Virus record (IMG/VR): IMGVR_UViG_3300044568_003163
Location: 140,879-204,878 of that record
DNA from: a virus
Length of the DNA stretch: 64,000 bases
Reading direction: 5' to 3' (one strand)
Shown: one piece after another, positions 1 to 64,000 of the stretch
How positions within the stretch are numbered: the first letter of the stretch is position 1
Layout: every line of letters begins with the position of its first letter
Made by a program: the position numbers and the translations under genes
The notes under the pieces: model-generated
Seen by the model: only the letters and a program-made list of their open reading frames with translations
Told to the model about the DNA's origin: nothing
Database searches by the model: none

Positions 1-1005
1 ATTTCTAACAATTTCATCATAGTGACCAGTAGCAATCCATCCACCCCATACATCTGGATGATAATCTCTATTTAATGTTGAGAAATTTAGCTGATTTAAT
101 TCAATAACTGCATTTTCTCCGGTTGTTCTAAATCCTCCGTTACAAGGATTATATCCGTTACTCTCTCCGTTCATAGGAAGATATTGAGCAGCATTTGCAA
201 TAAAATTATAATCAGAAGTTCCAACCGGAGTAGTACAATTACTAATATTGTAAGTTCCCATATCTCCATATTCATTTAAGAATGCATCGTTATAGAAACC
301 TATACGAGCTGATGGAGTATTTTGGTATGCAGTTGCATCGGTTAATAATGTACTACCATACATTCGTCTTTTTGCTTCTGCGTATCTAACTTGAATTGGA
401 ATTTGTGAATTAAAATTAGACAACATTGCATCTACGATTTCCTTTCTATTAAGCCATTGAGTAGAAGTTATGTTGTCTTCGTCGCCTAATTCAGGACTAC
501 CTTCAGTATAATACCATTCTCCATATACGCCAATAAATCCACCTTGTAAAGAAACAATAATGTCTTTATTAGCATTAACAATAGGAGCTAATTGCTGTAT
601 ATGATTTAGTATAGTTTGTTTATTTGGCTGAACGTTAGCCACGTATTGGTCAGTGTAAGCTGGTCGTAATATAACTTTTAGTCCAGCATTTCTGATTCGA
701 TTAAAATCAGTTTGTAGGTTAGTTAAATATGCATTGCTAATAGTGGAGTTGTTATTAACAAACTCGCTCAGCATTACATATCGATAGATAACTGTTATTT
801 TATCAGTATTTCGCCAATTTGTTAATGTAGTTTGGTTTACGAAGCTGTAATTACCGGAATTATTTATGTTTTTTGAGTATTTTTGTAATCCTCTTTCTGG
901 ATTAGCGATGTTTTCGGTTGATGATGCGTAAGTAACATTTTGTGATACTATATTAACAGAAAACAAAAATAATAATAACACTAATCTAATAAGTTTAGTC
1001 GTCAT
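1..1005 (-). CDS. Secreted DUF4874/DUF4832-type protein (C-terminus outside window)
   Basis: The frame is open from an ATG at 1005 to the window edge (about 335 residues seen), so the C-terminus is missing. Residues 1-22 are a signal peptide (MTTKLIRL, then a Leu/Phe-rich core, ending near VSQ). The mature part starts with NPERGLQKY and continues with VIYRYVML, DFNRIRNAGLKVILRPAYTD and GGFIGVYGEWYYT. These are the hallmark blocks of the DUF4874 domain, which is usually followed by DUF4832 and is predicted to adopt a glycosidase-like TIM barrel. The conserved GEWY carries a plausible acidic residue. An exported glycan-acting role at the host surface or during lysis is inference; the family has no proven activity that I know of. 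Confidence 0.8.
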   Translation of the reverse strand, partial: MTTKLIRLVLLLFLFSVNIVSQNVTYASSTENIANPERGLQKYSKNINNSGNYSFVNQTTLTNWRNTDKITVIYRYVMLSEFVNNNSTISNAYLTNLQTDFNRIRNAGLKVILRPAYTDQYVANVQPNKQTILNHIQQLAPIVNANKDIIVSLQGGFIGVYGEWYYTEGSPELGDEDNITSTQWLNRKEIVDAMLSNFNSQIPIQVRYAEAKRRMYGSTLLTDATAYQNTPSARIGFYNDAFLNEYGDMGTYNISNCTTPVGTSDYNFIANAAQYLPMNGESNGYNPCNGGFRTTGENAVIELNQLNFSTLNRDYHPDVWGGWIATGHYDEIVRN

Positions 1006-1060
1006 AATATGAGTTTATTATATTTATTTAGGAAATTCAATTTCCCTCATAATAATAACA

Positions 1061-1267
1061 TTATGTTACATTCTTAACATTTTCTTTCTTATGGTCTTTC
1101 CAATCTAACCAAAAGCCTATTGCTACAATAATATTCATTCCTAAAGAGGCTGCAATTTCGTAAATGTCTTTATACATGTTCATTGATAGGTGAATATGGC
1201 CTATCATCCAAAATGGAATCGCTAGGTTATTCGATATCCATCGTACTAAATAATTTACGAAACTCAT
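1061..1267 (-). CDS. Small membrane protein, unknown function
   Basis: About 68 residues with two hydrophobic stretches (around LVRWISNNLAIPFWMIGHIHL and SLGMNIIVAIGFWLDW) and a basic tail ending KKENVKNVT. The ATG at 1267 is chosen because it abuts the stop of the upstream gene; an in-frame TTG at 1282 would overlap it. No family recognised; inner-membrane location is inferred from hydrophobicity only. Confidence 0.55.
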   Translation of the reverse strand: MSFVNYLVRWISNNLAIPFWMIGHIHLSMNMYKDIYEIAASLGMNIIVAIGFWLDWKDHKKENVKNVT

Positions 1268-1268
1268 T

Positions 1269-1514
1269 TTAGCATTTAACAACTAATTCACCTGGTTTTC
1301 TTTTAGGTGGTGATATTATTGGATGATTGCCATCGTGAATGGCTTGCATAGTTTCGCTAGTTTTTTGATCGACTCCATACGATTTATCGATGTCATAATA
1401 GAAAACTAATTTGAGGTGATTTTTGATAATCTCTACTTGTCTATGTGTAATTTCGTTGGTTTCTGATAGTTCAAAAAAACCTTGCAACCAATATGCAAAT
1501 TCCGTACTTCTCAT
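1269..1514 (-). CDS. Small phage protein with YWLQGFFEL signature
   Basis: 81 residues. The N-terminal block FAYWLQGFFELSE followed by ITHRQVEIIKNHLKLVF is a recurrent small family in tailed phages of Gram-negative hosts (known to me as conserved hypotheticals of unknown function). It is soluble, with a Pro/Lys-rich tail (SPPKRKPGE). It is separated by one base from the gene upstream and sits within the accessory operon. Confidence 0.7.
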   Translation of the reverse strand: MRSTEFAYWLQGFFELSETNEITHRQVEIIKNHLKLVFYYDIDKSYGVDQKTSETMQAIHDGNHPIISPPKRKPGELVVKC

Positions 1515-1515
1515 A

Positions 1516-1746
1516 TTAGTATTTTTTTATTGTGATTATATATTTTCCTTTACCTGTGATTTCTCTTTCGTGACTATCAACTTCTCCGTCTTCTATTAAT
1601 ATTATGATTTTGCCTTCTTCGGTAGGTAACATATCCATTCTGCTGTATTTCTCAGCTATTTCTTTCCCTAATTGAATCATCATTTCAGGAAATTCAACTT
1701 CTACTTCTGAAAAATCAGATTCTCGGGTAATTGTTAATGTTTGCAT
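1516..1746 (-). CDS. Hypothetical protein, 76 aa
   Basis: Acidic, soluble protein with alternating hydrophobic residues (KIIILIEDGEVD, KGKYIITIKKY) suggesting a small beta-rich fold. ATG at 1746 lies 5 bases after the stop of the gene upstream. No recognised family. Confidence 0.6.
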   Translation of the reverse strand: MQTLTITRESDFSEVEVEFPEMMIQLGKEIAEKYSRMDMLPTEEGKIIILIEDGEVDSHEREITGKGKYIITIKKY

Positions 1747-1751
1747 ATTTT

Positions 1752-2594
1752 TTAATTTTCGGTTTCTAATCTTTTAATTACGTCTTTGATATTTAAGAAT
1801 GATATGATAAGACTTGGTAATCCTAATAGAGCATTACAAAAATCAAACATATATCGATAGGTAGAAAATACACTACCAACAGTTACTTTGTTGTACATTA
1901 CATAATATGTTAATAGTGCGGTAACACTTCCATAAACAATAAATTGAATCCAAAATCCAAATTTTACATCGATTTGCGAAGCTTTAATTTGTAGCAATCT
2001 ACTACGTCTTAACAAATTATTGATACGATTTACCTTTCGGCTACTAACAATTTCAGTTTGTTCTTCTGATACGTCATTAGTTAATTTAGCTATACCTGCT
2101 AATTGAGGAGAAAAATAGAAGCTGACGAAAACTATTAAGATTCCGGTAAGTATCATAAATCCTACAATTGGCCAACTCACTAATGATAAAAAGTAAATTG
2201 AACCTATAACGCCTAAAACTGTTTGAATAACAACAACCATATCGAATTCAAAGAATCTAACAATGTTATTCATTAGGGTTAATCGACCATTGATTTTAGT
2301 TGTTTCTACTCCTGCTTCAAGTTGTTTATGCGTTTCAGTAGAAGCAAATTTTCGATAAATGCCAGAAAATACCCTAACATCATATAGTTTACCAAAATAA
2401 CCTAATGCCATCATCGAACCAAATACTAAGATTAAATACCAAGCGTAATAATAATCTTTTGCCATTAAATGGTCAATTGTATTTCCTAATACTTTAGGTT
2501 GTATGATTGTTAAAGCTGAATGTACAGCAAACAAAAAATAAGATAGAAGGATGGTTTTCCAATTAGCTTTAAATATTACCTTTAATTTATTCAC
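1752..2594 (-). CDS. Stand-alone six-TM ABC-exporter-type membrane domain
   Basis: 280 residues with the layout of an ABC exporter transmembrane domain. TM1 is in WKTILLSYFLFAVHSALTI, followed by the PKVLGNTIDHLM motif typical of exporter loops, TM2 around YAWYLILVFGSMMALGYF, a TM3/TM4 pair around 120-165, then TM5/TM6 around 215-265. The long helical loop RRSRLLQIKASQID matches the cytoplasmic helices of such domains. It resembles the ABC_membrane_3 group of domains lacking an ATPase. No Walker A, signature or Walker B motif follows and no ATPase gene is adjacent. Function in a phage is unknown. Confidence 0.75.
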   Translation of the reverse strand: MNKLKVIFKANWKTILLSYFLFAVHSALTIIQPKVLGNTIDHLMAKDYYYAWYLILVFGSMMALGYFGKLYDVRVFSGIYRKFASTETHKQLEAGVETTKINGRLTLMNNIVRFFEFDMVVVIQTVLGVIGSIYFLSLVSWPIVGFMILTGILIVFVSFYFSPQLAGIAKLTNDVSEEQTEIVSSRKVNRINNLLRRSRLLQIKASQIDVKFGFWIQFIVYGSVTALLTYYVMYNKVTVGSVFSTYRYMFDFCNALLGLPSLIISFLNIKDVIKRLETEN

Positions 2595-2808
2595 CTAATA
2601 GTATTTTTATAGTTTTGTCGTATTCGTATTTTTTACCTTCTACTAAAATATTAGAAAGAACGGTCAATCCGCTTAATATTTGTTCGTATTCTTCGATAGT
2701 TCTAGCATTTGTACCATCTGGTAATCTGCGATAAAATATATCACCAGTTTCTACGTCAAAGAGAACTACGTCGTTCTCGAATTTTTGTCTAATCCCAATC
2801 GTTTGCAT
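2587..2808 (-). CDS. Hypothetical protein, 73 aa
   Basis: Small soluble protein (DVVLFDVETGDIFYRRLPDG...). Its start overlaps the end of the upstream gene by about 43 bases and its end overlaps the start of the ABC-like gene by 8, an unusually long overlap for this genome. There is no internal Met to shorten it. No family recognised. Confidence 0.55.
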   Translation of the reverse strand: MQTIGIRQKFENDVVLFDVETGDIFYRRLPDGTNARTIEEYEQILSGLTVLSNILVEGKKYEYDKTIKILLGE

Positions 2809-3200
2809 ATTCTATATTTTATTGAATGTAGATGTAACTTAAATAAAGCCCAGCTACTTATTTCTTTAATTACTTGTTTTTTTATTTCAAATTCTGCTTT
2901 ATCGATAGTAAAATCTAAAGGTTCAACCATTTCGTATTTACTAGCATCTACCATTGTAGTTGGTAATTCCGTAATTATTGGATCTGTCTTTACTGACATA
3001 TCGTATTTTACCTTCTTGGATGTAGGTGGTAAATCTCCTAAGCATTTATTACCCCAATCGATATAGAATTGTTTATCATAACATATTTTATCTAAGAACT
3101 CGGATTTTGACAAAATGTCAAATCTGTTTGAGTGAATTACCGGATGGTTGTTATGATAGTATAAATATTTTTGATATGCTTCTTCCACCTTAGTTGCCAT
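2766..3200 (-). CDS. Hypothetical protein, 144 aa
   Basis: Soluble, Lys/Tyr-rich protein with no recognised domain. The ATG at 3200 overlaps the end of the NADAR gene by 11 bases; its 3' end overlaps the next small gene. Basic C-terminus (IKYRICKRLGLDKNSRTT). Position in the same transcript as NADAR is the only functional hint. Confidence 0.6.
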   Translation of the reverse strand: MATKVEEAYQKYLYYHNNHPVIHSNRFDILSKSEFLDKICYDKQFYIDWGNKCLGDLPPTSKKVKYDMSVKTDPIITELPTTMVDASKYEMVEPLDFTIDKAEFEIKKQVIKEISSWALFKLHLHSIKYRICKRLGLDKNSRTT

Positions 3201-3687
3201 AAGAGTTAATGAATTTGAAATCTTCTCGTATTTGCATCAGGATTTTACCTAGCATATTTTCTCCTTCTCCTTCACAAACACCCCAAAATGTATCTTTCCA
3301 ATGGTTACCTTCAACTAGTAGTTTATCGCCAGTGTCTAATAGCCATCTACGAATACCTTTGTTTCTGTAGAATTTATCAAAAATTACAGCGTACATTACT
3401 TCGACTCTGACTTCGTTCCAATCTGGTCTTAGTTTAATAGTTCGACCGAGGGCTTTTGCTTCTTTAGGAGAAATATGAACAAATTGGAGACGTTCGTCTC
3501 TATCTAAAGTTTTTGCTGCCATAAAGGCATTTTCTGTTGATGGGTACATTACACCTTCATAATAAACTGGACATTCATGGAAATTTGATAGCCATCGATA
3601 TCCACCAAAAAATCCATTGATTTCTTTGTCGCTCCATACAATGTAATCTCTCATCACACCGCCTATTTCATGTCCTTTAATATTCAT
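3190..3687 (-). CDS. NADAR (YbiA/DUF1768) N-glycosidase-family protein
   Basis: 165 residues matching the NADAR fold end to end. They show FFGGYRWLSNFHECPVYYEG, then YPSTENAFMAAKTLD (catalytic-pocket Glu), GRTIKLRPDWNEVRVEVM, and the C-terminal LLVEGNHWKDTFWG...GENMLGKILMQIRE. NADAR enzymes cleave N-glycosidic bonds of ADP-ribose-type or riboflavin-pathway compounds. Some remove ADP-ribose from guanine in DNA and protect against DarT-type toxins (established for some family members). In a phage, reversal of host ADP-ribosylation defence is a reasonable inference. Other NAD-related genes lie nearby (sirtuin at 6.7 kb) and in the tagged cluster (29.5 kb). Confidence 0.9.
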   Translation of the reverse strand: MNIKGHEIGGVMRDYIVWSDKEINGFFGGYRWLSNFHECPVYYEGVMYPSTENAFMAAKTLDRDERLQFVHISPKEAKALGRTIKLRPDWNEVRVEVMYAVIFDKFYRNKGIRRWLLDTGDKLLVEGNHWKDTFWGVCEGEGENMLGKILMQIREDFKFINSYGN

Positions 3688-4457
3688 TATCTAATTGATT
3701 TTGTTAAATGTAATTGTTCGTAATAAAAATTATCTGCTGAACCTGGAGTAATAACGATAGTAGACCATTCAGTAAGAGTCATAGCTTTGCTGCCATCTGA
3801 CATTTCGGTGTCGTTGATTTCTCGATTTGCAATTAAATAGTGAAGGCCTTTCTCTCTAATCGTATTTTGCCTACCAAATAAAATGGTATCATCATCAGCA
3901 ATTAGTCGAGGATGTACAAATACTTGAATTCTATCTAGTAAATTACCTACATAATAAATATTAGTTTCACCAGAATTGACAGGATTAAAATGAGCAAAAG
4001 AAGACATTTCCATAATAATAGAAGCCATTTTGTAATTAACAACAATAAACTTATATGGTGGCTTGCCATTATTTAGCGCAGTCTTAATGATGTATTCTTC
4101 GAAACCTTTTAGGTTATGAATTTTCCTAGTGAACTTATAGCCGAATAGTTTAGTAATCAACTTCTTCAACCATTGCCATTTTACCTTAACTGATTGCTTA
4201 GTAAGATTTCCTAAAATACACATACCTTGATAGCAATTATGTTCTAGCTTTTCGTCTATTCTATCAGCTAATTGTTTTCTTAGAACTGAATGCATATCAG
4301 GAATTTGAGATAACATCTCTGGTGTATATTGTTGAACTAAAGTTTCTTTGTTCATTGAGTATTGCACATCCTTAGTATTCCAATACCCGTCACCATATCG
4401 ATAGTTACCATGAGTGCCTACTACTTTTTGCTTAGATATTAAATCAAATAACCGCAT
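3687..4457 (-). CDS. Unknown protein with capsid-like C-terminal region
   Basis: 256 residues, no confident family. The segment after residue 160 (YYVGNLLDRIQVFVHPRLIADDDTILFG..., then EKGLHYLIANREI and TEWSTIVITPG) follows the pattern seen near the C-terminus of gp23-like major capsid proteins (a grikvyvdp-like strand, then a vGyKg-like strand, then G-x-x-YAPY). The N-terminal part does not look like a full capsid protein. It may be a reduced capsid paralogue or a chance likeness; confidence in that reading is low. It overlaps its neighbours by 1 and 14 bases. Confidence 0.6.
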   Translation of the reverse strand: MRLFDLISKQKVVGTHGNYRYGDGYWNTKDVQYSMNKETLVQQYTPEMLSQIPDMHSVLRKQLADRIDEKLEHNCYQGMCILGNLTKQSVKVKWQWLKKLITKLFGYKFTRKIHNLKGFEEYIIKTALNNGKPPYKFIVVNYKMASIIMEMSSFAHFNPVNSGETNIYYVGNLLDRIQVFVHPRLIADDDTILFGRQNTIREKGLHYLIANREINDTEMSDGSKAMTLTEWSTIVITPGSADNFYYEQLHLTKSIR

Positions 4458-4656
4458 ACATTTTTTCTAAATTAGTGGTTTCTACTTTCTTGCATTTCTC
4501 GATTGGGTACCAAGAGTTACCAATGATGTTATTCATTGCTGACCAATCTCCTCTTAATTCAAGTTCATGCTCACGAATTCCAACTACCGTAAACTTTTCT
4601 GTTGCATAGTAATCCGTAAGCACTTCATCAAATAATTGTACGTCTGTATATTTCAT
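4444..4656 (-). CDS. Hypothetical protein, 70 aa
   Basis: Small soluble protein (FTVVGIREHELELRGDWSAMNNIIGNSWYPIEKCKKV) that looks like an SH3/KOW-like barrel: beta-strand pattern, Gly-Asp turn, ending in a WYPIEKC strand. Such small barrels are common in this region. Function unknown. Overlaps upstream gene by one base (TAATG-type junction). Confidence 0.55.
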   Translation of the reverse strand: MKYTDVQLFDEVLTDYYATEKFTVVGIREHELELRGDWSAMNNIIGNSWYPIEKCKKVETTNLEKMYAVI

Positions 4657-5153
4657 TATGCAAATCTAAATTGTTTAAGGAATGTGCGCAAGAAAACTAT
4701 TGTATCTGCATCATCACCGAATTGTTTCTTCCATTCGATAAATTCTATTTCTCGATATTCATCTAAGTCTTCAGGTCCTCTGCCGTTATGGAATTTCATT
4801 GGCACTAAGTCAGGATAGGTTTCTTTGTCCCATACTCTATCGTCAACTAAAAATACTATGGCTGTCATTTGATCGCCTAAATCCGGCTCATAAAACTTTG
4901 CTAACTTAATGTTGTTTTGTAACAACGTAGTCAAATGCTGATTAAGAGTTCCTTGAGTATATTGATTAGTATTTGTAGTACCACCGTTCAATACAATAAC
5001 CGTTTTGTCGTATCTTGACCATCTCCAATAAGCACTGGTATCACTAAATTCATTTGCATACTCAATAGCCGCATGCATAAATTGAATACCGCCTTGCATT
5101 CCAGTTAATTGGTAAGGCACTAAGCCATACATTCTATATTTTCTATCTTCCAT
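4656..5153 (-). CDS. Conserved-type phage protein (MYGLVPYQLTGMQ motif)
   Basis: 165 residues. The N-terminal MYGLVPYQLTGMQGGIQFMHAAIEYA recalls the N-terminus of a conserved phage family. Its G-x-Q-x-x-HA pattern is faintly like type-2 peptidyl-tRNA hydrolases. A central TAIVFLVDDRVWD and the C-terminal FLRTFLKQFRFA are further conserved-looking blocks. No activity can be assigned with confidence. Confidence 0.6.
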   Translation of the reverse strand: MEDRKYRMYGLVPYQLTGMQGGIQFMHAAIEYANEFSDTSAYWRWSRYDKTVIVLNGGTTNTNQYTQGTLNQHLTTLLQNNIKLAKFYEPDLGDQMTAIVFLVDDRVWDKETYPDLVPMKFHNGRGPEDLDEYREIEFIEWKKQFGDDADTIVFLRTFLKQFRFA

Positions 5154-5385
5154 TTAATTTTGCGTATCGGTTAACAATTTCGTCTTTGAAAAGTAAAACG
5201 GCAATCAAAGCAGCACCATCAGGGTAATGTTGAGCAATTTTATCTTTTAGTTCTTTTACCTTACCTTCAAATAATTTACCGGTAAGTTCATATCTCACTA
5301 AGTCTTGTGCACACAATATCATATCTTCGTCAATGATATTATGCAAATCAACTTTCCATTCTGCAATTAATTCGTCGTCGTTCAT
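5143..5385 (-). CDS. Hypothetical helical protein, 80 aa
   Basis: All-helical acidic protein with no recognised domain. It sits between ClpP and the MYGLVPYQ protein, overlapping both neighbours slightly, so it is co-translated with them. Confidence 0.55.
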   Translation of the reverse strand: MNDDELIAEWKVDLHNIIDEDMILCAQDLVRYELTGKLFEGKVKELKDKIAQHYPDGAALIAVLLFKDEIVNRYAKLNGR

Positions 5386-5951
5386 TATAGTATTTCGTCA
5401 ATTACACCTAATTTTTTTGCTTCTTCACTATCCATAAACCAATCTTTTTTAGTTTTATAGATACGCTCTAATTTCTTTTGAGTGATTTTTGTGCTACTCA
5501 AAGTTACATCTTCAATTAAAGCTTGTAATCTTTTTGCTTCAATAATTTCCTCTTCCATTTCTTTTACTTTACCAATAGCACCTGAAGATACTTGGTGATA
5601 TAAGTAAGTTGAACGAGGATATCCAAATCTTTTGTGACCGGAAATAGAAATTAAGAATCCACAGGACATAGCACATCCAGTTACGATTGTGTGGATAGGC
5701 ACTGTACTCGCTTTCATTAAGCTAATTAAGCCCATACATTGATAAACATAACCGCCATAAGAATCAATATACATCTTAATAGGTTTTGTTTCGTAAGTTA
5801 AATCGTAAGCCGCATAGATTTTCTTTAGCTTCTCGTCATCTTCGTTGATTGCAATGATAGCTCTAGATAGAGTATTAATGGAATCTTGGTCAACTTGTTT
5901 AGATAGGAAAATGTTGCGGTTAAGAGGTTCTGGTAAACTTATTGCTGACAT
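5385..5951 (-). CDS. ClpP-like serine protease
   Basis: 188 residues, full ClpP length. The strand YIDSYGGYVYQCMGL corresponds to the ClpP oxyanion region. The catalytic Ser is in GCAMSCGF (about Ser96), the His in LYHQVSSG (about His119) and the Asp in KKDWFMDSEEAKKLGVIDEI (about Asp170), so the triad is intact. Phage ClpP homologues act either in host or phage protein turnover or as capsid maturation proteases. Because the head proteins of this phage appear to need a T4 gp21-like protease (not seen in this window), a general turnover role is as likely as a maturation role. No partner ATPase is present nearby. Confidence 0.88.
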   Translation of the reverse strand: MSAISLPEPLNRNIFLSKQVDQDSINTLSRAIIAINEDDEKLKKIYAAYDLTYETKPIKMYIDSYGGYVYQCMGLISLMKASTVPIHTIVTGCAMSCGFLISISGHKRFGYPRSTYLYHQVSSGAIGKVKEMEEEIIEAKRLQALIEDVTLSSTKITQKKLERIYKTKKDWFMDSEEAKKLGVIDEIL

Positions 5952-5967
5952 AAATTGAGTTTAATGA

Positions 5968-6297
5968 TTAATCTTCGTCTTCGTCTTCTTCGTCTTCTTC
6001 TGGTGCTTGATTCCAAAATTCGGTAAATCCAAATTCAGTTCCAAACATCTTAAGGATAAAATTCATTTCTTCTGATGTGATGTCTTCTACATCTACTTCA
6101 GCTAAAAGAGCATTACCGTTCGAATATTCAATTCCTTCATTTGTACCTACATAAATTTCAAAGTCTAGTTTTTTCTGCTCTAAACGAGATTTCCAATCTT
6201 CATATTCATTTGCAGTGGTAACTACAAATCCTTGAATATCCATTTCATCGGCCCAGTTAGAAGACCAAGTAAGCAACACATTTTTGTTTCCTGACAT
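5968..6297 (-). CDS. Acidic hypothetical protein, 109 aa
   Basis: Soluble protein with a strongly acidic tail (PEEDEEDEDED). The body begins NKNVLLTWSSNWADEMDIQGF and contains regular alpha/beta-like segments. The polyacidic end suggests a DNA-mimic or chaperone-like surface, but that is inference. No family recognised. Confidence 0.6.
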   Translation of the reverse strand: MSGNKNVLLTWSSNWADEMDIQGFVVTTANEYEDWKSRLEQKKLDFEIYVGTNEGIEYSNGNALLAEVDVEDITSEEMNFILKMFGTEFGFTEFWNQAPEEDEEDEDED

Positions 6298-6313
6298 ATT
6301 TATAATTATTTGT

Positions 6314-6703
6314 TTATTTACATAATTTTAGGCATAACCTAAAGTATTTTTCTCCTGGTCGATCTGAATAAAAGTAAAAATCAACATAATCCCAACTTCG
6401 ATTTTCTAATGCTATTCTAACGCTGGATTCTAGATAGTCGTCATCTACTAAAGTAATTAAAAAATTGTATTCTCTAATAAATATTTGTTTAGATTTTACA
6501 TACATCTTGTAATTACGACTAGGTGTAATAATAGAAATAGTATTTGTATGTTTGTCTTCGTAAAAAACAACTTCACCGTGAACCGGTAAAATATCCCAAC
6601 CTTCAGCGGTTCTTACGTCGATGGATTCAAATTCAAATCTCTTTTCTTGACTAAATGCCAATGAAGAAATTACGAATAAAATTACAAATATTAAGTTTCT
6701 CAT
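6314..6703 (-). CDS. Secreted hypothetical protein
   Basis: 129 residues with a clean signal peptide (MRNLIFVILFVISSLAFSQ, cleavage likely after AFS/Q, a pattern common in Flavobacteria). The mature part is beta-rich and ends CLKLCK. Likely periplasmic; role unknown. One of several exported proteins in this accessory region. Confidence 0.65.
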   Translation of the reverse strand: MRNLIFVILFVISSLAFSQEKRFEFESIDVRTAEGWDILPVHGEVVFYEDKHTNTISIITPSRNYKMYVKSKQIFIREYNFLITLVDDDYLESSVRIALENRSWDYVDFYFYSDRPGEKYFRLCLKLCK

Positions 6704-6723
6704 ATAAGTGTTATATGTTGATG

Positions 6724-7437
6724 TTAATCCATTGTTTCTAAGACGTCTAACATAAATTGCATACCTACGGTAGCTGGTAATTGAATGTGTTGAAATACCT
6801 TCTGAACATAAGTCGGAATTTCAAATCCTAATTCTCCAGGATCTACACAATAAATAGGAGTGTTAGGTTTAGTGTGGAATGGAATTTCGTTTGCTGGAGA
6901 AACTAACATAGAAGTTCCAATGATAATACACACATCACATTCTCTTGCTGCGTTGATAGCTTTGTCTGTATCTTTCTCATTTAAACCTTCACCAAACCAA
7001 ACAATATGAGGACGTAATTGTGAACCTTTCTCGCATTTATCACCGATTAGAGTATCTTTGTCTGTATCGTAGACCAACGAAGAATTTAAACTCGAACGAA
7101 CTTTAGTCAACTCACCATGCAAATGGACTACATTCGTAGAACCAGCTCGTTCATGCAAATTATCAACATTCTGAGTCACTACGGTGACATTGAAAAGAGT
7201 TTCTAATTGAGCAATTATTAAATGAGCTTCATTTGGCTCTACTGTCTTTAATTGTGCTCTACGTTTATTGTAGAAATCTAGCACCTTTTCTCGGTCTTTT
7301 CTCCAAGCGTTTGGCGTTGCTACATCTTCGATTTTGACGTTTTCCCAAAGCGCATTCTGTCCATCTCTAAAGGTTTCTACTCCACTTTCTTTTGATACTC
7401 CAGCACCTGAAAATATCAGCAATTTTTTCTTTTCCAT
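6724..7437 (-). CDS. Sir2 family NAD-dependent deacylase (CobB/SIRT5-like)
   Basis: 237 residues. NAD-binding GAGVSKESGV (11-20) and TFRDG; TQNVDNLHERAG (88-99); catalytic His in HLHGEL (His107); the second NAD motif IIIGTSMLVSPANEIP. The Tyr-x-x-Arg of desuccinylating sirtuins is present in FYNKRR. The usual four-Cys zinc module is reduced to a single Cys (GDKCEKGSQLRPHIVWFGE), as in a subset of bacterial and phage sirtuins. It removes acyl groups from protein lysines using NAD. In the phage it could reprogram host proteins or counter NAD-dependent defence (inference). Confidence 0.92.
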   Translation of the reverse strand: MEKKKLLIFSGAGVSKESGVETFRDGQNALWENVKIEDVATPNAWRKDREKVLDFYNKRRAQLKTVEPNEAHLIIAQLETLFNVTVVTQNVDNLHERAGSTNVVHLHGELTKVRSSLNSSLVYDTDKDTLIGDKCEKGSQLRPHIVWFGEGLNEKDTDKAINAARECDVCIIIGTSMLVSPANEIPFHTKPNTPIYCVDPGELGFEIPTYVQKVFQHIQLPATVGMQFMLDVLETMD

Positions 7438-7727
7438 TATCTATAACCTGCTTTATATTCTGCGTCTTCTAATTTGTCGGATAATCTACTTGCATGAACT
7501 GATGGATAAAATTCATCATAAGTAGTTTCCGGTGCAGGTTTAAATCGATTTGAGGTTGCCGACATAATTCCTTTACCATTTCTACCATCCATTTCAACAA
7601 ATAAGATAACTACCAATTGGGTATTATGTGTTCCATTAGGCACTAACTTCATGTCAACAAGCGTTCCGATTCGGCCGTCTTCGTAAAGAACTCTTTCGCC
7701 GATTTTAATTTCTATTAATGAACTCAT
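7437..7727 (-). CDS. Hypothetical protein, SH3/KOW-like barrel
   Basis: 96 residues. The N-terminal IKIGERVLYEDGRIGTLVDMKLVPNG...QLVVILFVEMDG is a typical small-barrel pattern; the C-terminal half is helical and charged. It overlaps the sirtuin start by one base, so translation is coupled. Function unknown. Confidence 0.6.
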   Translation of the reverse strand: MSSLIEIKIGERVLYEDGRIGTLVDMKLVPNGTHNTQLVVILFVEMDGRNGKGIMSATSNRFKPAPETTYDEFYPSVHASRLSDKLEDAEYKAGYR

Positions 7728-8035
7728 ATCGTTTTAAATTTAGCATCGTTAAACAGTTCATCATAATTTGGTTCGTCGTAATCTACTCGCTCTGCATGTG
7801 GTTGAATGTCCAACCAATCCATATCATTTTTAATCCAATCCAACGCAATGTCTGGATTTAAAGTAGATTCATAATATTCTCGATACTTATTAGCTTCGAT
7901 TTTATCATCGCCTTTGAAGTTTTTGATGTCAACGATAAAGGGTGCATAATGTTTTGCTCTATTGTGAGCAACTATCCTAATTGGCACTAAAAATTTATGA
8001 CCGTTAGGAAATTTGATTTTGATATACTCTTGCAT
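7724..8035 (-). CDS. Hypothetical protein, 103 aa
   Basis: Soluble, charged protein beginning MQEYIKIKFPNGHKFLVPIRIVAHNRAKHYA with an acidic, Asp/Tyr-rich C-terminus. No family recognised. Four-base overlap with its downstream neighbour. Confidence 0.6.
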   Translation of the reverse strand: MQEYIKIKFPNGHKFLVPIRIVAHNRAKHYAPFIVDIKNFKGDDKIEANKYREYYESTLNPDIALDWIKNDMDWLDIQPHAERVDYDEPNYDELFNDAKFKTI

Positions 8036-8038
8036 AGC

Positions 8039-8323
8039 TTAATATTTAATAATCATCGAAAGGCTGTCACCAACTTCTTTGTTTTCATTTACACGAACCC
8101 AAACATTAGTTCCTTTTAAGTGACATTTCCAATAAGGACTTACCTGTAAAGTATTGTCCTTTCCTGATGCATGATAATCTACGCTATCAATAGCAAAAGT
8201 TTTACTGTTTTCTTTGAATTGATGTTTGCTCGCATTTTCTACGCTAGAAATAAATACTTTCATGCATAAACCTAATGACATTAAACATAACCCAATTAAT
8301 ACCCAAATTGTAGCTCTATTCAT
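8039..8323 (-). CDS. Membrane-anchored hypothetical protein
   Basis: 94 residues: N-terminal hydrophobic anchor (TIWVLIGLCLMSLGLCMKVFI) followed by a periplasmic-type beta-rich domain (SPYWKCHLKGTNVWVRVNENKEVGD). Likely faces the periplasm. Unknown role. Confidence 0.6.
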   Translation of the reverse strand: MNRATIWVLIGLCLMSLGLCMKVFISSVENASKHQFKENSKTFAIDSVDYHASGKDNTLQVSPYWKCHLKGTNVWVRVNENKEVGDSLSMIIKY

Positions 8324-8341
8324 AATTTTCTATTTTATATG

Positions 8342-8839
8342 TTAACCGAATTCAATCATTCCATCCGGATGATTAATCCAAAATTCTTTTAATTTCTCCA
8401 TTCCAAATTCAGAGATTTCACATTTACCTTCAGCATAATCTAAAGTTTCTTGTAAAGAAAACAACATATCATCTGGATATCCGTAGATTCGAAAAAGGTC
8501 GTGAGGTAATTCATCAGTAGATTCATAGAATCCTCGACCTTCAAGATAATAACCTACTTTCATACTCAATTCCATGCTTTTCGAGAATATCCAATCATCA
8601 GTAAATTCTCCTATTTTCAGCATTTCTAACATTTCGGTTAGAGTTGGCTTTTGAGATTCTGCCCATTCCGGAGTCCATTCTGGATATGCCTCGAGTAAAT
8701 CTTGGTCAAAAGATTCTCTATCGTTAATTAGCCTTTCAACAAAGCTCATTTCCTTCTCGTAAGCTTTTACTACTTTTTGTATAGCTTCTTCTCGAGTAAA
8801 TCCTTTTACTTTTTTATGAAACCAAGTATGACATCCCAT
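8342..8839 (-). CDS. MGCHTWF-family phage protein
   Basis: 165 residues starting MGCHTWFHKKVKG. This N-terminus recurs in conserved hypothetical phage proteins; Cys3/His4 and the aromatic residues could bind metal, but no function is known. The rest is helical and Glu-rich (ELPHDLFRIYGYPDDMLFSLQETLDYAEG). A single base separates it from the upstream gene. Confidence 0.65.
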   Translation of the reverse strand: MGCHTWFHKKVKGFTREEAIQKVVKAYEKEMSFVERLINDRESFDQDLLEAYPEWTPEWAESQKPTLTEMLEMLKIGEFTDDWIFSKSMELSMKVGYYLEGRGFYESTDELPHDLFRIYGYPDDMLFSLQETLDYAEGKCEISEFGMEKLKEFWINHPDGMIEFG

Positions 8840-8840
8840 A

Positions 8841-9068
8841 TTATTCAGTTGTTAAGTTTTTAATTTTCTTATAGTTTTTGATAATTCGACCAAATTGTGC
8901 AATTGATATAAAATCTTCGGTAGAAACTTCATCAGGTTTTAATCCATGAGGTGCAGTTTCTGGCATTTTAAATACGATACTACCCTTTTCGAATCTCATT
9001 AAGTCTTCTAATTCGACCATATAAAAATCTGATAGTCTTTCTAATTCCATTAACGTAGGCTCTGTCAT
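8841..9068 (-). CDS. Hypothetical protein, 75 aa
   Basis: Small acidic protein (MTEPTLMELERLSDFYMVELEDLMRFEKG...) ending in a Lys-rich helix. Stop/start overlaps the HD hydrolase gene by one base, so the two are co-expressed from the promoter at 9615. No family recognised. Confidence 0.6.
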   Translation of the reverse strand: MTEPTLMELERLSDFYMVELEDLMRFEKGSIVFKMPETAPHGLKPDEVSTEDFISIAQFGRIIKNYKKIKNLTTE

Positions 9069-9595
9069 TATCTATTGAATTTAAAAGATTTATCTAGATT
9101 GTTTAAATCAAAATCAGCTAGCATGTTATCAGCAGCACCAAAGATTTGTAGCATATCAAAGATTCCTTGGTCTTTCCAATCTTGAATTTGACGGTCACGT
9201 TTTACTGGTCGCATATCACCTAGTTGATGAAATCTCATGTGATTTTTACAAATAAGAGCCACGGTATCTGGATCTGCATTGTTTTGAGTACAAAAAGCTC
9301 TAACTTGCATATTGTCCATAATCAATGTGAATGCAACATCATCATGTCCTGGAGAAGTAGGAAATCCAGTTTTAGGATTTTGTTTTACTGTATCGAATTT
9401 TGCAATATCATGTAGAACTCCTGCCATAATTAAATTAGGATTGCCGGTAGGAATTAGCCTATCCGTAACAATTTGAATGTGATGAAAAGCACTTGGCTCA
9501 GGATGAAAATCCGGACGCTCTCTAAGAAATTTCAATTGCTCTAACTTACGTTTGATAATGTGAGGAGCAGTATCGACGATTTGAGTAAAGTTCAT
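9068..9595 (-). CDS. HD-domain phosphohydrolase
   Basis: 175 residues with the complete HD metal-site pattern: His in AFHHIQIVTD (about 38), His-Asp in GVLHDIAKFD (62-63), His in SPGHDDVAF (84), His in KNHMRFHQLG and Asp in FGAADNM. HD enzymes hydrolyse nucleotides or cyclic nucleotides, or act on tRNA CCA ends; the substrate cannot be read here. First gene after a terminator/operator/promoter module, so it heads a transcript. Confidence 0.85.
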   Translation of the reverse strand: MNFTQIVDTAPHIIKRKLEQLKFLRERPDFHPEPSAFHHIQIVTDRLIPTGNPNLIMAGVLHDIAKFDTVKQNPKTGFPTSPGHDDVAFTLIMDNMQVRAFCTQNNADPDTVALICKNHMRFHQLGDMRPVKRDRQIQDWKDQGIFDMLQIFGAADNMLADFDLNNLDKSFKFNR

Positions 9596-9614
9596 AATAG
9601 TTTTATTTATAAGA

Positions 9615-9674
9615 CAAATATAACAAAAAACCTCGATACTAGAAAATATCGAGGCTTAAAGTTGTTAACAATTT
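9615..9674 (-). promoter_or_regulatory. Operator-type promoter module 1 (TTGTTAACAACT ... TATATTTG)
   Basis: On the minus strand a TTGTTAACAACT box (9658-9674) lies 39 bp (reference base to reference base) upstream of a Bacteroidetes-type -7 element TATATTTG (9615-9622), 20 bases before the HD gene start. Same arrangement as eight other modules in the window. Confidence 0.75.
9624..9654 (-). terminator. Rho-independent terminator
   Basis: Eight-base-pair stem CCTCGATA/TATCGAGG with an 8-base loop, followed on the minus strand by a run of six T. It ends the transcript of the 9674-10252 gene and sits between operator and -7 box of module 1. Confidence 0.8.
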
Positions 9675-10252
9675 TACAAGCTTAGCAGCAAGTATTTTAG
9701 TTGTTGTTCGGTCAGATTGTATCTGCTTTCACCATATACATAATCAATATAGAAAAAATGATTAGAAGGAAATGACATTGGCATAACTGGTATTATATCT
9801 GAAGCGAGAGATTTAGCAGATCCTCGGAGTCTTTCAGCTCTTTCTAATGCCCGGTTTTCATCTATTTCGGATTGATTAAATTTTAGCCATTGTTTCATCC
9901 ATTGATTAATTACCGAATTGTTACATTCAGTAAATTCAATATCAACTTTAGCAGTCATTACATTTTCAAAATTTTCAACTGGCTCAAACTCATTACCTAA
10001 ATCACTAAAGGCTTGTATAAATCGCCAATGAGTAATAATTGACTTTATAGAATCAAAAGAGATTTGACCGGTAGATAGTAAAGTAAACATTGGATTTCCA
10101 TCTACTCTAGAATTACCAATAAATTCTACTTTAAATTCTTGACCTGATCGAGGCATTTGGATATGTCGATACTTTCCTTTTTGTGTATCTAAAAGCTCCC
10201 AGCCATATTTATATTTGACCGGAACTTTTATTTTAATGACTTTATTGAACAT
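9674..10252 (-). CDS. Hypothetical protein, 192 aa
   Basis: Beta-rich N-terminal half (KVIKIKVPVKYKYGWELLDTQKGKYRHIQMPRSGQEF) and an N-rich, charged middle; no recognised domain. Followed directly by the terminator at 9624-9654. Unknown function. Confidence 0.6.
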   Translation of the reverse strand: MFNKVIKIKVPVKYKYGWELLDTQKGKYRHIQMPRSGQEFKVEFIGNSRVDGNPMFTLLSTGQISFDSIKSIITHWRFIQAFSDLGNEFEPVENFENVMTAKVDIEFTECNNSVINQWMKQWLKFNQSEIDENRALERAERLRGSAKSLASDIIPVMPMSFPSNHFFYIDYVYGESRYNLTEQQLKYLLLSL

Positions 10253-10263
10253 GACTTTTTATT

Positions 10264-10803
10264 TTATTCGTCCCATTCAACTGATGGACATTGTTTTTCG
10301 TAAACCGCTTTGATGTACTCAATAATCATCCATTTTTTTTCTGGTCTAGGTTTTCTACTAATAATATAACCATCTTCATCTCTAATAACCAAAGCTTCAT
10401 ATTGACGATTTTCATAGTCAGTGTGCAATTTCATTCCATACCATACTAATCCAACGATTACTGCTATTGCCACCACCATACAACCTAAAAATGCCATATT
10501 TTCTAAGACTGAATTTTTAGTAAATGTTATAAATAGACTAGCTAATGAAACTAGTGGAGTTAGTACACAAAATATGCAAATCCACATAAAAGCACCACAT
10601 GCCATTTTAGCAAATAGATTGGCGTTCTTAAATTCATAAGATTCCCATAACATCCAAGGCAATCCAAGGACTACCGTTGGCAAAATTAGCATATACATGG
10701 CCACTACTTTCCAAAAGTAAGGACATAAATTATTAGGCATTTTGTCTTCGTTATAGAACCAACGATACAACCTAGATGTGTAAGAAGATTTTTTTAATTT
10801 CAT
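10264..10803 (-). CDS. Integral membrane protein, three TM
   Basis: 179 residues with hydrophobic segments around 28-52 (FWKVVAMYMLILPTVVLGLPWML), 65-95 (MACGAFMWICIFCVLTPLVSLASLFI) and 100-125 (MAFLGCMVVAIAVIVGLVWYGM), then a charged cytoplasmic tail. Overlaps upstream gene by 4 bases. No family recognised. Confidence 0.65.
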   Translation of the reverse strand: MKLKKSSYTSRLYRWFYNEDKMPNNLCPYFWKVVAMYMLILPTVVLGLPWMLWESYEFKNANLFAKMACGAFMWICIFCVLTPLVSLASLFITFTKNSVLENMAFLGCMVVAIAVIVGLVWYGMKLHTDYENRQYEALVIRDEDGYIISRKPRPEKKWMIIEYIKAVYEKQCPSVEWDE

Positions 10804-11525
10804 AATAGGGATATTAATAAGTATTCTTTTGGTAGGCCGTTAATTTTTTCACCACCAAATTTAATGATTGTTGAAGCCGGATATTCAATAGTTGAACCAG
10901 ATTTTATCATATCTCTTAAATTACTGTAAGGATCGTGTATAGTAGCAGTATTGATATTTGTATTGCAACCAGCGATTGGAGCATTACTAGAACCTGTCAA
11001 ATTATTATCTAAATAATTTTCAAAATCAACTTTAACATTATCGTAAGACTTAACATTTGAATCGACATAATCTTTCGTAGAAAATAAATCAGCAAAATTT
11101 CTTTCGGTCATTTTATCAAATTCTAAATCTGCGTGATTAGTCCAATCAGTTTCATCGGTTACCGACATCGAGAAAAACTCAGCAGTTCGCAAAGAATTTC
11201 CTCTTTGATTATTACCTATATTGGCAACATCAACAATGATTTGTAGTTTTTCTGCTCGGCTATTCCAACTACCATTAATCTTCTTGTTGAATGCGTCGAT
11301 TTGTCCATATAGACCTCTGCCAATTTTCATAGGTCTTCCACTACTTCGATTTGAAGATTCCGGAAGAACTAACAATGTATCACAGCTAAGCAAATCATCG
11401 TGACTGTACTTAGTTGTACCTTTGTACTCTACTATTTCAATAGGTAGAGTTTTTAAATACGATCTAACTCGCTCCACCAAATGTGGCGAAGCGTTATTAG
11501 ATTTCGCAAAGTATACTCTTTTCAT
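10800..11525 (-). CDS. Unknown protein with Rossmann-like, deoxyribosyltransferase-like N-terminus
   Basis: 241 residues. N-terminal pattern KRVYFAKSNNASPHLVERVRSYLKTLPIEIVEY, then LLSCDTLLVLPE and IGRGLYGQIDAF, resembles the small Rossmann-type fold of nucleoside 2-deoxyribosyltransferase/TIR-like proteins (opening strand, strand-Asp, then a G-x-G-x-x-x-x-I helix). The C-terminal half is Asn/Asp-rich and unrecognised. The fold resemblance is my inference and needs structure prediction. Confidence 0.6.
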   Translation of the reverse strand: MKRVYFAKSNNASPHLVERVRSYLKTLPIEIVEYKGTTKYSHDDLLSCDTLLVLPESSNRSSGRPMKIGRGLYGQIDAFNKKINGSWNSRAEKLQIIVDVANIGNNQRGNSLRTAEFFSMSVTDETDWTNHADLEFDKMTERNFADLFSTKDYVDSNVKSYDNVKVDFENYLDNNLTGSSNAPIAGCNTNINTATIHDPYSNLRDMIKSGSTIEYPASTIIKFGGEKINGLPKEYLLISLL

Positions 11526-11531
11526 AACTGA

Positions 11532-11885
11532 TTACTCAGCTGAATCAGTAAACCATTCTTTAACGATAGCTTCTGCTTCGCTAAGTTCGATGCCTTTCAA
11601 TTTGATTTGCATCTTTAAAGAGTGCAATTCAGCAACCCATTTAGTAGCATCGAAGTTTTTTGCACCTGGTCTCAAAGAGTCAGATGTTTCTGGAGCCATA
11701 TCAACTAAGTTGTTGATTTTGAATTCCAAATTCAATTTTTCCTTTTTCAATTTGTCAACTAATCCACTAGCTTCTAAAGATGCTAATTGTGACAGGTTTG
11801 ACGCTCTTGTTTCTTTGATTGTTGAATCCGAAGCACTCAAGTTTTGAGTAAATTTGTTTCCTTTTAATTCTGGTGATTTTCCCAT
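11532..11885 (-). CDS. Coiled-coil hypothetical protein, 117 aa
   Basis: Mostly helical with a heptad-like region SGLVDKLKKEKLNLEFKINNLVDM and a second helix HSLKMQIKLKGIELSEAEAIVKEWF. No signal or TM. First gene after the GAAACT/CATATAATA promoter at 11917-11946, so its expression probably follows the phage sigma factor; a structural or scaffolding role would fit but is unproven. Confidence 0.6.
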   Translation of the reverse strand: MGKSPELKGNKFTQNLSASDSTIKETRASNLSQLASLEASGLVDKLKKEKLNLEFKINNLVDMAPETSDSLRPGAKNFDATKWVAELHSLKMQIKLKGIELSEAEAIVKEWFTDSAE

Positions 11886-11916
11886 GATTTTCTTTATTTA
11901 ATTTGTTAGATTTGAT

Positions 11917-11946
11917 TATTATATGTGAATTTGTTTTATTAGTTTC
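11917..11946 (-). promoter_or_regulatory. ECF-type promoter GAAACTAA-N13-CATATAATA
   Basis: Minus-strand -35-like GAAACTAA and -10-like CATATAATA separated by 13 bases, about 32 bases before the ATG at 11885. Four other sites in the window share both boxes and exactly this spacing. Confidence 0.7.
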
Positions 11947-11963
11947 TGCCTTTAACTTTATTG

Positions 11964-12521
11964 TTAATAATTAACTTCAACTCCTAAGAAGAAGCTTAAA
12001 TCTGAAGGACTTGGCTTCATATGGATTGATTGTTCCGGAAAGTGCCATACTTTGCCTTTTGAATCCGTAATGTCAAATTTGCCATTTACATAATCCACAA
12101 TTTCATCAACGGTAAATTCTTTAATGGTTTGACGATATTGGTCAACTACTAAAATTCCTCGAAAAGTTTCGTGCATTTTTAAAATACCACCTTCGGAATT
12201 TAGTAAGTCAAGCGTTTCTAATTTTTTACTTTGCATATTTTGTGTTTTTAATGGGTTGCTTAGAATTACTCTAAGTTTTTCGTTTAATTGACTATTCAGT
12301 TCTCCGGATATATCATGAGCATCTCGATCACCACTCATCCATCTACTATCAAACATCTCATCATACAACCAAATTAATTTTCGGCAATTACATCCTTGCT
12401 GAACTGTTTTGCAGGCTTCAATATTTCTACTGATCCAAAGGCCGATGTCTCTTTTATTTAAAGCAACATGTGGCTTGACATTACTCTGGTTTTCCAATTT
12501 GTCTGTAGATTTTTTCAACAT
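11964..12521 (-). CDS. Hypothetical protein, 185 aa
   Basis: Soluble protein. Middle segment CKTVQQGCNCRKLIWLYDEMFDSRW contains three Cys close together (possible metal site). The C-terminal part FTVDEIVDYVNGKFDITDSKGKVWHFPEQ is beta-rich. It overlaps the 3' end of the Thg1-like gene by 41 bases. An alternative later start would reduce the overlap, but the first Met within 25 residues is the annotated one. Confidence 0.55.
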   Translation of the reverse strand: MLKKSTDKLENQSNVKPHVALNKRDIGLWISRNIEACKTVQQGCNCRKLIWLYDEMFDSRWMSGDRDAHDISGELNSQLNEKLRVILSNPLKTQNMQSKKLETLDLLNSEGGILKMHETFRGILVVDQYRQTIKEFTVDEIVDYVNGKFDITDSKGKVWHFPEQSIHMKPSPSDLSFFLGVEVNY

Positions 12522-13356
12522 AATTTTTGTCTTGAGTTAGTATTGGCATTTCGTTATCAATAATCCATTTAGAACGATAATAGAATTCATAAGGTGTCTC
12601 TCCTGTAACCTGGTCCATATACATATGTTCACGACCTTCAGGAATTTGTACTCCAAATGATTTTTCGCCTTTCTTTTTATAGAAGGTATCTCTCGTTTTA
12701 ATGATAGCAGCACCTCTTTTAAATCGAGTAGGAAAGTCATTCCAATTAACACCTTTGTCCATCATCAGATCTTGCATTTTGTCACACTTAACTCCATGAA
12801 GTTGAGATGTTGAAAACATAGATTGAGCTGCCATAGAAACTGAGTTTCTAGTTGCATCTTGTTGTCTCCAAATAAAGTAATTAACTACCTCATCGATATG
12901 AGGTATTACAAATACTCTCGCATCGAATGTTGCAAGTGGAATTTGTTCAATGTCTTCAGTATCAAGAAGTACTTTTGAAGTAGCTCTCATAGTTCTTAGT
13001 TGATTGAATTTTGCAGTTGCAAGTGAAGCTGCAATTGAGCACATTTTCTGTAGATTGTAATCAAACCATGCAGATGTGTCTTTAGTATCATAATCAGTCA
13101 ACCAGATTGAAATCTCATCGGATTGAACATAACCCATCTTAGCACCTTGAATGTTTTCACATAGGTACTTAGTGGTTTCATTCATATCATCAAGAAGTCC
13201 TTGGTCATATGGCTTATTAAGTCCACGAGTGTATGTATGAAATGCTTTTCCATCAATACGAATCAGTATGTTGTTTCTACGAGTTAGATATGTTCTAGTC
13301 CTATCTTCATAGAAGGACTTCATTCTATCTCCTAGTGAGTCTTTTGATTTTTTCAT
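12481..13356 (-). CDS. Thg1-like 3'-5' nucleotidyltransferase (tRNA-His guanylyltransferase family)
   Basis: 291 residues. NNILIRIDGKAFHTYTRGL (catalytic Asp about 35) and AKMGYVQSDEISIWL (Asp80/Glu81) are the two metal-binding motifs of the Thg1 palm. SIAASLATAKFNQL and RDATRNSVSMAAQSMFS follow as in the family. Thg1-like proteins add nucleotides to RNA 5' ends in the 3'-to-5' direction, maturing tRNA-His or repairing damaged tRNA 5' ends. In a phage, repair of tRNAs cut by host defence nucleases is a plausible role (inference). Confidence 0.92.
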   Translation of the reverse strand: MKKSKDSLGDRMKSFYEDRTRTYLTRRNNILIRIDGKAFHTYTRGLNKPYDQGLLDDMNETTKYLCENIQGAKMGYVQSDEISIWLTDYDTKDTSAWFDYNLQKMCSIAASLATAKFNQLRTMRATSKVLLDTEDIEQIPLATFDARVFVIPHIDEVVNYFIWRQQDATRNSVSMAAQSMFSTSQLHGVKCDKMQDLMMDKGVNWNDFPTRFKRGAAIIKTRDTFYKKKGEKSFGVQIPEGREHMYMDQVTGETPYEFYYRSKWIIDNEMPILTQDKNYVEKIYRQIGKPE

Positions 13357-13374
13357 AATAGTTATATGATTAAT

Positions 13375-13629
13375 TTAGAAAGGTAATTCATTAATAGGAA
13401 ACACATGACATGCATTTACTGATACTTTTCTTGATTCAGGAGTAAAAGGTTTATCAATTACACCCCAAAGTCCTTTACGAGTTTCTACATTGTTTAATCT
13501 TACCTTATGAGTTTCCTCATTTACTGCTTCGGCTATTCCTTTAGCAATCCACACATGTCCGCTTGATTGCTGTGAATATCCATAAAGTCTACCGATTTCA
13601 ATGTCGTTTCCTAATGCGTCTTTTGCCAT
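13375..13629 (-). CDS. Hypothetical protein, 84 aa
   Basis: Small beta-rich protein (GNDIEIGRLYGYSQQSSGHVWIAKGIAEAVNEETHKVRLNNVETRKGLWG) that looks like a KOW/SH3-type barrel. It overlaps the HNH-like gene by 19 bases. Function unknown. Confidence 0.6.
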   Translation of the reverse strand: MAKDALGNDIEIGRLYGYSQQSSGHVWIAKGIAEAVNEETHKVRLNNVETRKGLWGVIDKPFTPESRKVSVNACHVFPINELPF

Positions 13630-13967
13630 TCTGATAATTTTGTGTGGAGTTGTTCTATCTCCAAGTTAGTTAAATTTGATTTTTTACCGTTGATGTCTAC
13701 CGTGCAGGCAACAACGTTATTGTCTAAATAGCCAATAGCTGAATCTACCCTATCAATACTTCGACTTAAGAGTCCGTCTGGTTCAAATTTCACACCCGTA
13801 TAGAAACATCTCTTAGTGGTAAGTAGTTTCTTAACTGCTCTAAATGATAGGTTAAATTCGATTCCTCGTGAACCTGCAGATTGATGCAATTTGATGAGCT
13901 TATTTGCTATGTCTAGATCCGTAAGTATTTCCTTAGGTTCAGATTTTATTTTATCAGCTTTTGCCAT
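13611..13967 (-). CDS. HNH-like small nuclease domain protein
   Basis: 118 residues from the ATG at 13967; a longer reading from 14063 would overlap the lipoprotein gene by 95 bases, so the shorter start is preferred. The block RCFYTGVKF...RSIDRVDSAIGYLDNNVVACTVDINGKKSNLT has the order C-x-x-T-G, D-R-[ILV]-D, G-Y, N-x-x-x-A-C, N-x-x-K-S of compact HNH-like phage proteins. A His nucleophile position is not obvious, so activity is uncertain. Confidence 0.6.
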   Translation of the reverse strand: MAKADKIKSEPKEILTDLDIANKLIKLHQSAGSRGIEFNLSFRAVKKLLTTKRCFYTGVKFEPDGLLSRSIDRVDSAIGYLDNNVVACTVDINGKKSNLTNLEIEQLHTKLSEWQKTH

Positions 13968-13968
13968 A

Positions 13969-14211
13969 TTATTTAATGTTTTCCTCGTAAGTTGTTTTAC
14001 CAGATTTTTGAGAAGATATCGTTTCACCTTTTGATGTAAAATAATGCCAACGATTTCCATCAATAAATCGATAAACCTTTACACCGTCTTTAGTAAACAG
14101 ATATTCAACATGAAAGCCATTGCCTTCTATAGATGTTGATTGTGCTGGTTTGTAGTCCATGCAAGATGTTGCTAATACTGCAACCGCAAATAATAAGATT
14201 AGATTTTTCAT
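13969..14211 (-). CDS. Small lipoprotein (DUF4884-like)
   Basis: 80 residues with a lipoprotein signal (MKNLILLFAVAVLATSC, lipid attachment Cys17). The mature part FHVEYLFTKDGVKVYRFIDGNRWHYFTSKGET matches a small Bacteroidetes/phage lipoprotein family annotated as DUF4884. Likely anchored in a membrane facing the periplasm; superinfection exclusion is possible but unproven. Confidence 0.75.
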   Translation of the reverse strand: MKNLILLFAVAVLATSCMDYKPAQSTSIEGNGFHVEYLFTKDGVKVYRFIDGNRWHYFTSKGETISSQKSGKTTYEENIK

Positions 14212-14762
14212 TAGTTTAATTTTTTAAAAAAGTTAATATCTTCAAATTCTTCGGTTAATTGTAGCATTTTATAGATTTCATCGAGTTCGTCTTTAGTTAA
14301 ATCGTTAATAGATTTACTATCAGATTTGTCCTTAGAAAAGATTTCATGTTTGTGAATGAATGCCGAAGTTACTCGTTGCATTTCTTTCGCTTGTTCCTTA
14401 CGTTTTTTCATGATTGCTCTACGTAATTCTAAACGGTAGATTTCCCATCGTTCGCTAAAATTGTACCATTCAGATTCATTCATTTCAGTAGCATACATTC
14501 CTTTACCTCTACATTTATTTGCAGTAAAATCAGAACCTACAATCGAAGCAACTAAATTGACCATCATTTGTTTATTGTCAAGTGTTACTTTATAAATGAT
14601 ACGTCTGGTTCTAGCTTCTGGTGCTACATCGCTGATTCGTAAGTCGTACTTTTCTAAGAATGCAGTTAGCATTTTAGTAGCAGTTTCTTGTTCACCACCT
14701 ACTCCTTGAACTGCAAGTGCATGAAGTTTTTGTCCTAATTTGATAATTTTTTCTGTTGCCAT
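14211..14762 (-). CDS. DUF2786-type protein
   Basis: 183 residues. N-terminus IIKLGQKLHALAVQGVGGEQETATKMLTAFLEKYDLRISDV is the DUF2786 helical motif. It is followed by a strand-rich part (RIIYKVTLDNKQMMVNLVASIVGSDF) and a basic helix RLELRRAIMKKRKEQAKEMQR. The family is frequent in phages; molecular role unknown. Shares its last base with the lipoprotein start codon. Confidence 0.7.
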   Translation of the reverse strand: MATEKIIKLGQKLHALAVQGVGGEQETATKMLTAFLEKYDLRISDVAPEARTRRIIYKVTLDNKQMMVNLVASIVGSDFTANKCRGKGMYATEMNESEWYNFSERWEIYRLELRRAIMKKRKEQAKEMQRVTSAFIHKHEIFSKDKSDSKSINDLTKDELDEIYKMLQLTEEFEDINFFKKLN

Positions 14763-14764
14763 GA

Positions 14765-14887
14765 TTACGAATTTATAGCTTTACAAACCCATGATTGAGA
14801 AACATTAAGTCGAGATGCAATAACTGAGGTTGTAAGATTTTCGTTGAAGAACAAATCTTTGGCCATTTGTGTTTTTGTGATTTTCAT
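14765..14887 (-). CDS. Very small helix-turn-helix protein, 40 aa
   Basis: ATG at 14887, stop at 14765. Sequence starts MKITKTQMAKDLFF and continues LTTSVIASRLNVSQSWVCKAINS, a textbook helix-turn-helix (I-A-x-x-L-x-V-S-x-x-W-V/T-x-x-x-I). It heads the transcript from promoter module 2 and lies two bases before the DUF2786 gene. A DNA-binding regulator of the local operator promoters is an attractive but untested idea. Confidence 0.7.
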   Translation of the reverse strand: MKITKTQMAKDLFFNENLTTSVIASRLNVSQSWVCKAINS

Positions 14888-14912
14888 ATTTGTATTAGTT
14901 TAATTTGATATA

Positions 14913-14970
14913 CAAATATAAGCAAAAAACTCGACATTAAAAAATGTCGAGTCATAAAGTTATTAACAAT
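14913..14970 (-). promoter_or_regulatory. Operator-type promoter module 2
   Basis: TTGTTAATAACTTT box (14956-14970 on the minus strand) and -7 element TATATTTG (14913-14920) at the 39-base spacing. Drives the HTH and DUF2786 genes. Confidence 0.75.
14924..14952 (-). terminator. Rho-independent terminator
   Basis: Ten-base stem ACTCGACATT/AATGTCGAGT with six following T on the minus strand; ends the 14971-15927 transcript and lies inside promoter module 2. Confidence 0.8.
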
Positions 14971-15927
14971 TTATCTTCGACTGTAGACTTTTTGCATTTC
15001 TTCGTAAGTCTCAAATATATTATCAGTAGGTTCTTGCTTATTTGAATAAATTTCAATAGCTAGATTTTCTTTGATATATTGAACTGCATTCTTACGAATA
15101 TCTACTTTACCCTTTTGAATGTGTGCATATCTATTATAACCTGCGATTTCAAAATTAGTTAAACTTTCTTTGACTTCTCTTCTGTGGTCATTTTTTAACT
15201 TACAATTTGAGTATCTCGAAGTGTACATCAAATTACGAAGTAACTCTATGTTTGTATCTGTATTTGTAAATTGAGGATTCACTCTTTCGCCTTGGTCTTT
15301 ATCTGAAGCCAAGTAATTTTCTTTAACTACTTTGTTTGATAGAGGATAGTCATCAAGTCTGAATTTACCGTTTGGCATTTCATAAGCAAAGAATGCTCTT
15401 TCAGGAGTTTCATCGATATATTTTAAATGCGTTGTGGTTCGAGAATATCCATAACCGTATTGAATCTTCGTACTTAAGGTAGCAATATTGAATGTTCCGA
15501 GGTAAACCATTACGTTACCTTGCTTACAAATTGCACTAATTACTCTATCGCCTGGAGTTAATTGCTTAACTGAATAAGTTTTAGCTTCTTCTTTCTCTTT
15601 TTTGTCATGAAGCATTTCCATGTAATCTAAAGTATCAGCTCTCACTAAGACCATTGAACCACCTTGCATAATTTCTTCAACAAAAGTAATAGGATTCTTA
15701 ATTACTCCATACTCTAATTGTATTTTGTCAAGCGGCAATTGGTAAAAATCTACCCAAATGTTTTTTGGTAAGTCCGGATGAGCCAATTGAAATCCTTGGT
15801 CATTCCATGAAACGATTTTGACATCGGTCATTGGTTCGTTCTTGAAAGGCACTGTATTTTTGTCCTTTGTTTTACGTACTCTTAAACCGATATGTACGTC
15901 TTTTAAAATTCGATAGCTACAATTCAT
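14971..15927 (-). CDS. Hypothetical protein, 318 aa
   Basis: Soluble protein; ATG at 15927 is preferred because it lies just past the upstream stop (15932), whereas 15951 overlaps it. It contains LTPGDRVISAICKQGNVMVYLGTFNIATL (beta-barrel-like) and a region ERVNPQFTNTDTNIELLRNLMYTSRYSN. A C-terminal AVQYIKENLAIEIYSNKQEPTDN follows. No recognised domain. Directly followed by the terminator at 14924. Confidence 0.6.
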   Translation of the reverse strand: MNCSYRILKDVHIGLRVRKTKDKNTVPFKNEPMTDVKIVSWNDQGFQLAHPDLPKNIWVDFYQLPLDKIQLEYGVIKNPITFVEEIMQGGSMVLVRADTLDYMEMLHDKKEKEEAKTYSVKQLTPGDRVISAICKQGNVMVYLGTFNIATLSTKIQYGYGYSRTTTHLKYIDETPERAFFAYEMPNGKFRLDDYPLSNKVVKENYLASDKDQGERVNPQFTNTDTNIELLRNLMYTSRYSNCKLKNDHRREVKESLTNFEIAGYNRYAHIQKGKVDIRKNAVQYIKENLAIEIYSNKQEPTDNIFETYEEMQKVYSRR

Positions 15928-15931
15928 ATTT

Positions 15932-16183
15932 TTAGTTTTCTTGAATTCCAAATGTTAAACCTCTATTATACCATCCGCTTCCAGATAGGCAATACTTGAC
16001 ATCATCTTTGTAATAAGTCATCCAAAAATCCCAATCCCATCCATTTGAATCAAAATCACCTTCCTCAAATCCATTCTCTTTAAGTATTTTAGAAGCTTCT
16101 TCCGGTGACATTAACGTCGATGTTTTAAATTCAGTTATCTCTCCAGTTAAAACTTTAAGCAATTGTTCTTTAAACTCTTCCAT
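15932..16183 (-). CDS. Hypothetical protein, 83 aa
   Basis: Start at 16183 chosen because it follows the upstream stop (16185). Aromatic-rich middle (FDSNGWDWDFWMTYYKDDVKYCLSGSGWYNRGLTFGI) suggests a compact beta fold. No family recognised. Confidence 0.55.
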   Translation of the reverse strand: MEEFKEQLLKVLTGEITEFKTSTLMSPEEASKILKENGFEEGDFDSNGWDWDFWMTYYKDDVKYCLSGSGWYNRGLTFGIQEN

Positions 16184-16184
16184 A

Positions 16185-16382
16185 TTATTTGTCTTGAATG
16201 TCCATATAACCAACGATACAACCTACTCCAGTAAATGTTGCAGCAGTATAGATAACTTCCGCTTTGCCGATAGGTTCCCAATTACAATTTATCATCTTGA
16301 TGATGCATTTTACTTCTCCTACTAATAAGGCTATCGATATAGCCAATACAATAATTCCTCCAATTAATCCAGTTTTTCTCAT
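16185..16382 (-). CDS. Small two-TM membrane protein
   Basis: 65 residues with helices at GLIGGIIVLAISIALLVGEV and EVIYTAATFTGVGCIVGYM separated by a short loop with a Cys. Unknown; small membrane proteins of this kind in phages include holins and exclusion factors, but nothing here decides. Confidence 0.55.
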   Translation of the reverse strand: MRKTGLIGGIIVLAISIALLVGEVKCIIKMINCNWEPIGKAEVIYTAATFTGVGCIVGYMDIQDK

Positions 16383-16393
16383 AATATTTGATT

Positions 16394-16642
16394 TTAATAT
16401 TTTACTAATGATACAAGTACAATGTGACCTGCAGTTGCTTGACTACTGATGATATAACCTTTCTTTAGGTAACCATTTACTTTTGATTGGTCACTACCAA
16501 ATCCATCAACTCCAATTTGCAAGTAAACTTGCGATTTAGGCTGAGCTGGTTTGATAGTAATTAAATTTTGTACTGCTGGTGTTGCAGCAACTGAGACGAT
16601 AAGAACGATTCCTAAAAGAAATCCGATGAGTGCGTTTTTCAT
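16394..16642 (-). CDS. Exported or membrane-anchored small protein
   Basis: 82 residues with N-terminal hydrophobic segment (ALIGFLLGIVLIVSVAATPA, possible cleavage after AATPA). A soluble part follows with LQIGVDGFGSDQSKVNGYLKKGYIISSQATAGHIVLVSLVKY, resembling a small ferredoxin-like or DUF4177-like strand-helix-strand unit. Expressed from promoter module 3. Confidence 0.6.
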   Translation of the reverse strand: MKNALIGFLLGIVLIVSVAATPAVQNLITIKPAQPKSQVYLQIGVDGFGSDQSKVNGYLKKGYIISSQATAGHIVLVSLVKY

Positions 16643-16661
16643 AATGATTAATTTTGATATG

Positions 16662-16718
16662 TAAAAGTAATCAATCTAGACGACAATGTGAAATGAATTT
16701 GTATAAAGTTATTAACAA
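16662..16718 (-). promoter_or_regulatory. Operator-type promoter module 3
   Basis: TTGTTAATAACTTT box (16705-16718) and -7-like TACTTTTA (16662-16669) at exactly 39 bases. The -7 box ends in A instead of G but matches module 7. Confidence 0.6.
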
Positions 16719-17242
16719 AATTCAATTATCTCATAATCATCTAGACTGAGTCTAGGTTCAGCAATTTCTGGTTCATGAAACTTTAAACATTCGTGAATGT
16801 ACTTTGAATGGTCAATCCATTTTTCGTTTGCATAACCTAATGTAAGGTGAAAGCTGAAATATGGAATTCTACTAGTTCCGCAAATTTCACGTATAGATTC
16901 AGCATCCGGTGACCATACTCGTAACCACCAGTGTTCACCGTTGGTTCTTGGTGAAGGGTCTATATAAAATACTATTTCTTTTTTATCAAACAACTTAGCG
17001 CCTTCGTCAAAATTAGGAGTTTCCCTTTCCGAATCATTAATGAAAGTAACGTGAGAACCTCTGATAGGTTTGTTTAATTCTAAGTTGAATCGCTTTTTAA
17101 TAAACCATGCATAATAGTTGTGCAGCTCGTCATTAGTCAAAATGACAGCTACTCGTTTCCAAGAAGCTTGTGCGTTGTGCTTCTTTGTTTTATTAGGAGG
17201 CTGGAATTCCATCACTCCTTTGACCTTTATTAACTTACTCAT
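16712..17242 (-). CDS. 2H phosphoesterase-superfamily protein (LigT / Acb1-like)
   Basis: 176 residues with two H-x-T/S motifs at the spacing of the 2H fold: RGSHVTFIN (His64) and YFSFHLTLGYA (His132). The strand VAVILTNDELHNYYAWF precedes the first motif. 2H enzymes open cyclic phosphates or cleave 2',5'/3',5' linkages. The T4 family member Acb1 (57B) destroys CBASS cyclic-nucleotide signals and supports an anti-defence reading. An RNA 2',3'-cyclic phosphodiesterase role is the alternative. Substrate not decidable from sequence. Confidence 0.8.
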   Translation of the reverse strand: MSKLIKVKGVMEFQPPNKTKKHNAQASWKRVAVILTNDELHNYYAWFIKKRFNLELNKPIRGSHVTFINDSERETPNFDEGAKLFDKKEIVFYIDPSPRTNGEHWWLRVWSPDAESIREICGTSRIPYFSFHLTLGYANEKWIDHSKYIHECLKFHEPEIAEPRLSLDDYEIIEFC

Positions 17243-17565
17243 TATTTGGTTAGTTTTGAGTTAGCAACGTTAAGAGTTTTGATTTCTCGTTTAAGCTGAG
17301 TTAAGTTTTTGATTACCGCTTTACGATTCCAATTATTGACTGCCATTTCCTTTTTGTATTTTTGCATCTTAGTAGAATTTCTAATAGACAATACAATAGA
17401 ATATTTAGTAGAGTACAATTTTAGCTTTTCGGCCTTTAAGATTCTTTCGTATTCTGCATCGAACTTGCGAATTATACGAGGACGTTCTAATTCGAGGTTG
17501 TTCAAATTCATAAGGTTAATGTAACGTTCGTTTAGCTTGTCTTTGAGGATTTCTAATAGAGTCAT
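17242..17565 (-). CDS. Basic helical hypothetical protein
   Basis: 107 residues, very Lys/Arg/Asn-rich and helical (ERPRIIRKFDAEYERILKAEKLKLYSTKYSIVLSIRN...). It could bind nucleic acid. Shares one base with the 2H gene start (ATG overlapping stop); transcribed from module 4. Confidence 0.55.
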   Translation of the reverse strand: MTLLEILKDKLNERYINLMNLNNLELERPRIIRKFDAEYERILKAEKLKLYSTKYSIVLSIRNSTKMQKYKKEMAVNNWNRKAVIKNLTQLKREIKTLNVANSKLTK

Positions 17566-17588
17566 GATAATCGTTTTTAATTATAAAG

Positions 17589-17656
17589 TAAAACTAATCA
17601 ATTTAGACGATATATGAAAATAAAAATGAAGCTATTTTTTGAAAGTTATTAACAAT
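17589..17656 (-). promoter_or_regulatory. Operator-type promoter module 4 (long spacing)
   Basis: TTGTTAATAACTTT box (17642-17656) and -7-like TAGTTTTA (17589-17596) at 49 bases, ten more than most modules. The 30 bases over the -7 region (17573-17602) are identical to module 6 except at one position. Confidence 0.65.
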
Positions 17657-18072
17657 TAGGCCTTTACTAATTTGTTTGATTCCCATTTGAATTCACCAAA
17701 GATGATACCGTCGACGATTGTATTTTCTTTAACGATATCTAAGAAGTGGCTTAAGTAAATTTCTACCGTCCAACCTTCAGGAGTTATTACAGATGCCCAG
17801 TTTTGACTTTGACCAAATCTCCAGGATTCTAATTGCCAACCGCCTCGGAATTCTTCAGTATGAATTTGTATTACTGGCATTGGCAAATACTCTTTCTTTT
17901 CGTAATCATATGCATTACCCCAATCAATAAAAGATTTTGGCAATTCTCCTTTCTGTGTTAGCTTTGCGAGAAAGCCGGTTTCAGGTTCGTTAGGATATCG
18001 TTGACTTGCAGGTCTTACTTTTAAAAGATATTCGTTTTCTTGTAGCTTATAGCCTAGTTCGTATAGTCTCAT
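17656..18072 (-). CDS. Hypothetical protein, 138 aa
   Basis: Soluble beta-rich protein; WRFGQSQNWASVITPEGWTVEIYLSHFLDIVKENTI is the most distinctive part. No family recognised. Overlaps upstream gene by 4 bases. Confidence 0.6.
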   Translation of the reverse strand: MRLYELGYKLQENEYLLKVRPASQRYPNEPETGFLAKLTQKGELPKSFIDWGNAYDYEKKEYLPMPVIQIHTEEFRGGWQLESWRFGQSQNWASVITPEGWTVEIYLSHFLDIVKENTIVDGIIFGEFKWESNKLVKA

Positions 18073-18359
18073 ATATTAAATCTTTTCATTACTTTCATTC
18101 GGTCAATTTCAAAGGCCATTTGTTCTAATGATTTCGTATCAAAAATAACTTGATTAGTTTTAGAATCCATCATAACTCTATCATATTCACCAGTAGCCTT
18201 ATTACGAGTAACAAAGCAATGAATATTTTTTAAAGCATCTTTATTAAGACCATTGTCGGTTTGAGCATAATTAGTGCTAGATTTATCGTGAAACCATTCA
18301 TGAGTATCAGACTCAAAATATAGGCCATCGTGTTCTAAAAATTGATTTCTTTCTTCCAT
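18069..18359 (-). CDS. Hypothetical protein, 96 aa
   Basis: Soluble, charged protein (MEERNQFLEHDGLYFESDTHEWFHDKSSTNYAQ...), with a strand pair HCFVTRNKATGEYDRVMMDSKTNQVIFDT. No family recognised. Start abuts the lipoprotein stop at 18360. Confidence 0.6.
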   Translation of the reverse strand: MEERNQFLEHDGLYFESDTHEWFHDKSSTNYAQTDNGLNKDALKNIHCFVTRNKATGEYDRVMMDSKTNQVIFDTKSLEQMAFEIDRMKVMKRFNI

Positions 18360-18527
18360 TTATTGATTAGTGTTTTCGAAAATAATGATTTGGTTGTTCA
18401 CAAAAGCATATTGTCGATGCTGTGCCTCGATTTTTTTGTCTAGGTATTTTTCAGTTTTGCTTTTCTGAGTTAATCTCGTTGATGAACATCCAGTTACCAA
18501 CATTGCAATAAGTAAATATTTCCACAT
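18360..18527 (-). CDS. Very small lipoprotein, 55 aa
   Basis: ATG at 18527, stop 18360-18362. Signal MWKYLLIAMLVTGC with lipobox VTGC, then SSTRLTQKSKTEKYLDKKIEAQHRQYAF and NNQIIIFENTNQ. Size and build resemble an outer-membrane spanin (Rz1-like) or an entry-exclusion lipoprotein; nothing in the sequence decides. It fits exactly between its neighbours, which supports it being real. Confidence 0.65.
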   Translation of the reverse strand: MWKYLLIAMLVTGCSSTRLTQKSKTEKYLDKKIEAQHRQYAFVNNQIIIFENTNQ

Positions 18528-18529
18528 AA

Positions 18530-18724
18530 TTAAATTGTTATTCCATTAACACTAATTGATCGTATCGATTGGTCACCTCGTAATTTTGCAAGATAAGCAC
18601 CAACATTTTTGATATTGTCGTAAGTTACCGAATAACCGGAATAGTAAACTTTAACGACTGAACCGCCTAATGTTTTAGAAAGAGGATTGGTTCTCATGAA
18701 AGGTTTTGGATTGTAATTTGACAT
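18530..18724 (-). CDS. Hypothetical protein, 64 aa
   Basis: Small soluble protein (MRTNPLSKTLGGSVVKVYYSGYSVTYDNIKNVGAYLAKLRGD). No recognised family. Two bases from the lipoprotein and three from the gene upstream. Confidence 0.55.
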   Translation of the reverse strand: MSNYNPKPFMRTNPLSKTLGGSVVKVYYSGYSVTYDNIKNVGAYLAKLRGDQSIRSISVNGITI

Positions 18725-18727
18725 AAT

Positions 18728-19048
18728 TTATTTTTTATGGGATTTGAAAGTAAATGAAGCTGGCCATGTTCTATCATCATCAGATTCGAAATTTGTAACG
18801 TCGACCAATTCAAAACGATATTCTGTAGTTTGCAGATTAGCCTTTTCGATTACATCGGCTAATTGCATTGTACTTTCCTGTTCCCAATAACGTAAGTTGT
18901 ATGTTCTCATATAATTACATTCACAAGAATCTTCGGTATTTGGATTACAAGAAGTCATTGAATTACCAATGTTTTGCTTTTCGGTTTCAGTAAATTCACA
19001 TAAGATAGCCAAATCTGGATGTGAACTCGGAATTGTATAATTTTTCAT
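18728..19048 (-). CDS. Hypothetical protein, 106 aa
   Basis: ATG at 19048 preferred: a TTG at 19069 would start inside the -7 box of promoter module 5. Four Cys in SCNPNTEDSCECNYM may bind metal. The C-terminal half is beta-rich (YRFELVDVTNFESDDDRTWPASFTF). No family recognised. Confidence 0.6.
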   Translation of the reverse strand: MKNYTIPSSHPDLAILCEFTETEKQNIGNSMTSCNPNTEDSCECNYMRTYNLRYWEQESTMQLADVIEKANLQTTEYRFELVDVTNFESDDDRTWPASFTFKSHKK

Positions 19049-19066
19049 TTGATTAATTTTATAAGA

Positions 19067-19126
19067 CAAATATAATCAATACGTGTGATACCTGAAAATA
19101 AATTTACATAAAGTTGTTAACAATTT
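19067..19126 (-). promoter_or_regulatory. Operator-type promoter module 5
   Basis: TTGTTAACAACTTT box (19110-19126) and -7 TATATTTG (19067-19074) at 39 bases, upstream of the gene starting at 19048. Confidence 0.75.
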
Positions 19127-19130
19127 AATA

Positions 19131-19161
19131 CAACAAAAGGCTTACCGTAAAGCAAGCCTTT
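19131..19161 (-). terminator. Rho-independent terminator
   Basis: Stem AAAGGCTT/AAGCCTTT, then TTTGTTG on the minus strand, ending the 19179-19541 transcript. The 16 bases across the descending arm and tail are shared with the terminator at 51279. Confidence 0.7.
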
Positions 19162-19178
19162 GAATGAGTTTTGTTCGT

Positions 19179-19541
19179 TTATGTGAAAATTACTGCATAT
19201 AAACCTACAGCTATACTTGCACCGATGATTCCTCCATAGGTACCAAAATTAATATCTTCTTCACTCCATGGTGCTTTATATTTAGCTCCATAATACCACT
19301 CACGAACCCAGTTTACTGCTTTAGCACCGAATCCACCAACAAATACTTGAAATAATATTGGAGTGTCTGCTAAATGCATAAAATTTAACATTAGCAATAT
19401 ACAAGGAATAGTTAGAACTAGTGAATATAAGAAATGCTTGTGATAATTTTGTTTAATGAAATCTTTCGTTAAAAAGAATTTCATGTCAGTAAAGAATTTA
19501 ATGATTCCATCTCTTAACATTGGCCAAATTGTTATTTCCAT
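19179..19541 (-). CDS. Membrane protein, about three TM
   Basis: 120 residues; hydrophobic segments FLYSLVLTIPCILLMLNFM, ILFQVFVGGFGAKAV and GTYGGIIGASIAVGLYAVIF. The stretch REWYYGAKYKAPWSEEDINFGTYGGIIGA recalls short phage membrane proteins described as putative holins, but this is not decisive. A terminator follows. Confidence 0.6.
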   Translation of the reverse strand: MEITIWPMLRDGIIKFFTDMKFFLTKDFIKQNYHKHFLYSLVLTIPCILLMLNFMHLADTPILFQVFVGGFGAKAVNWVREWYYGAKYKAPWSEEDINFGTYGGIIGASIAVGLYAVIFT

Positions 19542-19633
19542 AATATTTAATTTTTTTAAAGCACCTAAATTAATTAGATTTGCTTTAATTATCTATCTAA
19601 ATATGGATATAATTCAAATAACAAATTCACATT

Positions 19634-19665
19634 TATAAAAAAGAGGACTCTTTCGAATCCTCTTT
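19634..19665 (-). terminator. Rho-independent terminator of the Ro60-like gene
   Basis: Stem AAAGAGGA/TCCTCTTT followed by a run of T on the minus strand, about 25 bases after the DUF2828 gene stop. Isolates that gene as its own unit. Confidence 0.8.
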
Positions 19666-19687
19666 AAATAGCAATCATTATATTTGA

Positions 19688-21124
19688 TTACTGAATAACA
19701 CTGTATCTCTCAGTATCAATAGCTTTAAGCATAATACTCATAGGACTCATAGAATCTCCACTAAGCACTGCTTTAAGAATTGACGGTGAAAATCCACTGA
19801 TTAAAGCGGTACCATTCTCAGTTGCTCTAACTGGAACGTTGTCGTGTCGAGAAACTAAGTTCCAAAACACAATCTTTGGCATTGCATAGCCAGAATCAGA
19901 GTATTTTCTTTCGATCATACTGATAGCATTGTCACTTATACGTGACGCTTGGTTGAATTCCATGTCAGACATAATCAATAGACATGTTGGCATTTGGTCA
20001 ATCGAAACGTTATGTTTGATTGCTTGTTCAAGAATCATATCGAAGGTAGCTTCTAGATTCGTTGACATACCCCATTGAGCACGTTCTAATTGTTGCATTC
20101 TCGAACGTAAATCTCCTGTTAGGTACTCTAACTTTGGTCTTTCGCTGAAAGTTACAAATGCATCTTTGAAGGGACCTTCATTTCTTTCAGAAATATAAAG
20201 ACCTAATGAGATACAAACGTCTAGTGCAGAAACTGAACCAGAAACAGTTGTAGACATTGAACCAGAAACATCACAGATAGGTAAAACCATTTCTTTAGAT
20301 CCTTCCATAAAGTTAGGAAGAGCTTTCCATTGCTCGTTTGATAACGTAGTGTCACCGTAAGACATTGTTTTTGTAACGTCATATGGATATACGGCACCTG
20401 CATTAACTTTAGTTTCACCTTTAACTAGTGACTCTTTGTAAGCCTCGAATGCTTCGGCATCATTTTTACCAAAAGCTTTTGAGTATCTCGCCATTGCAAC
20501 AGAAGGTATATGAGCATAGTTAACATTACCAAAGTCTTTGTTACATAAGTTAGTTTCAATAACGTTAGTTAAAGAAACAATCTTAGTTCTAAATTCTTTA
20601 GGTGATAAGCCCATTTTGGTTCTGATTTTGTTAGCAATAGCCTTTTTATCAGCCGATACTTTACCACCAGTTCGAGGAATCCATTTTGCAAGTAATCCAT
20701 TACCTTCTTCAAGATTATGAATAACTGTAGCAATTGCAGCATCTTCTACCGCAGTTCCGAATGTTACGAATATGTCATCCCATCTACCGAACTCGGCAAT
20801 CAAATGAATGTTTTCAATAACTTCGTTAGGATAAACCTCAGAAGCATGACGTAAAAGTACTCGGAAAGCTTCACGTTCTCCTGCTCCACCTCTAACGTCT
20901 CTTCCCCAATACATCAATTTTCTTGTGATTAAAGGATTCTCATTATGTGCAGCTTCAAACTTAGCTATCAAACGTGATTTACCTTCATCGGTTTTCATTT
21001 GAGCTCTTACCGCTCCCATCACGAAAAATAAATCTACACAAGCATTAAGAGAAGTGGTAGATGTTACCATTCCATTTTCAGTAGTTGTGTTTTTAGTACG
21101 CATTGCATCAACAAAAGTTGTCAT
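19688..21124 (-). CDS. DUF2828 / Ro60 (TROVE)-like protein with vWA domain
   Basis: 478 residues. The N-terminal helical part carries TTENGMVTSTTSLNACVDLFF, YWGRDVRGGAGEREAFRVLL, IAEFGRWDDIF, LAKWIPRTGG and IPSVAMARYSKAFG. These are the blocks of DUF2828, which are also the HEAT-repeat blocks of Ro60/TROVE proteins. The C-terminal half is a von Willebrand A domain with an intact metal site: DVSGSMS (285-291), Thr in WGMSTNLEATF and Asp in MSDMEF. Ro60 proteins form a ring that binds Y RNAs and misfolded RNAs, and bacterial Y RNAs are encoded next to the Ro gene. Here a structured, gene-free region lies directly upstream. RNA-binding function in this phage is inferred. Confidence 0.85.
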   Translation of the reverse strand: MTTFVDAMRTKNTTTENGMVTSTTSLNACVDLFFVMGAVRAQMKTDEGKSRLIAKFEAAHNENPLITRKLMYWGRDVRGGAGEREAFRVLLRHASEVYPNEVIENIHLIAEFGRWDDIFVTFGTAVEDAAIATVIHNLEEGNGLLAKWIPRTGGKVSADKKAIANKIRTKMGLSPKEFRTKIVSLTNVIETNLCNKDFGNVNYAHIPSVAMARYSKAFGKNDAEAFEAYKESLVKGETKVNAGAVYPYDVTKTMSYGDTTLSNEQWKALPNFMEGSKEMVLPICDVSGSMSTTVSGSVSALDVCISLGLYISERNEGPFKDAFVTFSERPKLEYLTGDLRSRMQQLERAQWGMSTNLEATFDMILEQAIKHNVSIDQMPTCLLIMSDMEFNQASRISDNAISMIERKYSDSGYAMPKIVFWNLVSRHDNVPVRATENGTALISGFSPSILKAVLSGDSMSPMSIMLKAIDTERYSVIQ

Positions 21125-21155
21125 AGTTTTTGGTTTTAAATATGTTAAAAAATTC

Positions 21156-21214
21156 AGAGTGATATATCGGTTTCAAATTAAAAGTTTGATGATAAAAGTT
21201 GCTGAAATCACTCT
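21156..21214 (-). other. Leader hairpin of the Ro60-like gene
   Basis: Perfect 8-bp closing stem AGAGTGAT/ATCACTCT around a 43-base interior holding a smaller hairpin (TCAAA/TTTGA). It lies between the terminator at 21226-21289 and the start codon at 21124. It could be the mRNA leader, a second small RNA, or a binding site for the encoded protein. Confidence 0.5.
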
Positions 21215-21225
21215 TTGTATTGTTT

Positions 21226-21289
21226 AAAAAAAAATTATCAGGGTACGGTTGGTTTTCAATTGCTGAATGTTAATTGCTGAATGTACCCT
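21226..21289 (-). terminator. Rho-independent terminator of the candidate RNA
   Basis: Stem AGGGTAC/GTACCCT (21240-21246 with 21283-21289); on the minus strand the descending arm is followed by TGATAA and nine T. Confidence 0.75.
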
Positions 21290-21529
21290 TTGTAATTATA
21301 ATCGACAGATTGGCTGTTTAGATTTTGTGAAGCATCTAGAAACTTCCTCAGTAGTTTTGAAGTGGGATTTGATACCACCAGTCGCTTTGTTTTAAAGTGA
21401 TGACTAAACTCACTTAATCAACCGGCTTTTGAATTTCACGATTGATTTCGTTAATGGTTATCTGTAGATAAGTTGTTTGTTTGCTGAACCCAATCTTTGA
21501 TATATTGTAAGAACGTATGTCGTTGTAAC
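21226..21529 (-). ncRNA. Candidate structured small RNA next to Ro60-like gene (Y-RNA-like?)
   Basis: About 300 bases with no open frame. It is bounded upstream by a GAAACTAA/CATATAATA promoter (21536-21565) and downstream by a strong terminator (stem AGGGTAC/GTACCCT, then nine T). Within it is a 9-bp stem at 21416-21447 (AATCAACCG/CGATTGATT on the plus strand, one G-U), an AAGTGA/TCACTT hairpin near 21396-21415, and a GTGG/CCAC arm near 21364-21381. A GAAG/CTTC hairpin lies near 21330-21347. The octamer TTGCTGAA (plus strand) occurs three times in the RNA and once more in the gene leader. Position beside a Ro60-family gene is where bacterial Y RNAs lie. No tRNA could be folded convincingly. 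Expression and function are inference. Confidence 0.5.
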
Positions 21530-21535
21530 TAGAAT

Positions 21536-21565
21536 TATTATATGTGAGCTAATTTATTTAGTTTC
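21536..21565 (-). promoter_or_regulatory. ECF-type promoter GAAACTAA-N13-CATATAATA before the candidate RNA
   Basis: Same two boxes and same 13-base gap as at 11917-11946, and also the same TCA immediately before CATATAATA. The next start codon is over 400 bases away, so the promoter most simply serves a non-coding transcript. Confidence 0.7.
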
Positions 21566-21567
21566 AA

Positions 21568-21966
21568 TTAAATTTTAATTTTTTCTAAAAATTTATAAAC
21601 TCCTTTATCATAATTGAATAAGATAAACCATTTTGATTTGTTCCATTTGCCAGTTCTAATACTTGCAAGAGATTTTTGAACGTAAGGTGCACTTGAACTT
21701 TGAACGTTATAAGCTTTTACTTCTACAAAATCTCCGTTTTCATCAATCAAATCATGATATCGAGAATCAGAAAGTTGAAAGTTGTAATTTTCGGTAAGCC
21801 AAAGTTCTAATGTTTTGCCTTGCTTAACAGTACCTTTAATTTCCTCCAGACTTCGGCTCCTTCTTGTATAAGGAGAATCGAAAAGCGCTTGGGATTCGGA
21901 TTCGATGAGCCTTTCCAATAATAATTTGTCCTTTATGTCCGATTCGGTAAATTGTGCGTTTTCCAT
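21568..21966 (-). CDS. PD-(D/E)XK nuclease-like protein
   Basis: 132 residues. SRYHDLIDENGDFVEVKAYN gives the Asp...Glu-x-Lys metal site of the PD-(D/E)XK fold (Asp72, Glu82, Lys84). The following WFILFNYDKGVYKFLEKIKI is a typical closing strand pair. It could be a restriction-like or repair nuclease; the substrate is unknown. Its first 131 bases overlap the 3' end of the upstream frame (21836-22075), an overlap far longer than usual here (see findings). Confidence 0.65.
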   Translation of the reverse strand: MENAQFTESDIKDKLLLERLIESESQALFDSPYTRRSRSLEEIKGTVKQGKTLELWLTENYNFQLSDSRYHDLIDENGDFVEVKAYNVQSSSAPYVQKSLASIRTGKWNKSKWFILFNYDKGVYKFLEKIKI

Positions 21967-22075
21967 TTTTTGCTTGTTTTACAACTTCTTTTAAAGTTCT
22001 ATCTGCTAAAACTATAGAGATATTACTTGGGTCTTGCATTACTAACTGAAATTCTTCAGGTGTAAGGGAAGTCAT
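21836..22075 (-). CDS. Hypothetical protein overlapping the nuclease gene
   Basis: 79 residues from the ATG at 22075 (an earlier ATG at 22108 would overlap the upstream gene by 17). The N-terminal half MTSLTPEEFQLVMQDPSNISIVLADRTLKEVVKQAKNG looks like a normal protein. The C-terminal half, which overlaps the nuclease frame, is basic and low in conserved features. Either a true overlapping gene or the first part of a frameshifted fusion. Confidence 0.5.
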   Translation of the reverse strand: MTSLTPEEFQLVMQDPSNISIVLADRTLKEVVKQAKNGKRTIYRIGHKGQIIIGKAHRIRIPSAFRFSLYKKEPKSGGN

Positions 22076-22091
22076 AATGTAACCATAGAGA

Positions 22092-22529
22092 TTACTGAGT
22101 TGGTTCATTGATTAGTGATTGTAAATATTTTATACGGTCGTTAACTGCTTCTTTATATTGTTCTGATGCAAATGCAGATAGCTCGCTTATTGCTAATTTG
22201 ATAGCCAGCTCACTGTACTTAGCTTGAACTTCTCCTATGGTGATGTTAGTTTTCCAATCACATACTTCACAAATCTCATCTACCCATTCTGAATAATCAT
22301 GTTGGATTCTTTCTCTAACATTCATTGGCTCAACATCAATCCAAGGTTTAATCCAACAAAAAGGAATGTTGATTCTCATTTCATCTAATCCTAGACCAAA
22401 TAAGACATCATAAACATCTTTAGTAAGTACATCTATTATGATGCCTTCTGTGCCTCTTAGTACATTTTGGTAATCCGAGTCACATATAACTCTATCTCCC
22501 TTTTTGTATACTTTTGATATATCGGTCAT
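22092..22529 (-). CDS. Hypothetical protein, 145 aa
   Basis: N-terminal small barrel (YKKGDRVICDSDYQNVLRGTEGIIIDVLTKDVYDVLFG), then a helical C-terminal region. C-x-x-C (EICEVCDW) in the middle. Overlaps the receiver-like gene by 38 bases. Function unknown. Confidence 0.55.
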   Translation of the reverse strand: MTDISKVYKKGDRVICDSDYQNVLRGTEGIIIDVLTKDVYDVLFGLGLDEMRINIPFCWIKPWIDVEPMNVRERIQHDYSEWVDEICEVCDWKTNITIGEVQAKYSELAIKLAISELSAFASEQYKEAVNDRIKYLQSLINEPTQ

Positions 22530-22944
22530 AATCTTTTAATGTTTGGTTGATTCTTTCTCTGCCTGCAGGATTCATCGAGTGAACGATGCATTCTGGTAAT
22601 GCGATTCCATTATCAATACAGAATTGAACAAACCATCTTGCAGATTCATTTCCTGTATCTTCTTTAAATTGAGTTGCCTTAACATTATAATTGTCAATTC
22701 CATGATACATTGATGGGTCGTAATGCTCATCGGCTAAATCGTGATCGAATGAAACTAATTCTGGAAATTGACCGTTGGCAAATCTTTCAGCTACTTCGAT
22801 AACGAATGCTGAATGAGACCTAACAGTTATCCATTCCCGAGTTCCGTATCGAGCCTCTCTCATGTAATTAGTACAGTCAGTTGGTACTCTAATATCGTCT
22901 AAAAATAGACTGTAAGTTTTGAAGTTTATAATGTGATTTCTCAT
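22492..22944 (-). CDS. Cyclic-phosphate-processing receiver-domain-like protein
   Basis: 150 residues from the ATG at 22944 (a TTG at 22959 is less likely). YSLFLDDIRVPTD, then VRSHSAFVIEVAERFANGQFPELVSFDHDLADEHYD, ARWFVQFCIDNGIALPECIVHSMNPAGRERI, match the receiver-fold family named cyclic-phosphate processing receiver domain. In it the two acidic pairs and the DHDL and HS-x-N motifs line the site. The family is associated with RNA repair and nucleotide-signal conflict systems. Anti-defence or RNA-end processing is plausible, together with the 2H and Thg1 genes. Confidence 0.75.
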   Translation of the reverse strand: MRNHIINFKTYSLFLDDIRVPTDCTNYMREARYGTREWITVRSHSAFVIEVAERFANGQFPELVSFDHDLADEHYDPSMYHGIDNYNVKATQFKEDTGNESARWFVQFCIDNGIALPECIVHSMNPAGRERINQTLKDYDRYIKSIQKGR

Positions 22945-22974
22945 AATTGTTATATGCAATAAAGGTGTTTTTGA

Positions 22975-23532
22975 TTAAACCTTTTCGTCGAAAAATACTT
23001 CACAATGGTCTTTTGAATAGCAACCAGTAAGTCCACGAGATTCGTTAATAGATTTGATATTATCATAAGCAACTGCCATACCCTCATATCGGTAATTAAG
23101 GCTCATTTTAGAGAAAGCTTTTTGCCAAACTTTAACTTCAGTTTTAACCCATTCTCCATGTCGTTCGATGATTTCATATGGCTTAACAAATTCTAATAGA
23201 TGATGCCAAATAAGACCATCTCGTTTAGTGAATTCTCTACGCATTGCACTGATTGCAATCTTTCTACGTCGATAATATTCATCATAAGCTTTAGCACATT
23301 CTTCATCTGACATGGTTTCGTCATATTCTAAATTCTTAGGAGTTGTACCTGGTTGATACACATCCATAGCACCAATTAGATAAAGCTCTTGTGCAACTAA
23401 TGGCATTGCATAGAATCCTCTTGGTGCTGGCGGTGAATGAAAAGTTTTTGGAATAATATTGAAACCTTTTTGTTTCTTTATTTCTAGACCTCCAAACCTT
23501 ACAAATCTCGTTAAGTCTTTACCTTTTGTCAT
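22975..23532 (-). CDS. Conserved-type phage protein of unknown function
   Basis: 185 residues. N-terminal FNIIPKTFHSPPAPRGFYAMPLVAQELYLIGAMDVYQPG is distinctive. Then a basic helix YYRRRKIAISAMRREFTKRDGLIWHHLLEF and a C-terminal GLTGCYSKDHCEVFFDEKV with Cys/His residues. I do not recognise the family; ADP-ribosyltransferase-like or metal-binding functions cannot be excluded. Confidence 0.6.
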   Translation of the reverse strand: MTKGKDLTRFVRFGGLEIKKQKGFNIIPKTFHSPPAPRGFYAMPLVAQELYLIGAMDVYQPGTTPKNLEYDETMSDEECAKAYDEYYRRRKIAISAMRREFTKRDGLIWHHLLEFVKPYEIIERHGEWVKTEVKVWQKAFSKMSLNYRYEGMAVAYDNIKSINESRGLTGCYSKDHCEVFFDEKV

Positions 23533-23533
23533 A

Positions 23534-23773
23534 TTAATCTCCTGAATCTACCGTATGAATTACTGTATACGTTTGGTCTTCAATAAGAACATCAAAGCCG
23601 TATTCGTTATAGCATCTACCTAAATTTCTAGAAGTTCCTGAGTTAGCAACTTTAAATTCTTGCAATGCTTTGTACTGATCTCCGGTTTTTTGGTTCCAAC
23701 CATTTGCAGTACCTAAATTGATTATTCCTTCTTTGGCTCTTTCGATTGCCTCTTTGATAATTTCTGAGTTCAT
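23534..23773 (-). CDS. Hypothetical protein, 79 aa
   Basis: Small soluble protein (EIIKEAIERAKEGIINLGTANGWNQKTGDQYKALQEFKVANSG). Heads the transcript from module 6. No family recognised. Confidence 0.55.
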   Translation of the reverse strand: MNSEIIKEAIERAKEGIINLGTANGWNQKTGDQYKALQEFKVANSGTSRNLGRCYNEYGFDVLIEDQTYTVIHTVDSGD

Positions 23774-23796
23774 AATATATGTTTTTAATTATAGAG

Positions 23797-23863
23797 TAAA
23801 ACTAATCAATATTTCGGACATAGAGAAATAAATTATGTTAAATTTTTATTAAGTTATTAACAA
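23797..23863 (-). promoter_or_regulatory. Operator-type promoter module 6 (long spacing)
   Basis: TTGTTAATAACTT box (23851-23863) and -7-like TAGTTTTA (23797-23804), spacing 49 bases as in module 4; 29 of 30 bases around the -7 box (23781-23810) match module 4. Confidence 0.65.
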
Positions 23864-23873
23864 GAAAACTGCG

Positions 23874-23903
23874 CCACAAAACCTCGTACTTTAAATACGA
23901 GGT
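23874..23903 (-). terminator. Rho-independent terminator
   Basis: Stem ACCTCGTA/TACGAGGT with TTTTGTGG following on the minus strand; ends the tagged-cluster transcript after the gene at 23912. Confidence 0.75.
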
Positions 23904-23911
23904 CGTTAGTT

Positions 23912-24223
23912 TTATGAATTTAGTGGTTGGTCTTCTGCTGGTGTTTCTGTAGGAGTATCAGTAGGTGTAACTTCTGCATTTTTTGCACCCATTACATTTT
24001 TAACTCCTAATAGAGCAGCTCCTATTGTAGTAAACATTACTGCTTGATTGATGATGTCAACTGATTTATCAATAAACATTTTATCAATTACTCCTAAAAA
24101 GAAAGAAAGTCCTCCTATAAGGATAATGTAAAGACCGGCTGTTGATGTTGCGGAAGTTTTTCCGTTGTTGTTAGAAGTCATTTCACCGAAAGAAAACTTC
24201 TTAATATTTGCTAACATAGACAT
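23912..24223 (-). CDS. Small two-TM membrane protein
   Basis: 103 residues: Asn/Ser/Thr-rich start, TM1 TAGLYIILIGGLSFFLGVI, TM2 NQAVMFTTIGAALLGVKNV, then a Thr/Pro/Glu tail. It is the last gene of the tagged-cluster transcript before the terminator at 23874. It lacks the tag itself. Virion membrane or holin-like role possible, not shown. Confidence 0.6.
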   Translation of the reverse strand: MSMLANIKKFSFGEMTSNNNGKTSATSTAGLYIILIGGLSFFLGVIDKMFIDKSVDIINQAVMFTTIGAALLGVKNVMGAKNAEVTPTDTPTETPAEDQPLNS

Positions 24224-24250
24224 AATATAAATTGTTTTTTATATCTATCT

Positions 24251-25807
24251 TTAGATGCTTTTAAATTTAGCATATTTCATTGCAGATCTTTTATTGAATA
24301 TTTGATCGGTTATAGATTTTATTCTTTCAGGATCTTCTACGATATTTCCAATTGAATCTTTTGCTTCAAATTCTAGTCCAGCTTGTTTACTATTAGTGGT
24401 AGCAGATCTTAATCTAATTTCATATGCAATATCAGCAATAGTAACATAATAAAATATAACAAGGTCTAATCGACTAAACGAATCTAATATAACTACTTTA
24501 GCAGTATTATCGTTAGAACCAATCATAGAAATAGTATCTCCACCATGAAAGAATTCATGAGTACCTTTACTTTTTATCTTGCCTGTGATTTTATGATATG
24601 GCGGATTTACGTTTTTATCTGATTGTTTTAATCCAAATTTCAAAATACCTATTAGATTATTATCCAGATTAGATGTATCACCATTAGGTAAAGTAAATAA
24701 ATGATAGACTAATTTTATAGCTGCGAGTTTATCTCCTAAATTTTGTTCTTTAATGTTATCTACACTTCCAGGATTGTAATGTATTTCCATGTATGAACCT
24801 GAATTAAGACCTCCTATCAATTGCTGATATTTTAATATTTCTGATTTGACCCATGGAATATCTTTTTTATATCGAGATATTTCTTCTGGCGTTAGATTAT
24901 ATATTGCGTCTTTAGGTGATAAAGATTTTAAATATTCCTTTGCTCTTCCTAATCTAGCAGCTTCTTGCTTTAACGATATTGCAACGATTGAGCCTATCGG
25001 TTCAGCAGAAGAAGATCTAGGACTAAATTCCGTGCTAAATAATAAATTTAACTCGCCTATAGTAGTAGCATTATTTACATAATTAATTATAGAAGATTTT
25101 GCACTTTGGTCTATTAAATATACATCTCCAGGACACCAGTTATCAGCAGAACTTAAACTAGAAAGTTTTAAACTTTTGCTTCTAATCATATTAAAAATTT
25201 CGTTTCGATCTAATCTATATCCGCTAGATGCAAAATCGGTCATAACGTTAGCAGTAGATTTCCATTGTAAAATTTGGTCTCGGTTAGCTTTATCGAAATT
25301 AGATAACCACGTTTTTAGTTTGTTTGCAGTTTTAGGATATAAATCTCCAGATGGAATATTATCTACTAAAGAAACTGCTTCAGAAGGGTCCATCGAAAGA
25401 ATATCTGCATCTTGATTATAATAAAAGAAAGCTACCATACCTTCTTTAGTATCTGTATCAGTCGAAGTTTTAGAGTGACCAGTAAATAATCCAGTTTTTA
25501 ATAAATGAGTTAGAGGAACTTTTACTCCTTTAACATCCATTAATGGTTCTTTACCTGAAACTTCTTTATCACTTTCTATATACGATTTAATGTAATCTAA
25601 ATTAGATATGTCTGATACTAAAAACTTAGAAAATGAGTACAGATCTTTTTTATCATCATCGATCATAAGATAAATATTCGGATCTTCGAGAAATTCTAAA
25701 AATTTTGGTCTATATTTCGCCTTCCTTTTTGGTTCATTCCACGCAGTAGGCAACATAGCAGCTTCATTTAATGACAGAACAAAATCTTTGAATTTTAGCA
25801 TTTTCAT
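24251..25807 (-). CDS. Tagged internal-head-type protein, 518 aa, unknown function
   Basis: Begins MKMLKFKDFVLSLNEA, the cluster tag variant. The body (NWCPGDVYLIDQS..., IGELNLLFSTEF, PIGSIVAISLKQEAARLG) recalls large hypothetical proteins of marine T4-like phages carrying a G-I-S-L-K-K-like strand, but no enzymatic motif can be named. Last tagged gene of the cluster. Predicted processing after NE15 to release the mature protein. Confidence 0.7.
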   Translation of the reverse strand: MKMLKFKDFVLSLNEAAMLPTAWNEPKRKAKYRPKFLEFLEDPNIYLMIDDDKKDLYSFSKFLVSDISNLDYIKSYIESDKEVSGKEPLMDVKGVKVPLTHLLKTGLFTGHSKTSTDTDTKEGMVAFFYYNQDADILSMDPSEAVSLVDNIPSGDLYPKTANKLKTWLSNFDKANRDQILQWKSTANVMTDFASSGYRLDRNEIFNMIRSKSLKLSSLSSADNWCPGDVYLIDQSAKSSIINYVNNATTIGELNLLFSTEFSPRSSSAEPIGSIVAISLKQEAARLGRAKEYLKSLSPKDAIYNLTPEEISRYKKDIPWVKSEILKYQQLIGGLNSGSYMEIHYNPGSVDNIKEQNLGDKLAAIKLVYHLFTLPNGDTSNLDNNLIGILKFGLKQSDKNVNPPYHKITGKIKSKGTHEFFHGGDTISMIGSNDNTAKVVILDSFSRLDLVIFYYVTIADIAYEIRLRSATTNSKQAGLEFEAKDSIGNIVEDPERIKSITDQIFNKRSAMKYAKFKSI

Positions 25808-25808
25808 A

Positions 25809-26732
25809 TTAGTTAAATAGTGTTGGATATAATTGTTCTACTTCAGTTGGCGCTGGCATTTTAGCCGATACAATATAAATTTTAAATCTATTTAGAATAG
25901 CATCTAAACGATCTTTGTGTATAAATGTTGGTGATGTTGCTAATGCGAATGCATTTTCAAAAGTCATAATTTCGGCAGGTTTAACACCTTCACCAAAAGC
26001 AAATTTAACAACTTCTTCTGGTGTACTCGTAATGAATTTGTCTTGGTCATGTAAAAGAGTGGCAGTTTTAACTAATGAACCCTTTTTGCCCATGAAAGTT
26101 TTTTCTACTTGATAGATTCCTTTCTCTAAACGAATAACATATTGTTTGTATTGTTCGGTTTCTCCGGTTTCCGTTTTCTTAGTAGTTTCTTTCATACATT
26201 CAGAAACTATCGACATTAGGAGTACATTTCGGTACATTCCTTTGTATTTCGATTCTGCAATTTTAAAGTTTGGCGAGTAATACATAAAACGAGACCAATC
26301 TAAATTAGTAGAAAGCATAAAATCTACTTGTGCAGTTCCACTATTTTTCTTACCTCCTACCGGAACTCCGATAGATATTTGTTCAAATCCTTTTGCAGTT
26401 CTAGTTGAATATCCTTCTTTCTTAAATGTATCTTCTAAAAATTGTAGTGCATCTTCCATCGATATTCCATTAACTCCAGCAATTTTATCTACTGAAACTG
26501 CAATATCTATGTCACCACTAGTAATTTCATCGGCTTTCTTACCATATGAACCAATTGGTGATGCATCAATTCCTTTACCTTCTAATCCGATTAGAGGAAA
26601 TAAAGTCTTTTCAACCCACTCATAAGTAGCAAGTACTTCAGGTTGAGTTAGAGGACGAGAATCCTCAATAGCATTTCCACTTTCGTTCAAAAACGTAGAA
26701 ACAAAATCTTTAAATTTTAGCATATTTCTCAT
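25809..26732 (-). CDS. Tagged pol-beta-superfamily nucleotidyltransferase
   Basis: 307 residues. Tag MLKFKDFVSTFLNES (a second ATG, Met4, would give an even better match to the ligase-like gene's tag). Catalytic pattern: PIGSYGKK (Gly61-Ser62), SGDIDIAV (Asp74, Asp76) and AQVDFML (Asp137), i.e. hG-S-x(11-12)-D-x-D plus a third Asp. This superfamily includes CCA-adding enzymes, toxin NTases and cyclic-nucleotide synthases; the substrate is open. The tag implies delivery into the host with the DNA, where it could modify tRNA or proteins early (inference). Confidence 0.8.
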   Translation of the reverse strand: MRNMLKFKDFVSTFLNESGNAIEDSRPLTQPEVLATYEWVEKTLFPLIGLEGKGIDASPIGSYGKKADEITSGDIDIAVSVDKIAGVNGISMEDALQFLEDTFKKEGYSTRTAKGFEQISIGVPVGGKKNSGTAQVDFMLSTNLDWSRFMYYSPNFKIAESKYKGMYRNVLLMSIVSECMKETTKKTETGETEQYKQYVIRLEKGIYQVEKTFMGKKGSLVKTATLLHDQDKFITSTPEEVVKFAFGEGVKPAEIMTFENAFALATSPTFIHKDRLDAILNRFKIYIVSAKMPAPTEVEQLYPTLFN

Positions 26733-26734
26733 AT

Positions 26735-26959
26735 TTATTCTTCTTCACATTCATATGCAGGACCAATTCCTTTGATAGGCACCTTTAATTTTTTACCTGT
26801 TTTATCGTCAACCACAATTATATAATCGCCTTTAACTTCAGCAACTTTTCCTGTATGATTTACGTGAGTTCCAGGAACTATGTATTCGATGATGTTTCCT
26901 GGTCGAACATGGGAATATGCTTCGGCAATAAATTCCTCGTAAGTAGGTAATTTTTTCAT
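26735..26959 (-). CDS. Tagged small protein closest to the T4 tag
   Basis: 74 residues from the ATG at 26959 (an ATG at 26971 adds MKVR). MKKLPTYEEFIAEA is nearly the T4 internal-protein tag. The cargo is a small barrel (RPGNIIEYIVPGTHVNHTGKVAEVKGDYIIVVDDKTGKKLKVP) resembling KOW/SH3 domains. Confidence 0.75.
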   Translation of the reverse strand: MKKLPTYEEFIAEAYSHVRPGNIIEYIVPGTHVNHTGKVAEVKGDYIIVVDDKTGKKLKVPIKGIGPAYECEEE

Positions 26960-26974
26960 TCTAACTTTCATTTT

Positions 26975-27643
26975 TTATTGAATACCTTTAACCGAATAAG
27001 AGGTTATTAATTTTCTGTTATTTGCTGGTCTAGCCTTAAATGCTCTTAATGGGTAATAGTCATAATCGTGAGATTTTAACATTTTCAATAAATCATCTTT
27101 AGTAGCTTCTGACATATCAACAATTGTATGTTTCTTACCTAATCTTCGGTTAGTATCATTTCCAATCAACTCAACTTCATCACCCTTTTCAAAAGAATCC
27201 TTAGTACCTAATAGTAAATAACTTCCACTAGTTAAAAATGCATATAGTCCTTTATTTTCAAAAATAGACCAACCAAACATCGTAGCACCGGTAGTCATAT
27301 TAATAACACCTACACTAAGTACCATTGCTCTTAAAGAACGTCCTTCATTAAGTGAAGACTCACATAAGCTTTCATCAATTTTAGTTACGTTAGCATTTAA
27401 GTAATTCAAATCTACGTCGATAGCTAAACTAACATTTTTCTTTTTAGCCAAATCATTATCTGGCTTAATAGTAATTTCATCTGCAGATCTTCTTCGGTTA
27501 AAGAGGCCACTCATTCCTCTAGGTTTAACTACTTTCCAAGCTTCACCATCTTTGAAATGGATAATTGCATCTACTGGAAAATCTGTTATTTTAAACGAAT
27601 TAGCTTCATTTAAGAAGTTTTCGAATGTAGGTATGTTTTTCAT
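26975..27643 (-). CDS. Tagged protein with internal cleavage-type site
   Basis: 222 residues; tag MKNIPTFENFLNEA. First part is a small barrel (VDAIIHFKDGEAWKVVKPRG). A second site CESSLNEGRS (LNE100) precedes a different C-terminal part (SLRAMVLSVGVINMTTGATMFGWSIFENKGLYAFLTSGSYLLLGT). Likely cut into two cargo pieces if the NE sites are protease sites. No enzymatic motif. Confidence 0.7.
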   Translation of the reverse strand: MKNIPTFENFLNEANSFKITDFPVDAIIHFKDGEAWKVVKPRGMSGLFNRRRSADEITIKPDNDLAKKKNVSLAIDVDLNYLNANVTKIDESLCESSLNEGRSLRAMVLSVGVINMTTGATMFGWSIFENKGLYAFLTSGSYLLLGTKDSFEKGDEVELIGNDTNRRLGKKHTIVDMSEATKDDLLKMLKSHDYDYYPLRAFKARPANNRKLITSYSVKGIQ

Positions 27644-27658
27644 ATTATGTTATATGTT

Positions 27659-28078
27659 TTAATTTTTTATTGATTCTATTGTTAGTGTACAATCATCCAT
27701 TAGACTGCCTAAAGCCGTTTGTATTGCTGATTGAGATTCATCTGACGTAAACGTAACTAATTTTGTATAGTTTTCATGATGAGCATCAATTAAAAAATGA
27801 TTCTTTAGCACTTTGAGAACTTCTGATGCAATTGAAGGTGTATCACAATCAATTTCGTAAGATTTATCTCTAGCTTCATTCATTGGCTTATTGATTTTAC
27901 CTTTCTTTTCATGAAGAAGTCTTAATCTTTCTCTAAGGATTGCTTCTTGCTTTTCTCGGTTATCTTCCGGCAAACCTTTGATTTGCTTTTTAATTTCCTT
28001 AATTTTAGCTTGAATGTTGTCCATTAAAGACTCAGCAGATTCACTAATAAATTCTTCAAATGTAGGTAAGTTCTTCAT
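27659..28078 (-). CDS. Tagged coiled-coil protein
   Basis: 139 residues; tag MKNLPTFEEFISES. Residues 15-68 form a long charged helix (IQAKIKEIKKQIKGLPEDNREKQEAILRERLRLLHEKKGK), then KPMNEARDKS (possible second site) and a small alpha/beta domain. Transcribed from the TATATTTG promoter at 28095. Confidence 0.7.
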   Translation of the reverse strand: MKNLPTFEEFISESAESLMDNIQAKIKEIKKQIKGLPEDNREKQEAILRERLRLLHEKKGKINKPMNEARDKSYEIDCDTPSIASEVLKVLKNHFLIDAHHENYTKLVTFTSDESQSAIQTALGSLMDDCTLTIESIKN

Positions 28079-28094
28079 AGGTTAATTTGCTATA

Positions 28095-28102
28095 CAAATA
28101 TA
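28095..28102 (-). promoter_or_regulatory. Host-type promoter -7 element TATATTTG
   Basis: Bacteroidetes consensus TAnnTTTG 17 bases upstream of the ATG at 28078, in the only non-coding gap (about 60 bases) in this part of the cluster. The TTGTTAATAACT box is absent here. Confidence 0.55.
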
Positions 28103-28137
28103 AACAATTTTCTCGAAAGAAAAAAATTTATTTGAAA

Positions 28138-29550
28138 TTATTTTTTGTGATTTTCTTTCCAAATTCCTTGCAACCAATCGTGCAATTCTTTGTTATTGTC
28201 TTTCTTACCAATGCCGTATTCTTTAATAAATTCAGCTTTAAATTCATCAAAAGTAGCAGCCTCTTCAGCCATAATATGAACATCACCCATAGCAGATTCT
28301 GCAATAAAAGTAGAAGATTCTTTGATATTAGTTTCCCAATAATCATGAAGTTTTTCAAATTCTTTACGACCCATATTAGCAATCATGTACTCTACGATAT
28401 CGTTATCGTAGTCTTCCGCTTCATCTCTATAACCACCTGGAGTATCAATATATTTGCTACCCATGATTCTTTTGATTCTAACTTCTGGCATTCCATCAAT
28501 TTCTTCTAAGAATTCTTCAAAGTCTTTAGTTGCTTTGAATTTTTCAGCTTCATTAACGTAAGACTCTTTCATTAATGCTAAAGCACCTAATTCACTTAAT
28601 GTAACTTTTGCGCCTTTATCTTTACCATTAACAGAAGAATGATATAACAATCCAGCATTAAACAATCTTTTTAAAACTTCACCTTTAACTAAATCAAAGC
28701 TAATTGTATCGCTTACATTATCCCATGAATCTACTACATATTCCGGTTCAATCCAACCATAACCTCTTTTAATGTTTTTAATCAAAGTTTCTACGTCTTT
28801 GTCGAATTGCTTAGCGGCAGCTTCATTAACTGAAGATTCAAATACTTGAGTATCATCCTTATTCCATTCACCTCTTTTAACAAATCCATGAACTGTAAAA
28901 TTTGCTTGAGATATTCCGGTAGCTTTTACCAATTTGTTAATAGCATCGACTTCTACTTTTGCGTTGCTAATTCCTTTGATATACTTAAATTTGTATGTCT
29001 CTTTATTTTTAAAATCTAGAACTTTAAAACCGTCGTAAAATTTAGTCATATCTCCTTCATTAATAACAGATTCATTAAGATAACCGTTATGTCTAAGATA
29101 TTTTATCAAATCATTTTTATCTCTAGAAGGTATTTTATCAGCGTTGATTGTATATCCATCTTTTGATTTTACTACATCAATATCTGATTTTACATAAAGA
29201 TTTTGACTGATCCATTTAATTAAACGTGTATGGTCAATGTCTGAAATATTCTTAAGATTAATATTTTCTTCATTAACAGATTTAACTTTACCTGAAAGAA
29301 TTTTCTTAGCTTTGTCTAAGTCTCTTTGATTTTTGAAGATTAAGTTACCATCATCAGATACTTGAGGAAATGCATAATGTTGGTAAGGAATTCCTTTAAA
29401 CAAAACATTCAAATAAGCAGTTGTTAAATTCATGTTAGCTGGCAAATCGTCATAATTAATGCGATATTTCGTATCCCATAGCTTTGCTTTCGGATCATTT
29501 AAAATGTCTTCATTTACGAAGTCTTCGTAAGTTGGTATATGATTTTTCAT
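28138..29550 (-). CDS. Tagged polyprotein-like protein, 470 aa
   Basis: Tag MKNHIPTYEDFVNED, then five further tag-end-like sites: VNE94, LNE160/SVINE165, ESSVNE243, KESYVNE334 and STFIAE418, each preceded by Ser/Lys-rich linker and followed by a small or acidic residue. The pieces between (60-90 residues each) are unrelated small alpha/beta units. The simplest reading is a precursor cut by the head protease into several internal peptides. Confidence 0.75.
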   Translation of the reverse strand: MKNHIPTYEDFVNEDILNDPKAKLWDTKYRINYDDLPANMNLTTAYLNVLFKGIPYQHYAFPQVSDDGNLIFKNQRDLDKAKKILSGKVKSVNEENINLKNISDIDHTRLIKWISQNLYVKSDIDVVKSKDGYTINADKIPSRDKNDLIKYLRHNGYLNESVINEGDMTKFYDGFKVLDFKNKETYKFKYIKGISNAKVEVDAINKLVKATGISQANFTVHGFVKRGEWNKDDTQVFESSVNEAAAKQFDKDVETLIKNIKRGYGWIEPEYVVDSWDNVSDTISFDLVKGEVLKRLFNAGLLYHSSVNGKDKGAKVTLSELGALALMKESYVNEAEKFKATKDFEEFLEEIDGMPEVRIKRIMGSKYIDTPGGYRDEAEDYDNDIVEYMIANMGRKEFEKLHDYWETNIKESSTFIAESAMGDVHIMAEEAATFDEFKAEFIKEYGIGKKDNNKELHDWLQGIWKENHKK

Positions 29551-30564
29551 TTATGATTGGTTTAATTTTTTTCTTAATTCTTTATAAAATGGATGAACCG
29601 ATTTAGGAGTTAAAATCTTAAATGCAGTTTCATCGTCAGCTAAAATAGCTTCTCTAACTTTAGTTCCTGAAGGACCACCTTCTTGTCTGCTATCAACCAT
29701 TGCAACCGAAAATTCATCAACAGGTACATCAGATTTTTCAGATGTTAAATAGGCAACTTGTCTTTCATAATCTTTTTGTCTATCAGATCCACAACCTACA
29801 CCAATCGGATTAAATCCCTTTTCTTGAATAAATTTTACCATTTGAGGTATTACTGTCTTATTACCAAGAGGGTACATCGCAAATTCTTGAATAAAATCAA
29901 ATTCACCAGCTACTCGATGACCTATTTTTGATAATAGAAGAACATCAAATGGAGATTTTTCGGTCTTTGAAAATATTTGTAATGGGATAACAGGACAACC
30001 AAATGCCTGTGAAGTTCTTCTTAGAGCTTCAATATGTCCATTATGAAATGGTTGAAATCTACCAGGAAATATACATACTCGTTTGCCATCGATAGTAGCT
30101 TCGAATACTTCGTTTTCGTTTAATTTATCAATAAAGCTTCTAAACATTGGTTTTACTTTATCGGCTAATTTACTAAATAGTCCAGGATTTTCTTCTGGAA
30201 CTACATCCGGAGAAGCATTTCTAATAGTACTATCTACCATATAATCGTTAACAAAAACTTTAGCATCTTCTTCAGTTTCTATTTTACGTTGAACCATACT
30301 GAAATCTCCAGTGTCTTGTAACATCTCACGTGAAGTAGTAGGAGATACTGCAAAATGATTACCGAGTTTTTTATTCATATCACCAAAAGCAACATCTACT
30401 GTCTTTCCAACAATAGTACCTATTAAGTCTTTTACTGTATTTTGTACCTTTTCATCTTTAATAATTTGCAAAGCAAAATATTTGATAGCTGGTGACATAG
30501 ATTCACAGATGATCTGTTCATTTGATTCGTTAACGAAATCTTCAAAATGAGGTATGTTTTTCAT
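29551..30564 (-). CDS. Tagged NMN-adenylyltransferase-like nucleotidyltransferase
   Basis: 337 residues; tag MKNIPHFEDFVNES. A helical 130-residue linker domain is followed by a second site (LNE150/VFEA156) and then KRVCIFPGRFQPFHNGHIEALRR (GRFQPFHNGH, 168-177), the HxGH nucleotidyltransferase motif of NMNAT/NadR/PPAT. The C-terminal SGTKVREAILADDE...F matches the second ATP-binding motif (S-x-T-x-[IV]-R). Making NAD (or a related dinucleotide) is the usual reaction for this motif set with a GRFQPFH start. A tagged, probably injected NAD-synthesis enzyme would counter NAD-depleting defences (inference). Confidence 0.85.
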   Translation of the reverse strand: MKNIPHFEDFVNESNEQIICESMSPAIKYFALQIIKDEKVQNTVKDLIGTIVGKTVDVAFGDMNKKLGNHFAVSPTTSREMLQDTGDFSMVQRKIETEEDAKVFVNDYMVDSTIRNASPDVVPEENPGLFSKLADKVKPMFRSFIDKLNENEVFEATIDGKRVCIFPGRFQPFHNGHIEALRRTSQAFGCPVIPLQIFSKTEKSPFDVLLLSKIGHRVAGEFDFIQEFAMYPLGNKTVIPQMVKFIQEKGFNPIGVGCGSDRQKDYERQVAYLTSEKSDVPVDEFSVAMVDSRQEGGPSGTKVREAILADDETAFKILTPKSVHPFYKELRKKLNQS

Positions 30565-30843
30565 TTATTCTTCTAGTTTTAATTGTTTGATCGGTTTAAC
30601 GAAAGATGAATCTACATTTGTAAAAATTTCACCATAATAATCATCTAAAATATCATAAAATACTTTAGCTTTAGAAAAACTAACTTTTACAATAGTTCCA
30701 AAACGATAATCTCGAGTAATTTTTCGATCATCTGCTTGTTTAGCCGATGGCACAAAATCCACTTTATCATCTATTGAATAGGCTGATGGAAATTCAGTAG
30801 CACCTTCGTACAAGAAATTATCAAATGTAGGTATGTTTTTCAT
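30565..30843 (-). CDS. Tagged small protein, 92 aa
   Basis: Start at 30843 chosen because it gives the tag MKNIPTFDNFLYEG; an upstream ATG at 30954 would overlap the ParB-like gene by 110 bases. Cargo is a small barrel (IDDKVDFVPSAKQADDRKITRDYRFGTIVKVSFSKAKVFYDILDD). The tag end is YEG rather than NE[SA]. Confidence 0.7.
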   Translation of the reverse strand: MKNIPTFDNFLYEGATEFPSAYSIDDKVDFVPSAKQADDRKITRDYRFGTIVKVSFSKAKVFYDILDDYYGEIFTNVDSSFVKPIKQLKLEE

Positions 30844-30844
30844 A

Positions 30845-32032
30845 TTATTTACGGCATTCACCTTCTTTAATTGCAAATTCTTGAGCAATAGATTTAATCG
30901 CTCTATCGTCAGTATTTGATATCGAAGTATGGAAGAATTTACTACCATCTTCATTTTTAAATAAACCTTTTACTGATTTACCCATCCAAGTTTTCCAAGG
31001 AAGAGATTCACCATAAGCTTTAATAGCTTTGTCTCCGGTTTTGATTGTTACTTTGTTATTATTACTTGCCGCTGCTACATATTTTTTAGCATCTGCATAA
31101 TTCTCATCCATATAAGCATTAAAATACTTTACGAATTTTTTTGCGTTTTCATTATCTTCAGCTGAAGAGATGAATTTTTGTTCAATGATTGTGTAGAATA
31201 TAATGTCAACTACATTGGTAATTGATTGAACTTCTATTCTAATTCCTAAATCAGGAGATAAACTTTCGTTTATGAATTTCTTAAATGTAGGAACTTTGCT
31301 TTCATTATATGGAAACCTAACATCGATTTTACCACCAGAAAGAGATTTAGCAACTTTATTAACTTGATTTGGTTCAATCTTAGGCATTTCTGGTCTTGGT
31401 GGAGCACCAGCTGGAGGACCAAATTTTTGTATCAATTTAAGACCAAGTTGAACCTTTGATTTATTAGCTTCATACCAAGCAACCGCCTTTTCTTTATTAT
31501 AGAATTGAGGTTCCATGTTTTGACCATCATATATACAATTCTCAATATCTTTAATTGTTGCATTGAATATATTGACATCTCCACCAGAAGGAATTCCACC
31601 TCTTTCGTTACCTAAAGCATCACCGGCTTGTCTTAAAACTGGAACTAAGTCACCAATAGATAATTCAGCTTTAGCACCAATTACTTTAGCATTTGGATCG
31701 TTAAACATAGTAGCTGCCCATCGATGATGACCATCTAATATTCTATTATCTGAAGATATTATTGCATCTAACTTACCTCCTTTAACCCCAGCAATTGCTA
31801 GTCCTAATGCTTTACCTAAATAAACAGCATCTTGTGACGGTTTAAGTGATTTAGCAGGAATACCAGCATCTTTTGTAATTACGATATCATCGGTTGGATT
31901 TCCATCTCTTTTACCGTCAGTAAAAAAATCTGGATCGTTTTTATCGCCTGGATTAGGAAATTTTACCGGATTTATTTCTTTCGTACTTAATTCTTCATTT
32001 AAGAATTGCTCGAACGTAGGTATGTTTTTCAT
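30845..32032 (-). CDS. Tagged ParB-like protein fused to a second tagged unit
   Basis: 395 residues with tag MKNIPTFEQFLNEE. Residues 60-135 carry a ParB/sulfiredoxin-like core with SDNRILDGHHRWAATMF (94-110), the nucleotide-binding D-G-x-H-R motif. At 244-257 a complete second tag occurs inside the protein (NESKVPTFKKFINES), followed by a separate 140-residue domain. It looks like a fusion of two formerly separate tagged genes. ParB-like phage proteins can be nucleases or CTPases; activity unproven. Confidence 0.8.
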   Translation of the reverse strand: MKNIPTFEQFLNEELSTKEINPVKFPNPGDKNDPDFFTDGKRDGNPTDDIVITKDAGIPAKSLKPSQDAVYLGKALGLAIAGVKGGKLDAIISSDNRILDGHHRWAATMFNDPNAKVIGAKAELSIGDLVPVLRQAGDALGNERGGIPSGGDVNIFNATIKDIENCIYDGQNMEPQFYNKEKAVAWYEANKSKVQLGLKLIQKFGPPAGAPPRPEMPKIEPNQVNKVAKSLSGGKIDVRFPYNESKVPTFKKFINESLSPDLGIRIEVQSITNVVDIIFYTIIEQKFISSAEDNENAKKFVKYFNAYMDENYADAKKYVAAASNNNKVTIKTGDKAIKAYGESLPWKTWMGKSVKGLFKNEDGSKFFHTSISNTDDRAIKSIAQEFAIKEGECRK

Positions 32033-32048
32033 ATAATATGTATCTCGT

Positions 32049-32921
32049 TTAATAACTCCAATTAGCGGCTATACTAACTTCAAGATTCCACCTTTTTGCA
32101 AAGGTTTCCATTAAGTCATATATCTTAGAACTTAACTCAGAGTACTTTTGATATTCTTTTGATGACGTAGTATCTCCACCATATTCATTTTCATGACGAT
32201 ATTGTCTAGGTTCATCAATTCTCATTCTAACTTCTTTGTGAGCTAATACTAATCTAGGTTCATTACAAGTTATGCCTAATTTTTTAGCACTATTCCACAT
32301 TTCACTGAAGATAGGAGATATTTTTTCTTTAACTTTTTTCCAATCAGTTTCAATTTTAAGTCTTTCTGCAATTATTTTCTTTGCAGTTCGAGGATTAAAA
32401 TATTCTCCATTTTTCTTTTCATAAGCATCGAAAATACCTACAATATCTTGTAGAACTTCATTATGCTTAGAAATTGATTTATAAGTTCCATAAACTACAC
32501 TTCCAGTTTCTAACATATTTCCATTTTCTGGGTGTCTGATACCGTCAAAATAATGTCCAAATTGATAAGAAGGACCACGAGTACCATCTCCGCAAGAATA
32601 TTGAAAAGGTCCATCTGCATAAGTAGCTCTACTCATTCCTTTAATTCCAATAACTACAACCAAAGTACCTCCATAATTCCATTCTGAACGATAAACATAT
32701 ACGTCAATAGGCACTTTTAAGTTTTTACTTAAGAATCTAACGGCTTCCATTCCTTTAGCGAAATTAGAATTAGTTTCGTTGCCTTCAGGTGTTCCTTTAA
32801 TAGCTTTAAAGAAATTAGCCGGAGACATTGGCTCCATAGAATTAAAAAGAGGTTTATTAGAACCTTTAGCGTAAATAACGTCCTCATTTAGGAAGTTCTC
32901 AAATAATGGTATGTTTATCAT
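32049..32921 (-). CDS. Tagged protein, 290 aa, unknown
   Basis: Tag MINIPLFENFLNED. Cargo has an alpha/beta half (VPIDVYVYRSEWNYGGTLVVVIGIKG...GPFQYSCGDGTRGPSYQFGHYFDGIRHP) and a helical C-terminal half ending in NLEVSIAANWSY. No motif recognised. Confidence 0.7.
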   Translation of the reverse strand: MINIPLFENFLNEDVIYAKGSNKPLFNSMEPMSPANFFKAIKGTPEGNETNSNFAKGMEAVRFLSKNLKVPIDVYVYRSEWNYGGTLVVVIGIKGMSRATYADGPFQYSCGDGTRGPSYQFGHYFDGIRHPENGNMLETGSVVYGTYKSISKHNEVLQDIVGIFDAYEKKNGEYFNPRTAKKIIAERLKIETDWKKVKEKISPIFSEMWNSAKKLGITCNEPRLVLAHKEVRMRIDEPRQYRHENEYGGDTTSSKEYQKYSELSSKIYDLMETFAKRWNLEVSIAANWSY

Positions 32922-32933
32922 AATTTTTGTATT

Positions 32934-33281
32934 TTAATATTCAAATGGTGGAGTTTCGTAATCTGATTTCTTAACAGCAAACCAATTTCTATCTATTTTA
33001 AAATACCACCAACCTCGAGAAGAATCTATTACATAATGATTTCCTTTAAGTTTATATCCTTTATAACCGCCTCGTGTAAAGAATTTAGTTATAGGAGTTT
33101 GGTCTGGCCAAGTTTTATTGGTTGATTGAGCTTGTATGGATCTACCATCGAAAGTTGCAAGAAAAATATCTACGACACTTCCTTCAGATCTTTCTTCTCC
33201 GGCAAATTCTTTAATACCAGGTAGCATCGCTTCAACTGCTTCGTTGATAAATTCATCAAAAGTAGGTATGTGATTTTCCAT
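32934..33281 (-). CDS. Tagged protein, 115 aa, unknown
   Basis: Tag MENHIPTFDEFINEA; remainder is a beta-rich basic domain (VVDIFLATFDGRSIQAQSTNKTWPDQTPITKFFTRGGYKGYKL...GWWYFKIDRNWFAVKK). Shares its start region with the stop of the next tagged gene (1-base overlap). Confidence 0.7.
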   Translation of the reverse strand: MENHIPTFDEFINEAVEAMLPGIKEFAGEERSEGSVVDIFLATFDGRSIQAQSTNKTWPDQTPITKFFTRGGYKGYKLKGNHYVIDSSRGWWYFKIDRNWFAVKKSDYETPPFEY

Positions 33282-33739
33282 TATCTAGGTAATTGAGTTT
33301 TGTTCATTACTACCATTGTAGCATATTTTGCATTAGTATGTTGTAAAACCCATGTAACTGGTCCTATTGACTCAAAATATTTTTTAAATGATGGATCGTT
33401 TTGTATTTTTGCATAGTCAGCGCTTGATTGTCTTGCTGCATTAACATTACAAAAAATAGCTCCTCTGTATTTAAAAGGTCCTTCCTCTGTATTTAATTCT
33501 CGGATTTCAAATCCCATATCGGAAGGATCGAAATCATCGTAACCTAAGTCAAATAAAACTTTAACTAGAGCCTGTCTTGTTTTTTCAGCTTCTTTAGCGA
33601 TATTTGCAACCCAATTCCAATTAGAAATTTCTTGCTTAACGTCTGCTACGAAATTTTTATCAGCAGGAGTATTGAAAGATTTCCAAGCTCCGCTATCAGC
33701 TTCATTTATAAATGAGCTAAAAGATTGTAAGTTTTTCAT
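33281..33739 (-). CDS. Tagged protein, 152 aa, unknown
   Basis: Tag is a diverged form, MKNLQSFSSFINEA. Cargo alpha/beta (VLFDLGYDDFDPSDMGFEIRELN...YRGAIFCNVNAARQSSADYAK); no motif recognised. Confidence 0.7.
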   Translation of the reverse strand: MKNLQSFSSFINEADSGAWKSFNTPADKNFVADVKQEISNWNWVANIAKEAEKTRQALVKVLFDLGYDDFDPSDMGFEIRELNTEEGPFKYRGAIFCNVNAARQSSADYAKIQNDPSFKKYFESIGPVTWVLQHTNAKYATMVVMNKTQLPR

Positions 33740-33758
33740 ATTTTTATTTAGATGATCG

Positions 33759-34220
33759 TTATTTTATTAGTAAGTTTTTGAAAAAATCTCGTTCGTCTGC
33801 CTTTACTGCATATAAGTAAAAACTTCTATCATTTCCATTAACATATCTTATTGATTTGATAGATTTCATTTCTAAAACTCCTAATTGAACTGGATTTAAA
33901 GGGAATGTTATATCAGTTATACCATCACACGTTAATTCAATATTCGATCTAATTGTCATATATTTGCCATCGACAAAAGTAAATATTAATGCATCTCTTT
34001 TACTGCATTTTCCAATATTTAATTTTATTGTGATTAAATAATTTTTTTCAGATATTCCATTATATTTTTTAAAATGAGGTATAATGGTAAACCATTTACT
34101 TCTGTCTTCAGTAGAACAGATCAACATAGAATTTTCTTCCTTTTTAGTTGTAGGCTGTTCGTTTTGTGAATTACCAACAAATGTTAGTAATAAAAATAGT
34201 AAGATGCATAATTTTTTCAT
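33759..34220 (-). CDS. Secreted protein inside the tagged cluster
   Basis: 153 residues with a signal peptide (MKKLCILLFLLLTFVGNSQ) rather than a tag. The mature part has three Cys and beta-rich segments (NYLITIKLNIGKCSKRDALIFTFVDGKYMTIRSNIELTCDG). Exported to the periplasm or beyond; no family recognised. Its insertion between tagged genes suggests a later gain. Confidence 0.65.
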   Translation of the reverse strand: MKKLCILLFLLLTFVGNSQNEQPTTKKEENSMLICSTEDRSKWFTIIPHFKKYNGISEKNYLITIKLNIGKCSKRDALIFTFVDGKYMTIRSNIELTCDGITDITFPLNPVQLGVLEMKSIKSIRYVNGNDRSFYLYAVKADERDFFKNLLIK

Positions 34221-34234
34221 TAGATTTATATTTT

Positions 34235-35500
34235 TTATGAATAAGCTTCGATGTCATATTGAATTCTTTCTAAAGGAGTTTCGTCGTTGCAAAGATTTTT
34301 CTTAACCCAATCAAGTAAACCTGGTTCAAATTTAGCATTTTGTGCCATATCATAAGCATTTTCTGCACCACCATTACCGGACATATCTTTAACCCATTTG
34401 TCATATATCTTTTTATTCCATGAATGTGCTTTTTGTTTCTGTGCATGAGGTCCATTACCTAAAGTAGAGAAAACCGCCATAGATGAATTAGGAATAAATA
34501 CGTCTAATAAACCTTCAGTGCCTGATTTACCATTGTCATATTTAATTTCTCTTCTAAATTTTGCCAATGCATAATCTGCAGATGCTATTTGAGATGAACT
34601 TGACATTGCTCCAGTTTTCTTACCGTAAGCTTTTTTAAGTTGCAGTTGTTTATCTGGATCGATTTCAAAGTGAATATCTCTGATATAATCATCAAACCAA
34701 CCTTCATTTAAAAAAGATTCCATAATACATTCATAAACATCACCTTTGAAGTTTTGGAGACCTCTTTCTTTACTATAATATAAAGTCAATGGTTGGTTAC
34801 TACGATTTAGTAAATCAATTTCTTTGATATTACTCGAACCTCCTAATATTTTCTTTATCGTATAGGTTCCTACATCTCCAGTTCTACTATTTTTTAATTC
34901 TATAGTATCTTTTACTTTCATTTTAGATACGTCAAAATCTTCATTCACACCTTCCATAAGATTACCACCTCCATCAATTCCAGCACTATGCCAATATTCA
35001 CCTTTACCATTATAAGTTTTAGTAAATGCTACATACTCTTTTGTTTTAGGATTCCAAAAGTGACTTTCACCATTAGAGGCTGTCATCATTTTTAAAATAC
35101 CACTTTTAGCATCTTTTATCAGTTTTAATTGAACTGCTCTAGTTAAAGGCTCTCTAACTTTTAGTTTAGAAGGACTAGCTGCTGATAATGCTTCATCGAT
35201 TTGCAAAGATTCTAGCATTTCAGGAGTTTCATTAAAATTTAAACTATTTCCTGATGCAACCGAAATTCCAGCAGCACCTCTAAGAGAAACTCGTAAATTG
35301 AATTTATCTCCTTTTTCGTTTTCTGCTGCTAAATCTCGAGTAGCATTAGTTTTTTGACCATAAGCTATAATAGTATAAGTTTCGGCTTTAGTTTTAATTA
35401 CTGATCCAATTCTTAATTTATTAGCATCTTTAGGACTTAAATATCCTTCATTAATGATTGACTCATTAACAAAATCTTCAAATGTAGGTATGTTTTTCAT
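34235..35500 (-). CDS. Tagged polyprotein-like protein, 421 aa
   Basis: Tag MKNIPTFEDFVNES followed at once by a second site SIINEGY (INE18), then LQIDE103, MEGVNE187 and IMESFLNE266. Segments between sites: a small barrel (IGSVIKTKAETYTIIAYGQ), a strand-rich unit (FWNPKTKEYVAFTKTYNGKGEYW), another barrel (TIELKNSRTGDVGTYTIKKI) and a helical C-terminal domain. Predicted to be cut into four or five head peptides. Confidence 0.75.
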   Translation of the reverse strand: MKNIPTFEDFVNESIINEGYLSPKDANKLRIGSVIKTKAETYTIIAYGQKTNATRDLAAENEKGDKFNLRVSLRGAAGISVASGNSLNFNETPEMLESLQIDEALSAASPSKLKVREPLTRAVQLKLIKDAKSGILKMMTASNGESHFWNPKTKEYVAFTKTYNGKGEYWHSAGIDGGGNLMEGVNEDFDVSKMKVKDTIELKNSRTGDVGTYTIKKILGGSSNIKEIDLLNRSNQPLTLYYSKERGLQNFKGDVYECIMESFLNEGWFDDYIRDIHFEIDPDKQLQLKKAYGKKTGAMSSSSQIASADYALAKFRREIKYDNGKSGTEGLLDVFIPNSSMAVFSTLGNGPHAQKQKAHSWNKKIYDKWVKDMSGNGGAENAYDMAQNAKFEPGLLDWVKKNLCNDETPLERIQYDIEAYS

Positions 35501-35512
35501 GGTTATATAATT

Positions 35513-36322
35513 TTAGTATCTTCCGTATCCTACTGAGCTTTCAAATGAACCTACAAAGTAATTAGTTCCATCAACATCGATCGTTACAGATGAAGATAAT
35601 TCGGTAATGTCTACTTGAGTAAATCCAATAGAATTAGAAATTGTTTTATTATCAACTCTAGAAACATCTTTATTGATTTCGATTTTAGAATCAGGAGTTA
35701 ATTTGATTTTGTTTTTTCTAAGACCAGCAATTATCATTTTATAAACTCTTTCAAAATCTGATCCTGAATATGCAGAATAGTTACATTCTTTGTTTACTGC
35801 AACTGCTAAGTTTAATCTAGCAGCAGGTGTTCCGGTTGACCAAGATTTTAAAACTTCAATCAAATTAGTTAGTGCATCTTTCATTGCTGGCAAATCTTTA
35901 TTTTCAACAGTAAACGAAGGCTCGATTAATTTAACCGCTTCAGTAATAGGTCCTTGAGACCTTCCTCCTGGCGAAGCATCAGTATATATGAATGCCAAAA
36001 ATTCAATAATTGGTGCAGTTGCTTTACCTGATCTTAAATAATCAGCAGCAGACTTAGCAACTTCTTTGAATTGAGCACCTGGAGATTTAGTAAAATAGCT
36101 AGGTCTTAATCCAGCAGATGGCCAACCTGCATCATAATGAAATAAAGTAAATAGTGGTTCGTGATCGATTCCATCTTTATAACCTTTAGCCGATCTAAAT
36201 CGTAAAGTTTTTTGTAATGCATGAGAAGTAGCAAAATCTAATCCATTTTCTTGTAGAGCTTCGTTGATAGAAGTTAATTTTGATTCATTAACGAAATTCT
36301 CAAATGTAGGTATATTTTTCAT
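35513..36322 (-). CDS. Tagged protein, 269 aa, unknown
   Basis: Tag MKNIPTFENFVNES with a second near-by site SINEAL. Helical middle (SFTVENKDLPAMKDALTNLIEVLKSW) and a beta-rich C-terminus (SSVTIDVDGTNYFVGSFESSVGYGRY). No motif recognised. Confidence 0.7.
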   Translation of the reverse strand: MKNIPTFENFVNESKLTSINEALQENGLDFATSHALQKTLRFRSAKGYKDGIDHEPLFTLFHYDAGWPSAGLRPSYFTKSPGAQFKEVAKSAADYLRSGKATAPIIEFLAFIYTDASPGGRSQGPITEAVKLIEPSFTVENKDLPAMKDALTNLIEVLKSWSTGTPAARLNLAVAVNKECNYSAYSGSDFERVYKMIIAGLRKNKIKLTPDSKIEINKDVSRVDNKTISNSIGFTQVDITELSSSVTIDVDGTNYFVGSFESSVGYGRY

Positions 36323-36330
36323 TTATGTGA

Positions 36331-36636
36331 TTACTTTTTATTAATAGTTACGCTAAAGGTATATTCTTGATTGCCAGGAACTTGTATATAAATGTCATAT
36401 TTTTTAGCATTATCCCAAAGAGATAATGACGTACCAAAAGATTGATGCATGTAAAATACTACACTATCACCTTTATCCCAGATTTGACTGATAGCATATC
36501 TAGGAGAAGTATACATCTGATCCTCTAATATTTTTTTAAAGTGAGGATAAGATTTACACAACTCTTCGTATTGTTTGAAATTCTCAGTTGTAGATGATTC
36601 GTTTACGAATCCGTCAAAGGTAGGTATGTTTTTCAT
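36331..36636 (-). CDS. Tagged protein, 101 aa, unknown
   Basis: Tag MKNIPTFDGFVNES; small alpha/beta cargo (FKQYEELCKSYPHFKKILEDQMYTSPRYAISQIWDKGDSVVFYMHQ). Its ATG overlaps the stop of the small basic gene upstream by one base. Confidence 0.7.
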   Translation of the reverse strand: MKNIPTFDGFVNESSTTENFKQYEELCKSYPHFKKILEDQMYTSPRYAISQIWDKGDSVVFYMHQSFGTSLSLWDNAKKYDIYIQVPGNQEYTFSVTINKK

Positions 36637-36752
36637 TATAGTTCTTTAGATAATCTACTAATAATTTCTTGGTTATTAGCGATACGTTTTTGATTTTTAA
36701 GTTGGTTACCTCTATTAGGTTTTTGTTTGCCTTCTTTTTTAGATTTCGACAT
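36636..36752 (-). CDS. Very small basic protein, 38 aa
   Basis: ATG at 36752, stop at 36636-36638. MSKSKKEGKQKPNRG followed by NQLKNQKRIANNQEIISRLSKEL: Lys/Asn/Gln-rich with a C-terminal helix. It links the cupin-like and the 36331 genes with overlaps at both ends (14 and 1 bases), which supports it. Possibly nucleic-acid-binding. Confidence 0.6.
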   Translation of the reverse strand: MSKSKKEGKQKPNRGNQLKNQKRIANNQEIISRLSKEL

Positions 36753-37017
36753 TATGTTTGATTATTTTGATTCGAACATCAGATGTTCCTTGTATAATTC
36801 TATGTATCTCACCGCATTTGATGAATATTTCTTGATTAAGAGAAATAGGCAATTGGTTATCGAATTGAAACTGCCAATCCGTAGAATCCATTGCTTGAAT
36901 GGTTCTATCTTGTTCATCCCAATGCCATTTGAATTCTTCAGGATGAGTATCAGCACTAAATGTTCTTATAAAAACATTATCTCCTAAATCTTCTTCTATA
37001 AAGGGCAATTCTACCAT
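36739..37017 (-). CDS. Small cupin-like protein
   Basis: 92 residues, untagged. EEFKWHWDEQDRTIQAMD...WQFQFDNQLPISLNQEIFIKCGEIHRIIQGTSDVRIKI follows the cupin order (H-x-H-x(3)-E/D early, G-x(5)-H late), giving a plausible His/Glu metal site (KWHW and EIH). Function unknown; the assignment is moderate. Confidence 0.55.
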   Translation of the reverse strand: MVELPFIEEDLGDNVFIRTFSADTHPEEFKWHWDEQDRTIQAMDSTDWQFQFDNQLPISLNQEIFIKCGEIHRIIQGTSDVRIKIIKHNVEI

Positions 37018-37556
37018 GGATTGTCAGATGAAAGTCCTAATTGTTTAGTAAAAAGTGAAGGAGCATAGCAAGCCCAAAATCCTTTTTTAGAAGGATCCAT
37101 TTTCTTTTGTAAATCACATTGTTGTCTAGCCCAAAAAGATGAAGCAGCTCCTTCATCGGCATTATTAATTGCACGATTTGGATCTCCCCATTCTATTTTA
37201 GTAGCAATGATATTTCCATCATCATCTTTCTTACCACTGTTGTGATAAACTTGATATTTTTGTTCTCCGCCTCTTTGTGGTGTGTCTAATTTAACATCTA
37301 TCCATGAATCATTGTCAGTTTTGAATTTAGCCTTTTTACCTACTTCTAGGTTCTTTGCCATCCAAGCTGATTTTCCATTTAAGATGATATTTCCTTTGTC
37401 CCAATATTGTTTTGCCTCTTCAAATAAATCATCATAAGCTTGTGAACCTAAACGAAATACTGAAGTAGATAAATCTAGTCCATTTGCTTGGTGATATTTG
37501 AAAGCTTCTGAAGAGTTTTCGCGAATGAAATCTTCAAATTCTGGTATGTTTTTCAT
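37011..37556 (-). CDS. Tagged protein, 181 aa, unknown
   Basis: Tag MKNIPEFEDFIREN (diverged end). Cargo contains a helical start, a barrel-like middle (VGKKAKFKTDNDSWIDVKLDTPQRGG) and a Cys/Trp-containing end (QCDLQKKMDPSKKGFWACYAPSLF). No motif recognised. Confidence 0.7.
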   Translation of the reverse strand: MKNIPEFEDFIRENSSEAFKYHQANGLDLSTSVFRLGSQAYDDLFEEAKQYWDKGNIILNGKSAWMAKNLEVGKKAKFKTDNDSWIDVKLDTPQRGGEQKYQVYHNSGKKDDDGNIIATKIEWGDPNRAINNADEGAASSFWARQQCDLQKKMDPSKKGFWACYAPSLFTKQLGLSSDNPW

Positions 37557-37576
37557 ATAATTTTATTTTTATAGTA

Positions 37577-37584
37577 CAAATATA
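37577..37584 (-). promoter_or_regulatory. Host-type promoter -7 element TATATTTG
   Basis: TAnnTTTG 20 bases before the ATG at 37556. A stem AATTTCC/GGAAATT (37590-37610), probably a weak terminator, sits just upstream. No TTGTTAATAACT box. Confidence 0.55.
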
Positions 37585-37589
37585 AACAT

Positions 37590-37610
37590 AATTTCCGATA
37601 CTAGGAAATT
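37590..37610 (-). terminator. Possible weak terminator hairpin
   Basis: Seven-base stem AATTTCC/GGAAATT with a 7-base loop and only a short, interrupted T tract on the minus strand, placed between a short frame and the 37577 promoter. Confidence 0.4.
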
Positions 37611-37707
37611 ATTTTAAACCCTTTTTAATTTCGTCGTATATCATGAGCATAAAAAGTAGGCCCATTATTCCAGCAAAGAAAGGTAGGCAATTAGGTTCAG
37701 AATTCAC
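37609..37707 (-). CDS. Possible very small membrane peptide, 32 aa
   Basis: A GTG start at 37707 gives MNSEPNCLPFFAGIMGLLFM followed by LMIYDEIKKGLK, a single TM helix with a basic end. It fills the only 168-base gap in the tagged cluster and stops at the hairpin. GTG start and short length make it tentative. Confidence 0.35.
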   Translation of the reverse strand: MNSEPNCLPFFAGIMGLLFMLMIYDEIKKGLK

Positions 37708-37724
37708 TGCATTAAACGATTATT

Positions 37725-38666
37725 TTAGTATATGTCACCGGTTCTTAACATAGAAGATATGTCTGTAAAATATGCCATTTCTTCTGGAGTTAATTTAGAT
37801 TTAATATATTTTCCAATTGTTGCTAATTCTCGAGCTCTGGCACTATATGCATTGGCCTTATATGGTGGCAAATCTTGATACATTTGTGCAAGTCTCGTAT
37901 CACCATCAAATTTCTTAACGATTTCAGCAATTAGTTCTTTTCTTTTACCTTTTGCTGCCATCTTAGCTTTTGACTCAGCTTTATTAGCAATTGCTTCTGC
38001 TGCATCTCCAAGAACATTACCTACAACAGGTAAACCTTTAGCTAACGCCCATAAACCAGCTATTCCAACTGCTACGCCTATTGCAACATCGGCAATTAGA
38101 CCAGCATCTTCGTTAATTACTGATTCTCTGATCGAAATTTGCAAATGTTTCTTTATTGCAACTTTCATTTTAGTAATACTATTAATATTTTTATTCAACG
38201 GAGATTGTTGTCTTCCATCTTTGTATAATTCTATATAAGTATCACCCTCAGCACCACTAACTACTCTAATAGTACATAATGGATATTTTACGTTATTATA
38301 ATCATCGTGGTATAATCTTCCTCTGCCGATAGGAGTTACATATGATTTAGATTCTTTACGAATCCAACCATTTTGTGTTAATACATCACCAAAGTCATGG
38401 CTATTATTTTCGTTTATTGATTCTCGAATTTCAAATCCATCAGCTTCGATTGCTTTTTTAGCTTTACGTAATTCGATAGCGTTAAGTGCCTTAACTACCA
38501 TTTGTTCTGAATCATGTATTGCTGGTTCTGCAATTGCATCAACTCCAGCATCCATCAGAACATTTTGAATGTATTCTACGTCATCGTCGTCAGTATTATA
38601 TTGAATCGAAAATGTATATTCTTTTGCTTCGTTGATGAAATCTTCAAATGTAGGTATGTTTTTCAT
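37725..38666 (-). CDS. Tagged polyprotein-like protein with membrane segment
   Basis: 313 residues; tag MKNIPTFEDFINEA. Further sites RESINE86 and RESVINE186. First piece is a ferredoxin-like unit with a DUF2007-like look (YTFSIQYNTDDDDVEYIQNVLMDAGVDA). The last piece starts with a long hydrophobic stretch (LIADVAIGVAVGIAGLWALAKGLPVVGNVLG) then a basic helical domain. If released inside the host it could insert into the inner membrane (inference). Confidence 0.75.
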   Translation of the reverse strand: MKNIPTFEDFINEAKEYTFSIQYNTDDDDVEYIQNVLMDAGVDAIAEPAIHDSEQMVVKALNAIELRKAKKAIEADGFEIRESINENNSHDFGDVLTQNGWIRKESKSYVTPIGRGRLYHDDYNNVKYPLCTIRVVSGAEGDTYIELYKDGRQQSPLNKNINSITKMKVAIKKHLQISIRESVINEDAGLIADVAIGVAVGIAGLWALAKGLPVVGNVLGDAAEAIANKAESKAKMAAKGKRKELIAEIVKKFDGDTRLAQMYQDLPPYKANAYSARARELATIGKYIKSKLTPEEMAYFTDISSMLRTGDIY

Positions 38667-38672
38667 TTATGT

Positions 38673-38960
38673 TTATATTTTGATTTTTTTAACTTCGTAA
38701 CCAGTATAAGAATCTTTGTCTTCTGGGTTGTGGAACCTATAAAAGGTCTTAAATTCATAATCATGTCTAGCTGGATTAAACCACTCATCATCATATTCAT
38801 ATTCATGGCTTTCTGCCCATTTCTCAGCTTCGATCTTAGAATTCCAATATTCTAATGTATAAGGAACATCATCTCCATGATCGCCATAAAAGATAACTTG
38901 CCATTTTTCATTTTTAACCGCTTCGTTAATAAACTCTTCTAATGTAGGTAGTTTGTGCAT
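38673..38960 (-). CDS. Tagged protein, 95 aa, unknown
   Basis: Tag MHKLPTLEEFINEA; acidic, aromatic-rich cargo (WQVIFYGDHGDDVPYTLEYWNSKIEAEKWAESHEYEYDDEW). Shares one base with the next gene's start. Confidence 0.7.
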   Translation of the reverse strand: MHKLPTLEEFINEAVKNEKWQVIFYGDHGDDVPYTLEYWNSKIEAEKWAESHEYEYDDEWFNPARHDYEFKTFYRFHNPEDKDSYTGYEVKKIKI

Positions 38961-39340
38961 TATTTACTTTTTGGTATATTTCTATTGAAAATTATTGAAG
39001 ATTCATTATCGTTAACTCTAACTATTCTAAAATATATTCGATTCGTTTTGTCTTGATACAATGTTCGATTTAAACTTCCTACTGTACCTGCTATAGGAAA
39101 TAGATTTTCTACCTTTTGAATAAATAATTGTTCATCTTTTAAATTCTTAAAATAAACATTAATATACAATTCAGATTTAGAACCAGATGCAAATCTAGAA
39201 ACATTACTATCAAATCTCACACCAGATACTAAAGTCTTCATACTATTTATTGAAGATTCTATATCTGCTTTAAGAGATTCCTTGTTGACCGGAGTTCCGC
39301 TTTCGTTTAAGAACTCTTCAAAAGTAGGTATGTGATTCAT
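38960..39340 (-). CDS. Tagged protein, 126 aa, unknown
   Basis: Tag MNHIPTFEEFLNES; cargo alpha/beta with regular strands (SELYINVYFKNLKDEQLFIQKVENLFP, NRIYFRIVRVNDNESSIIF). No motif recognised. Confidence 0.7.
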   Translation of the reverse strand: MNHIPTFEEFLNESGTPVNKESLKADIESSINSMKTLVSGVRFDSNVSRFASGSKSELYINVYFKNLKDEQLFIQKVENLFPIAGTVGSLNRTLYQDKTNRIYFRIVRVNDNESSIIFNRNIPKSK

Positions 39341-39345
39341 TGTGA

Positions 39346-40635
39346 TTATTTTTTATATGCGATCATCGAACGGATTTGGTGCAATGGTGCAAAAATTCCA
39401 GTATACTTGTAAAGCTTACCTTTAAATAAGAAAGTAATTCCTTCGGTAGGCACTATTGATTCTAAACCACCAGCAGCAGCAACTCTACTCAATTCATGTT
39501 CTAATTTTTCAATGTCTTTCTCATCGCCATTAACTCTAATTTTAGCAATAGAATCCTCTATTTCTTTTTTCATAGTCATGGCAGCTTCAGTTGGATTTGC
39601 GGATAAAAATGATGTGATATTTTTCATCATTTCCGTTCCTATTTCTAAGAAGATATTTTCAAGAGGAGCGTAAACTTCTCTCTTCCAAGCTTTTGCTTTT
39701 TTCTTTTCTAAATCAATAAACCAATTTGCGTTATCACCTAAGTCTTTTTTGATTTGTCCTACTGAGTAAGATTTATCAATATCTGCAAGTCTTCTAGCTA
39801 ATCCATCAAGTGAATTTTCCGGCAAAGTAATTCCAGCATCATTAGCTTCTCTTGTGATAATGTTCTTACCCATACCTAAAGCATAATCACCAACAGTAGA
39901 TGTTTGATTACAATTAGAATCCGACATTATTTGTGATAGTTTATCAGCATAGTATTTAGCTCTCGCTTTAGTATTTGGTAGCGGTTGATATGCAATATCT
40001 TGAGGACCTCTAACGAAGAAAGTTTCTTGTGCTGCTGCATTAGCGTCAGCTATTAACTTACCTAATTCTCTAGCTGCTTGTTTGTCTTCATCGATTACAT
40101 TTGCAGCTTCATCATACTCAACAACTCCATGAAACACTAACATATTTTGTCCATAAGGCACAGTATTTTGTGTAACTGGTGTGATTATTTCTACTGATGC
40201 AAATTTTTGTCCTTCGTTAAAAAATCTCTTTTTATCTTTATCTGATAGAGAACCTATCGAAGCAGTAAGATCAGCCATAGCTGCATTAAATGCAATTTCT
40301 ATATCACCTCTACCGGCAAAAAGTTCTGCAGTTGTAGCAGAATTTAAAGCATTTTCACCAAAGTTTTTAAGGTGAGTTTTATTTCTCGCTGAAATCAATT
40401 GACCATTCTTCCAAGAGATAGAAAGTTGTTGACCATCAGTTTTTTCTTGTACAAAGTTTTCTGGACCGAACGCTCCATTAACGGTAGTTTGTAGCATTTC
40501 TTCTAAATCCAAAAAGGTCAACCCGATATCCTCGAAAGGATGTGCGAGATGACCATAGGCACCACCCTCATTGAGAGGTACGTTAATGGATTCGTTCAAT
40601 TTCTTAACGAAATCGTTAAATTTAAGTAGTTTCAT
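39346..40635 (-). CDS. Tagged RNA/DNA-ligase-superfamily nucleotidyltransferase
   Basis: 429 residues; tag MKLLKFNDFVKKLNES with a second site PLNEGGAYGHL (LNE23). Motif I is EKTDGQQLSISW (Lys65-x-Asp-Gly). The block FASVEIITP...MLVFHGVVEYDE resembles motif III, and near the C-terminus EGITFLFKGKLYKYTGIFAP (398-417) resembles motifs IV and V. This is a nucleic-acid ligase/capping-type active site and resembles ligase-like proteins of marine T4-like phages. Repair of broken tRNA or of the incoming DNA are both plausible. With the tag it would arrive with the genome. Confidence 0.8.
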   Translation of the reverse strand: MKLLKFNDFVKKLNESINVPLNEGGAYGHLAHPFEDIGLTFLDLEEMLQTTVNGAFGPENFVQEKTDGQQLSISWKNGQLISARNKTHLKNFGENALNSATTAELFAGRGDIEIAFNAAMADLTASIGSLSDKDKKRFFNEGQKFASVEIITPVTQNTVPYGQNMLVFHGVVEYDEAANVIDEDKQAARELGKLIADANAAAQETFFVRGPQDIAYQPLPNTKARAKYYADKLSQIMSDSNCNQTSTVGDYALGMGKNIITREANDAGITLPENSLDGLARRLADIDKSYSVGQIKKDLGDNANWFIDLEKKKAKAWKREVYAPLENIFLEIGTEMMKNITSFLSANPTEAAMTMKKEIEDSIAKIRVNGDEKDIEKLEHELSRVAAAGGLESIVPTEGITFLFKGKLYKYTGIFAPLHQIRSMIAYKK

Positions 40636-40686
40636 GTCTATAGTAGATTTAATTCTATTTATATATCTCTACCTGACACTTGAAAA

Positions 40687-40905
40687 TTATTTGGCTTTTT
40701 CCGATAATTTAGCTTCTTTCTTAGCTACCTTTCTAGCTTCTTCAGCTTCAGCGACTGCGATTGCAGCAGCATCTCTAACATTTAATTTCCATTCAGATTT
40801 AGGACAGAAAGACCATCCTTGATTTTTAACCGCATAATCTGCATGAACATCTTCAATTCTTTTATATTCAGTTTCGTTATTTTGTATTTTCTTTATCGTT
40901 TTCAT
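40687..40905 (-). CDS. Hypothetical protein, 72 aa
   Basis: Basic start, then WSFCPKSEWKLNVRDAAAIAVAEAEEARKVAKKEAKLSEKAK: an Ala/Glu/Lys-rich helix. Four-base overlap with the gene upstream. Function unknown. Confidence 0.55.
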   Translation of the reverse strand: MKTIKKIQNNETEYKRIEDVHADYAVKNQGWSFCPKSEWKLNVRDAAAIAVAEAEEARKVAKKEAKLSEKAK

Positions 40906-41114
40906 TTGTTGTCTGTATTTGTTGATTGAGTTTTGTGAACTTTCTTAATTTCTATTCGAATTTGATTCGCCGTATTAGGTTCTTTTAATAAGATAATCAG
41001 AGAGTCTTTCTCTTTATCGTAACCGTAAACTTCCCAATCATCGGTAGATATTGGTCGATCATTAATCCAAGAAGAAACTGCAAGATCTTCTTTTCGCTTT
41101 AATTCTAATTGCAT
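40902..41114 (-). CDS. Hypothetical protein, 70 aa
   Basis: Small strand-rich protein (WINDRPISTDDWEVYGYDKEKDSLIILLKEPNTANQIRIEIKKV). Overlaps the glycosyltransferase gene by one base. No family recognised. Confidence 0.55.
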   Translation of the reverse strand: MQLELKRKEDLAVSSWINDRPISTDDWEVYGYDKEKDSLIILLKEPNTANQIRIEIKKVHKTQSTNTDNK

Positions 41115-42334
41115 TATACGAAGTATTTCTTATTGTCGGTTATTCTATGAATTTCTGAATCTGGTACAATTCCACCAGCTTGAACTTGTTTCCATAATTT
41201 AGTAAATGTAGTTTTTGCTTCTTCTCTTCTACCTGAATAATAACAAGAAAGAGTATGTAAGTCAAATATTTTCCACATATAAACTGAATTATCTATAAAC
41301 AAAGATGATTCCGGCATAGGTAATTTACCAGCTACTTTCATTGCATGAGAAGAGTACATATAGGCTATATCGAATTCTTTAATTGAATGATAATGCAAAA
41401 TTAGAGGTATCAGATGTTCAGCTCGATAAGTATTTAATTTACCACATTTTCTATATGATTCTAAAATATCATCGATTGGATATTGTAATTGACCTTTTAG
41501 TGAAGCTGCCATTAGTGCTGAGAAATACATTTCTTCCCAAAATCCATTTGGCATTGAAGCACGTTTCTCATACCATTCTAGAGATTTTTTACGATTCTCA
41601 TCAGTATTTGCATCTCGATAAGATTGAGCTAAATAAAATATCCATCGTGGATCTTTATTAGGATCGTTTTCTACATAATCTAATAAGATTTTTGCATGTC
41701 CTTCATATTTTTGAGTTTGAGTCTCAGATGTCCATGAATTACCATCTGGAGTTACTAATGCAACTAATCCTTCAGCTTCTCCTACTCGTTGGTGGTCATC
41801 TGAAACTAAAACTTCGTGAACCGGACCATACCATCTCCAAGTAGCTTTAGTAGAAAAGAATTGCATTCTAAAATAGTTTTGGCCAGAATAAGATACTTTT
41901 AGATTAGCTCCATCAAAATTAGATAAATTAGCTTTGAATCGATCAACGTTAAATTTTTGATCGATAAGTAATTGCTCATCAGCATCTATCCAAAATCCAA
42001 AATCTGCCTTTCCTTTTACCGCATTAAGTGCAGTATTTCTTGCATCTTCAAAATTCTTCCATGGATGATCGATTACTTCACCTGGAATTCCTTTCTCTTC
42101 AAAGAATTTTCTAATAATGTCTTGTGTACCATCAGTAGATCCTGTATCAATAACCACATAATAATCAAGAATAGGCCAAACCGTATTAAGCATACGCTCA
42201 ATTACTTTAGCTTCATTCTTAACAATAATGGAAAGAGAAATAGTAGATGGTGGTAAAGCTTCAACTGATGTGTTAGGTGCTTTAGGCCTAGGAGGTTGCG
42301 CTTTTTGTGGTTTGCGCTTTTTGTTTTGTGCCAT
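41114..42334 (-). CDS. Family-2-type glycosyltransferase with TPR-like C-terminus
   Basis: 406 residues. Pro/Lys-rich start, then SLSIIVKNEAKVIERMLNTVWP, VIDTGSTDGTQDIIRKF, NFEDARNTALNAV and FWIDADEQLL (DxD metal site), all hallmarks of GT-A family 2. The C-terminal 170 residues are helical pairs (WIFYLAQSYRDANTDENRKKSLEWYEKRA...) typical of the TPR tail in this subfamily. Uses a nucleotide sugar; acceptor unknown. Glycosylation of virion or host-surface molecules would fit. Confidence 0.88.
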   Translation of the reverse strand: MAQNKKRKPQKAQPPRPKAPNTSVEALPPSTISLSIIVKNEAKVIERMLNTVWPILDYYVVIDTGSTDGTQDIIRKFFEEKGIPGEVIDHPWKNFEDARNTALNAVKGKADFGFWIDADEQLLIDQKFNVDRFKANLSNFDGANLKVSYSGQNYFRMQFFSTKATWRWYGPVHEVLVSDDHQRVGEAEGLVALVTPDGNSWTSETQTQKYEGHAKILLDYVENDPNKDPRWIFYLAQSYRDANTDENRKKSLEWYEKRASMPNGFWEEMYFSALMAASLKGQLQYPIDDILESYRKCGKLNTYRAEHLIPLILHYHSIKEFDIAYMYSSHAMKVAGKLPMPESSLFIDNSVYMWKIFDLHTLSCYYSGRREEAKTTFTKLWKQVQAGGIVPDSEIHRITDNKKYFV

Positions 42335-42337
42335 TGC

Positions 42338-42529
42338 TTATTGTTTTTTTTCTCCAGGAATCTCTTCAGGTGTTAGAGTAGATTCCGTTCCTTGAATAAA
42401 ACCTTCATTGAAGGTAAAACCCAATATAGTGTGAAACAGCTTTTTGTCGACATCGTTTAAGTCTAGTCGATCTATAAAATATTGTATGGTTCCATTTAAA
42501 GTAGGAGAGACGTCAAATGATTTAATCAT
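42338..42529 (-). CDS. Hypothetical protein, 63 aa
   Basis: Small helical protein (IQYFIDRLDLNDVDKKLFHTILGFTFNEGFIQGTESTLTPEE). First gene after the GAAACT/CATATAATA promoter at 42549; 3 bases before the glycosyltransferase. No family recognised. Confidence 0.55.
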   Translation of the reverse strand: MIKSFDVSPTLNGTIQYFIDRLDLNDVDKKLFHTILGFTFNEGFIQGTESTLTPEEIPGEKKQ

Positions 42530-42548
42530 AATATAAGTGTTTTACTTT

Positions 42549-42578
42549 TATTATATGATTAAATCATCATTCAGTTTC
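42549..42578 (-). promoter_or_regulatory. ECF-type promoter GAAACTGA-N13-CATATAATA
   Basis: Same boxes and spacing as the four other sites, 20 bases before the ATG at 42529. It is the nearest promoter of this class upstream of the ligase-like gene and may feed the tagged cluster by read-through. Confidence 0.7.
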
Positions 42579-42582
42579 TTAT

Positions 42583-43353
42583 TTATAAATCGAAATAAGA
42601 TTTATTTGCTATTTTAATGTCATTCCTTTGAATGAAATCGGTAACTTCAGTTTTTGGATTATCGAAGAACATAGTAATTAAATGTCCTCGAATTGAACCT
42701 AAAGGTTGACCATGAGACCAATGAGTAAAGTTTAGATTCTTTGCTTTTTTGTCAAATCTAAGAAAGTTTTTAACTTCGTCGAAATCTTGGTCCTTAGACA
42801 AAATCATTTCGGTATAAGCAGATGCAGATTCTTTTAAATAACCATAATCATCTAATTTACCGTTATGCCTAAGTTCTTGATATCGAGTTCCTATATCAAA
42901 AAGAGTACCAAAATGGTTACCGGATTTGTCAAAGAAATGAATGTTATCTCTATCTTCTTTATACTCATAACGATCTTTCATATTTCGTAAAAGATCAGTT
43001 TTTAAACCTACTAGGATTTTGTTTTTAGAATCGTTATAATCTACAGTTTTATGAGTAGATTCATTAACAAATTCATCAAAAGACTCATGCAATTTATTAT
43101 TCATTTTGGCTTTATCGTAGGTCTTAAAATCTTGAATTGGAAGTTCTTCCTCTTGTTGAGGTTGTTCTTGTGGATATTTTAAGATAGTTCCTTTATATGG
43201 ATCTTGTTCAACACCTCGTTTTTTCCAATAATCAAAGAAATTCTGCCATGTACCCTGATAGTATCGAATTTTTTCTAAGTCTTTGTCTTGATTATGTGTA
43301 TAATCGATAGTTTCTTTCTCCTTTACGGGATTCTTGTCTATAGGATTGGCCAT
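42583..43353 (-). CDS. Protein with internal tag-like sequence, 256 aa
   Basis: A Pro/Gln/Glu-rich N-terminal 83 residues precede MNNKLHESFDEFVNES (Met84), a tag-like peptide inside the protein. The rest is alpha/beta (KSGNHFGTLFDIGTRYQELRHNGK, VKNFLRFDKKAKNLNFTHWSHGQPLGS). Either an internal cleavage site that releases the C-terminal part, or translation also starts at Met84. Overlaps upstream gene by 62 bases. Confidence 0.65.
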   Translation of the reverse strand: MANPIDKNPVKEKETIDYTHNQDKDLEKIRYYQGTWQNFFDYWKKRGVEQDPYKGTILKYPQEQPQQEEELPIQDFKTYDKAKMNNKLHESFDEFVNESTHKTVDYNDSKNKILVGLKTDLLRNMKDRYEYKEDRDNIHFFDKSGNHFGTLFDIGTRYQELRHNGKLDDYGYLKESASAYTEMILSKDQDFDEVKNFLRFDKKAKNLNFTHWSHGQPLGSIRGHLITMFFDNPKTEVTDFIQRNDIKIANKSYFDL

Positions 43354-43528
43354 TTTGAATTACTTCACCTTTAATTAAGGTGTTATTTTTTTTGATTCCG
43401 ACGAAAGTTTCTTCGGTTTCATTTATTACTGTTTTGATTTTGACGAAGATGCCAGATTCAATTTCAATAATATCTCCAATTTGAAGGGGAGCACTTATGT
43501 CTTCCCCTTCTTTGTAGAGTTTAACCAT
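43292..43528 (-). CDS. Small barrel hypothetical protein
   Basis: 78 residues; LQIGDIIEIESGIFVKIKTVINETEETFVGIKKNNTLIKGEVI is a typical small beta barrel; the basic tail overlaps the following gene by 62 bases. Unknown role. Confidence 0.55.
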   Translation of the reverse strand: MVKLYKEGEDISAPLQIGDIIEIESGIFVKIKTVINETEETFVGIKKNNTLIKGEVIQNGQSYRQESRKGERNYRLYT

Positions 43529-43551
43529 AACAATGGTAATTTTTTTACTTC

Positions 43552-43779
43552 TTATTTAGAAGATTGAAGTCCTTCAACCTCTTCAGCTTCAGCTTCGAAA
43601 GGACCAATAGGACCATCTTGTTGAGGCTGGTTAAGTGATTCTAAATAATCTATAGAAGATTTAATAATTACTGCGTCTTCTAAAGAAAGAATTCCACTTT
43701 TTTGTGCTAATTGAGCAACTTGAATAAGTACGGAGATTGCTTCTCCGACAGTTTGAACGGTTGTTCTGTTTTCTGACAT
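43552..43779 (-). CDS. Hypothetical protein, 75 aa
   Basis: Helical (VGEAISVLIQVAQLAQKSGILSLEDAVIIKSSIDYLESL) with an acidic Pro/Gln tail. A small virion or assembly protein is possible given its neighbours. A CATATAAT box 14-20 bases upstream with AAACAAC 13 bases further is a weaker match to the ECF-type promoter. Confidence 0.55.
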   Translation of the reverse strand: MSENRTTVQTVGEAISVLIQVAQLAQKSGILSLEDAVIIKSSIDYLESLNQPQQDGPIGPFEAEAEEVEGLQSSK

Positions 43780-43810
43780 GTTATTTGTTTTTAAGAATTA
43801 TATGAAAATA

Positions 43811-44119
43811 TTAGAAAGTTGTTTCTACTTGAGATCTGACCCATTGAGTACCTGTATGAACAAACATATAAGATGTTGCACCAGTTGCTCCAGTTAATCC
43901 AAAAGCTATTTGCCCTGTAGAACCAGAAGAGTTTTTACTAGTAGGTGCAGTTGCAGATACCCAAAGACCGATACTACCAGTCAAACCTATTGGTCCGGCT
44001 AAGATTGAATCTTCTGCTTTATTATAAGCAGAATCTATCATGTCTTCAAACTTTGATGCAGATGCTTGTTGTCCAGTTGCAGTTTGTGCGACTAATTGTG
44101 TTCTTGTTTTAATTGACAT
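43811..44119 (-). CDS. Collagen-like virion-type protein
   Basis: 102 residues. Gly-rich repeats AGPIGLTGSIG and GLTGATGATSYMFVHTGTQWV are like the short collagen/G-T-G-W modules of phage fibre and head decoration proteins. N-terminal QLVAQTATGQQASASKFEDMIDSAYN also resembles fibre attachment regions. Structural role inferred. Confidence 0.6.
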   Translation of the reverse strand: MSIKTRTQLVAQTATGQQASASKFEDMIDSAYNKAEDSILAGPIGLTGSIGLWVSATAPTSKNSSGSTGQIAFGLTGATGATSYMFVHTGTQWVRSQVETTF

Positions 44120-44129
44120 TGTAAATTAT

Positions 44130-44663
44130 TTAGTTTGCGTATAACATAGATACCGAAACGGTGTATGGAGATACGTTGTTTATTTTTATTTGAGGAGTTA
44201 AAATATCTTCAGTATTAACATGAAAGATGTCTTTATAAACTGTTGAATTTGTAGCGGCAGTTGCTCCTATATTAAAAGGAATATACATTCCAATTAATCC
44301 TGGTTGTTGATTTACTACTATCTCTACGTTCTTTTCAGTTTCTAATGCATTTGATGGCCATGCATTTTTAACGAAAACATACTTAGAATTTATGTTTACT
44401 GTTGCATCTTGTCCAGAATCTAATAGTACAGTTACGAAATTGTAAGTACCTACTTCCTGAAACCAACTGCACATAGCTAAATCATCTGCAGTAAATAAAG
44501 TTTGTTGAGAACGAAAGACACTTGGCTTACATCCTACCCAACGAATAATTTTACGTTTATCTATATCGGTACAACAAAATCCTGATTGTAAATCAAGAGT
44601 TGCTTGAGAGAAACGGCTGGTTAATACTCCGTCTATTGATGTGGTTAATGTATTATCTGACAT
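44130..44663 (-). CDS. Probable virion protein, 177 aa
   Basis: Beta-rich, Asn/Thr/Val-rich protein (TYNFVTVLLDSGQDATVNINSKYVFVKNAWPSN..., PQIKINNVSPYTVSVSMLYAN) with a CC pair. The composition matches small tail or fibre proteins. No family recognised. Confidence 0.6.
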   Translation of the reverse strand: MSDNTLTTSIDGVLTSRFSQATLDLQSGFCCTDIDKRKIIRWVGCKPSVFRSQQTLFTADDLAMCSWFQEVGTYNFVTVLLDSGQDATVNINSKYVFVKNAWPSNALETEKNVEIVVNQQPGLIGMYIPFNIGATAATNSTVYKDIFHVNTEDILTPQIKINNVSPYTVSVSMLYAN

Positions 44664-44665
44664 AT

Positions 44666-45451
44666 TTACATACCGCCAAACTTAACTATAGGAGGAGTGA
44701 TAGTTTCTTCTATGTTAGTTTCGCTTTTAGTATATGTATCTTCCTCATCGATTTCTCGGATCTTCTCTTCAATCTGTTTTTTAAGTTCTGGATTCTTAGC
44801 TATCGCCTTTGCAATCTTTTGCTCTGTTTTACGAGATTTTTCTTTATCCGAGATTTCATCATTTGATTCGATCTTAGCTATTTCAGTTTTAATCTTTTCT
44901 ATTTCTGCTAAATCTTCTTCATTAGTAGGAACGAATTCATCAATTGCCTCTCTTGCAATTTCATCCTCAATAGCCTTTTTAGTTTCATATTCTTCTTTGA
45001 TTTCTTCTACAGTAGAAGGTCGAATATAATCTACAAGAGATTTAATAAATCCTAAAGCGATAATAGGTAAAATAGCACCAGAAACTATTGAAAGAATTCT
45101 CTTTTGAAATATTGGCTCTTCTTCAATTAACCCAAACAACTCAGACCAATTTTTATAATCTGTTAAGTGAGTATATGCAAAGTACATATTACCCATCATT
45201 TGCATTAAAGTTATCAAAATGAAAAGTAACCAAACTAGTGATTTGCTTGTTTTATCTAAGATGATAATAGCTGCAAGAGATGCTGCTGCACCAATTTCGA
45301 AGGCAATGGCTAATGTAATAGCTAGCCATTCCGGATTCGATAATCTAAAGAAATCTATTACGTGGATAGTAGATATTGCGCTAACCATTAAATATAGGCC
45401 AACAAATATGGATATTACCGACCATTTAATTATGTTATCTCTTTTACTCAT
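44666..45451 (-). CDS. Four-TM membrane protein with coiled-coil tail
   Basis: 261 residues; TM segments at about 9-29, 44-64, 69-92 and 118-140 (VISIFVGLYLMVSAI, ITLAIAFEIGAAASLAAIIIL, SLVWLLFILITLMQMMGNMY, ILSIVSGAILPIIALGFI). An 115-residue very charged helical tail follows. Likely inner-membrane; role unknown. Confidence 0.65.
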   Translation of the reverse strand: MSKRDNIIKWSVISIFVGLYLMVSAISTIHVIDFFRLSNPEWLAITLAIAFEIGAAASLAAIIILDKTSKSLVWLLFILITLMQMMGNMYFAYTHLTDYKNWSELFGLIEEEPIFQKRILSIVSGAILPIIALGFIKSLVDYIRPSTVEEIKEEYETKKAIEDEIAREAIDEFVPTNEEDLAEIEKIKTEIAKIESNDEISDKEKSRKTEQKIAKAIAKNPELKKQIEEKIREIDEEDTYTKSETNIEETITPPIVKFGGM

Positions 45452-45869
45452 TTTGTAATTGTTTTTCTATTTCTTCACGAAGAATCGTAGTTGCTAATTC
45501 TACTGCATCTATGGAAGTTCCATTAGTTTTGGCATCTTCATAAATCTGTTCAGAGGTCTTAGGTAGATCAGATTCTTTAACGAATGTCCCGTTTATCATT
45601 TGACCTTTTCTCTTAGCAATTACTGCATAAGATCCATTAATACAATCTTCGATATTATAACCTTTTAGCTTTGCTAAATTAGTAAGTACTACTACACAAT
45701 CGCCAATAGCATCTTGGAATTCTGCTTCGTCTTTAGTTAATAAAGATTTTGCTAATTCTCCTACTTCTTCCATTAGTTTTGCATATTGAGTTAAAGGATC
45801 GCCTTTTTCGTAGATACCTTTATTTTCTGCCCAATCTCGGATTGATTGAAATTCTGTTGTTAATTGCAT
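45444..45869 (-). CDS. MazG-like nucleotide pyrophosphohydrolase
   Basis: 141 residues. YAKLMEEVGELAKSL, AEFQDAIGDCVVVLTNLAKLKG and IAKRKGQMINGTFVKESDL are the E-x-x-E ... E-x-x-D metal site and the phage-type MazG tail. It hydrolyses (d)NTPs to (d)NMPs; in phages it is linked to nucleotide pool or alarmone control (established family idea). Confidence 0.88.
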   Translation of the reverse strand: MQLTTEFQSIRDWAENKGIYEKGDPLTQYAKLMEEVGELAKSLLTKDEAEFQDAIGDCVVVLTNLAKLKGYNIEDCINGSYAVIAKRKGQMINGTFVKESDLPKTSEQIYEDAKTNGTSIDAVELATTILREEIEKQLQNE

Positions 45870-45870
45870 G

Positions 45871-46041
45871 TTATTCTTGGATTTGAGTTTTAGATACCAA
45901 ATACACCTCGTGTGCTTCGATCATAGTAATTAATTGTTTTGCCAATCTAGGATTTGGCTTGCCTTTTTTCATGGATTTAATGTATTTTTCAAAGAAATAC
46001 AATAAATCTGATTCTGTGCTTAAAAGTTCTTCGGCTATCAT
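45871..46041 (-). CDS. Small helical protein, 56 aa
   Basis: ATG at 46041, stop 45871-45873. MIAEELLSTESDLLYFFEKY continuing IKSMKKGKPNPRLAKQL, ending KTQIQE. Fits exactly between MazG (starts 45869) and the gene stopping at 46045, which supports it. Unknown. Confidence 0.6.
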   Translation of the reverse strand: MIAEELLSTESDLLYFFEKYIKSMKKGKPNPRLAKQLITMIEAHEVYLVSKTQIQE

Positions 46042-46044
46042 AGT

Positions 46045-46383
46045 TTATATATTTTCGTTAATATTGAAGTACTTAACTACATAATTAGTTCTAGCAGCTT
46101 CTTCATGAGCTTCATTCATTAAACGAAGAGAACCTAAATAGATGTTCTTTAATTTAAACCTAACTCGGTTATCGATAACTTTATAGCTTTCAACTTCAAA
46201 TACTCCAAGTACTTCGTTTGCCTTTACCGGAAATAAGTACTTAATTGTTGACGCTGCTTCTTCGGTCATAACCCAATCTCCGGCAGCAACTCTCTTTAAA
46301 TCATATAAAGGATATTTGCCATTGATTTTTGTAATTGATAACGTAACGTTTACGAATGCTGAATTGTGTGTTGTTGTTTCCAT
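46045..46383 (-). CDS. Hypothetical protein, 112 aa
   Basis: Soluble, beta-rich first half (VNVTLSITKINGKYPLYDLKRVAAGDWVMTEEAASTIKYLFP...GVFEVESYKVIDNRVRFKLKNI), helical end. Heads the transcript from promoter module 7. No family recognised. Confidence 0.6.
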   Translation of the reverse strand: METTTHNSAFVNVTLSITKINGKYPLYDLKRVAAGDWVMTEEAASTIKYLFPVKANEVLGVFEVESYKVIDNRVRFKLKNIYLGSLRLMNEAHEEAARTNYVVKYFNINENI

Positions 46384-46408
46384 TTTTTTATATGTTTATT
46401 ATTATATC

Positions 46409-46466
46409 ATAAAGTAACATAAAGTTCTACAAAAAGAAAACTCTAGAACTGAAAGTTATTAACAAT
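46409..46466 (-). promoter_or_regulatory. Operator-type promoter module 7
   Basis: TTGTTAATAACTTT box (46452-46466) and -7-like TACTTTAT (46409-46416) at 39 bases. A hairpin AGTTCTA/TAGAACT (46423-46450) lies between. AGAACTT and GATATAATA 13 bases apart in the same gap could be a second, ECF-type start. Confidence 0.6.
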
Positions 46467-46750
46467 TAGCTATTAATTTGTACAACTCTTTCGGATGATT
46501 CTATTTTTGAAAAATCACCAGTTTGTAAATCTACAATTAGTTCAGTAACTAATTGTTTGATGTCCATATGATCGAAGTTTTGTAAACGATTCCATGAGAG
46601 TTCATGTCTGGATTCAATTCCATTAACATATAACTTATAAGTCTCAGTCATTTGTCCATCTTCGGTCACGAGTTTAACATCTTGACCAAATTCTTGTTTG
46701 ATACGCTGAGCCACTAGGTCAACGTATCTTTCTTGTGTTTCTTTACTCAT
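46466..46750 (-). CDS. Hypothetical protein, 94 aa
   Basis: Soluble protein (YVDLVAQRIKQEFGQDVKLVTEDGQMTETYKLYVNGIESRHELSWNRLQNFDHMDIKQLVTELIVDL). One-base overlap with the dehydrogenase start. Function unknown. Confidence 0.6.
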   Translation of the reverse strand: MSKETQERYVDLVAQRIKQEFGQDVKLVTEDGQMTETYKLYVNGIESRHELSWNRLQNFDHMDIKQLVTELIVDLQTGDFSKIESSERVVQINS

Positions 46751-47610
46751 TATTCTGCGCTTACTGCTCTACCTACTTGTTTAGTCCAATCTAAGTCTGT
46801 TCTAACTTCAGTATTTTTATCTATAGTTGCACATAACATAGTAGTGCTAATATTCATACCATTTGCTAAGAATTGCAAAGCTGCAATATCTTTAGGAAAG
46901 CAATGTCCACCAAATCCAAAATCTCCATCAGGTCCTGGAACCGACCAATGCGAGTTACCTAATCGATCATCATATCTAGCATATTCAATTACTTTGTCGT
47001 AATCAATACCTAAGCCTTGACATATTTGATAAATTTCATTTGCATAAGAAACTTTCATTGCTAAGAATGTGTTAGTTACATACTTAATAGTTTCTGCAAT
47101 TGTAGAAGAAGTTTTAATGATTGGCACTTTAGGAAATGCCTTTGCGAAAATAGCTTTTACTCTTGTACTTCCTGGCCTTTCACCACCTACAATAATTCGA
47201 TTTTGATTTTTATAATCTTCGTTTGCATTTGCCTCAGTTAAGAATTCTGGATTGAAAACGATATCTAAATCTTGATAGATTGAATTTAACATATTAGTAG
47301 ATCCTGGTGGAATTGTAGATTTGATAACCACTATGTAGCCTGACTTATTAAGTGCTTTCACACATTCAGCAATTTCATTTAAAGCCGAAGCTAAAATTCC
47401 TAAATCACATTCACCTGATTTTTTCATTGGAGTTGGTACACATAAGAAAGTCATTTCTGTATTTTCTACAACTTCGAAAATACTTCTTACTGTACTGTCT
47501 TTTTTAGGGTCTTTGTCGAATGCAACTATATCATAATAGTTTTTCATTCCTTCTCGAACTGCCGAGCCTACAAAGCCTTGTCCGATGATACCGATTGTTT
47601 CTTTACTCAT
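46750..47610 (-). CDS. UDP-glucose/GDP-mannose dehydrogenase family protein (short)
   Basis: 286 residues. NAD-binding GIIGQGFVGSAVREGM, then TFLCVPTPMKKSGECDL, VVIKSTIPPGST, VFNPEFLTEANA, and catalytic Cys in GFGGHCFPKDIAAL. It is about 130 residues shorter than usual members because the C-terminal domain is missing. Makes UDP-uronic acid-type sugars; belongs functionally with the epimerase and glycosyltransferases in this region. Confidence 0.85.
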   Translation of the reverse strand: MSKETIGIIGQGFVGSAVREGMKNYYDIVAFDKDPKKDSTVRSIFEVVENTEMTFLCVPTPMKKSGECDLGILASALNEIAECVKALNKSGYIVVIKSTIPPGSTNMLNSIYQDLDIVFNPEFLTEANANEDYKNQNRIIVGGERPGSTRVKAIFAKAFPKVPIIKTSSTIAETIKYVTNTFLAMKVSYANEIYQICQGLGIDYDKVIEYARYDDRLGNSHWSVPGPDGDFGFGGHCFPKDIAALQFLANGMNISTTMLCATIDKNTEVRTDLDWTKQVGRAVSAE

Positions 47611-47794
47611 AATTTTCTTTATTTATAGTTCTACCAAATTTTTCATCTGTCCAAGTTTTCATTTCTTGCATAGATTCATCTCCTTCTTCAAATTCATATA
47701 TGTCCATCTCATCGCATAATGAGCAAGCTTCATAAAAATTATCTAATAATTTTTGTAGAGTTTCTTTTTTGATAATTACAAATCCATTTTCCAT
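47603..47794 (-). CDS. Hypothetical protein, 63 aa
   Basis: Small acidic helical protein (IIKKETLQKLLDNFYEACSLCDEMDIYEFEEGDESMQEMK). Overlaps the dehydrogenase by 8 bases. Unknown. Confidence 0.55.
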   Translation of the reverse strand: MENGFVIIKKETLQKLLDNFYEACSLCDEMDIYEFEEGDESMQEMKTWTDEKFGRTINKENYE

Positions 47795-47795
47795 T

Positions 47796-48206
47796 TTATT
47801 TTTTATTTAGTTCTTCAATTAATTTACCTACTTTAGTTCTACTCTTTTCTCCGATAGGAATTGGATTTCCTTCTTCGTCAATATGTACAAATTTTATATG
47901 AGTTTTCAGCACTAAAGTTTGCTTACCAGTGTAAACATTATGTGCTCTCGCTTCAAGATACATTGTAATTGATGTATGTCCTAAAGCACTTGGATGACCA
48001 TATATTTTTAGCAATTGGCTTTCTTTAGCCGGCTTTTCGAATACACATTTATCGATTGATACAGTGACCATTCGAGGAGAATCACACATTTGCATGGAAT
48101 AACCTGCAGCTGCAGCATCAATCCATGCAAGTAATTTCCCACCAAATAAATTACCGTGGAATCCAAGGTCAGATTTCTTAATAGGATGTGTGTTTAATAA
48201 TTCCAT
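47796..48206 (-). CDS. Hotdog-fold acyl-CoA thioesterase
   Basis: 136 residues of the YciA/BFIT type: GFHGNLFGGKLLAWIDAAAAGYSMQ (active-site Asn/Asp and hotdog helix), VTVSIDKCVFEKPAKESQLLKIYG, TSITMYLEARAHNVYTGKQTLVLKTHIKFVHID. Hydrolyses acyl-CoA; unusual in a phage. One-base overlap with the vWA gene. Confidence 0.85.
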   Translation of the reverse strand: MELLNTHPIKKSDLGFHGNLFGGKLLAWIDAAAAGYSMQMCDSPRMVTVSIDKCVFEKPAKESQLLKIYGHPSALGHTSITMYLEARAHNVYTGKQTLVLKTHIKFVHIDEEGNPIPIGEKSRTKVGKLIEELNKK

Positions 48207-48859
48207 TACGATTTTACTTCTTCTCTATCTTCTTCTGTAAAACTTAATACTGCATCTAACTCTACTTTTGAAGCATTAACATTCATTTTAGCTGATCTAA
48301 AATTAGTTAATTTGTTTGAGAAGTTCATGTACATTTTACTGTTTGAAGCATCATTTGCGTTATAAGTCATAGCGTTATTAGCAGAAATACCCATATCACC
48401 ACCAGCTTTAATTGCATCTTGATTTGCTGCTAAGAACAAGAAATTCCATCCTTCTTTCTTTTTAGCTTCAATAGACTTGAAAACTCCATCTCTGTTAAAT
48501 TCTCTACTTGCATTTTCCATACCATCTGTAATGATTACCATTACGACATCATTCTTAGTTTTAACTTCTGCAATGGTTCTACCAATTGCATCGTACAATG
48601 CAGTCATTGCTCTAGGAACAAAAGTTTCACCTAAAATCAAGTCTTTTACATGTTTGATGTCTAGATTAGAATAATCTACTTGATATTGGTTGTCAAATTG
48701 TACTAATGTAAGATTTGCTTCACCTTCTGCGGCTCTTTGTTCTTTAATAAATGAATTGAATCCATGTACGGTAGATCGACCTATGCTTTCCATAGATCCA
48801 CTTCTATCTAAAACAACGATAATGTCAGTTGCTTTGATTTTTTGTTTTGTTTTTTTCAT
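48206..48859 (-). CDS. von Willebrand A domain protein
   Basis: 217 residues with an intact metal-dependent adhesion site: VVLDRSGSMES (D-x-S-G-S), Thr in MTALYDAIG, and Asp in ITDGMENAS. Otherwise only the vWA fold. Similar short vWA proteins occur with tellurium-resistance and phage gene sets. It is the second vWA protein of the window besides the Ro60-like one. Confidence 0.82.
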   Translation of the reverse strand: MKKTKQKIKATDIIVVLDRSGSMESIGRSTVHGFNSFIKEQRAAEGEANLTLVQFDNQYQVDYSNLDIKHVKDLILGETFVPRAMTALYDAIGRTIAEVKTKNDVVMVIITDGMENASREFNRDGVFKSIEAKKKEGWNFLFLAANQDAIKAGGDMGISANNAMTYNANDASNSKMYMNFSNKLTNFRSAKMNVNASKVELDAVLSFTEEDREEVKS

Positions 48860-50136
48860 TAGTTATTTAGTTTAGCTTCGATTTTTTCATCAGATTCATA
48901 CCCTATTAAAGAGAATTGTGATGGATCGTATTCTGAAATATCGTCTCTTTCGTCGATATAATGATTATTTTTGTCGAATTGATTAATTTTTAATTTTGGC
49001 AGTGGATGACCATATCTCGTGATTTGTTCAGCCGCAGCTGTTATATGATTATTATACAAATGAGTATCACCTAACATTCCAATCAACTCATCTGGAATCA
49101 TATTTACTTCTTTTGCAATGATTTCTAAAAGAAGTCCATAAGATGCAATATTAAATGGCAAACCTAATAGAGTATCTACTGATCTTTGAGACCACATTAA
49201 CGAAATAGCTCTTTCTGGAACTACTCGAGTCTTAGAAAGTTTCTTTTCGAACTTAGCATAGAATTCCTTTTCTTCAGCTCTTACCTTAGCAGCTTCTTCA
49301 TATCGCAAAGCCTTAACATAAGCACTTTTAATTAGTAAGATTCCTCTGAGTTCTTGTTTTTCTTCAGGTGTACCTAATCGGTCAACTAACTCGGATTCAC
49401 TTAATTTACGAGTATATAATTGAAATCCAATATGACAAGGAGGTAGCACCGCTTTATCAACATCTGCTACATTCCAAGCATTAAGTAAAAGTCTTCTAGA
49501 ATCAGGATTTGTTCGTAAGTCTTTAATCAAATTAGCAATTTGATCGAACGATTCAGGTTTGTAAAATAAACCTTGACGAGCATCTCTATTTTCTTCATCT
49601 AAAGCATCAGAATTAAAAAAGAAATCTTTATCAACACCTTCCCAACTTCTCCATTGCTTACCGTAGATAGGACCTAAATCACCAAACATTGAATTGAAAT
49701 CGTCGTTTGCAAGAATATCTCTTTCGAATTCTTCTACTGTTAATTTAACTATCTTAGGAATTGCAACTACTTCTGCAACTTTTTGTGCATTTTCAGTAGT
49801 AGGATTTGTGTATTTTTCTTGAAGAGATTCGACCCATTTCTCATATTTCTTATAAGCGTCACCGGTCCAAATATGACAATTGTTTTCTAATAAATATCTT
49901 AAATCAGTTCTACCTTGTAAGAACCACATTAGCTCAGTTACCATTGTTTTAAATGCTAACTTTTTAGTAGTTATTGCAGGAAAGCCATCTGTCATATCAT
50001 GTCTAATCATATAACCAAATATGCTTCGAGTTCCTACTCCAGTTCGGTCACCTTTAAAATTACCATGGTGCATGATTGTTTGCAATAAGACCTTGTATTG
50101 ATGGTCTAATTTGTTTGCTGAGTTTCCTATTTCCAT
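48859..50136 (-). CDS. thyA: Thymidylate synthase (ThyA type) with two insertions
   Basis: 425 residues against about 265 in typical ThyA. Core motifs: GDRTGVGTRSIFG (Arg31), FPAITTKKLAFKTMVTELMWFLQG, YGKQWRSWEG, DSRRLLLNAWNVADV, catalytic Cys in LPPCHIGFQLY (Cys234), LMWSQRSVDTLLGLPFNIASYG, LGDTHLYNNH. Insert 1 (about 98-150) and insert 2 (about 243-307) interrupt the core. Insert 2 contains LRYEEAAKVRAEEKEF, resembling a UVR motif. It makes dTMP from dUMP. Large inserts in an essential enzyme core are unusual. Confidence 0.92.
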   Translation of the reverse strand: MEIGNSANKLDHQYKVLLQTIMHHGNFKGDRTGVGTRSIFGYMIRHDMTDGFPAITTKKLAFKTMVTELMWFLQGRTDLRYLLENNCHIWTGDAYKKYEKWVESLQEKYTNPTTENAQKVAEVVAIPKIVKLTVEEFERDILANDDFNSMFGDLGPIYGKQWRSWEGVDKDFFFNSDALDEENRDARQGLFYKPESFDQIANLIKDLRTNPDSRRLLLNAWNVADVDKAVLPPCHIGFQLYTRKLSESELVDRLGTPEEKQELRGILLIKSAYVKALRYEEAAKVRAEEKEFYAKFEKKLSKTRVVPERAISLMWSQRSVDTLLGLPFNIASYGLLLEIIAKEVNMIPDELIGMLGDTHLYNNHITAAAEQITRYGHPLPKLKINQFDKNNHYIDERDDISEYDPSQFSLIGYESDEKIEAKLNN

Positions 50137-50137
50137 T

Positions 50138-50347
50138 TTATATAAATTGCATTTGTACAGTTTTTAATTCAGTTCCTTCAGGAAATACAGAATCTCCTAA
50201 ATACATTTGTATAGTTTCCATTTCTGCTGTAGGTGCAAAAACCATTGGTAGGCTTCCATTCATCCAAATAACCTCATCGGTTATTGGTGAAAGGTCAAAA
50301 TGAACGAAATATTGATGAGTTTCGTTCCATAGTGTTTTAAATATCAT
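50138..50347 (-). CDS. Hypothetical protein, 69 aa
   Basis: Small beta-rich protein (YFVHFDLSPITDEVIWMNGSLPMVFAPTAEMETIQMYLGDSVFPEGTEL). Sits between epimerase (1-base overlap) and thyA. No family recognised. Confidence 0.55.
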   Translation of the reverse strand: MIFKTLWNETHQYFVHFDLSPITDEVIWMNGSLPMVFAPTAEMETIQMYLGDSVFPEGTELKTVQMQFI

Positions 50348-51222
50348 TAGCTACAATTTTTATTAACATATTCAGTTAAGTAGTCCATTAAATCATGTTC
50401 AGCTCGCCAACCTAAAGCTTTTTGAGTTGGTTCCCAATCGCATAAAGTAGATTGACCTTCATTCTTTCTTAATGGAGTATGAATCCATTGACCACCTTCC
50501 ATTGAACAAAGTTTCTTAGCAATATCAATGATTTTAATAGGTTTACCTCTACCTAAATCAAAATTTACACCTAGAGTTGTAACGTTAGATGCAGCAATAA
50601 GTCCTTTACAAATATCTTCAACATGAGTAAAATCTCGAGATTGTTCACCATCACCAACAACCGTAATGTCTTCACCGTTTTTCCATTGTCTAGAAAATTT
50701 AGCAACAACAGTAGCCCATTCACCTTCACGAGGTTCTCTGGGACCATAAACATTATAGAAAGTACACATTGACATGTTTAAACCAAAACATTGTGCATAA
50801 GTTTTAACAATTCCTTCTCCTGCTACTTTTGAGTAAGTGTATGGAGTTAAATAAGGAGTTCCGTGATTTTTAGATGATGTAGTTGCATACACTAAAGTGG
50901 CATTAGTAATTCTTGCAAGTTCACAAACTGCAGCAGTTCCTAGGGTATTAGATTCAAAATAATCAAAAGGCCTTTCAAACGAAGGTTGTATTCGAGCTTC
51001 AGCTGCTAAATGGAATATTTTATCAAATTTCTTATCTCCGTAATGTTTGATTACATTTTGTACATCACCTAAAATATACTCAGCAAATTGATTTTGATAA
51101 TATAGGCTTGCAGATTCAGATGATAAATTATCAATACCATAGACTTCGTGTCCTTGTGAAACCAACATATCTACTAAATTTGAGCCTACAAAACCTAATG
51201 AACCCGTGACTAATATCTTCAT
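50347..51222 (-). CDS. NAD-dependent nucleotide-sugar epimerase/dehydratase
   Basis: 291 residues, extended SDR. TGSLGFVGSNLVDML (T-G-x-x-G-x-x-G), HLAAEARIQPSF, TSSKNHG, catalytic Tyr and Lys in TPYTYSKVAGE, FYNVYGPREPREGEW and the substrate-binding FTHVEDICKGL. It acts on UDP- or dTDP-sugars; with the UDP-sugar dehydrogenase and glycosyltransferases it would supply modified sugars. Confidence 0.88.
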   Translation of the reverse strand: MKILVTGSLGFVGSNLVDMLVSQGHEVYGIDNLSSESASLYYQNQFAEYILGDVQNVIKHYGDKKFDKIFHLAAEARIQPSFERPFDYFESNTLGTAAVCELARITNATLVYATTSSKNHGTPYLTPYTYSKVAGEGIVKTYAQCFGLNMSMCTFYNVYGPREPREGEWATVVAKFSRQWKNGEDITVVGDGEQSRDFTHVEDICKGLIAASNVTTLGVNFDLGRGKPIKIIDIAKKLCSMEGGQWIHTPLRKNEGQSTLCDWEPTQKALGWRAEHDLMDYLTEYVNKNCS

Positions 51223-51239
51223 ACTTACTTTTTAATAAT

Positions 51240-51249
51240 TATTATATGC
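51240..51249 (-). promoter_or_regulatory. -10-like GCATATAATA before the epimerase
   Basis: GCATATAATA 18 bases upstream of the ATG at 51222. Same -10 as the ECF-type sites but without a clear GAAACT box, so a related or weaker promoter. Confidence 0.45.
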
Positions 51250-51273
51250 AGGTTTTAGAATAAGAATTCAATA

Positions 51274-51302
51274 CAACAAAAGGCTAAATTAATTTAGCCT
51301 TT
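51274..51302 (-). terminator. Rho-independent terminator
   Basis: Perfect 12-base inverted repeat AAAGGCTAAATT/AATTTAGCCTTT; TTTTGTTG follows on the minus strand. Separates the 51314 gene from the epimerase operon. Confidence 0.8.
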
Positions 51303-51313
51303 GTGAATGTAGA

Positions 51314-51595
51314 TTACTTAGAAAGTTGTTCAATTTCCTTATCGATTACAGATTGACGAGTAACATCTAGGATTTTTCTATCGGTAGATTGTATCATTCG
51401 CTTTTCGGTTTTAAGTCCTTCGATTTGTAAATCTTTTTTAGTAACTGATTCGTCAACTCTTTCGGTTAATTTATCAAGTCTTTTGTTGATGCTCTTAACA
51501 TCACCAGATCCACAAGTGTTAAAGAAAATTAAAACAAGAAGAATCGTTGCAATTTTGTTAAAATGAAGATCCAAAAAGTTTGTTATTTTATTCAT
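51314..51595 (-). CDS. Membrane-anchored coiled-coil protein
   Basis: 93 residues: hydrophobic segment FNKIATILLVLIFFNTCGSG (the NTCG could be a lipobox) then a coiled coil (VKSINKRLDKLTERVDESVTKKDLQIEGLKTEKRMI). Small phage proteins of this build include spanin-like and baseplate-linked proteins; undecided. Terminator follows. Confidence 0.6.
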   Translation of the reverse strand: MNKITNFLDLHFNKIATILLVLIFFNTCGSGDVKSINKRLDKLTERVDESVTKKDLQIEGLKTEKRMIQSTDRKILDVTRQSVIDKEIEQLSK

Positions 51596-51831
51596 GACAT
51601 TTTCTTGTTTTTTGGTTTAATTGTAGTAGATGGTCTAGGAGTTTGCTGAGATTTCTTAGCATCATAGTAATCATCAGTATAGCATTCACATGGAAGTCTA
51701 GAAGAACCACATTTAGGACAGGATAGAGGCTCAGCCGGTGAATCCGGCTTTGGAGCTTCTATTTCTTCGATATCTTTATCTGATGGCTTTTTCTTTTCTA
51801 ATATGAATTGGAAGAATTTCTTAAATGACAT
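51592..51831 (-). CDS. Small zinc-ribbon-like protein
   Basis: 79 residues: MSFKKFFQFILEKKK (faintly like the head tag), an acidic Pro-rich linker, then CPKCGSSRLPCEC (four Cys, probable zinc site) and a basic tail. Four-base overlap with the coiled-coil gene. Confidence 0.6.
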   Translation of the reverse strand: MSFKKFFQFILEKKKPSDKDIEEIEAPKPDSPAEPLSCPKCGSSRLPCECYTDDYYDAKKSQQTPRPSTTIKPKNKKMS

Positions 51832-51849
51832 GGTGTCGTTTTAAGTTAT

Positions 51850-52383
51850 TTATCTTCCTTGTTGAAGTGCTTGTTCTCTTTGTGCAGCTTCTACTAAATT
51901 CTCAACAGATATACCTTGCTCAGCAGCAACTAATTCAAGAGAATGGTCTCTTAAAACTTGTCTATCGTCGTTAATTTCTTTCATTGGAAGTGCAAATTGA
52001 TCGCAGATTCTTCTGAACATTTTAGCGTTTTCAACACCTTTACCTGGATAATTTTTCAAGAAGTGGAAAATAGCTTCAATGATTTCTACCTGAGTATTAC
52101 CATTTAATGCTCCATCGACTACAATTCCTTGTAATTTTTCGTAAGTTTCTGAAATTGCATAAGATTCATATCCTTTCCATTCAACTGTTTCGTAAAAATT
52201 TTCAAACAAGTATTTTGTTTCTTCTACAGTTAAAAGAACTGCGTAATTTTTAGTCTCCAGTAATTGACGGATAGCATCAAATTTTTCCTGAGCTTCAGCA
52301 ACTCTTTTTGGATCGATTAGACTAGGTCCTTGTTGGTTTTGACTTGTTGCTTCTTGAACATCGTCAGCTTTAATTACTTTCAT
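51850..52383 (-). CDS. Hypothetical protein, 177 aa
   Basis: Helical, acidic protein (RVAEAQEKFDAIRQLLETKNYAVLLTVEETKYLFENFYETVEWKGYESYAISETYEKL) without recognised domain. First gene behind the ECF-type promoter at 52404; a virion-assembly role would fit but is not shown. Confidence 0.6.
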   Translation of the reverse strand: MKVIKADDVQEATSQNQQGPSLIDPKRVAEAQEKFDAIRQLLETKNYAVLLTVEETKYLFENFYETVEWKGYESYAISETYEKLQGIVVDGALNGNTQVEIIEAIFHFLKNYPGKGVENAKMFRRICDQFALPMKEINDDRQVLRDHSLELVAAEQGISVENLVEAAQREQALQQGR

Positions 52384-52403
52384 ATTTTAGTTTTTGTTTT
52401 GGT

Positions 52404-52433
52404 TATTATATGCACTTAGTGTAAATTAGTTTT
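52404..52433 (-). promoter_or_regulatory. ECF-type promoter AAAACTAA-N13-CATATAATA
   Basis: Boxes and 13-base spacing match the other four sites (first G of GAAACT replaced by A), 21 bases upstream of the ATG at 52383. Confidence 0.65.
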
Positions 52434-53149
52434 TATTGAGGTCCTTTATTAAACCATTTTTTTTCAAATACGCTAGTCTGTGCATTTGTTATTTCATATT
52501 GTTGCTCAGGTGTTAAAGTCTTACCGGTTTTGCCTAAATTGCCATCATGATGATTTACCACAGAATCTGCAACTAAGCAATGAGGAATTTTATTTTTCTG
52601 TAATTCCATTGAATAATCATTATCACAGAACCAGAAAGTAAATTGTTCATCTAATTCGCCTAAGATATCGTAGATTTTTCGTTGTTGAAAAATACACCAT
52701 CCTGCTAATTCGCCTCTTACTCGATAACCTTCAAATACATTTCCAGTATTTGTTACATTATCTCCTTGAGTTTGTGGACACCAAGGAGAAGCAGAAAGAA
52801 ATCTAGGATGTACATCCATTACTTCGATTATTTTAGAAGCCCAATTCTTTTCGTAAGTTAAATCGGAGTTACACAAAACTACATAAGGTGAATTACCTGC
52901 TCTTCTGCCGATATTCAAGTATCGATGATATCCAAAAGGAACTTCTGGATGGATTGTTGTACATGAATGCATCCATTTGAATTGGTTATATTCATCGTAA
53001 TTAACATCTTTATTCGATTCAATCACATAAGCATGGAATGCAATATCTCCGCTATCAGATTTGAATAAAGAATCTAAACCGTCTTTGGTTACTTGAAGAA
53101 GAGCATCGTCTTTTGCCCAACTAATTATTATTACGTCTACATGTTTCAT
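52433..53149 (-). CDS. Family-2-type glycosyltransferase
   Basis: 238 residues. VDVIIISWAKDDALLQVTKDGLDSL, YLNIGRRAGNSPYVVLCNSDLTYEKNW (N-x-D in place of DxD) and FTFWFCDNDYSMELQKNKIPHCLVADSVVNHH, the acceptor-side motif of GT2 enzymes ending with the typical H-H. Start of the distal end of the glycan operon (last gene transcribed). Sugar and acceptor unknown. Confidence 0.85.
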   Translation of the reverse strand: MKHVDVIIISWAKDDALLQVTKDGLDSLFKSDSGDIAFHAYVIESNKDVNYDEYNQFKWMHSCTTIHPEVPFGYHRYLNIGRRAGNSPYVVLCNSDLTYEKNWASKIIEVMDVHPRFLSASPWCPQTQGDNVTNTGNVFEGYRVRGELAGWCIFQQRKIYDILGELDEQFTFWFCDNDYSMELQKNKIPHCLVADSVVNHHDGNLGKTGKTLTPEQQYEITNAQTSVFEKKWFNKGPQ

Positions 53150-53159
53150 TATGTTGTAT

Positions 53160-53762
53160 TTATCGAATTAATTCTATTAGTAAAGGTTTACCAATATATG
53201 TAGTAAAATGAATGTTTAGTGGATGTGTATAATGTTTAAGAGCTTTATAAATACCGTGCATACATGAAGGGTATTCAGGTCTAGGCGGTTTTGATTGTAA
53301 ATAGTGACATCCTTGAATCATTGAATCAATATGCTTTTTATTAAGCCATATTGCAAGATCTGAAACAAATTCAACTTCTAGAAAAGGGTCATGTGGCGGG
53401 TACATAAAGTTGATTTTATCAAAGTCAATAACACCAAATTCAGTAACTTTATAAAGAAACTTTGTATCAAATCTAGTGACAAAAATGAAGTCAATATCTT
53501 CGGTTTTCATCATTTCCATACAATGAATAAATGTGGTTATTTGATCTGTTCCTTGGTAAGGTATAATTTCAAGTTTAGTAGGCGAATATGTTTCTACTAA
53601 TTCTCCAATATATGGATTATCATAAGTACAAATATATGTACTCACTTCGTGATTCTCTTTTAGAGGCTCGATTAGATTTTCTTTTATATTATCGGCACAT
53701 TGTCTAAAGTCAGCTTTTCCATGACCATGTGAAATTCCTCTAAATAATATCGCTATTTTCAT
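53160..53762 (-). CDS. Glycosyltransferase-like protein of the glycan operon
   Basis: 200 residues: KIAILFRGISHGHGKADFRQCADNIKENLIEPLK..., STYICTYDNPYIGELVETYSPTKLEIIPY, FIFVTRFDTKFLYKV. This layout (opening strand-G, then a strand ending YSP-x-x-x-x-I, then a-x-R-x-D) is shared with the 54213 gene. It occurs in capsule-type glycan clusters. Overlaps the GDPD-like gene by 23 bases. Enzymatic role inferred. Confidence 0.65.
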   Translation of the reverse strand: MKIAILFRGISHGHGKADFRQCADNIKENLIEPLKENHEVSTYICTYDNPYIGELVETYSPTKLEIIPYQGTDQITTFIHCMEMMKTEDIDFIFVTRFDTKFLYKVTEFGVIDFDKINFMYPPHDPFLEVEFVSDLAIWLNKKHIDSMIQGCHYLQSKPPRPEYPSCMHGIYKALKHYTHPLNIHFTTYIGKPLLIELIR

Positions 53763-54213
53763 CTCTATATTTTTTTATATGATCGCTACAGATACCTGAA
53801 CAAAGAGAAACATCATCGTTATTAATTTCTGGCATAACTGCAATTGAATTTTTGATTGGTTGATTGCCTGGATAAACCCAAACATGTTTATGGGAAGTAA
53901 GAGTCATCTGATCTTCTTGATGCCAAAAGAAATTAAATTCATATCCGGACTCAGAAAAAATTTCGACCGCTTCTATATTTTTGCAATGAATCCATAGTCT
54001 AGTCAATCGATCGCTAAACCATCTAAAATCCACTCTATATTGAGGTTTATCATGTCCTAGAAAAAGCTGCCACCCATATTGTTCAGTTTTGATATACCAA
54101 ACATCAACCTCAACCTCAAAACCTTCATTAATAGCTTTATCGATATAATTTGGTTCATTTTCATAAGACTCAAATTTACCGTTGGTATTTCCTCGGTGTG
54201 CAATATACTTCAT
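53740..54213 (-). CDS. Glycerophosphodiester-phosphodiesterase-like protein
   Basis: 157 residues. YIAHRGNTNG...ENEPNYIDKAINEGFEVEVDVWYIK matches the GDPD opening (H-R-G, then E-x-D on the second strand). QLFLGHDKPQYRVD corresponds to the second catalytic His (GHD). Short versus full GDPDs (about 240). Family members are seen in capsule and sugar-phosphate clusters. Hydrolysis of a phosphodiester in the glycan pathway is inferred. Confidence 0.75.
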   Translation of the reverse strand: MKYIAHRGNTNGKFESYENEPNYIDKAINEGFEVEVDVWYIKTEQYGWQLFLGHDKPQYRVDFRWFSDRLTRLWIHCKNIEAVEIFSESGYEFNFFWHQEDQMTLTSHKHVWVYPGNQPIKNSIAVMPEINNDDVSLCSGICSDHIKKYRDENSDII

Positions 54214-54866
54214 TAATATCTAACTTCGTTTTTAAGGACAAAGCTCAAATCTGGTACGGCAACAAATTGAATACCTTGTTTAGCTAAGTAATTTTGAAAT
54301 ACATTTTCTGCGTTAACACATTTATTGATGGTTTCTTCAGTATAAAAAGATTCGTCAGGTATACTTTCAATCATCGTTTCTCGGTCGCCGTAAAAAAATA
54401 TGTCACTAGTAAAACCATTCATCGAAGAATATCTTCCATATATTTTTCCAGGTTCTACTTCAAGGTTTATATTATATAAATGAGACAAATCAAATCTGCT
54501 TCTTACTATAATGTCGTATGTTGAGTCAACCATTGCAAAAGTTTTCTTAATCTTCTTCCACATAAGTAGAGTATTTAATACGTTTACTCGAGTATCTGAT
54601 GGAAATTGATAGTCAAAATGAAAGAGATCCGAGTAGTCTGAGCGTTTTTCTATTTCTAATTTAATCGGAGAATAATTTCGAACTAAAGCTTCTATGTCAA
54701 TTGGATTTTCAATTTCAATTCCACCTTGCCAAAATAATTGACCAGTTGCTTGATATTCCCATGTAGAAATAAAGAAATCTACACCAAGATTTTTAAAGTA
54801 CGCAGAAGGCATAGGTAAATTATATTCTAAGCCTCTAGTATGTCCAGATAAACAATATGCAATCAT
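54213..54866 (-). CDS. Glycosyltransferase-like protein of the glycan operon
   Basis: 217 residues: IAYCLSGHTRGLEYNLPMPSAYFKNLGVDFFISTWEY, then RNYSPIKLEIEKRSDYSD, YDIIVRSRFDLSHLYNI, and KIYGRYSSMNGFTSDIFFYGDRETM. The R-x-R-x-D motif and layout parallel the 53160 protein, so the two are probably related transferases. Substrate unknown. Confidence 0.65.
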   Translation of the reverse strand: MIAYCLSGHTRGLEYNLPMPSAYFKNLGVDFFISTWEYQATGQLFWQGGIEIENPIDIEALVRNYSPIKLEIEKRSDYSDLFHFDYQFPSDTRVNVLNTLLMWKKIKKTFAMVDSTYDIIVRSRFDLSHLYNINLEVEPGKIYGRYSSMNGFTSDIFFYGDRETMIESIPDESFYTEETINKCVNAENVFQNYLAKQGIQFVAVPDLSFVLKNEVRY

Positions 54867-54874
54867 AGGAAATA

Positions 54875-55519
54875 TTATTTTTGTATACGATATGCAATTG
54901 CTACACCATAATCGTCTTGACCTTCAAAGTGCTTTTCAACTCTAAAAATACTATTATCTATAGCTTCTACAAATACGGTAGGACCTGGATGATAATTAGA
55001 ATCATGGAATATTACAATACCGTTATCAGAAAGCATATCGACATATTGCCAATCATTTATTACTGCGTTTAAAGAATGCCATCCATCGATAAATAAAATC
55101 GAGATTTTTTCTAATCCTATTTTCTTTGCATAACTTTTTACATTAGATCGATTAAATGAGTTTTCCCTTATTGTGAAGATATTCTTTTCAGCATTATCGA
55201 GATATGTTTTATCGTCTAAATCTACACCTAAGTATTTAATATGATCTGGCTTAGATTGAAATATTGCTTGAGTAAAAGAACCCATTTCATTACGAGAAAT
55301 ACCAATCTCTAAAATACCATGAGTCATGTAATTTTTAGTGATTGATTCAACTAATTTATAATTCTGAGATGAAACTTCAGCTGAACAGGTTTTCGTAAAA
55401 GAACTCCAATCTTCGTTATTATCATATCCGGTCATTTGAGGGAGAAAGGAAAGACCGAATATGTCAGTTTTATCTTCTCTAACTTCAACCGGATGACCAT
55501 TTATTATTAAGTTTTTCAT
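54875..55519 (-). CDS. Class I SAM-dependent methyltransferase (Methyltransf_24-like)
   Basis: 214 residues. ILEIGISRNEMGSFTQAI (motif I region), LGVDLDDKTY, ISILFIDGWHSLNAVINDWQYVDMLSDNGIVIFHDSNYHPG: the W-H-S/Y-x-x-x-x-D-x-x and H-D pattern of this methyltransferase group, common in sugar and capsule biosynthesis. Probably methylates a sugar in the same pathway. Confidence 0.82.
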   Translation of the reverse strand: MKNLIINGHPVEVREDKTDIFGLSFLPQMTGYDNNEDWSSFTKTCSAEVSSQNYKLVESITKNYMTHGILEIGISRNEMGSFTQAIFQSKPDHIKYLGVDLDDKTYLDNAEKNIFTIRENSFNRSNVKSYAKKIGLEKISILFIDGWHSLNAVINDWQYVDMLSDNGIVIFHDSNYHPGPTVFVEAIDNSIFRVEKHFEGQDDYGVAIAYRIQK

Positions 55520-55528
55520 ATATTTGTT

Positions 55529-56716
55529 TTATCGTTTACCCCATTTTTGAATAGCTTGATCGTATTCTGGTCCAAATTCGCTATCAATACTTTGTCTCAT
55601 AGCTTTTGCTCCAGCAATAGTTCCACCCGGATGTCCATGTATAGCACCACCTACATTTGCCATATAATCAATACCTACTTTAGAGGTTACCCATTCGGTT
55701 AGTCCTGGTTGAAAACCACAACTTAATGCAGGCATAACATTGTGATCGTTTAGTATTTTAACTGCATCCAATGTTTCTTGCTCATCCCATTTATAATAAC
55801 CGCCAATCATACCTGCATGAATGAAATCTACTCCCATCATACCGGCTAATTTACAAATTACTTTCCAATCAATGTGGAAATCGTGATTTTTATTAGTAAG
55901 AATTTTATCACCAGATTTTTGGAAGTGGATGAACATTGGTAGATCTAATTCTCGAATTGCACGATAAACGCCTAAACCACACCAAAAATTAACATGTACT
56001 GAATTTCCACCTAATTCGTAGATTCGTTTAACTCGATCAATGATGTAAGGATAATCTGCGTGTATAGAAACCGAATAGATTACATTTTTATCTTTAAGAT
56101 AGTCCATAATCAAAGGTACTCTTTCTTCGATAGTACAGAAAGATGGATCGCTAAGGATTTCGTCTTCTTTGATAAAATTAACACCGCCTTCAACTAATTC
56201 TTTTACCATTTCGAGTAAAGTTTGAGCTGATATTCCAGTTTTCGGTTTAACAATTGCACCAAATATAGGTTTATCATAAACTCCAGTAAATTTACGAATA
56301 CCATCAATACCAAACTTAGGACCTAAGAAAATATCTTCTATATGTTTAGGAAATTCAATATTAAGAACTTGACATTTTAATACATTATCGATATCTAATT
56401 GACCACCCATAATATTAACTAAAAGATGAGAAATACCATCAGTTTTAAAGTTAATGTTGATTACTGGAAATCCAATCTTCACAAGACCTTCGTTAGATTG
56501 TAAATCTTCTTCATTTGCAATAACCATACATGAATGATTTTCGAAAAGTTCGTTAGTTTCCCATTGATTTCGAACATTTGGATTTCCTACGCTTTGACCT
56601 ATTGCGAGATTCCAAGAGGCATCTCTTAGAGTTGTTTGAGATTTCAAAAAGTAAGTTACAATAACGTAATCTTCCTTATTAACTTCAGGTCTAAATATGT
56701 TTACTTCGTTTTCCAT
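55529..56716 (-). CDS. RuBisCO-like protein (form IV-type large-chain homologue)
   Basis: 395 residues with the RuBisCO large-chain barrel. GAIVKPKTGISAQ (Lys157/159, equivalent to Lys175/177), GGVNFIKEDEILSD (Lys183-x-Asp185-Glu186, the carbamate Lys and metal ligands), MFIHFQKSGD (His264), FIHAGMIGG (His300), LSCGFQPG (Ser332) and NVGGAIHGHPGGTIAGAKAMR. The loop-6 Lys334 of true RuBisCO is replaced (G-M-I-G-G-Y) and the Asn123 region reads NIMGGQLD, so carboxylation is unlikely. An enolase- or isomerase-type reaction on a sugar-phosphate-like substrate is the expected class for such proteins. It sits between a methyltransferase and a cupin in a glycan operon. Confidence 0.88.
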   Translation of the reverse strand: MENEVNIFRPEVNKEDYVIVTYFLKSQTTLRDASWNLAIGQSVGNPNVRNQWETNELFENHSCMVIANEEDLQSNEGLVKIGFPVININFKTDGISHLLVNIMGGQLDIDNVLKCQVLNIEFPKHIEDIFLGPKFGIDGIRKFTGVYDKPIFGAIVKPKTGISAQTLLEMVKELVEGGVNFIKEDEILSDPSFCTIEERVPLIMDYLKDKNVIYSVSIHADYPYIIDRVKRIYELGGNSVHVNFWCGLGVYRAIRELDLPMFIHFQKSGDKILTNKNHDFHIDWKVICKLAGMMGVDFIHAGMIGGYYKWDEQETLDAVKILNDHNVMPALSCGFQPGLTEWVTSKVGIDYMANVGGAIHGHPGGTIAGAKAMRQSIDSEFGPEYDQAIQKWGKR

Positions 56717-56738
56717 TGTTATTTATTATTTGTTATAT

Positions 56739-56767
56739 GTTATATGACGTATTTGTCGTTAGTTTTC
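56739..56767 (-). promoter_or_regulatory. Possible ECF-type promoter of the RuBisCO-like gene
   Basis: AAAACTA, 13 bases, CATATAACA: same geometry as the five strong sites, with the -10 box ending ACA. About 23 bases upstream of the ATG at 56716. Confidence 0.4.
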
Positions 56768-57060
56768 GAAGGAGTTTTTACTATTACCAACGAACAATCT
56801 TCTAAAAACTCAGGATCTGCGATTTCATATGGGTAGATAATAAATATATCACCGGAAACAAGCTTTTTATCTTGAATTATCATGGTGCCTTCGATTAGAT
56901 AGTTAATTTCTGTAGCTTCTTTATGGTAATGAGTTTCCCATTTTTCACCTTTAACATGCTTTTTATAACAAACTTCGAAATCTCCAGTCTTATATGCAGT
57001 AGGTTCAAAGTTACCAACAAACCATCCAGCTTTCATATCTTCAATCCTAAACAGTTCCAT
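56740..57060 (-). CDS. Cupin-domain protein
   Basis: 106 residues, one small cupin barrel: GEKWETHYHKEATEINYLIEGTMIIQDKKLVSGDIFIIYPYEIADPEFLEDCSLVIVKTPS. H-x-H-x-E-x-x-E and late acidic/Tyr positions give a metal site. Overlaps the nucleotidyltransferase start by 14 bases. Could be a sugar isomerase or a binding protein in the glycan pathway. Confidence 0.8.
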   Translation of the reverse strand: MELFRIEDMKAGWFVGNFEPTAYKTGDFEVCYKKHVKGEKWETHYHKEATEINYLIEGTMIIQDKKLVSGDIFIIYPYEIADPEFLEDCSLVIVKTPSKTNDKYVI

Positions 57061-57733
57061 ATAAATTGAGATATTTATTTAAGTCTTCGGGAGTACCAAT
57101 TGGATGATGTTGATTAAATATGTAGATTCCAACTTGCATATTTTTCTCTAATATGTAGTTATATGAAGGAGCTACATAAAATTCTCCGTTTGTTCGATCA
57201 TTTCTTTTTTGCATTTCTTCGACAGAATCAAAAAAGTATTTTGCCTTTTTCCAATAGTGAAGTCCATTTGTTGCTATATTAGAAATAACTTGCTTTTCTT
57301 TTACTTCGGTTACTAGATTTTCTTCGTTTACCTTAACATATGAATTTTTGTTATGAGTTGAAATAAAACAACCTAAAAGAGCATCATATTTTCTTGCATG
57401 AGACAAAAATAACTCTCGATTCCAATCTTGTATTACTTGATCGCAATTAGTTATTATCAATTCATCTTCCATATCTATGAAATCTTTAACTAGATATGCA
57501 GTAGAAGCAGGACCTTCGGTTATGTAATCTATATCGAATATCTTAACATCATCGTGAGTAAAATTATGAGACTTTTGTTTGATAATTAATATTTGATCGT
57601 CTTTATGATTGAAATTATCGATGACATGCTCAATCATCGGTTTTCCTTTCCATGAGATAATTGGTTTAGGTTCATTATACTCAGATTCGTTGAATCGTGA
57701 ACCTCTACCTGCTGCAGGAATAATTATTTGCAT
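57047..57733 (-). CDS. Sugar-phosphate nucleotidyltransferase
   Basis: 228 residues. IIPAAGRGSRFNESEYNEPKPIISWKGKPMIEHVIDNF is the G-x-G-x-R-x(n)-P-K-P signature; ELIITNCDQVIQDW carries the metal-binding Asp, and NGEFYVAPSYNYIL follows. It activates a sugar phosphate (or similar alcohol phosphate) with an NTP and so starts the local glycan pathway. Confidence 0.88.
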   Translation of the reverse strand: MQIIIPAAGRGSRFNESEYNEPKPIISWKGKPMIEHVIDNFNHKDDQILIIKQKSHNFTHDDVKIFDIDYITEGPASTAYLVKDFIDMEDELIITNCDQVIQDWNRELFLSHARKYDALLGCFISTHNKNSYVKVNEENLVTEVKEKQVISNIATNGLHYWKKAKYFFDSVEEMQKRNDRTNGEFYVAPSYNYILEKNMQVGIYIFNQHHPIGTPEDLNKYLNLYGTV

Positions 57734-57742
57734 TGAATTTTT

Positions 57743-58543
57743 TTATTTTTTTGGTTGAAAGATTTCCACTACCGCATGTGGCCAATTATAGTACGATATA
57801 CTTGCTTCTCTAGGATATTTTTTCATAACTTCTTCTGGATATTTAAGAGTATCGAAGAAAATATCTTCTTTCTCGATTACTAATACGTAATCGACTGGCT
57901 GCCATCCTGATTCTATTCGAGTTTTAGCTCGTTTTAATGCCTGTTCTTTTGTTCGGTATGTTATGTGCTTATGGCAAAAATTTACACTAATACTATTCAT
58001 TGCTTGTGGTGGAATTGTTAAACTATGTCCATTTCCATATACAAATTCTGGCTTCATTCTAAAATATCTATGCTCAGGAAATCCAGGCATCATACAATAT
58101 TCTAGCATAGGCTCAATCAAACCACCATTATTAGTAGTATTAGTCCAAGTTTCTCGTTGTGAAATGTGTGGAAAAAAATGAAGATTTCTAATCGTAACCG
58201 AATCAACATCAAAGTGATCGATACTTTCTAACATAGATAATGGATTACTTTCAGGGAATTCATCAGGATGAAGTACGGCTACCCATTTTTTATTAGGTGA
58301 TATTTCTTTTGCTTTCTCTAAAAGAAATCCTCTAATTGAATCGTTTGATATTCCATGTACTACGTTTTCGTCTCTTTCATAATATTTTACTTCTGGAAAT
58401 CTAGAACATATTTCTCTACCAATCTCATCATCACTACCATCTAATACTAATATTGGATCGAAATATTTAGAGACTACATTTAAGTATTCTTCGAGAATAT
58501 CATTCTCGTCTCTCATTATTAAAATTCCTACTTGTTTATCCAT
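57743..58543 (-). CDS. Glycosyltransferase family 2-like protein
   Basis: 266 residues: VGILIMRDENDILEEYLNVVSKYFDPILVLDGSDDEI, WVAVLHPDEFPES (acidic metal site), RNLHFFPHISQRETW, HKHITYRTKEQALKRAKTRI. Typical of GT2-like proteins with a D-E-F metal motif. Overlaps the upstream gene by one base. Confidence 0.78.
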   Translation of the reverse strand: MDKQVGILIMRDENDILEEYLNVVSKYFDPILVLDGSDDEIGREICSRFPEVKYYERDENVVHGISNDSIRGFLLEKAKEISPNKKWVAVLHPDEFPESNPLSMLESIDHFDVDSVTIRNLHFFPHISQRETWTNTTNNGGLIEPMLEYCMMPGFPEHRYFRMKPEFVYGNGHSLTIPPQAMNSISVNFCHKHITYRTKEQALKRAKTRIESGWQPVDYVLVIEKEDIFFDTLKYPEEVMKKYPREASISYYNWPHAVVEIFQPKK

Positions 58544-59082
58544 TATCGTAAAGTGTTATATGTTGAAAGTACTTTATTTATACGTAATGGTGAAGTTTTA
58601 GAAGCACATTCATATGCAAAAATACCATCAGCTGCATATATTCCTAACTCCCATCTAGTAGTCTCAATCAAAGAGTGAGAAACCACGAAATTATGACTAT
58701 CTGTGTGATTAACCCCTATAGAATCGGCATTCAATCTTAGTGTGCCATTAGGCCATTCTTGCGGAAAAGTTAAAAAATCGAATTTTACATTTTTTATGCT
58801 TTCGTATAAATCTTTATGTAAAATTGTATCGTCGTCATTAAAATAAACAAAGCCTTTTTCTATTTTATCGATACCAAAATTTCGTTGACCGTTTCCTGAG
58901 AAGCTAGCTGGATCTTTATGTGCATATGGCTCACAATTTTCCGGAATCAAATCAGATGATGGTAATTCTTCGGCGTCAAAAACTACGATCCATCTATAAT
59001 TTTCTCTAGGAATGTTTATGCTTTTAGCTATTATGTGTAGATTTTCTGGTCTACTACAAGGGGTTATGATATTCAAAAACAT
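58543..59082 (-). CDS. Glycosyltransferase-like protein
   Basis: 179 residues: FLNIITPCSRPENLHIIAKSINI, YRWIVVFDAEELPS, NGQRNFGIDKIEKGFVYFNDDDTILH (DDD metal site) and YAADGIFAYECASK. A compact GT-A enzyme of the glycan operon. One-base overlap with the exonuclease gene. Confidence 0.75.
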   Translation of the reverse strand: MFLNIITPCSRPENLHIIAKSINIPRENYRWIVVFDAEELPSSDLIPENCEPYAHKDPASFSGNGQRNFGIDKIEKGFVYFNDDDTILHKDLYESIKNVKFDFLTFPQEWPNGTLRLNADSIGVNHTDSHNFVVSHSLIETTRWELGIYAADGIFAYECASKTSPLRINKVLSTYNTLR

Positions 59083-59810
59083 TATATTTGGTCTTTTATT
59101 GTTGCGTGATATTGTACTACTTTGTCATGAAACATCTCAAAGTATTTTTTAATTTCTGATCGATTCATTTCAAACATTTGAACTTCTCCAGTTTCACAAG
59201 AAATCCAAATTTCACAAGTATCAGGAAATATTCCATGTCTCTCTTTAAGAGCTACTGAATAACCTGCAGTTTGCATTTTGTAATTATTAATCCATTCTTC
59301 GAGTTTAGGTTTTTTACTTGATTTAAAATCAATTACTCTAGGAGTTTTTGGCTTACCCCAAATAGATAAATCCATTCTACCAGCATAACCTCCACCTTTC
59401 AACGACCAAAGAGGAATTTCCTGAAACATAACAGATTCTATACGTTCATAAAATTCAGAATTATTATGGAATTGTAAGAATAAATTTTTACCACACTCAA
59501 TTTCTTCAGGTGTCAAATGTTGACATTCTTGTCTAGCTTTAATAAATGCTTGTTGAAGAGGGTTTTCTTCTGGATATACAAATCTAGAATTGAGGTAATG
59601 CTCATGTAAACAATGCATATAAGTTCCTCGATTTGCCGAAAATTTAGAAATTCTATCAGCTTCAGCTTGACCTACTCGAGTAACCCAATTATCCAATCCA
59701 GTTTTATCTCCTGTTGCCGATAAAATTGTTGTTACTGAAGGCAAATATAATTTAGTGCTTTCATCTACTACATAATATCTACCTCCGGTTTTACCTGTTA
59801 TAGTTTTCAA
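59082..59810 (-). CDS. PD-(D/E)XK exonuclease-like protein (RecB/Cas4-type)
   Basis: 242 residues. RGTYMHCLHEHYL (His70), GGGYAGRMDLSIWGKPKTPRVIDFKSSKK (Asp147, Asp161-x-Lys163) and KMQTAGYSVAL (Q-x-x-x-Y) are the RecB-family nuclease motifs. Such phage nucleases act in DNA recombination, repair or host DNA breakdown. It is encoded between glycan genes and small head-related genes. Confidence 0.88.
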   Translation of the reverse strand: MKTITGKTGGRYYVVDESTKLYLPSVTTILSATGDKTGLDNWVTRVGQAEADRISKFSANRGTYMHCLHEHYLNSRFVYPEENPLQQAFIKARQECQHLTPEEIECGKNLFLQFHNNSEFYERIESVMFQEIPLWSLKGGGYAGRMDLSIWGKPKTPRVIDFKSSKKPKLEEWINNYKMQTAGYSVALKERHGIFPDTCEIWISCETGEVQMFEMNRSEIKKYFEMFHDKVVQYHATIKDQI

Positions 59811-60292
59811 GAAAATAGAGAGATTATAAAGTTAATAATCGAATCTCCTGCAATTTTAATACAAATCTTATTAAGTAGAAATAAAGATCCTGCAACTAAA
59901 CTACATCTAAATAACCAACTAATAAATTTCCATAACGAAATAGATTCTGATGAAGGAGAAAGAATTACTAAATAAGCAGGTTGACCCTCTAATCGAGTTA
60001 CATCCGGATAAACTAATTCATTTAAACGTAGAGACATCAAAACCTCATCTAATTCTCTCAATTGTTCTAACATCCAAGGCCATGCTTGGTCTTGATATTC
60101 TAAAGGCCAAAGCTCTTCAGGGATATTGATTACCGTATAGATTCTACCTATTTTATCGACTCTCAATTCATACTTAAACGACTTGAATTTCTCGATAGTT
60201 TCAGATTCTTTTAATGCTTCTCTAATAACGAACCATATTCGGATATCGTCATAAAGTTCTTTAGGCCATTGCCAAATATTATACCATTTCAT
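59807..60292 (-). CDS. Membrane-tethered hypothetical protein, 161 aa
   Basis: Start at 60292 preferred: a longer frame from 60448 would overlap the tagged coiled-coil gene by 149 bases. MKWYNIWQWPKELYDDIRIWFVIREAL then an alpha/beta region, and a C-terminal hydrophobic pair (FISWLFRCSLVAGSLFLLNKI, DSIINFIISLF). Unknown role. Confidence 0.6.
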   Translation of the reverse strand: MKWYNIWQWPKELYDDIRIWFVIREALKESETIEKFKSFKYELRVDKIGRIYTVINIPEELWPLEYQDQAWPWMLEQLRELDEVLMSLRLNELVYPDVTRLEGQPAYLVILSPSSESISLWKFISWLFRCSLVAGSLFLLNKICIKIAGDSIINFIISLFS

Positions 60293-60299
60293 ATTGTGA

Positions 60300-60599
60300 C
60301 TATATTTCAAAATCTTCGATATCTTCGTCTCCGAGGGCTTTCGTGAAGATTGATTCTTTTTGTTTAACAATTTTATTTTGTGCGATAATTGCCTGCTTAA
60401 GCTCTTCTCTTGTAGTCGGATTTTCTTTTGCTGTTTTGACAAATTCATTTTGTAGTTGTTGTAATTTTAACTGAGCATCATGATAATCTTCAGTAGCTTT
60501 TTGTAATTTCTTAGAAGCTTTCCCAGATGCTTCATCTACTTTTTTAAGTTCGAATTCTTTGCTGAATTTTTTAAATGTAGGTAGTGAATCTTTTTTCAT
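60300..60599 (-). CDS. Tagged coiled-coil protein outside the main cluster
   Basis: 99 residues. MKKDSLPTFKKFSKEF...VDEA is a diverged head tag (LPTFKKF matches the internal tag KVPTFKKF of the ParB-like protein). The rest is a long charged coiled coil (SKKLQKATEDYHDAQLKLQQLQNEFVKTAKEN). Size and build resemble small prohead-core proteins such as T4 gp67/gp68; role inferred. GCATATAATA lies 47 bases upstream. Confidence 0.65.
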   Translation of the reverse strand: MKKDSLPTFKKFSKEFELKKVDEASGKASKKLQKATEDYHDAQLKLQQLQNEFVKTAKENPTTREELKQAIIAQNKIVKQKESIFTKALGDEDIEDFEI

Positions 60600-60645
60600 T
60601 ATGGGTTGATTTTCTTTTATATATCCGTTACACTATTCTATAATC

Positions 60646-60655
60646 TATTATATGC
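60646..60655 (-). promoter_or_regulatory. -10-like GCATATAATA
   Basis: Same -10 decamer as at 51240 and 52404, 47 bases before the tagged gene start at 60599; no clear GAAACT box. Confidence 0.45.
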
Positions 60656-60663
60656 AAGAAACG

Positions 60664-60699
60664 CAAAAAGGACTCAATCAACTTAATGAAAGAGTCCTT
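60664..60699 (-). terminator. Rho-independent terminator of the sigma-factor gene
   Basis: Stem AAGGACTC/GAGTCCTT, followed by TTTTTGCG on the minus strand, 20 bases after the sigma gene stop. Confidence 0.8.
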
Positions 60700-60719
60700 A
60701 ATACATCTAATTAAAAATA

Positions 60720-61322
60720 TTACATTTCGTATTGTTCTTTAAGAATACGTTTTCCACGAGAAATACGATTCTTAACAGTATGAAGTGGTATTTCAAGTTT
60801 TTCTGCAATTTCTTCATATTTCAAATCATTGAAGATTTTTTCTTCGATTACAACTCGATAATCTTCAGGCAATGTACTGAATAAAGTTCGTAAACGAGTT
60901 AAATTATCTTCATGTTCTCGTTTGTCTTCGATTGCAACTAAATCATCAACGTAACTATCGATTGAATCGAATTCGATTTTAGAAAGTAAGTTTTTGTTTT
61001 CTGAGTTTTCGACATCAGTCATAAAAGTTACTTTTCTCTTTTTACGATTTCGCAATTCCATACAAGAATGAGTGTATGCAATTCGATAGATCCATGTTGA
61101 AATATGCCATTTTGGATCGTATGTGTCGATTTTATTGTAAGCAACGGTCATTACTTCAGACACAAGGTTTTCTACGTCATCAGTATTTTTTACGATGCTG
61201 TAGATGTAATTGTAAAGTCCTGGTCGAATCCTATCGTACAATTCTTTGAATGATTTCTCGGAACGAGTGGTTTTGAATTTGAATCCTAAGTCTTTTAATG
61301 AATCTGCTTTTACTTTCGCCAT
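60720..61322 (-). CDS. ECF-type sigma-70 family factor
   Basis: 200 residues. Region 2: FKELYDRIRPGLYNYIYSIVKNTDDVENLVSEVMTVAYNKIDTYDPKWHISTWIYRIAYTHSCMELRNRKKR. Region 4: FSTLPEDYRVVIEEKIFNDLKYEEIAEKLEIPLHTVKNRISRGKRILKE with the helix-turn-helix. No region 1 or 3, as in ECF factors. It directs host RNA polymerase to its own promoter class, and the GAAACT/CATATAATA sites found here are the natural candidates. It is itself expressed from a host-type TATATTTG promoter (module 8) and closed by its own terminator. Confidence 0.93.
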   Translation of the reverse strand: MAKVKADSLKDLGFKFKTTRSEKSFKELYDRIRPGLYNYIYSIVKNTDDVENLVSEVMTVAYNKIDTYDPKWHISTWIYRIAYTHSCMELRNRKKRKVTFMTDVENSENKNLLSKIEFDSIDSYVDDLVAIEDKREHEDNLTRLRTLFSTLPEDYRVVIEEKIFNDLKYEEIAEKLEIPLHTVKNRISRGKRILKEQYEM

Positions 61323-61354
61323 GTTTATCTTTATTTTTGTTTTTATTTATAGTA

Positions 61355-61411
61355 CAAATATAATAAAAGTTTCTTTGAAATGAAACTTTATTAGTGATTA
61401 GTTATTAACAA
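61355..61411 (-). promoter_or_regulatory. Operator-type promoter module 8 (sigma gene)
   Basis: TTGTTAATAAC box (61401-61411) and -7 TATATTTG (61355-61362), 39-base spacing, 33 bases before the sigma ATG. Confidence 0.75.
61363..61389 (-). terminator. Terminator hairpin inside module 8
   Basis: Stem AAAGTTTC/GAAACTTT with an 8-base loop; TTATTATA follows. Probably ends the kinase transcript just before the sigma promoter. Confidence 0.6.
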
Positions 61412-61813
61412 CTATCTTAGCTTGGTTACAAATCGACCTTCCATTCTTTCTAATGCTTCTTCTGGTACATTGTGAACATTGACACCTCCATGACGGTTTT
61501 CTACAATGATAGAGAATACCAAATATCCATACTTTTCTGCTAATTCATAGTAAGGTTGCATTTCCCATTCCTGAGTAAATGTGTTTGAAACTACTACGGT
61601 ATGTTCGTACTTCATAAGGAATTCGACATCGGATTGGCACCATGCATGGGCTTCTTTAATCAAAGAAAAATCAAATTTGTAGTTTCCTTTTGTATCAATA
61701 AAGTACATATCAGCTTCTTTATGGCAATAATCTTTATCACCAATTAATTGTTTAGCTAATGTAGATTTACCAGATCCTGGCAATCCTCGTAATAAGAATA
61801 AATGTTTTTTCAT
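61412..61813 (-). CDS. P-loop kinase/ATPase (polynucleotide-kinase-like)
   Basis: 133 residues. Walker A GLPGSGKSTLAKQL (10-23); DKDYCHKEADMYF (Asp of the acceptor site); HTVVVSNTFTQEWEMQPYYELAEKYGY; lid NRHGGVNVHNVPEEALERM. This is the AAA_33/N4BP2-like kinase pattern found in RNA or polynucleotide 5'-kinases. Could belong to a tRNA-repair set with the ligase-like and Thg1-like proteins. Confidence 0.82.
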   Translation of the reverse strand: MKKHLFLLRGLPGSGKSTLAKQLIGDKDYCHKEADMYFIDTKGNYKFDFSLIKEAHAWCQSDVEFLMKYEHTVVVSNTFTQEWEMQPYYELAEKYGYLVFSIIVENRHGGVNVHNVPEEALERMEGRFVTKLR

Positions 61814-62139
61814 TATGCGAATAAGTTAAAGAATAAATAGGCAAAACCCCATATTACTAAATAATTAACAATCTTCAGTGCAATTTGTTGCCATGCACTA
61901 TAATCGCCTTCCTTAGTTTTTTGTGGCAATCTAGAAACTAAAATACCTACACATACAGCTAAACCGAATGTTTGTAAGAATGATAACTCTTTGATAAATG
62001 GTACATTGTACAATCTAGACACATCACATAAGATATAAGCCTCTAAAGCTCCAATTGCAAAGATAGTTGTAAGGATAACAAATATTCCACCAACTAATGC
62101 TAATAATGCGGTTCCTAATTCTGATTCTGATTTTGACAT
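61813..62139 (-). CDS. Membrane protein with three TM segments
   Basis: 108 residues from the ATG at 62139; a frame extension to 62220 reads through the promoter and is rejected. TMs: LLALVGGIFVILTTIFAIGAL, LSFLQTFGLAVCVGILVSRL, IVNYLVIWGFAYLFFNLF. No family recognised. Driven by module 9. Confidence 0.6.
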   Translation of the reverse strand: MSKSESELGTALLALVGGIFVILTTIFAIGALEAYILCDVSRLYNVPFIKELSFLQTFGLAVCVGILVSRLPQKTKEGDYSAWQQIALKIVNYLVIWGFAYLFFNLFA

Positions 62140-62163
62140 TTTATTAAGTTTTAAATTATAAGA

Positions 62164-62222
62164 CAAATATAACAAATTTAAGTGATAATTAAAAATTTTA
62201 GAGACTGAAGTTATTAACAATT
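62164..62222 (-). promoter_or_regulatory. Operator-type promoter module 9
   Basis: TTGTTAATAACTTC box (62207-62222) and -7 TATATTTG (62164-62171) at 39 bases; drives the 62139 gene and the P-loop kinase. Confidence 0.75.
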
Positions 62223-62229
62223 TTTTGAA

Positions 62230-62265
62230 GGCAACAAAAACCAGGAGTAGCGAATTCCTGGTTTT
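62230..62265 (-). terminator. Strong terminator
   Basis: Ten-base stem AAAACCAGGA/TCCTGGTTTT with TTGTTGCC after it on the minus strand; ends the 62330 gene. Confidence 0.8.
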
Positions 62266-62283
62266 CTTTATAGCCGTAACTAT

Positions 62284-62323
62284 ACCGGTCCTAAAATGGA
62301 GACCTCTAAGAAGTCTCGCCGGT
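62284..62323 (-). other. Nested hairpin between stop codon and terminator
   Basis: Outer arms ACCGG (62284-62288) and CCGGT (62319-62323), inner arms GAGAC (62299-62303) and GTCTC (62313-62317), placed between the stop at 62330 and the terminator. It is GC-richer than its surroundings; could be a 3' UTR structure or the 3' part of a small RNA. Confidence 0.4.
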
Positions 62324-62329
62324 TAATCT

Positions 62330-62995
62330 TTATTCAGTGATAAATTCTTCGAATTCTCCTGCTTTGTATTTTTCATTAAGAGCTTTCCACATTTGGTAGT
62401 TATTCTCAATGATAGTTTTCTTTCTCGATCTTTCTGTTTCTTGTGCAATAAGGATATTTGCCTTTCTAATTTCCGAAGCTCTTTTTACCATATCGTCGAA
62501 TAGAGGATTAGATTTTAATTGAGATTCTATTTCATCTGATTCCATAATTACGGTATTAGATATTTGAACTTGATGTTTCGACCAAGCATGCTCAGTATTA
62601 AGTTCATCAATCGCTAATGTCATAAAAATTCTTTCAACGATTTGAAATTTATAAAGTTTCTCATATGCCGGATCCGGACATTCTATATCATCAATCCAAT
62701 TCATCATAGAATCTTCATCTTGTAAAAATTGTTCAATTAATTCTTCTGGTGTAGATTTATATTCTTCGAATTTAATGTTTAATGGAATCTTATTGAAAGT
62801 TCTAGCAGATTGGTAAGGAGTTACTAATTGATAAGATTTTTCAATAGGACAAGTAAATACATCATCTTCGATTTTATATTTCTTAACTATTCGTTGTTCT
62901 TTCTCGGCAAAATCCCATACTCCTTTCGGAAACATGTTACGAGTAATGTTAATTCCATCTAAGATGTTTTGTGTTTTTTCTATGGTATCAATCAT
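62330..62995 (-). CDS. Hypothetical protein, 221 aa
   Basis: Mostly helical, acidic (STPEELIEQFLQDEDSMMNWIDDIECPDPAYEKLYKFQIVERIFMTLAIDELN...), ending in a charged helix. Five bases from the phosphoesterase-like gene upstream. Unrecognised; a virion assembly protein is possible. Confidence 0.6.
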   Translation of the reverse strand: MIDTIEKTQNILDGINITRNMFPKGVWDFAEKEQRIVKKYKIEDDVFTCPIEKSYQLVTPYQSARTFNKIPLNIKFEEYKSTPEELIEQFLQDEDSMMNWIDDIECPDPAYEKLYKFQIVERIFMTLAIDELNTEHAWSKHQVQISNTVIMESDEIESQLKSNPLFDDMVKRASEIRKANILIAQETERSRKKTIIENNYQMWKALNEKYKAGEFEEFITE

Positions 62996-62999
62996 AAAT

Positions 63000-63503
63000 T
63001 TAAGGTGTTTGTGTGTCTATTAATTCTTTAAAAAATTCGAATTCTATAGGTGAGCCATTCCAATTGTGAATATTGGCATTAAATCTTTTTTCGTCTAAAT
63101 CCATTGGTAGACTTCCTCCATGTACATGAATAGCACCTTCGGCTTTTCCTGGCCAATCTCGTAATGGCCAATGAGATATTACAACATTTTCTTCAGGAAG
63201 TACTGCAATTGCACCATACAATACATGATGTCTTTTTAATTTGATTAGAGACATTTCCGGTAAATGTGAATCATATTGTCCACCTAGAAAAGTTATTTTG
63301 CCATTAAGAAGAGCCATCGCAGCTTCGCATGAAAGAGGATCCCAACTGAAATTTCCTAAATGATAGACGACATCGTTTTTACCTACACGAGAATTCCAAT
63401 TCTGTACATAAGAATCCATCATGGCATCTTCATCTTCAAATTCTCTTTCTATTGCAGTAAGTTTGCGACCAAAGTAACAGTCGCTTGTAAAGAATATCTT
63501 CAT
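63000..63503 (-). CDS. Degenerate calcineurin-like metallophosphoesterase
   Basis: 167 residues that follow the phage/bacterial metallophosphoesterase family block by block: MKIFFTSDCYFGR, VQNWNSRVGKNDVVYHLGNFSW, ALLNGKITFLGGQYDSH, VVISHWPLRDWPGKAEGAIHVHGG. Several metal ligands differ from the family: D-x-H reads D-C-Y, G-D reads G-N, G-N-H-D reads G-G-Q-Y, and the late G-H-x-H reads H-V-H-G-G. Likely a pseudoenzyme or altered enzyme. Preceded by an ECF-type promoter whose start point would fall at the ATG. Confidence 0.8.
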   Translation of the reverse strand: MKIFFTSDCYFGRKLTAIEREFEDEDAMMDSYVQNWNSRVGKNDVVYHLGNFSWDPLSCEAAMALLNGKITFLGGQYDSHLPEMSLIKLKRHHVLYGAIAVLPEENVVISHWPLRDWPGKAEGAIHVHGGSLPMDLDEKRFNANIHNWNGSPIEFEFFKELIDTQTP

Positions 63504-63507
63504 AGTT

Positions 63508-63537
63508 TATTATATGAGAGATTAATAAATAAGTTTC
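63508..63537 (-). promoter_or_regulatory. ECF-type promoter GAAACTTA-N13-CATATAATA
   Basis: Matches the shared boxes and spacing. The -10 box ends only 5 bases before the ATG at 63503, so the message would be leaderless or begin translation further in; otherwise the site is a chance match. Confidence 0.5.
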
Positions 63538-64000
63538 TAAATTATTTCTAAAAAGGTTTTGTCAGGTACTACTGCAGATATACTTCCTTCGTCTTCTGCA
63601 ATATTCGTATAATAGAATCCTGACTTTGCATTTCCGGCTTTAAGGGCTCTCATCATCATACCATTAGCTCTCATATCACTATGTGGTTTATTAGGAGTAT
63701 TAGACATAGAACCTATTATTTTAACAGGAAATACTATAGGCTTGCATTTCATAGAAACCTTTGTACGATCAGAATAAGTTGCAACTTCTCCTCTTTGAGT
63801 AGGATAATAATCTTCTTCTGGTACATCACTACCTGCATTATAACCAGTTATACACCATTTGCCTTGTTTTTGTAAAGCTCTTAGTGTAGCTTTACCGGCT
63901 AATAAAGTTTTACCGTATTCAGTTTTTCCTTCCCATCCACCAATTGCTGGAACTCCTATTCTAGCTTCTAAGGCTTCTGTTGCTGCCAATTTAGTTCCAA
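63537..64000 (-). CDS. Hypothetical protein, partial (5' end outside window)
   Basis: Frame is open to the window edge, reading GTKLAATEALEARIGVPAIGGWEGKTEYGKTLLAGKATLRALQ, then GKWCITGYNAGSDVPEEDYYPTQRGEV and KCKPIVFPVKIIGSMSNTPNKPHSDMRANGMMMRALKAG. About 154 C-terminal residues are seen. Composition (Gly/Ala/Pro/Thr) suits a virion protein but no family is recognised. The apparent TTG at 63989 is probably not the true start. Confidence 0.6.
   Translation of the reverse strand, partial: GTKLAATEALEARIGVPAIGGWEGKTEYGKTLLAGKATLRALQKQGKWCITGYNAGSDVPEEDYYPTQRGEVATYSDRTKVSMKCKPIVFPVKIIGSMSNTPNKPHSDMRANGMMMRALKAGNAKSGFYYTNIAEDEGSISAVVPDKTFLEII

What the first reader, a model, noticed from the sequence alone, without database searches (positions are those of the whole stretch)
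19688..21565. Phage Ro60-like protein with an adjacent candidate Y-like RNA
Seen: a DUF2828/TROVE-type protein with vWA metal site. Directly upstream lies the only 440-base gene-free region of the window, with an ECF-type promoter at 21536-21565, a 9-bp stem and other hairpins, and a strong terminator at 21226. A further hairpin lies in the gene leader. Known: bacterial Ro60 genes sit beside Y RNA genes and the pair handles RNA quality control. Inference: a phage-encoded Ro60/Y-RNA-like RNP, transcribed by the phage sigma factor. I do not know of such a described phage system.
Basis: partly seen in the sequence, partly recalled or inferred. Interest (0 to 1): 0.88.

Follow-up and report, generated by a model that had tools for sequence, protein, structure and literature searches.

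The report
Phage Ro60-like protein with hairpin RNAs
This phage carries a Ro60-like RNA-binding protein beside three small hairpin RNAs of a class (stem, ACAGCAA-type signature, variable loop) that also lies next to this protein in many other phages and in bacterial RNA-repair operons, and that looks like an RNA class so far thought unique to social amoebae.

Summary
The finding is real, and larger than described. The protein (19688-21124, -) is DUF2828/DUF7788; its predicted structure matches only Ro60 proteins, and its vWA metal site is invariant. The 443-base gap upstream does not hold one 300-nt RNA with an ECF promoter and a strong terminator. It holds three tandem hairpins, each AAG + 7-8 bp stem + TTCAGCAA + variable loop + closing stem + CUG. 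A fourth, with a T-arm-like loop, lies in this phage's 35-tRNA cluster. CAGCAA is the most enriched 6-mer around this gene in 40 phage loci. The stem covaries (6 of 7 pairs). The hairpins lie upstream or downstream of the gene in phages of many hosts, some with tRNA-mimic loops, and in clostridial loci with RtcB/RlaP/WYL genes. The Rfam model of Dictyostelium class I RNAs, reported as unique to social amoebae, independently hits these sites (15 of 29 hits within 1 kb of the gene, 0.23 expected), though below its cut-off. Best reading: a phage Ro/Y-like RNP for RNA quality control or repair. Phage Ro60 and phage Y RNAs are known; this signature, its operon context and the amoeba link appear new, but the key 2014 paper could not be read. 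No expression or binding data.

The parts
19688..21124 (-). Ro60-like protein, 478 aa (DUF2828 + DUF7788, phrog_850), TROVE-like ring plus vWA domain with MIDAS
21125..21567 (-). non-coding stretch that holds the three hairpin RNA candidates, directly upstream of the Ro-like gene
21307..21496 (-). H1: AGATTGG-GTTCAGCAA-(176 nt between the stem strands)-CCAATCT-G; signature TCAGCAA at 21487-21481; ortholog in L094 keeps stem and motif
   Evidence: R1 E=0.021 without being in the training set
21240..21289 (-). H2: AGGGTAC-ATTCAGCAA-(36 nt between the stem strands)-GTACCCT-G; signature at 21280-21274, second TCAGCAA at 21266-21260; ortholog in L094 has an A-U to G-C compensatory change
   Evidence: match to RF01414 at 24.7 bits, E=0.16
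21156..21214 (-). H3: AGAGTGAT-TTCAGCAA-(43 nt between the stem strands)-ATCACTCT-G, followed by T6; signature at 21205-21199; ortholog in L094 has an A-U to U-A compensatory change

Best explanation
The locus encodes a Ro60-type ribonucleoprotein: a ring-shaped DUF2828 Ro-like protein and a set of small Y-like RNAs (three beside the gene, a fourth in the tRNA cluster). Each RNA closes on itself through a 7-8 bp basal stem. The unpaired CAGCAA just after the 5' strand of that stem is the likely protein-recognition site. The variable loop is the functional module: tRNA-mimic in some copies, other or unstructured in the rest. By analogy with bacterial Rsr/Y RNA, the RNA would gate the ring or tether it to a nuclease or repair enzyme, so that misfolded or cleaved RNAs, probably tRNAs, are degraded or repaired during infection. 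Shown here: fold, signature, covarying stem, adjacency, tRNA-mimic loops in relatives, and linkage to RtcB/RlaP in bacteria and to RtcB in two phages. Inferred: transcription, binding, and the role in repair or quality control. The 0.8 is for the RNP reading; for the specific role in tRNA quality control or repair I would say 0.45.
For: Fold: AF2 pLDDT 81; all 7 PDB matches at E<=1e-3 are Ro60/TROVE entries, incl. phage phiLo Ro60, D. radiodurans Rsr, Xenopus and human Ro60. RNAs: CAGCAA is the top 6-mer near the gene in 40 loci (81 vs 24.4 expected) and ACAGCAA the top 7-mer (41 vs 7.0); 57 of 81 near sites have a stem of at least 7 bp, against 17% on the opposite strand and 7-23% for non-overlapping permuted motifs. 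An unassisted consensus fold of 28 hairpins gives only the 7-bp stem, 6 of 7 pairs compensatory, 57 double changes vs 17.5 +- 2.9 in shuffles. In the phage's own 294 kb the only R1 hits with E<0.1 are H1-H4, next E=2.4; H1 and H4 were not used for training. T4, T5, SPO1 and phiKZ give no R1 hit; DUF2828 was not found in T4, SPO1 or phiKZ, in a search that rang in no control genome, and was not tested in T5. 12 of 17 Ro-bearing phages give hits. tRNA-mimic loops: Archie, Klebsiella phi1_175008, L012, L030. RNA-repair linkage: RtcB, RlaP or WYL/WCX in 38 of 80 bacterial loci, RtcB also in Listeria AG20 and a 735-kb phage.
Against: No RNA-seq or binding data for these hairpins. In Listeria phage CKA15 the hyper-abundant ncRNAs were proposed as Y RNAs; judged from related AG20, they seem to lie 1-2 kb upstream, not at the CAGCAA hairpins. 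The protein does not match Pfam TROVE and shows 12-16% identity to Ro60 at TM about 0.5-0.6. H1-H3 show no clear tRNA-like module. No RtcB in this phage; it has an RNA ligase at 72186-72884 of the record. Nine of 40 loci lack a near hairpin; some of these have them elsewhere.
Confidence: 0.8

Rival explanations
1. The hairpins are cis-regulatory leader elements: the Ro-like protein binds its own 5' leader and represses its own translation or causes attenuation.
For: In this window and many phages the array sits just upstream of the gene on the same strand.
Against: In many relatives the array is downstream of the gene, several kb away, or in the tRNA cluster; copy number reaches 7 (L213); loops carry tRNA-like modules.
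Confidence: 0.1
2. The hairpins are processing or decay signals of tRNA-rich transcripts (RNase sites or stabilisers), only incidentally near the Ro gene.
For: Many arrays lie in or next to tRNA clusters.
Against: T4, SPO1, phiKZ and T5 (tRNA-rich, from general knowledge) give no R1 hit (small control set); strong same-strand clustering beside the Ro gene; conserved unpaired signature rather than only a stem.
Confidence: 0.05
3. Canonical YrlA-type Y RNAs of the Salmonella kind, i.e. a plain new member of the known RNA family. (This differs from the best explanation in the RNA's classification, not in the RNP reading, so the two are not exclusive.)
For: Some phage copies carry the YrlA-like T-arm/D-arm module; full-length YrlA matches of 36.4 and 34.3 bits.
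Against: No match reaches the YrlA cut-off of 69 bits; the YrlA consensus basal part is cggCgaAUGC...cUuGucGccg without CAGCAA; most copies, incl. H1-H3, have no such module.
Confidence: 0.1

Closest known systems
Bacterial Rsr / Y RNA (YrlA, RF02553) and the rsr-yrlBA-rtcBA RNA-repair operon
   Same: Ro60 fold; small RNAs closed by a basal stem next to the Ro gene; tRNA-mimic loop in some copies; RtcB beside the locus in bacteria (also RlaP), WYL/WCX regulators upstream
   Different: Protein is DUF2828/DUF7788, not Pfam TROVE; basal signature is CAGCAA, not the YrlA one; several copies per locus; this phage has no RtcB
Thermus phage phiLo Ro60 (PDB 9l5y) and mycobacteriophage 'Ro-like RNA binding protein'
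   Same: Phage-encoded Ro60 fold; the mycobacteriophage proteins are homologs of the window protein and carry the CAGCAA hairpins downstream
   Different: phiLo Ro60 was not matched by sequence with the A1 profile, only by fold; its RNA partner, if any, was not examined here
Dictyostelium class I RNAs (RF01414)
   Same: AAG start, 6-7 bp stem, 11-nt CCUUACAGCAA next to the 5' strand, variable loop, CUGU end; RF01414 hits cluster at the Ro-like genes
   Different: All phage scores are below the RF01414 cut-off (best 37.1 vs 41.5); eukaryotic host; known binder there is the RRM protein Rnp1A; a DUF2828 partner in Dictyostelium was not tested
Listeria phage CKA15 Rsr-like protein and proposed Y RNAs (PMC12282133)
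   Same: Rsr-like phage protein (homolog in related AG20 found here); authors propose a phage Rsr/Y RNA pair
   Different: Their candidate RNAs are other, very abundant transcripts, apparently 1-2 kb upstream; no CAGCAA signature is mentioned in the passages read; the protein was also found in purified virions

Membership tests
Ro60/TROVE protein | HEAT-repeat ring plus vWA fold of Ro60 | tested here: met
   seven PDB hits at E<=1e-3, all Ro60/TROVE; TM about 0.5-0.6, rmsd 7-9 A
Ro60/TROVE protein | MIDAS DxSxS...T...D in the vWA domain | tested here: met
   D285, S287, S289, T355, D387; all but D387 and T355 are in the DxSxS run, all five are invariant in 23 sequences
Ro60/TROVE protein | Pfam TROVE PF05731 match | tested here: not met
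   no match; it is PF11443/PF25043
Ro60/TROVE protein | Binds Y RNA and misfolded RNA | not testable with these tools
   needs biochemistry
YrlA Y RNA (RF02553) | Score above the Rfam cut-off (69 bits) | tested here: not met
   none in the window or relatives; best 36.4 bits in a relative
YrlA Y RNA (RF02553) | tRNA-like module in the loop | tested here: inconclusive
   met in some relatives; H1-H3 no; H4 has a T-arm-like TCGG-TTCAACT-CCGA, weak tRNA match E=0.46
YrlA Y RNA (RF02553) | Encoded next to a Ro60 gene, basal stem formed by both ends | tested here: met
   that the RNA ends lie at the stem is inferred, no ends were mapped
Dictyostelium class I RNA (RF01414) | Stem + 11-nt CCUUACAGCAA motif + AAG start + CUGU end | tested here: met
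   A/A/G start and G,T after the stem in most of 159 strict hairpins; exact 11-mer 20 times, all on the gene strand, 0.7 expected (many are orthologs); in the window the motif is the TTCAGCAA variant and the end is CUGU in H1, CUGA in H2 and H3
Dictyostelium class I RNA (RF01414) | Score above the Rfam cut-off (41.5 bits) | tested here: not met
   best 37.1 bits; window H2 24.7 bits
Dictyostelium class I RNA (RF01414) | DUSE promoter, Rnp1A binding, dictyostelid origin | not testable with these tools
   no dictyostelid genome or protein held; the window itself is phage DNA

The most novel reading that the evidence does not exclude
The CAGCAA RNAs of phages and bacteria and the class I RNAs of Dictyostelium are one RNA class, defined by AAG-stem-(CCU)UACAGCAA-loop-stem-CUGU and recognised by DUF2828-type Ro-like proteins. 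Class I RNAs would then be Y-like RNAs of a Ro-type RNP rather than an invention of social amoebae, and tailed phages would be a large reservoir of this RNP.
Probability: 0.4. Interest if true: 0.9.

Novelty: new variant of a known kind. Interest (0 to 1): 0.8.

Why it matters
It gives hundreds of phages annotated only as carrying an 'RNA-binding protein' (681 records in one collection) a testable RNA partner with a simple signature. It places the same pair in bacterial RtcB/RlaP repair loci. It also suggests a partner and function for the abundant class I RNAs of social amoebae, whose mode of action is still open.

Tried and rejected
Whole-gap folding (z -0.07) carries no signal and was set aside. 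Rfam at gathering thresholds finds nothing in the window. A candidate at 68939 in the own tRNA cluster was rejected as neighbouring tRNA parts; weak YrlA matches inside tRNA clusters are confounded by the T-arm of one tRNA plus the D-arm of the next. A candidate at 70487 is a tRNA-Asp. The ECF promoter: looser versions of the pattern are not enriched. PADLOC and NCBIfam give nothing for the protein. Blastn of the gap against phages: no match. The CKA15 transcriptome was considered as expression evidence and not used, because its abundant RNAs appear to lie elsewhere.

Full report
THE PROTEIN. The ORF 19688-21124 (-) encodes 478 aa with Pfam DUF7788 and DUF2828 and PHROG 850 'RNA-binding protein'. 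Relatives were found in 681 annotated phage records, from Vibrio, Escherichia, Mycobacterium, Listeria, Staphylococcus, Campylobacter and others, all below 60% identity. An alignment of 23 phage proteins keeps the vWA MIDAS residues D285, S287, S289, T355 and D387 invariant. Sequence searches of the PDB do not find Ro60, and Pfam TROVE does not match. The AlphaFold2 model (pLDDT 81.3, pTM 0.74) has seven PDB matches at E<=1e-3, and all are Ro60/TROVE structures: Thermus phage phiLo Ro60 (best, 3e-8), a Trove domain, Xenopus Ro60 with RNA, D. radiodurans Rsr and human Ro60. TM is 0.5-0.6 and identity 12-16%, so this is a Ro60 fold from a separate sequence subfamily.

THE RNA CANDIDATES. The gap 21125-21567 as a whole is not more stable than shuffles. 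Read on the minus strand it holds three tandem units of one plan: AAAG, a stem of 7-8 bp, TTCAGCAA, a variable loop, the closing strand, then G. H1 is 21496-21307 (176 nt between the strands), H2 21289-21240 (36), H3 21214-21156 (43). The nearest relative found, L094 (71% identical protein), has orthologs of all three plus one extra copy; H2 shows A-U to G-C and H3 shows A-U to U-A across the two phages.

NOT CHANCE. In 40 phage loci the 6-mer most enriched within 1000 nt upstream or 800 nt downstream of the gene, against the rest of the same loci, is CAGCAA (81 observed, 24.4 expected), and the top 7-mer is ACAGCAA (41 vs 7.0). Of the 81 near sites 57 have a stem of at least 7 bp at the right place, against 35% of far sites (which include true distant arrays), 17% on the opposite strand, and 7-23% for permuted motifs; one control (ACAGCA) overlaps the real motif and behaves like it. 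Twenty-eight hairpins were aligned. Most were taken as the first motif downstream of the gene, without any stem criterion; the window, L094 and L105 copies were chosen directly, and the first motifs of L144, L146, L152, L153, L168 and L171, which do not close within the stretch, were left out, as were near-identical loci. RNAalifold on its own predicts only the 7-bp stem. Six of 7 pairs have compensatory changes, with 57 double-change cells against 17.5 +- 2.9 in shuffles and at most 16 when slid. A covariance model from this alignment (R1), run over the phage's own 294 kb, gives H3, H2 (both in training), H1 (E=0.021) and a fourth site H4 (E=0.066); the next is E=2.4. H4, at 64613-64515 (-) of the record, lies in a cluster of 35 tRNA genes and has a T-arm-like TCGG-TTCAACT-CCGA in its loop. 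Phages T4, SPO1, phiKZ and T5 give no hit with the model. A search of T4, SPO1 and phiKZ for DUF2828 found nothing, but that search rang in no control genome either. Of 17 Ro-bearing phages 12 give hits, some of them several kb from the gene. The control set is small.

DISTRIBUTION AND CONTEXT. The hairpins are upstream of the gene in Listeria AG20, Campylobacter Los1, Fusobacterium FNU3 and others, and downstream in mycobacteriophages, Staphylococcus, Klebsiella and many relatives of the window phage. 47 of 80 further viral loci and 55 of 80 loci from bacterial assemblies (mostly clostridial, mostly MAGs, possibly including prophages) have strict hairpins, with up to seven copies (L213). Some loops are tRNA mimics: Rfam tRNA matches inside the loops of L012 and L030, a T-arm plus D-arm in mycobacteriophage Archie, and full-length but sub-threshold YrlA matches in Klebsiella phi1_175008. 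In clostridial loci the pattern seen is WYL and WCX regulators, the RNA array, the Ro-like gene, then RtcB or RlaP; 38 of 80 bacterial loci have at least one of these within the fetched flanks, and RtcB is also near the gene in AG20 and in a 735-kb phage. This is like the neighbourhood known for Rsr/Y RNA in Salmonella (rsr-yrlBA-rtcBA, PMC7790460). The window phage has no RtcB but an RNA ligase next to its tRNA cluster, a cyclic-phosphate-processing receiver-domain protein at 22492-22959 and a weak 2H phosphoesterase match at 16712-17242.

RELATION TO KNOWN RNAs. The Rfam YrlA consensus has a different basal signature, and no match reaches its cut-off. The best outside resemblance is to Dictyostelium class I RNAs: start AAG, short stem, 11-nt motif (CCUUACAGCAA in the Rfam consensus), end CUGU, described as unique to dictyostelids (PMC7919456). 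The RF01414 model, which was built without phages, was run over 37 phage records or contigs. Of the 29 best matches (E below 0.1), 15 lie within 1 kb of the Ro-like gene on its strand; 0.23 are expected (the binomial P of 2e-24 treats hits as independent, which related copies are not). All are below the Rfam cut-off (best 37.1 of 41.5 bits). In the own genome only 150 of 348 candidates were scored in that search; in a small search H2 scored 24.7 bits, E=0.16. In 159 strict hairpins the base after the stem is G in 129, followed most often by T, and the stem is most often preceded by A, which the finder did not demand. Common descent, convergence on the same protein surface, or coincidence of a short motif cannot be told apart here.

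MECHANISM. Shown: fold, signature, stem, adjacency, repair-gene linkage in relatives. Established for relatives (PMC7790460, PMC11277228): Rsr is tethered by Y RNA to PNPase, Y RNA binds the outside of the ring, and single-stranded RNA enters the ring. Inferred: CAGCAA plus stem is the recognition site, loops are effector modules, and the RNP handles damaged or misfolded RNA, probably tRNA, during infection. Two literature facts bear on this: overexpressed Ro-like gp53 of mycobacteriophage LeBron inhibits M. smegmatis (PMC13148394), and the CKA15 homolog was found in purified virions (PMC12282133).

LIMITS. No transcript or binding evidence exists for these hairpins in anything read here. The CKA15 ncRNAs appear to lie 1-2 kb upstream of its Ro gene, judged from the related AG20 sequence. 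Chen et al. 2014 and two Wolin reviews, which describe phage Y RNAs, are not in the library, so prior description of the CAGCAA signature in phages cannot be excluded.

Noticed in passing
G000 63592-71268 (-) (L081 3592-11268), outside the window: Cluster of 35 tRNA genes, one of undetermined type (anticodon agcg), with an RNA ligase gene (72186-72884) beside it and hairpin H4 inside.
   Followed up: partly
22492-22959 (-): cREC_REC, a cyclic-phosphate-processing receiver-domain protein (E 9e-13), about 1.4 kb upstream of the Ro-like gene.
   Followed up: no
16712-17242 (-): Protein with a sub-threshold match to a 2H phosphoesterase domain (E 6e-4) and two H-x-T-like motifs.
   Followed up: no
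L174-L253 (e.g. L193, L189, L208, L213): Clostridial loci with WYL/WCX regulators, CAGCAA RNA arrays, the Ro-like gene and RtcB or RlaP; likely a bacterial RNA-repair operon with a DUF2828-type Ro protein.
   Followed up: partly
L049 4000-5050 (Listeria phage AG20): Long non-coding stretch with two sigmaA-like promoter sequences, probably the counterpart of the hyper-abundant CKA15_059-061 transcripts; no CAGCAA in it.
   Followed up: no
L071 / W10 363108-363868 (-), 735-kb phage: Three further CAGCAA hairpins about 21 kb upstream of the Ro-like gene; one scores 37.1 bits with the Dictyostelium class I model.
   Followed up: partly
L077 (KVP40) 9302-9417, 10968-11091, 11102-11214: Features annotated as pseudo-tRNAs of 113-124 nt, in length like YrlA-type tRNA mimics; may be misannotated Y-like RNAs.
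   Followed up: no
19136-19161 (-): The only terminator-like site found in the region, an 11-bp stem downstream of the Ro-like gene.
   Followed up: no

Follow-up and report, generated by a model that had tools for sequence, protein, structure and literature searches.

Among the systems closest to the locus described here are several of the RuBisCO superfamily. MtnW (IV-YkrW; structures 2oem, 2oek and 2zvi) is a 2,3-diketo-5-methylthiopentyl-1-phosphate enolase, and the RuBisCO-like protein (RLP) of R. rubrum is a ketose-phosphate isomerase that shifts the carbonyl along a ketose phosphate (PMC4958253). OiaX-type and 3nwr-type RLPs and the archaeal form III RuBisCOs are further relatives. Surveys of viruses count rbcL among the genes for carbon fixation (PMC8506154, PMC12607003); in a landfill survey, a viral rbcL sequence clustered with ‘RbcL-like’ proteins and rbcL also occurred in random IMG/VR viruses (PMC12607003). 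The 2007 GOS paper reports 65 ocean RuBisCO homologues outside the known forms (PMC1821046), so some of the clade described below may already have been seen without a viral label. The landfill ‘RbcL-like’ genes and the unassigned GOS homologues may include members of this clade; the accessible parts of these reports propose no cassette or glycan role for them (PMC12607003, PMC1821046). In a literature search mostly excluding subscription papers, no paper was found that connects a viral RLP with glycan synthesis. To our knowledge, no other link between the RuBisCO fold and nucleotide-sugar synthesis has been described.

Gene, fold and genomic setting of the phage RLP

The window, the whole 64-kb stretch of DNA that was analysed, has a GC content of 32% and is part of a 294-kb record of a T4-like phage with a T4-type Gp23 capsid gene aboard. 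It encodes the following RLP:

55529..56716, minus strand: RLP, 395 amino acids, third core gene of the cassette (PF00016, E 1.9e-33; AF2 pLDDT 91.4; Z 43.9 to 2oem; active-site residues tabulated below)

These boundaries coincide exactly with those at which an earlier note had read a RuBisCO-type gene. The protein matches the Pfam family RuBisCO_large with 116.4 bits against a cut-off of 30.1. The AF2 model, computed from a 26-sequence alignment (pTM 0.89), displays a complete RuBisCO fold, including the N-terminal domain, and aligns with solved RuBisCOs and RLPs at Z 38-44 across ~370-380 residues. Together, the Pfam score and these structural matches indicate that the RuBisCO likeness is not due to chance. 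The nearest solved structure, at an rmsd of 2.2 across 370 residues, is the MtnW enolase 2oem, which carries Mg2+ and a substrate analogue, and form III RuBisCO stands level with it (Z ~41-44). Form III also gives the top family score. PF00016 is matched by all 26 sampled clade members, and PF02788, which describes the N-terminal domain, by 8 of the 26. The window RLP is a member of the RuBisCO superfamily with the large-chain fold.

A metal site kept and carboxylase residues lost

Active-site residues were tabulated in spinach numbering for 67 full-length homologues. Two sites stand out in the window:

56159..56170, minus strand: KEDE codons (K183-E-D-E186), putative carbamate-Lys and metal site, equivalent to K201, D203 and E204; invariant in 67/67

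55796..55798, minus strand: Y307 codon, at the position of loop-6 Lys334; Tyr in 67/67 full-length homologues

K175, K177, K201, D203, E204, H327, S379, G381 and G403 are constant in all 67 full-length members, while six positions are substituted in every one of them (N123→G, D198→N, H294→Q, R295→K, K334→Y and G380→C). In the aligned rows, E60, T65 and W66 are replaced by G, N and P, and the replacing residues, G40, N45 and P46, are invariant in the 26-sequence alignment. The clade has also acquired new invariant residues (N45, P46, R49, E53 and Y307). Much of what the earlier note had read is borne out: its KPK motif is K157 and K159, its K-x-D-E motif is KEDE (K183, D185, E186), its Tyr in place of the loop-6 Lys is Y307, and its altered Asn123 region is a GGQ motif. 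The phosphate-site Gly pairs that it described as kept are kept in part, as G381 and G403 stay and G380 is replaced by Cys and G404 by Ala in the window, the latter also in 57/67 full-length members. Its residue list omitted the clade-wide changes at E60, T65, W66, D198, H294 and R295.

In RuBisCO, E60 and K334 cooperate over the substrate, and T65, W66 and K334 grip phosphate 1. The joint loss of E60, T65, W66 and K334 argues against carboxylation, and a core suited to Mg2+-dependent enolisation remains. The residues of a functional RuBisCO are not retained, with K334→Y, H294→Q and N123→G in 67/67 and E60→G in addition. By its residues, the RLP can be assigned to form IV in the broad sense, that is, to RuBisCO homologues without key carboxylase residues, as the earlier note had proposed, and it is probably an active, non-carboxylating member of the superfamily.

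The same positions separate the phage RLPs from their relatives. MtnW shares with them the fold, the metal triad and the absence of the loop-6 Lys, but lacks K177 and H327; the retention of K177 by the phage RLPs is unusual, as this residue is lost from MtnW, OiaX and 3nwr. OiaX and 3nwr-type RLPs share the metal triad, with identity up to ~29%, but keep H294, R295 and K334, which the phage clade does not. Compared with archaeal form III RuBisCO, many active-site or lid positions are changed in the phage protein, from which carboxylase activity is not expected.

Automatic annotation would label this gene rbcL via PF00016, rbcL is named a carbon-fixation auxiliary metabolic gene in viral surveys (PMC12607003, PMC8506154), and one soil-virus rbcL is reported to be active (PMC12615777), so that not all viral rbcL genes are of the present kind. 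A genuine CO2-fixing RuBisCO carried as an auxiliary metabolic gene nevertheless has next to no chance of being the right reading, given the three substitutions present in all full-length members, the loss of E60, T65 and W66, and scores far below each RuBisCO model cut-off (183.6 bits to the form III family TIGR03326, cut-off 497.45; 160.7 bits to PRK04208, cut-off 438). Nor did the recurring neighbours that were examined include a small subunit or a phosphoribulokinase. For the clade as a whole, CO2 fixation is very unlikely.

Phylogeny and selection

The phage RLPs and a single cellular sequence form one clade with 100/100 support on a stem of 1.99 changes per site, which stands apart from forms I, II and III, MtnW and the OiaX/3nwr group. 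MtnW and the phage RLPs are separate clades at 100/100. The separation survives removal of long-branch rows, with the warning that the long branches of the phage RLPs and MtnW come together in that tree. The tree left out IV-GOS, IV-AMC, IV-DeepYkr and the R. rubrum isomerase, and IV-Photo is represented by a partial R. palustris RLP2 chain only, on a long branch; IV-GOS could include the phage clade. In the phylogenetic check suggested by the earlier note, the RLP joins none of the sampled clades whose substrate is known. Membership of MtnW/IV-YkrW was rejected, with scores of 157.1 and 131.4 bits under cut-offs of 409 and 513.6 and a separate clade, as was OiaX/3nwr-type membership, with 141.6 bits against a cut-off of 700 and again a separate clade.

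OiaX-type RLPs decarboxylate, so isomerisation is not the sole option for the phage protein. An OiaX-like enzyme would perform C-C chemistry, with (de/trans)carboxylation of a 3-keto sugar-acid phosphate yielding a sugar phosphate, either short or branched, that the neighbouring nucleotidyltransferase could use. OiaX-type RLPs are the commonest named plasmid relatives and have an identical metal site, and the window RLP does score against their model. This reading is rather unlikely, because that score lies far under the cut-off, the phage RLPs fall outside the OiaX/3nwr clade and the three residues kept by OiaX are gone from them.

Between close pairs of phage RLP genes, dN/dS is 0.02-0.08, and the clade is under strong purifying selection. 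The recent, decayed acquisition that the earlier note had named as a refuting outcome did not appear: a captured host gene in decay was rejected by clade depth and dN/dS. For a non-catalytic structural protein or a decayed copy, no supporting point was found, and the invariant metal site and low dN/dS speak against it, leaving it scarcely credible.

Distribution in viruses and cells

At least 230 IMG/VR stretches encode the clade in an alignment-based scan, and a single-sequence scan gives 70 IMG/VR loci at 45-80% identity. No match was present among 50,697 phage records, no RuBisCO homologue turned up in PHROGs, and the BFVD viral structures gave no RuBisCO-fold match. That a phage form appears unusual, as the earlier note had it, holds for deposited phage genomes but not for uncultured tailed phages, many of which carry the gene. 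Misassigned host DNA was rejected as an explanation for the window: the T4-type Gp23 capsid gene is present in its record and also in 12 of 42 other RLP records.

Among ~85,000 bacterial and archaeal species genomes, scanned by patterns (NFIKEDEI is invariant across the sampled clade), one cellular locus was detected, at L072:7272-9188. This locus, L072, is a contig of a Patescibacteria metagenome-assembled genome, rich in glycosyltransferases, with GDPD-like, cupin and RLP genes in order and the nucleotidyltransferase on the opposite strand. We initially expected a phage fragment in a Patescibacteria bin, an explanation that was dropped because the genes look cellular. REP-type transposase-like genes occur in the same locus, and its RLP is nested inside the phage clade. 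The 286 Patescibacteria genomes searched contain no other carrier of the clade; their matches, at 25-32% identity, are ordinary RuBisCO relatives by tree.

The RLP cassette and its neighbours

The RLP is part of a portable phage cassette with the order nucleotidyltransferase (NT), cupin, RLP and GDPD-like protein. In the window, its other genes and neighbours are:

57743..58543, minus strand: GT2-family glycosyltransferase-like protein, flanking (PF13704, E 1.1e-05, slightly under cut-off)

57047..57733, minus strand: stand-alone sugar-phosphate NT, first core gene (PF00483, E 5.1e-10; phrog_3980, E 3.5e-52; 102/109 loci)

56740..57060, minus strand: one-domain cupin, 106 amino acids, second core gene (phrog_24762, E 7.5e-37; 95/109 loci)

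54875..55519, minus strand: SAM methyltransferase, optional neighbour (PF13578, E 6.3e-06; family in only 19/72 loci)

54213..54866, minus strand: accessory protein, 217 amino acids, possible glycosyltransferase (phrog_13607 of unknown function, E 8.6e-12; related copies in 33 loci)

53740..54213, minus strand: short GDPD-like protein, 157 amino acids, fourth core gene (phrog_34507, E 2.3e-30; 89/109 loci)

52433..53149, minus strand: GT2-like glycosyltransferase, flanking (PF00535, E 2.3e-04, slightly under cut-off)

50347..51222, minus strand: NAD-dependent sugar epimerase/dehydratase, accessory (family F4, in 34/72 loci; one member PF01370, E 8.4e-37)

The NT and cupin genes share 14 bases and 23 bases separate the cupin and RLP genes, a spacing suggestive of a minus-strand run that is transcribed together. 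The NT counts refer to unfused NTs within 5 genes of the RLP in unique loci, the cupin and GDPD-like counts to unique loci with these genes near it, and the exact order NT-cupin-RLP-GDPD is found in 59 of the 109. Neighbour clustering yields NT, cupin and GDPD-like as the only widely common families; the epimerase family and a glycan-cluster family of 217-280 amino acids reach about half of the loci, and most flanking genes are unshared. Of the neighbours named in the earlier note, the NT and cupin are linked to the RLP in glycan gene clusters over the 109 loci, and the methyltransferase was rejected as a core partner; the GDPD-like gene, the actual fourth partner, had gone unnamed there. Among the core members of the cassette, no sugar kinase was recognised.

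The cupin retains invariant H44, H46 and E51, and its profile matches solved cupins at E ~1e-5, the best being other small cupins, quercetinase domains and one chain named mannose-6-phosphate isomerase. At L050:2017-3477, one protein combines a cupin and a methyltransferase-like region (weak matches to PF13489 and PF08484), consistent with an activated-sugar substrate. In the GDPD-like protein, the HRG, ExD and GHD motifs are kept, the profile matches GDPD 7e0v at E 0.001, and the AF2 model (pLDDT 95.4) gives weak Foldseek matches to GDPDs; Pfam returned no GDPD match even across 23 members of the family, and the assignment is weak.

Partner swapping in RLP-less cassettes

The GDPD-like and cupin genes are found also without an RLP. 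An HAD-NT fusion is present in 63 of 89 RLP-less GDPD loci, and the NT of RLP-less cupin loci usually carries a fused HAD, mini-HAD or RpiB domain. The nearest NT is unfused in 93/97 RLP loci versus 4/28 RLP-less cupin loci (Fisher p 1e-17, with related loci counted as independent). By NCBIfam models, the HAD fusion domain is closest to the beta-phosphoglucomutase family, below cut-off, and the C-terminal domain of the cyanophage NT is RpiB/LacA/LacB, above cut-off. Read most simply, RLP, HAD and RpiB would be alternatives for one front-end step, in which a phospho-sugar is readied for the NT.

Of 63 RLP-linked NTs, 50 contain a KNSY/KNSF-type motif, against 0/18 HAD-fused and 0/7 bacterial NTs, a difference suggesting that the RLP alters which compound is activated by the NT and that the cassette product differs. 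The RLP-linked NTs do not form one clade in the NT tree, which requires 9 changes versus 36 when shuffled, so the NT-RLP link is strong without being exclusive.

Glycan clusters of the cyanophages Bellamy, SynMITS9220M01 and S-CAM9 resemble the phage RLP cassette in their GDPD-like and NT genes and, in two of them, a cupin, but have no RLP, and their NT is fused to an RpiB domain or HAD. Synechococcus phage Bellamy gene 206 (L074:5835-6992), annotated ‘phosphatase’, is an NT fused to an RpiB-type isomerase domain; gene 212 (L074:11359-11667), annotated ‘phosphoheptose isomerase’, looks like a mini-HAD with a DIDET motif, and mini-HADs resembling it are NT-fused in RLP-less cassettes. LPS/O-antigen loci on plasmids of Ruegeria, Roseinatronobacter, Scandinavium and P. 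aeruginosa combine WavE-type LPS genes with adjacent genes for GDPD-like, HAD, NT and cupin proteins, but have no RLP; these loci tie the cassette to surface polysaccharide synthesis.

The surroundings of the phage RLP differ from the methionine salvage context of MtnW. The R. rubrum 5-methylthioribulose-1-phosphate isomerase likewise has a cupin partner, and isomerisation of a keto-sugar phosphate is proposed as the common chemistry; the other partners differ, being NT and GDPD-like in phage. A methylthio-sugar salvage, in which RLP and cupin would act as the R. rubrum MTRu-1P isomerase and MTXu-5P methylsulfurylase and feed isoprenoid or sulfur salvage, could draw on the RLP-cupin pair established in that organism (PMC4958253) and on a weak IspD-like match of the NT. 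Its chance is slim, as the RLP is regularly accompanied by a sugar NT and a GDPD-like protein within glycosyltransferase clusters, the RLP-less LPS loci contain the same cupin family, and HAD or RpiB domains take the place of the RLP in RLP-less versions.

Proposed function

We propose, with a probability of roughly 0.58, that the RLP is an Mg2+- and carbamate-dependent isomerase or enolase of the NT-cupin-RLP-GDPD-like cassette, making the phospho-sugar that the NT activates for a surface glycan. Mg2+ would be bound at carbamylated K183 with D185 and E186, and a proton adjacent to the carbonyl of a keto-sugar phosphate would be removed. The carbonyl would then be shifted via an enediolate, an enolisation or isomerisation comparable to that of the R. 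rubrum RLP on a 1-phospho-ketose. The stand-alone NT would couple the phosphate of the product to an NTP, and the cupin, possibly of isomerase/epimerase type, and the GDPD-like protein may modify the activated unit or hand it on, for a glycan of the virion or of the host surface.

Isomerisation is favoured because the R. rubrum RLP moves the carbonyl along a ketose phosphate. The three sugar-activation genes beside the RLP indicate that it probably helps to build an unusual virus- or host-surface sugar, and the glycosyltransferase-rich setting of the cellular RLP counts for the glycan reading. Against the proposal, the phosphate-1 grip (T65, W66, K334) has been lost and the expected phosphate may therefore be missing from the substrate, and as the core has no sugar kinase, the substrate would need to be supplied by the host. 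The loss of these contacts and the new invariant N45, P46, R49, E53 and Y307 would also suit an RLP that works once activation has taken place, or whose sugar is non-phosphorylated or nucleotide-linked, by epimerase-like proton transfer. Such a role is quite unlikely, since the phosphate-2 side is mostly kept (H327, S379, G381; R295→K) and the replacement partners HAD and RpiB come from sugar-phosphate enzyme families.

A wider claim is tentative, with somewhat less than an even chance: the phage-dominated RuBisCO clade would be a sugar-phosphate isomerase of nucleotide-sugar biosynthesis, the first RuBisCO-fold enzyme in glycan building, interchangeable with HAD and RpiB enzymes, and its sugar would be one rarely or never made by cells. 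If true, it would constitute a new, mostly viral branch of the superfamily that ties the fold to nucleotide-sugar synthesis, and at least some viral ‘rbcL’ counted as carbon-fixation genes in metagenome surveys would likely be glycan genes. The compact cassette and the HAD/RpiB swap variants in cultured cyanophages and bacterial plasmids make the substrate question directly testable.

Other features of the window

Signal peptides with ..SQ endings are encoded at 1-1005, 6314-6703 and 33759-34220, a style frequent in Bacteroidota that hints at a possible flavobacterial host. The thymidylate synthase at 48859-50136 has 425 amino acids versus a family model of 335 positions, with an apparent insert. 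Between 24251 and 40635 on the minus strand, proteins of very different length share one type of N-terminal peptide (MKNIPTFEDFVNES-like, at least 10 clear matches), similar to a T4-type capsid-targeting peptide; this set suggests many packaged internal proteins.
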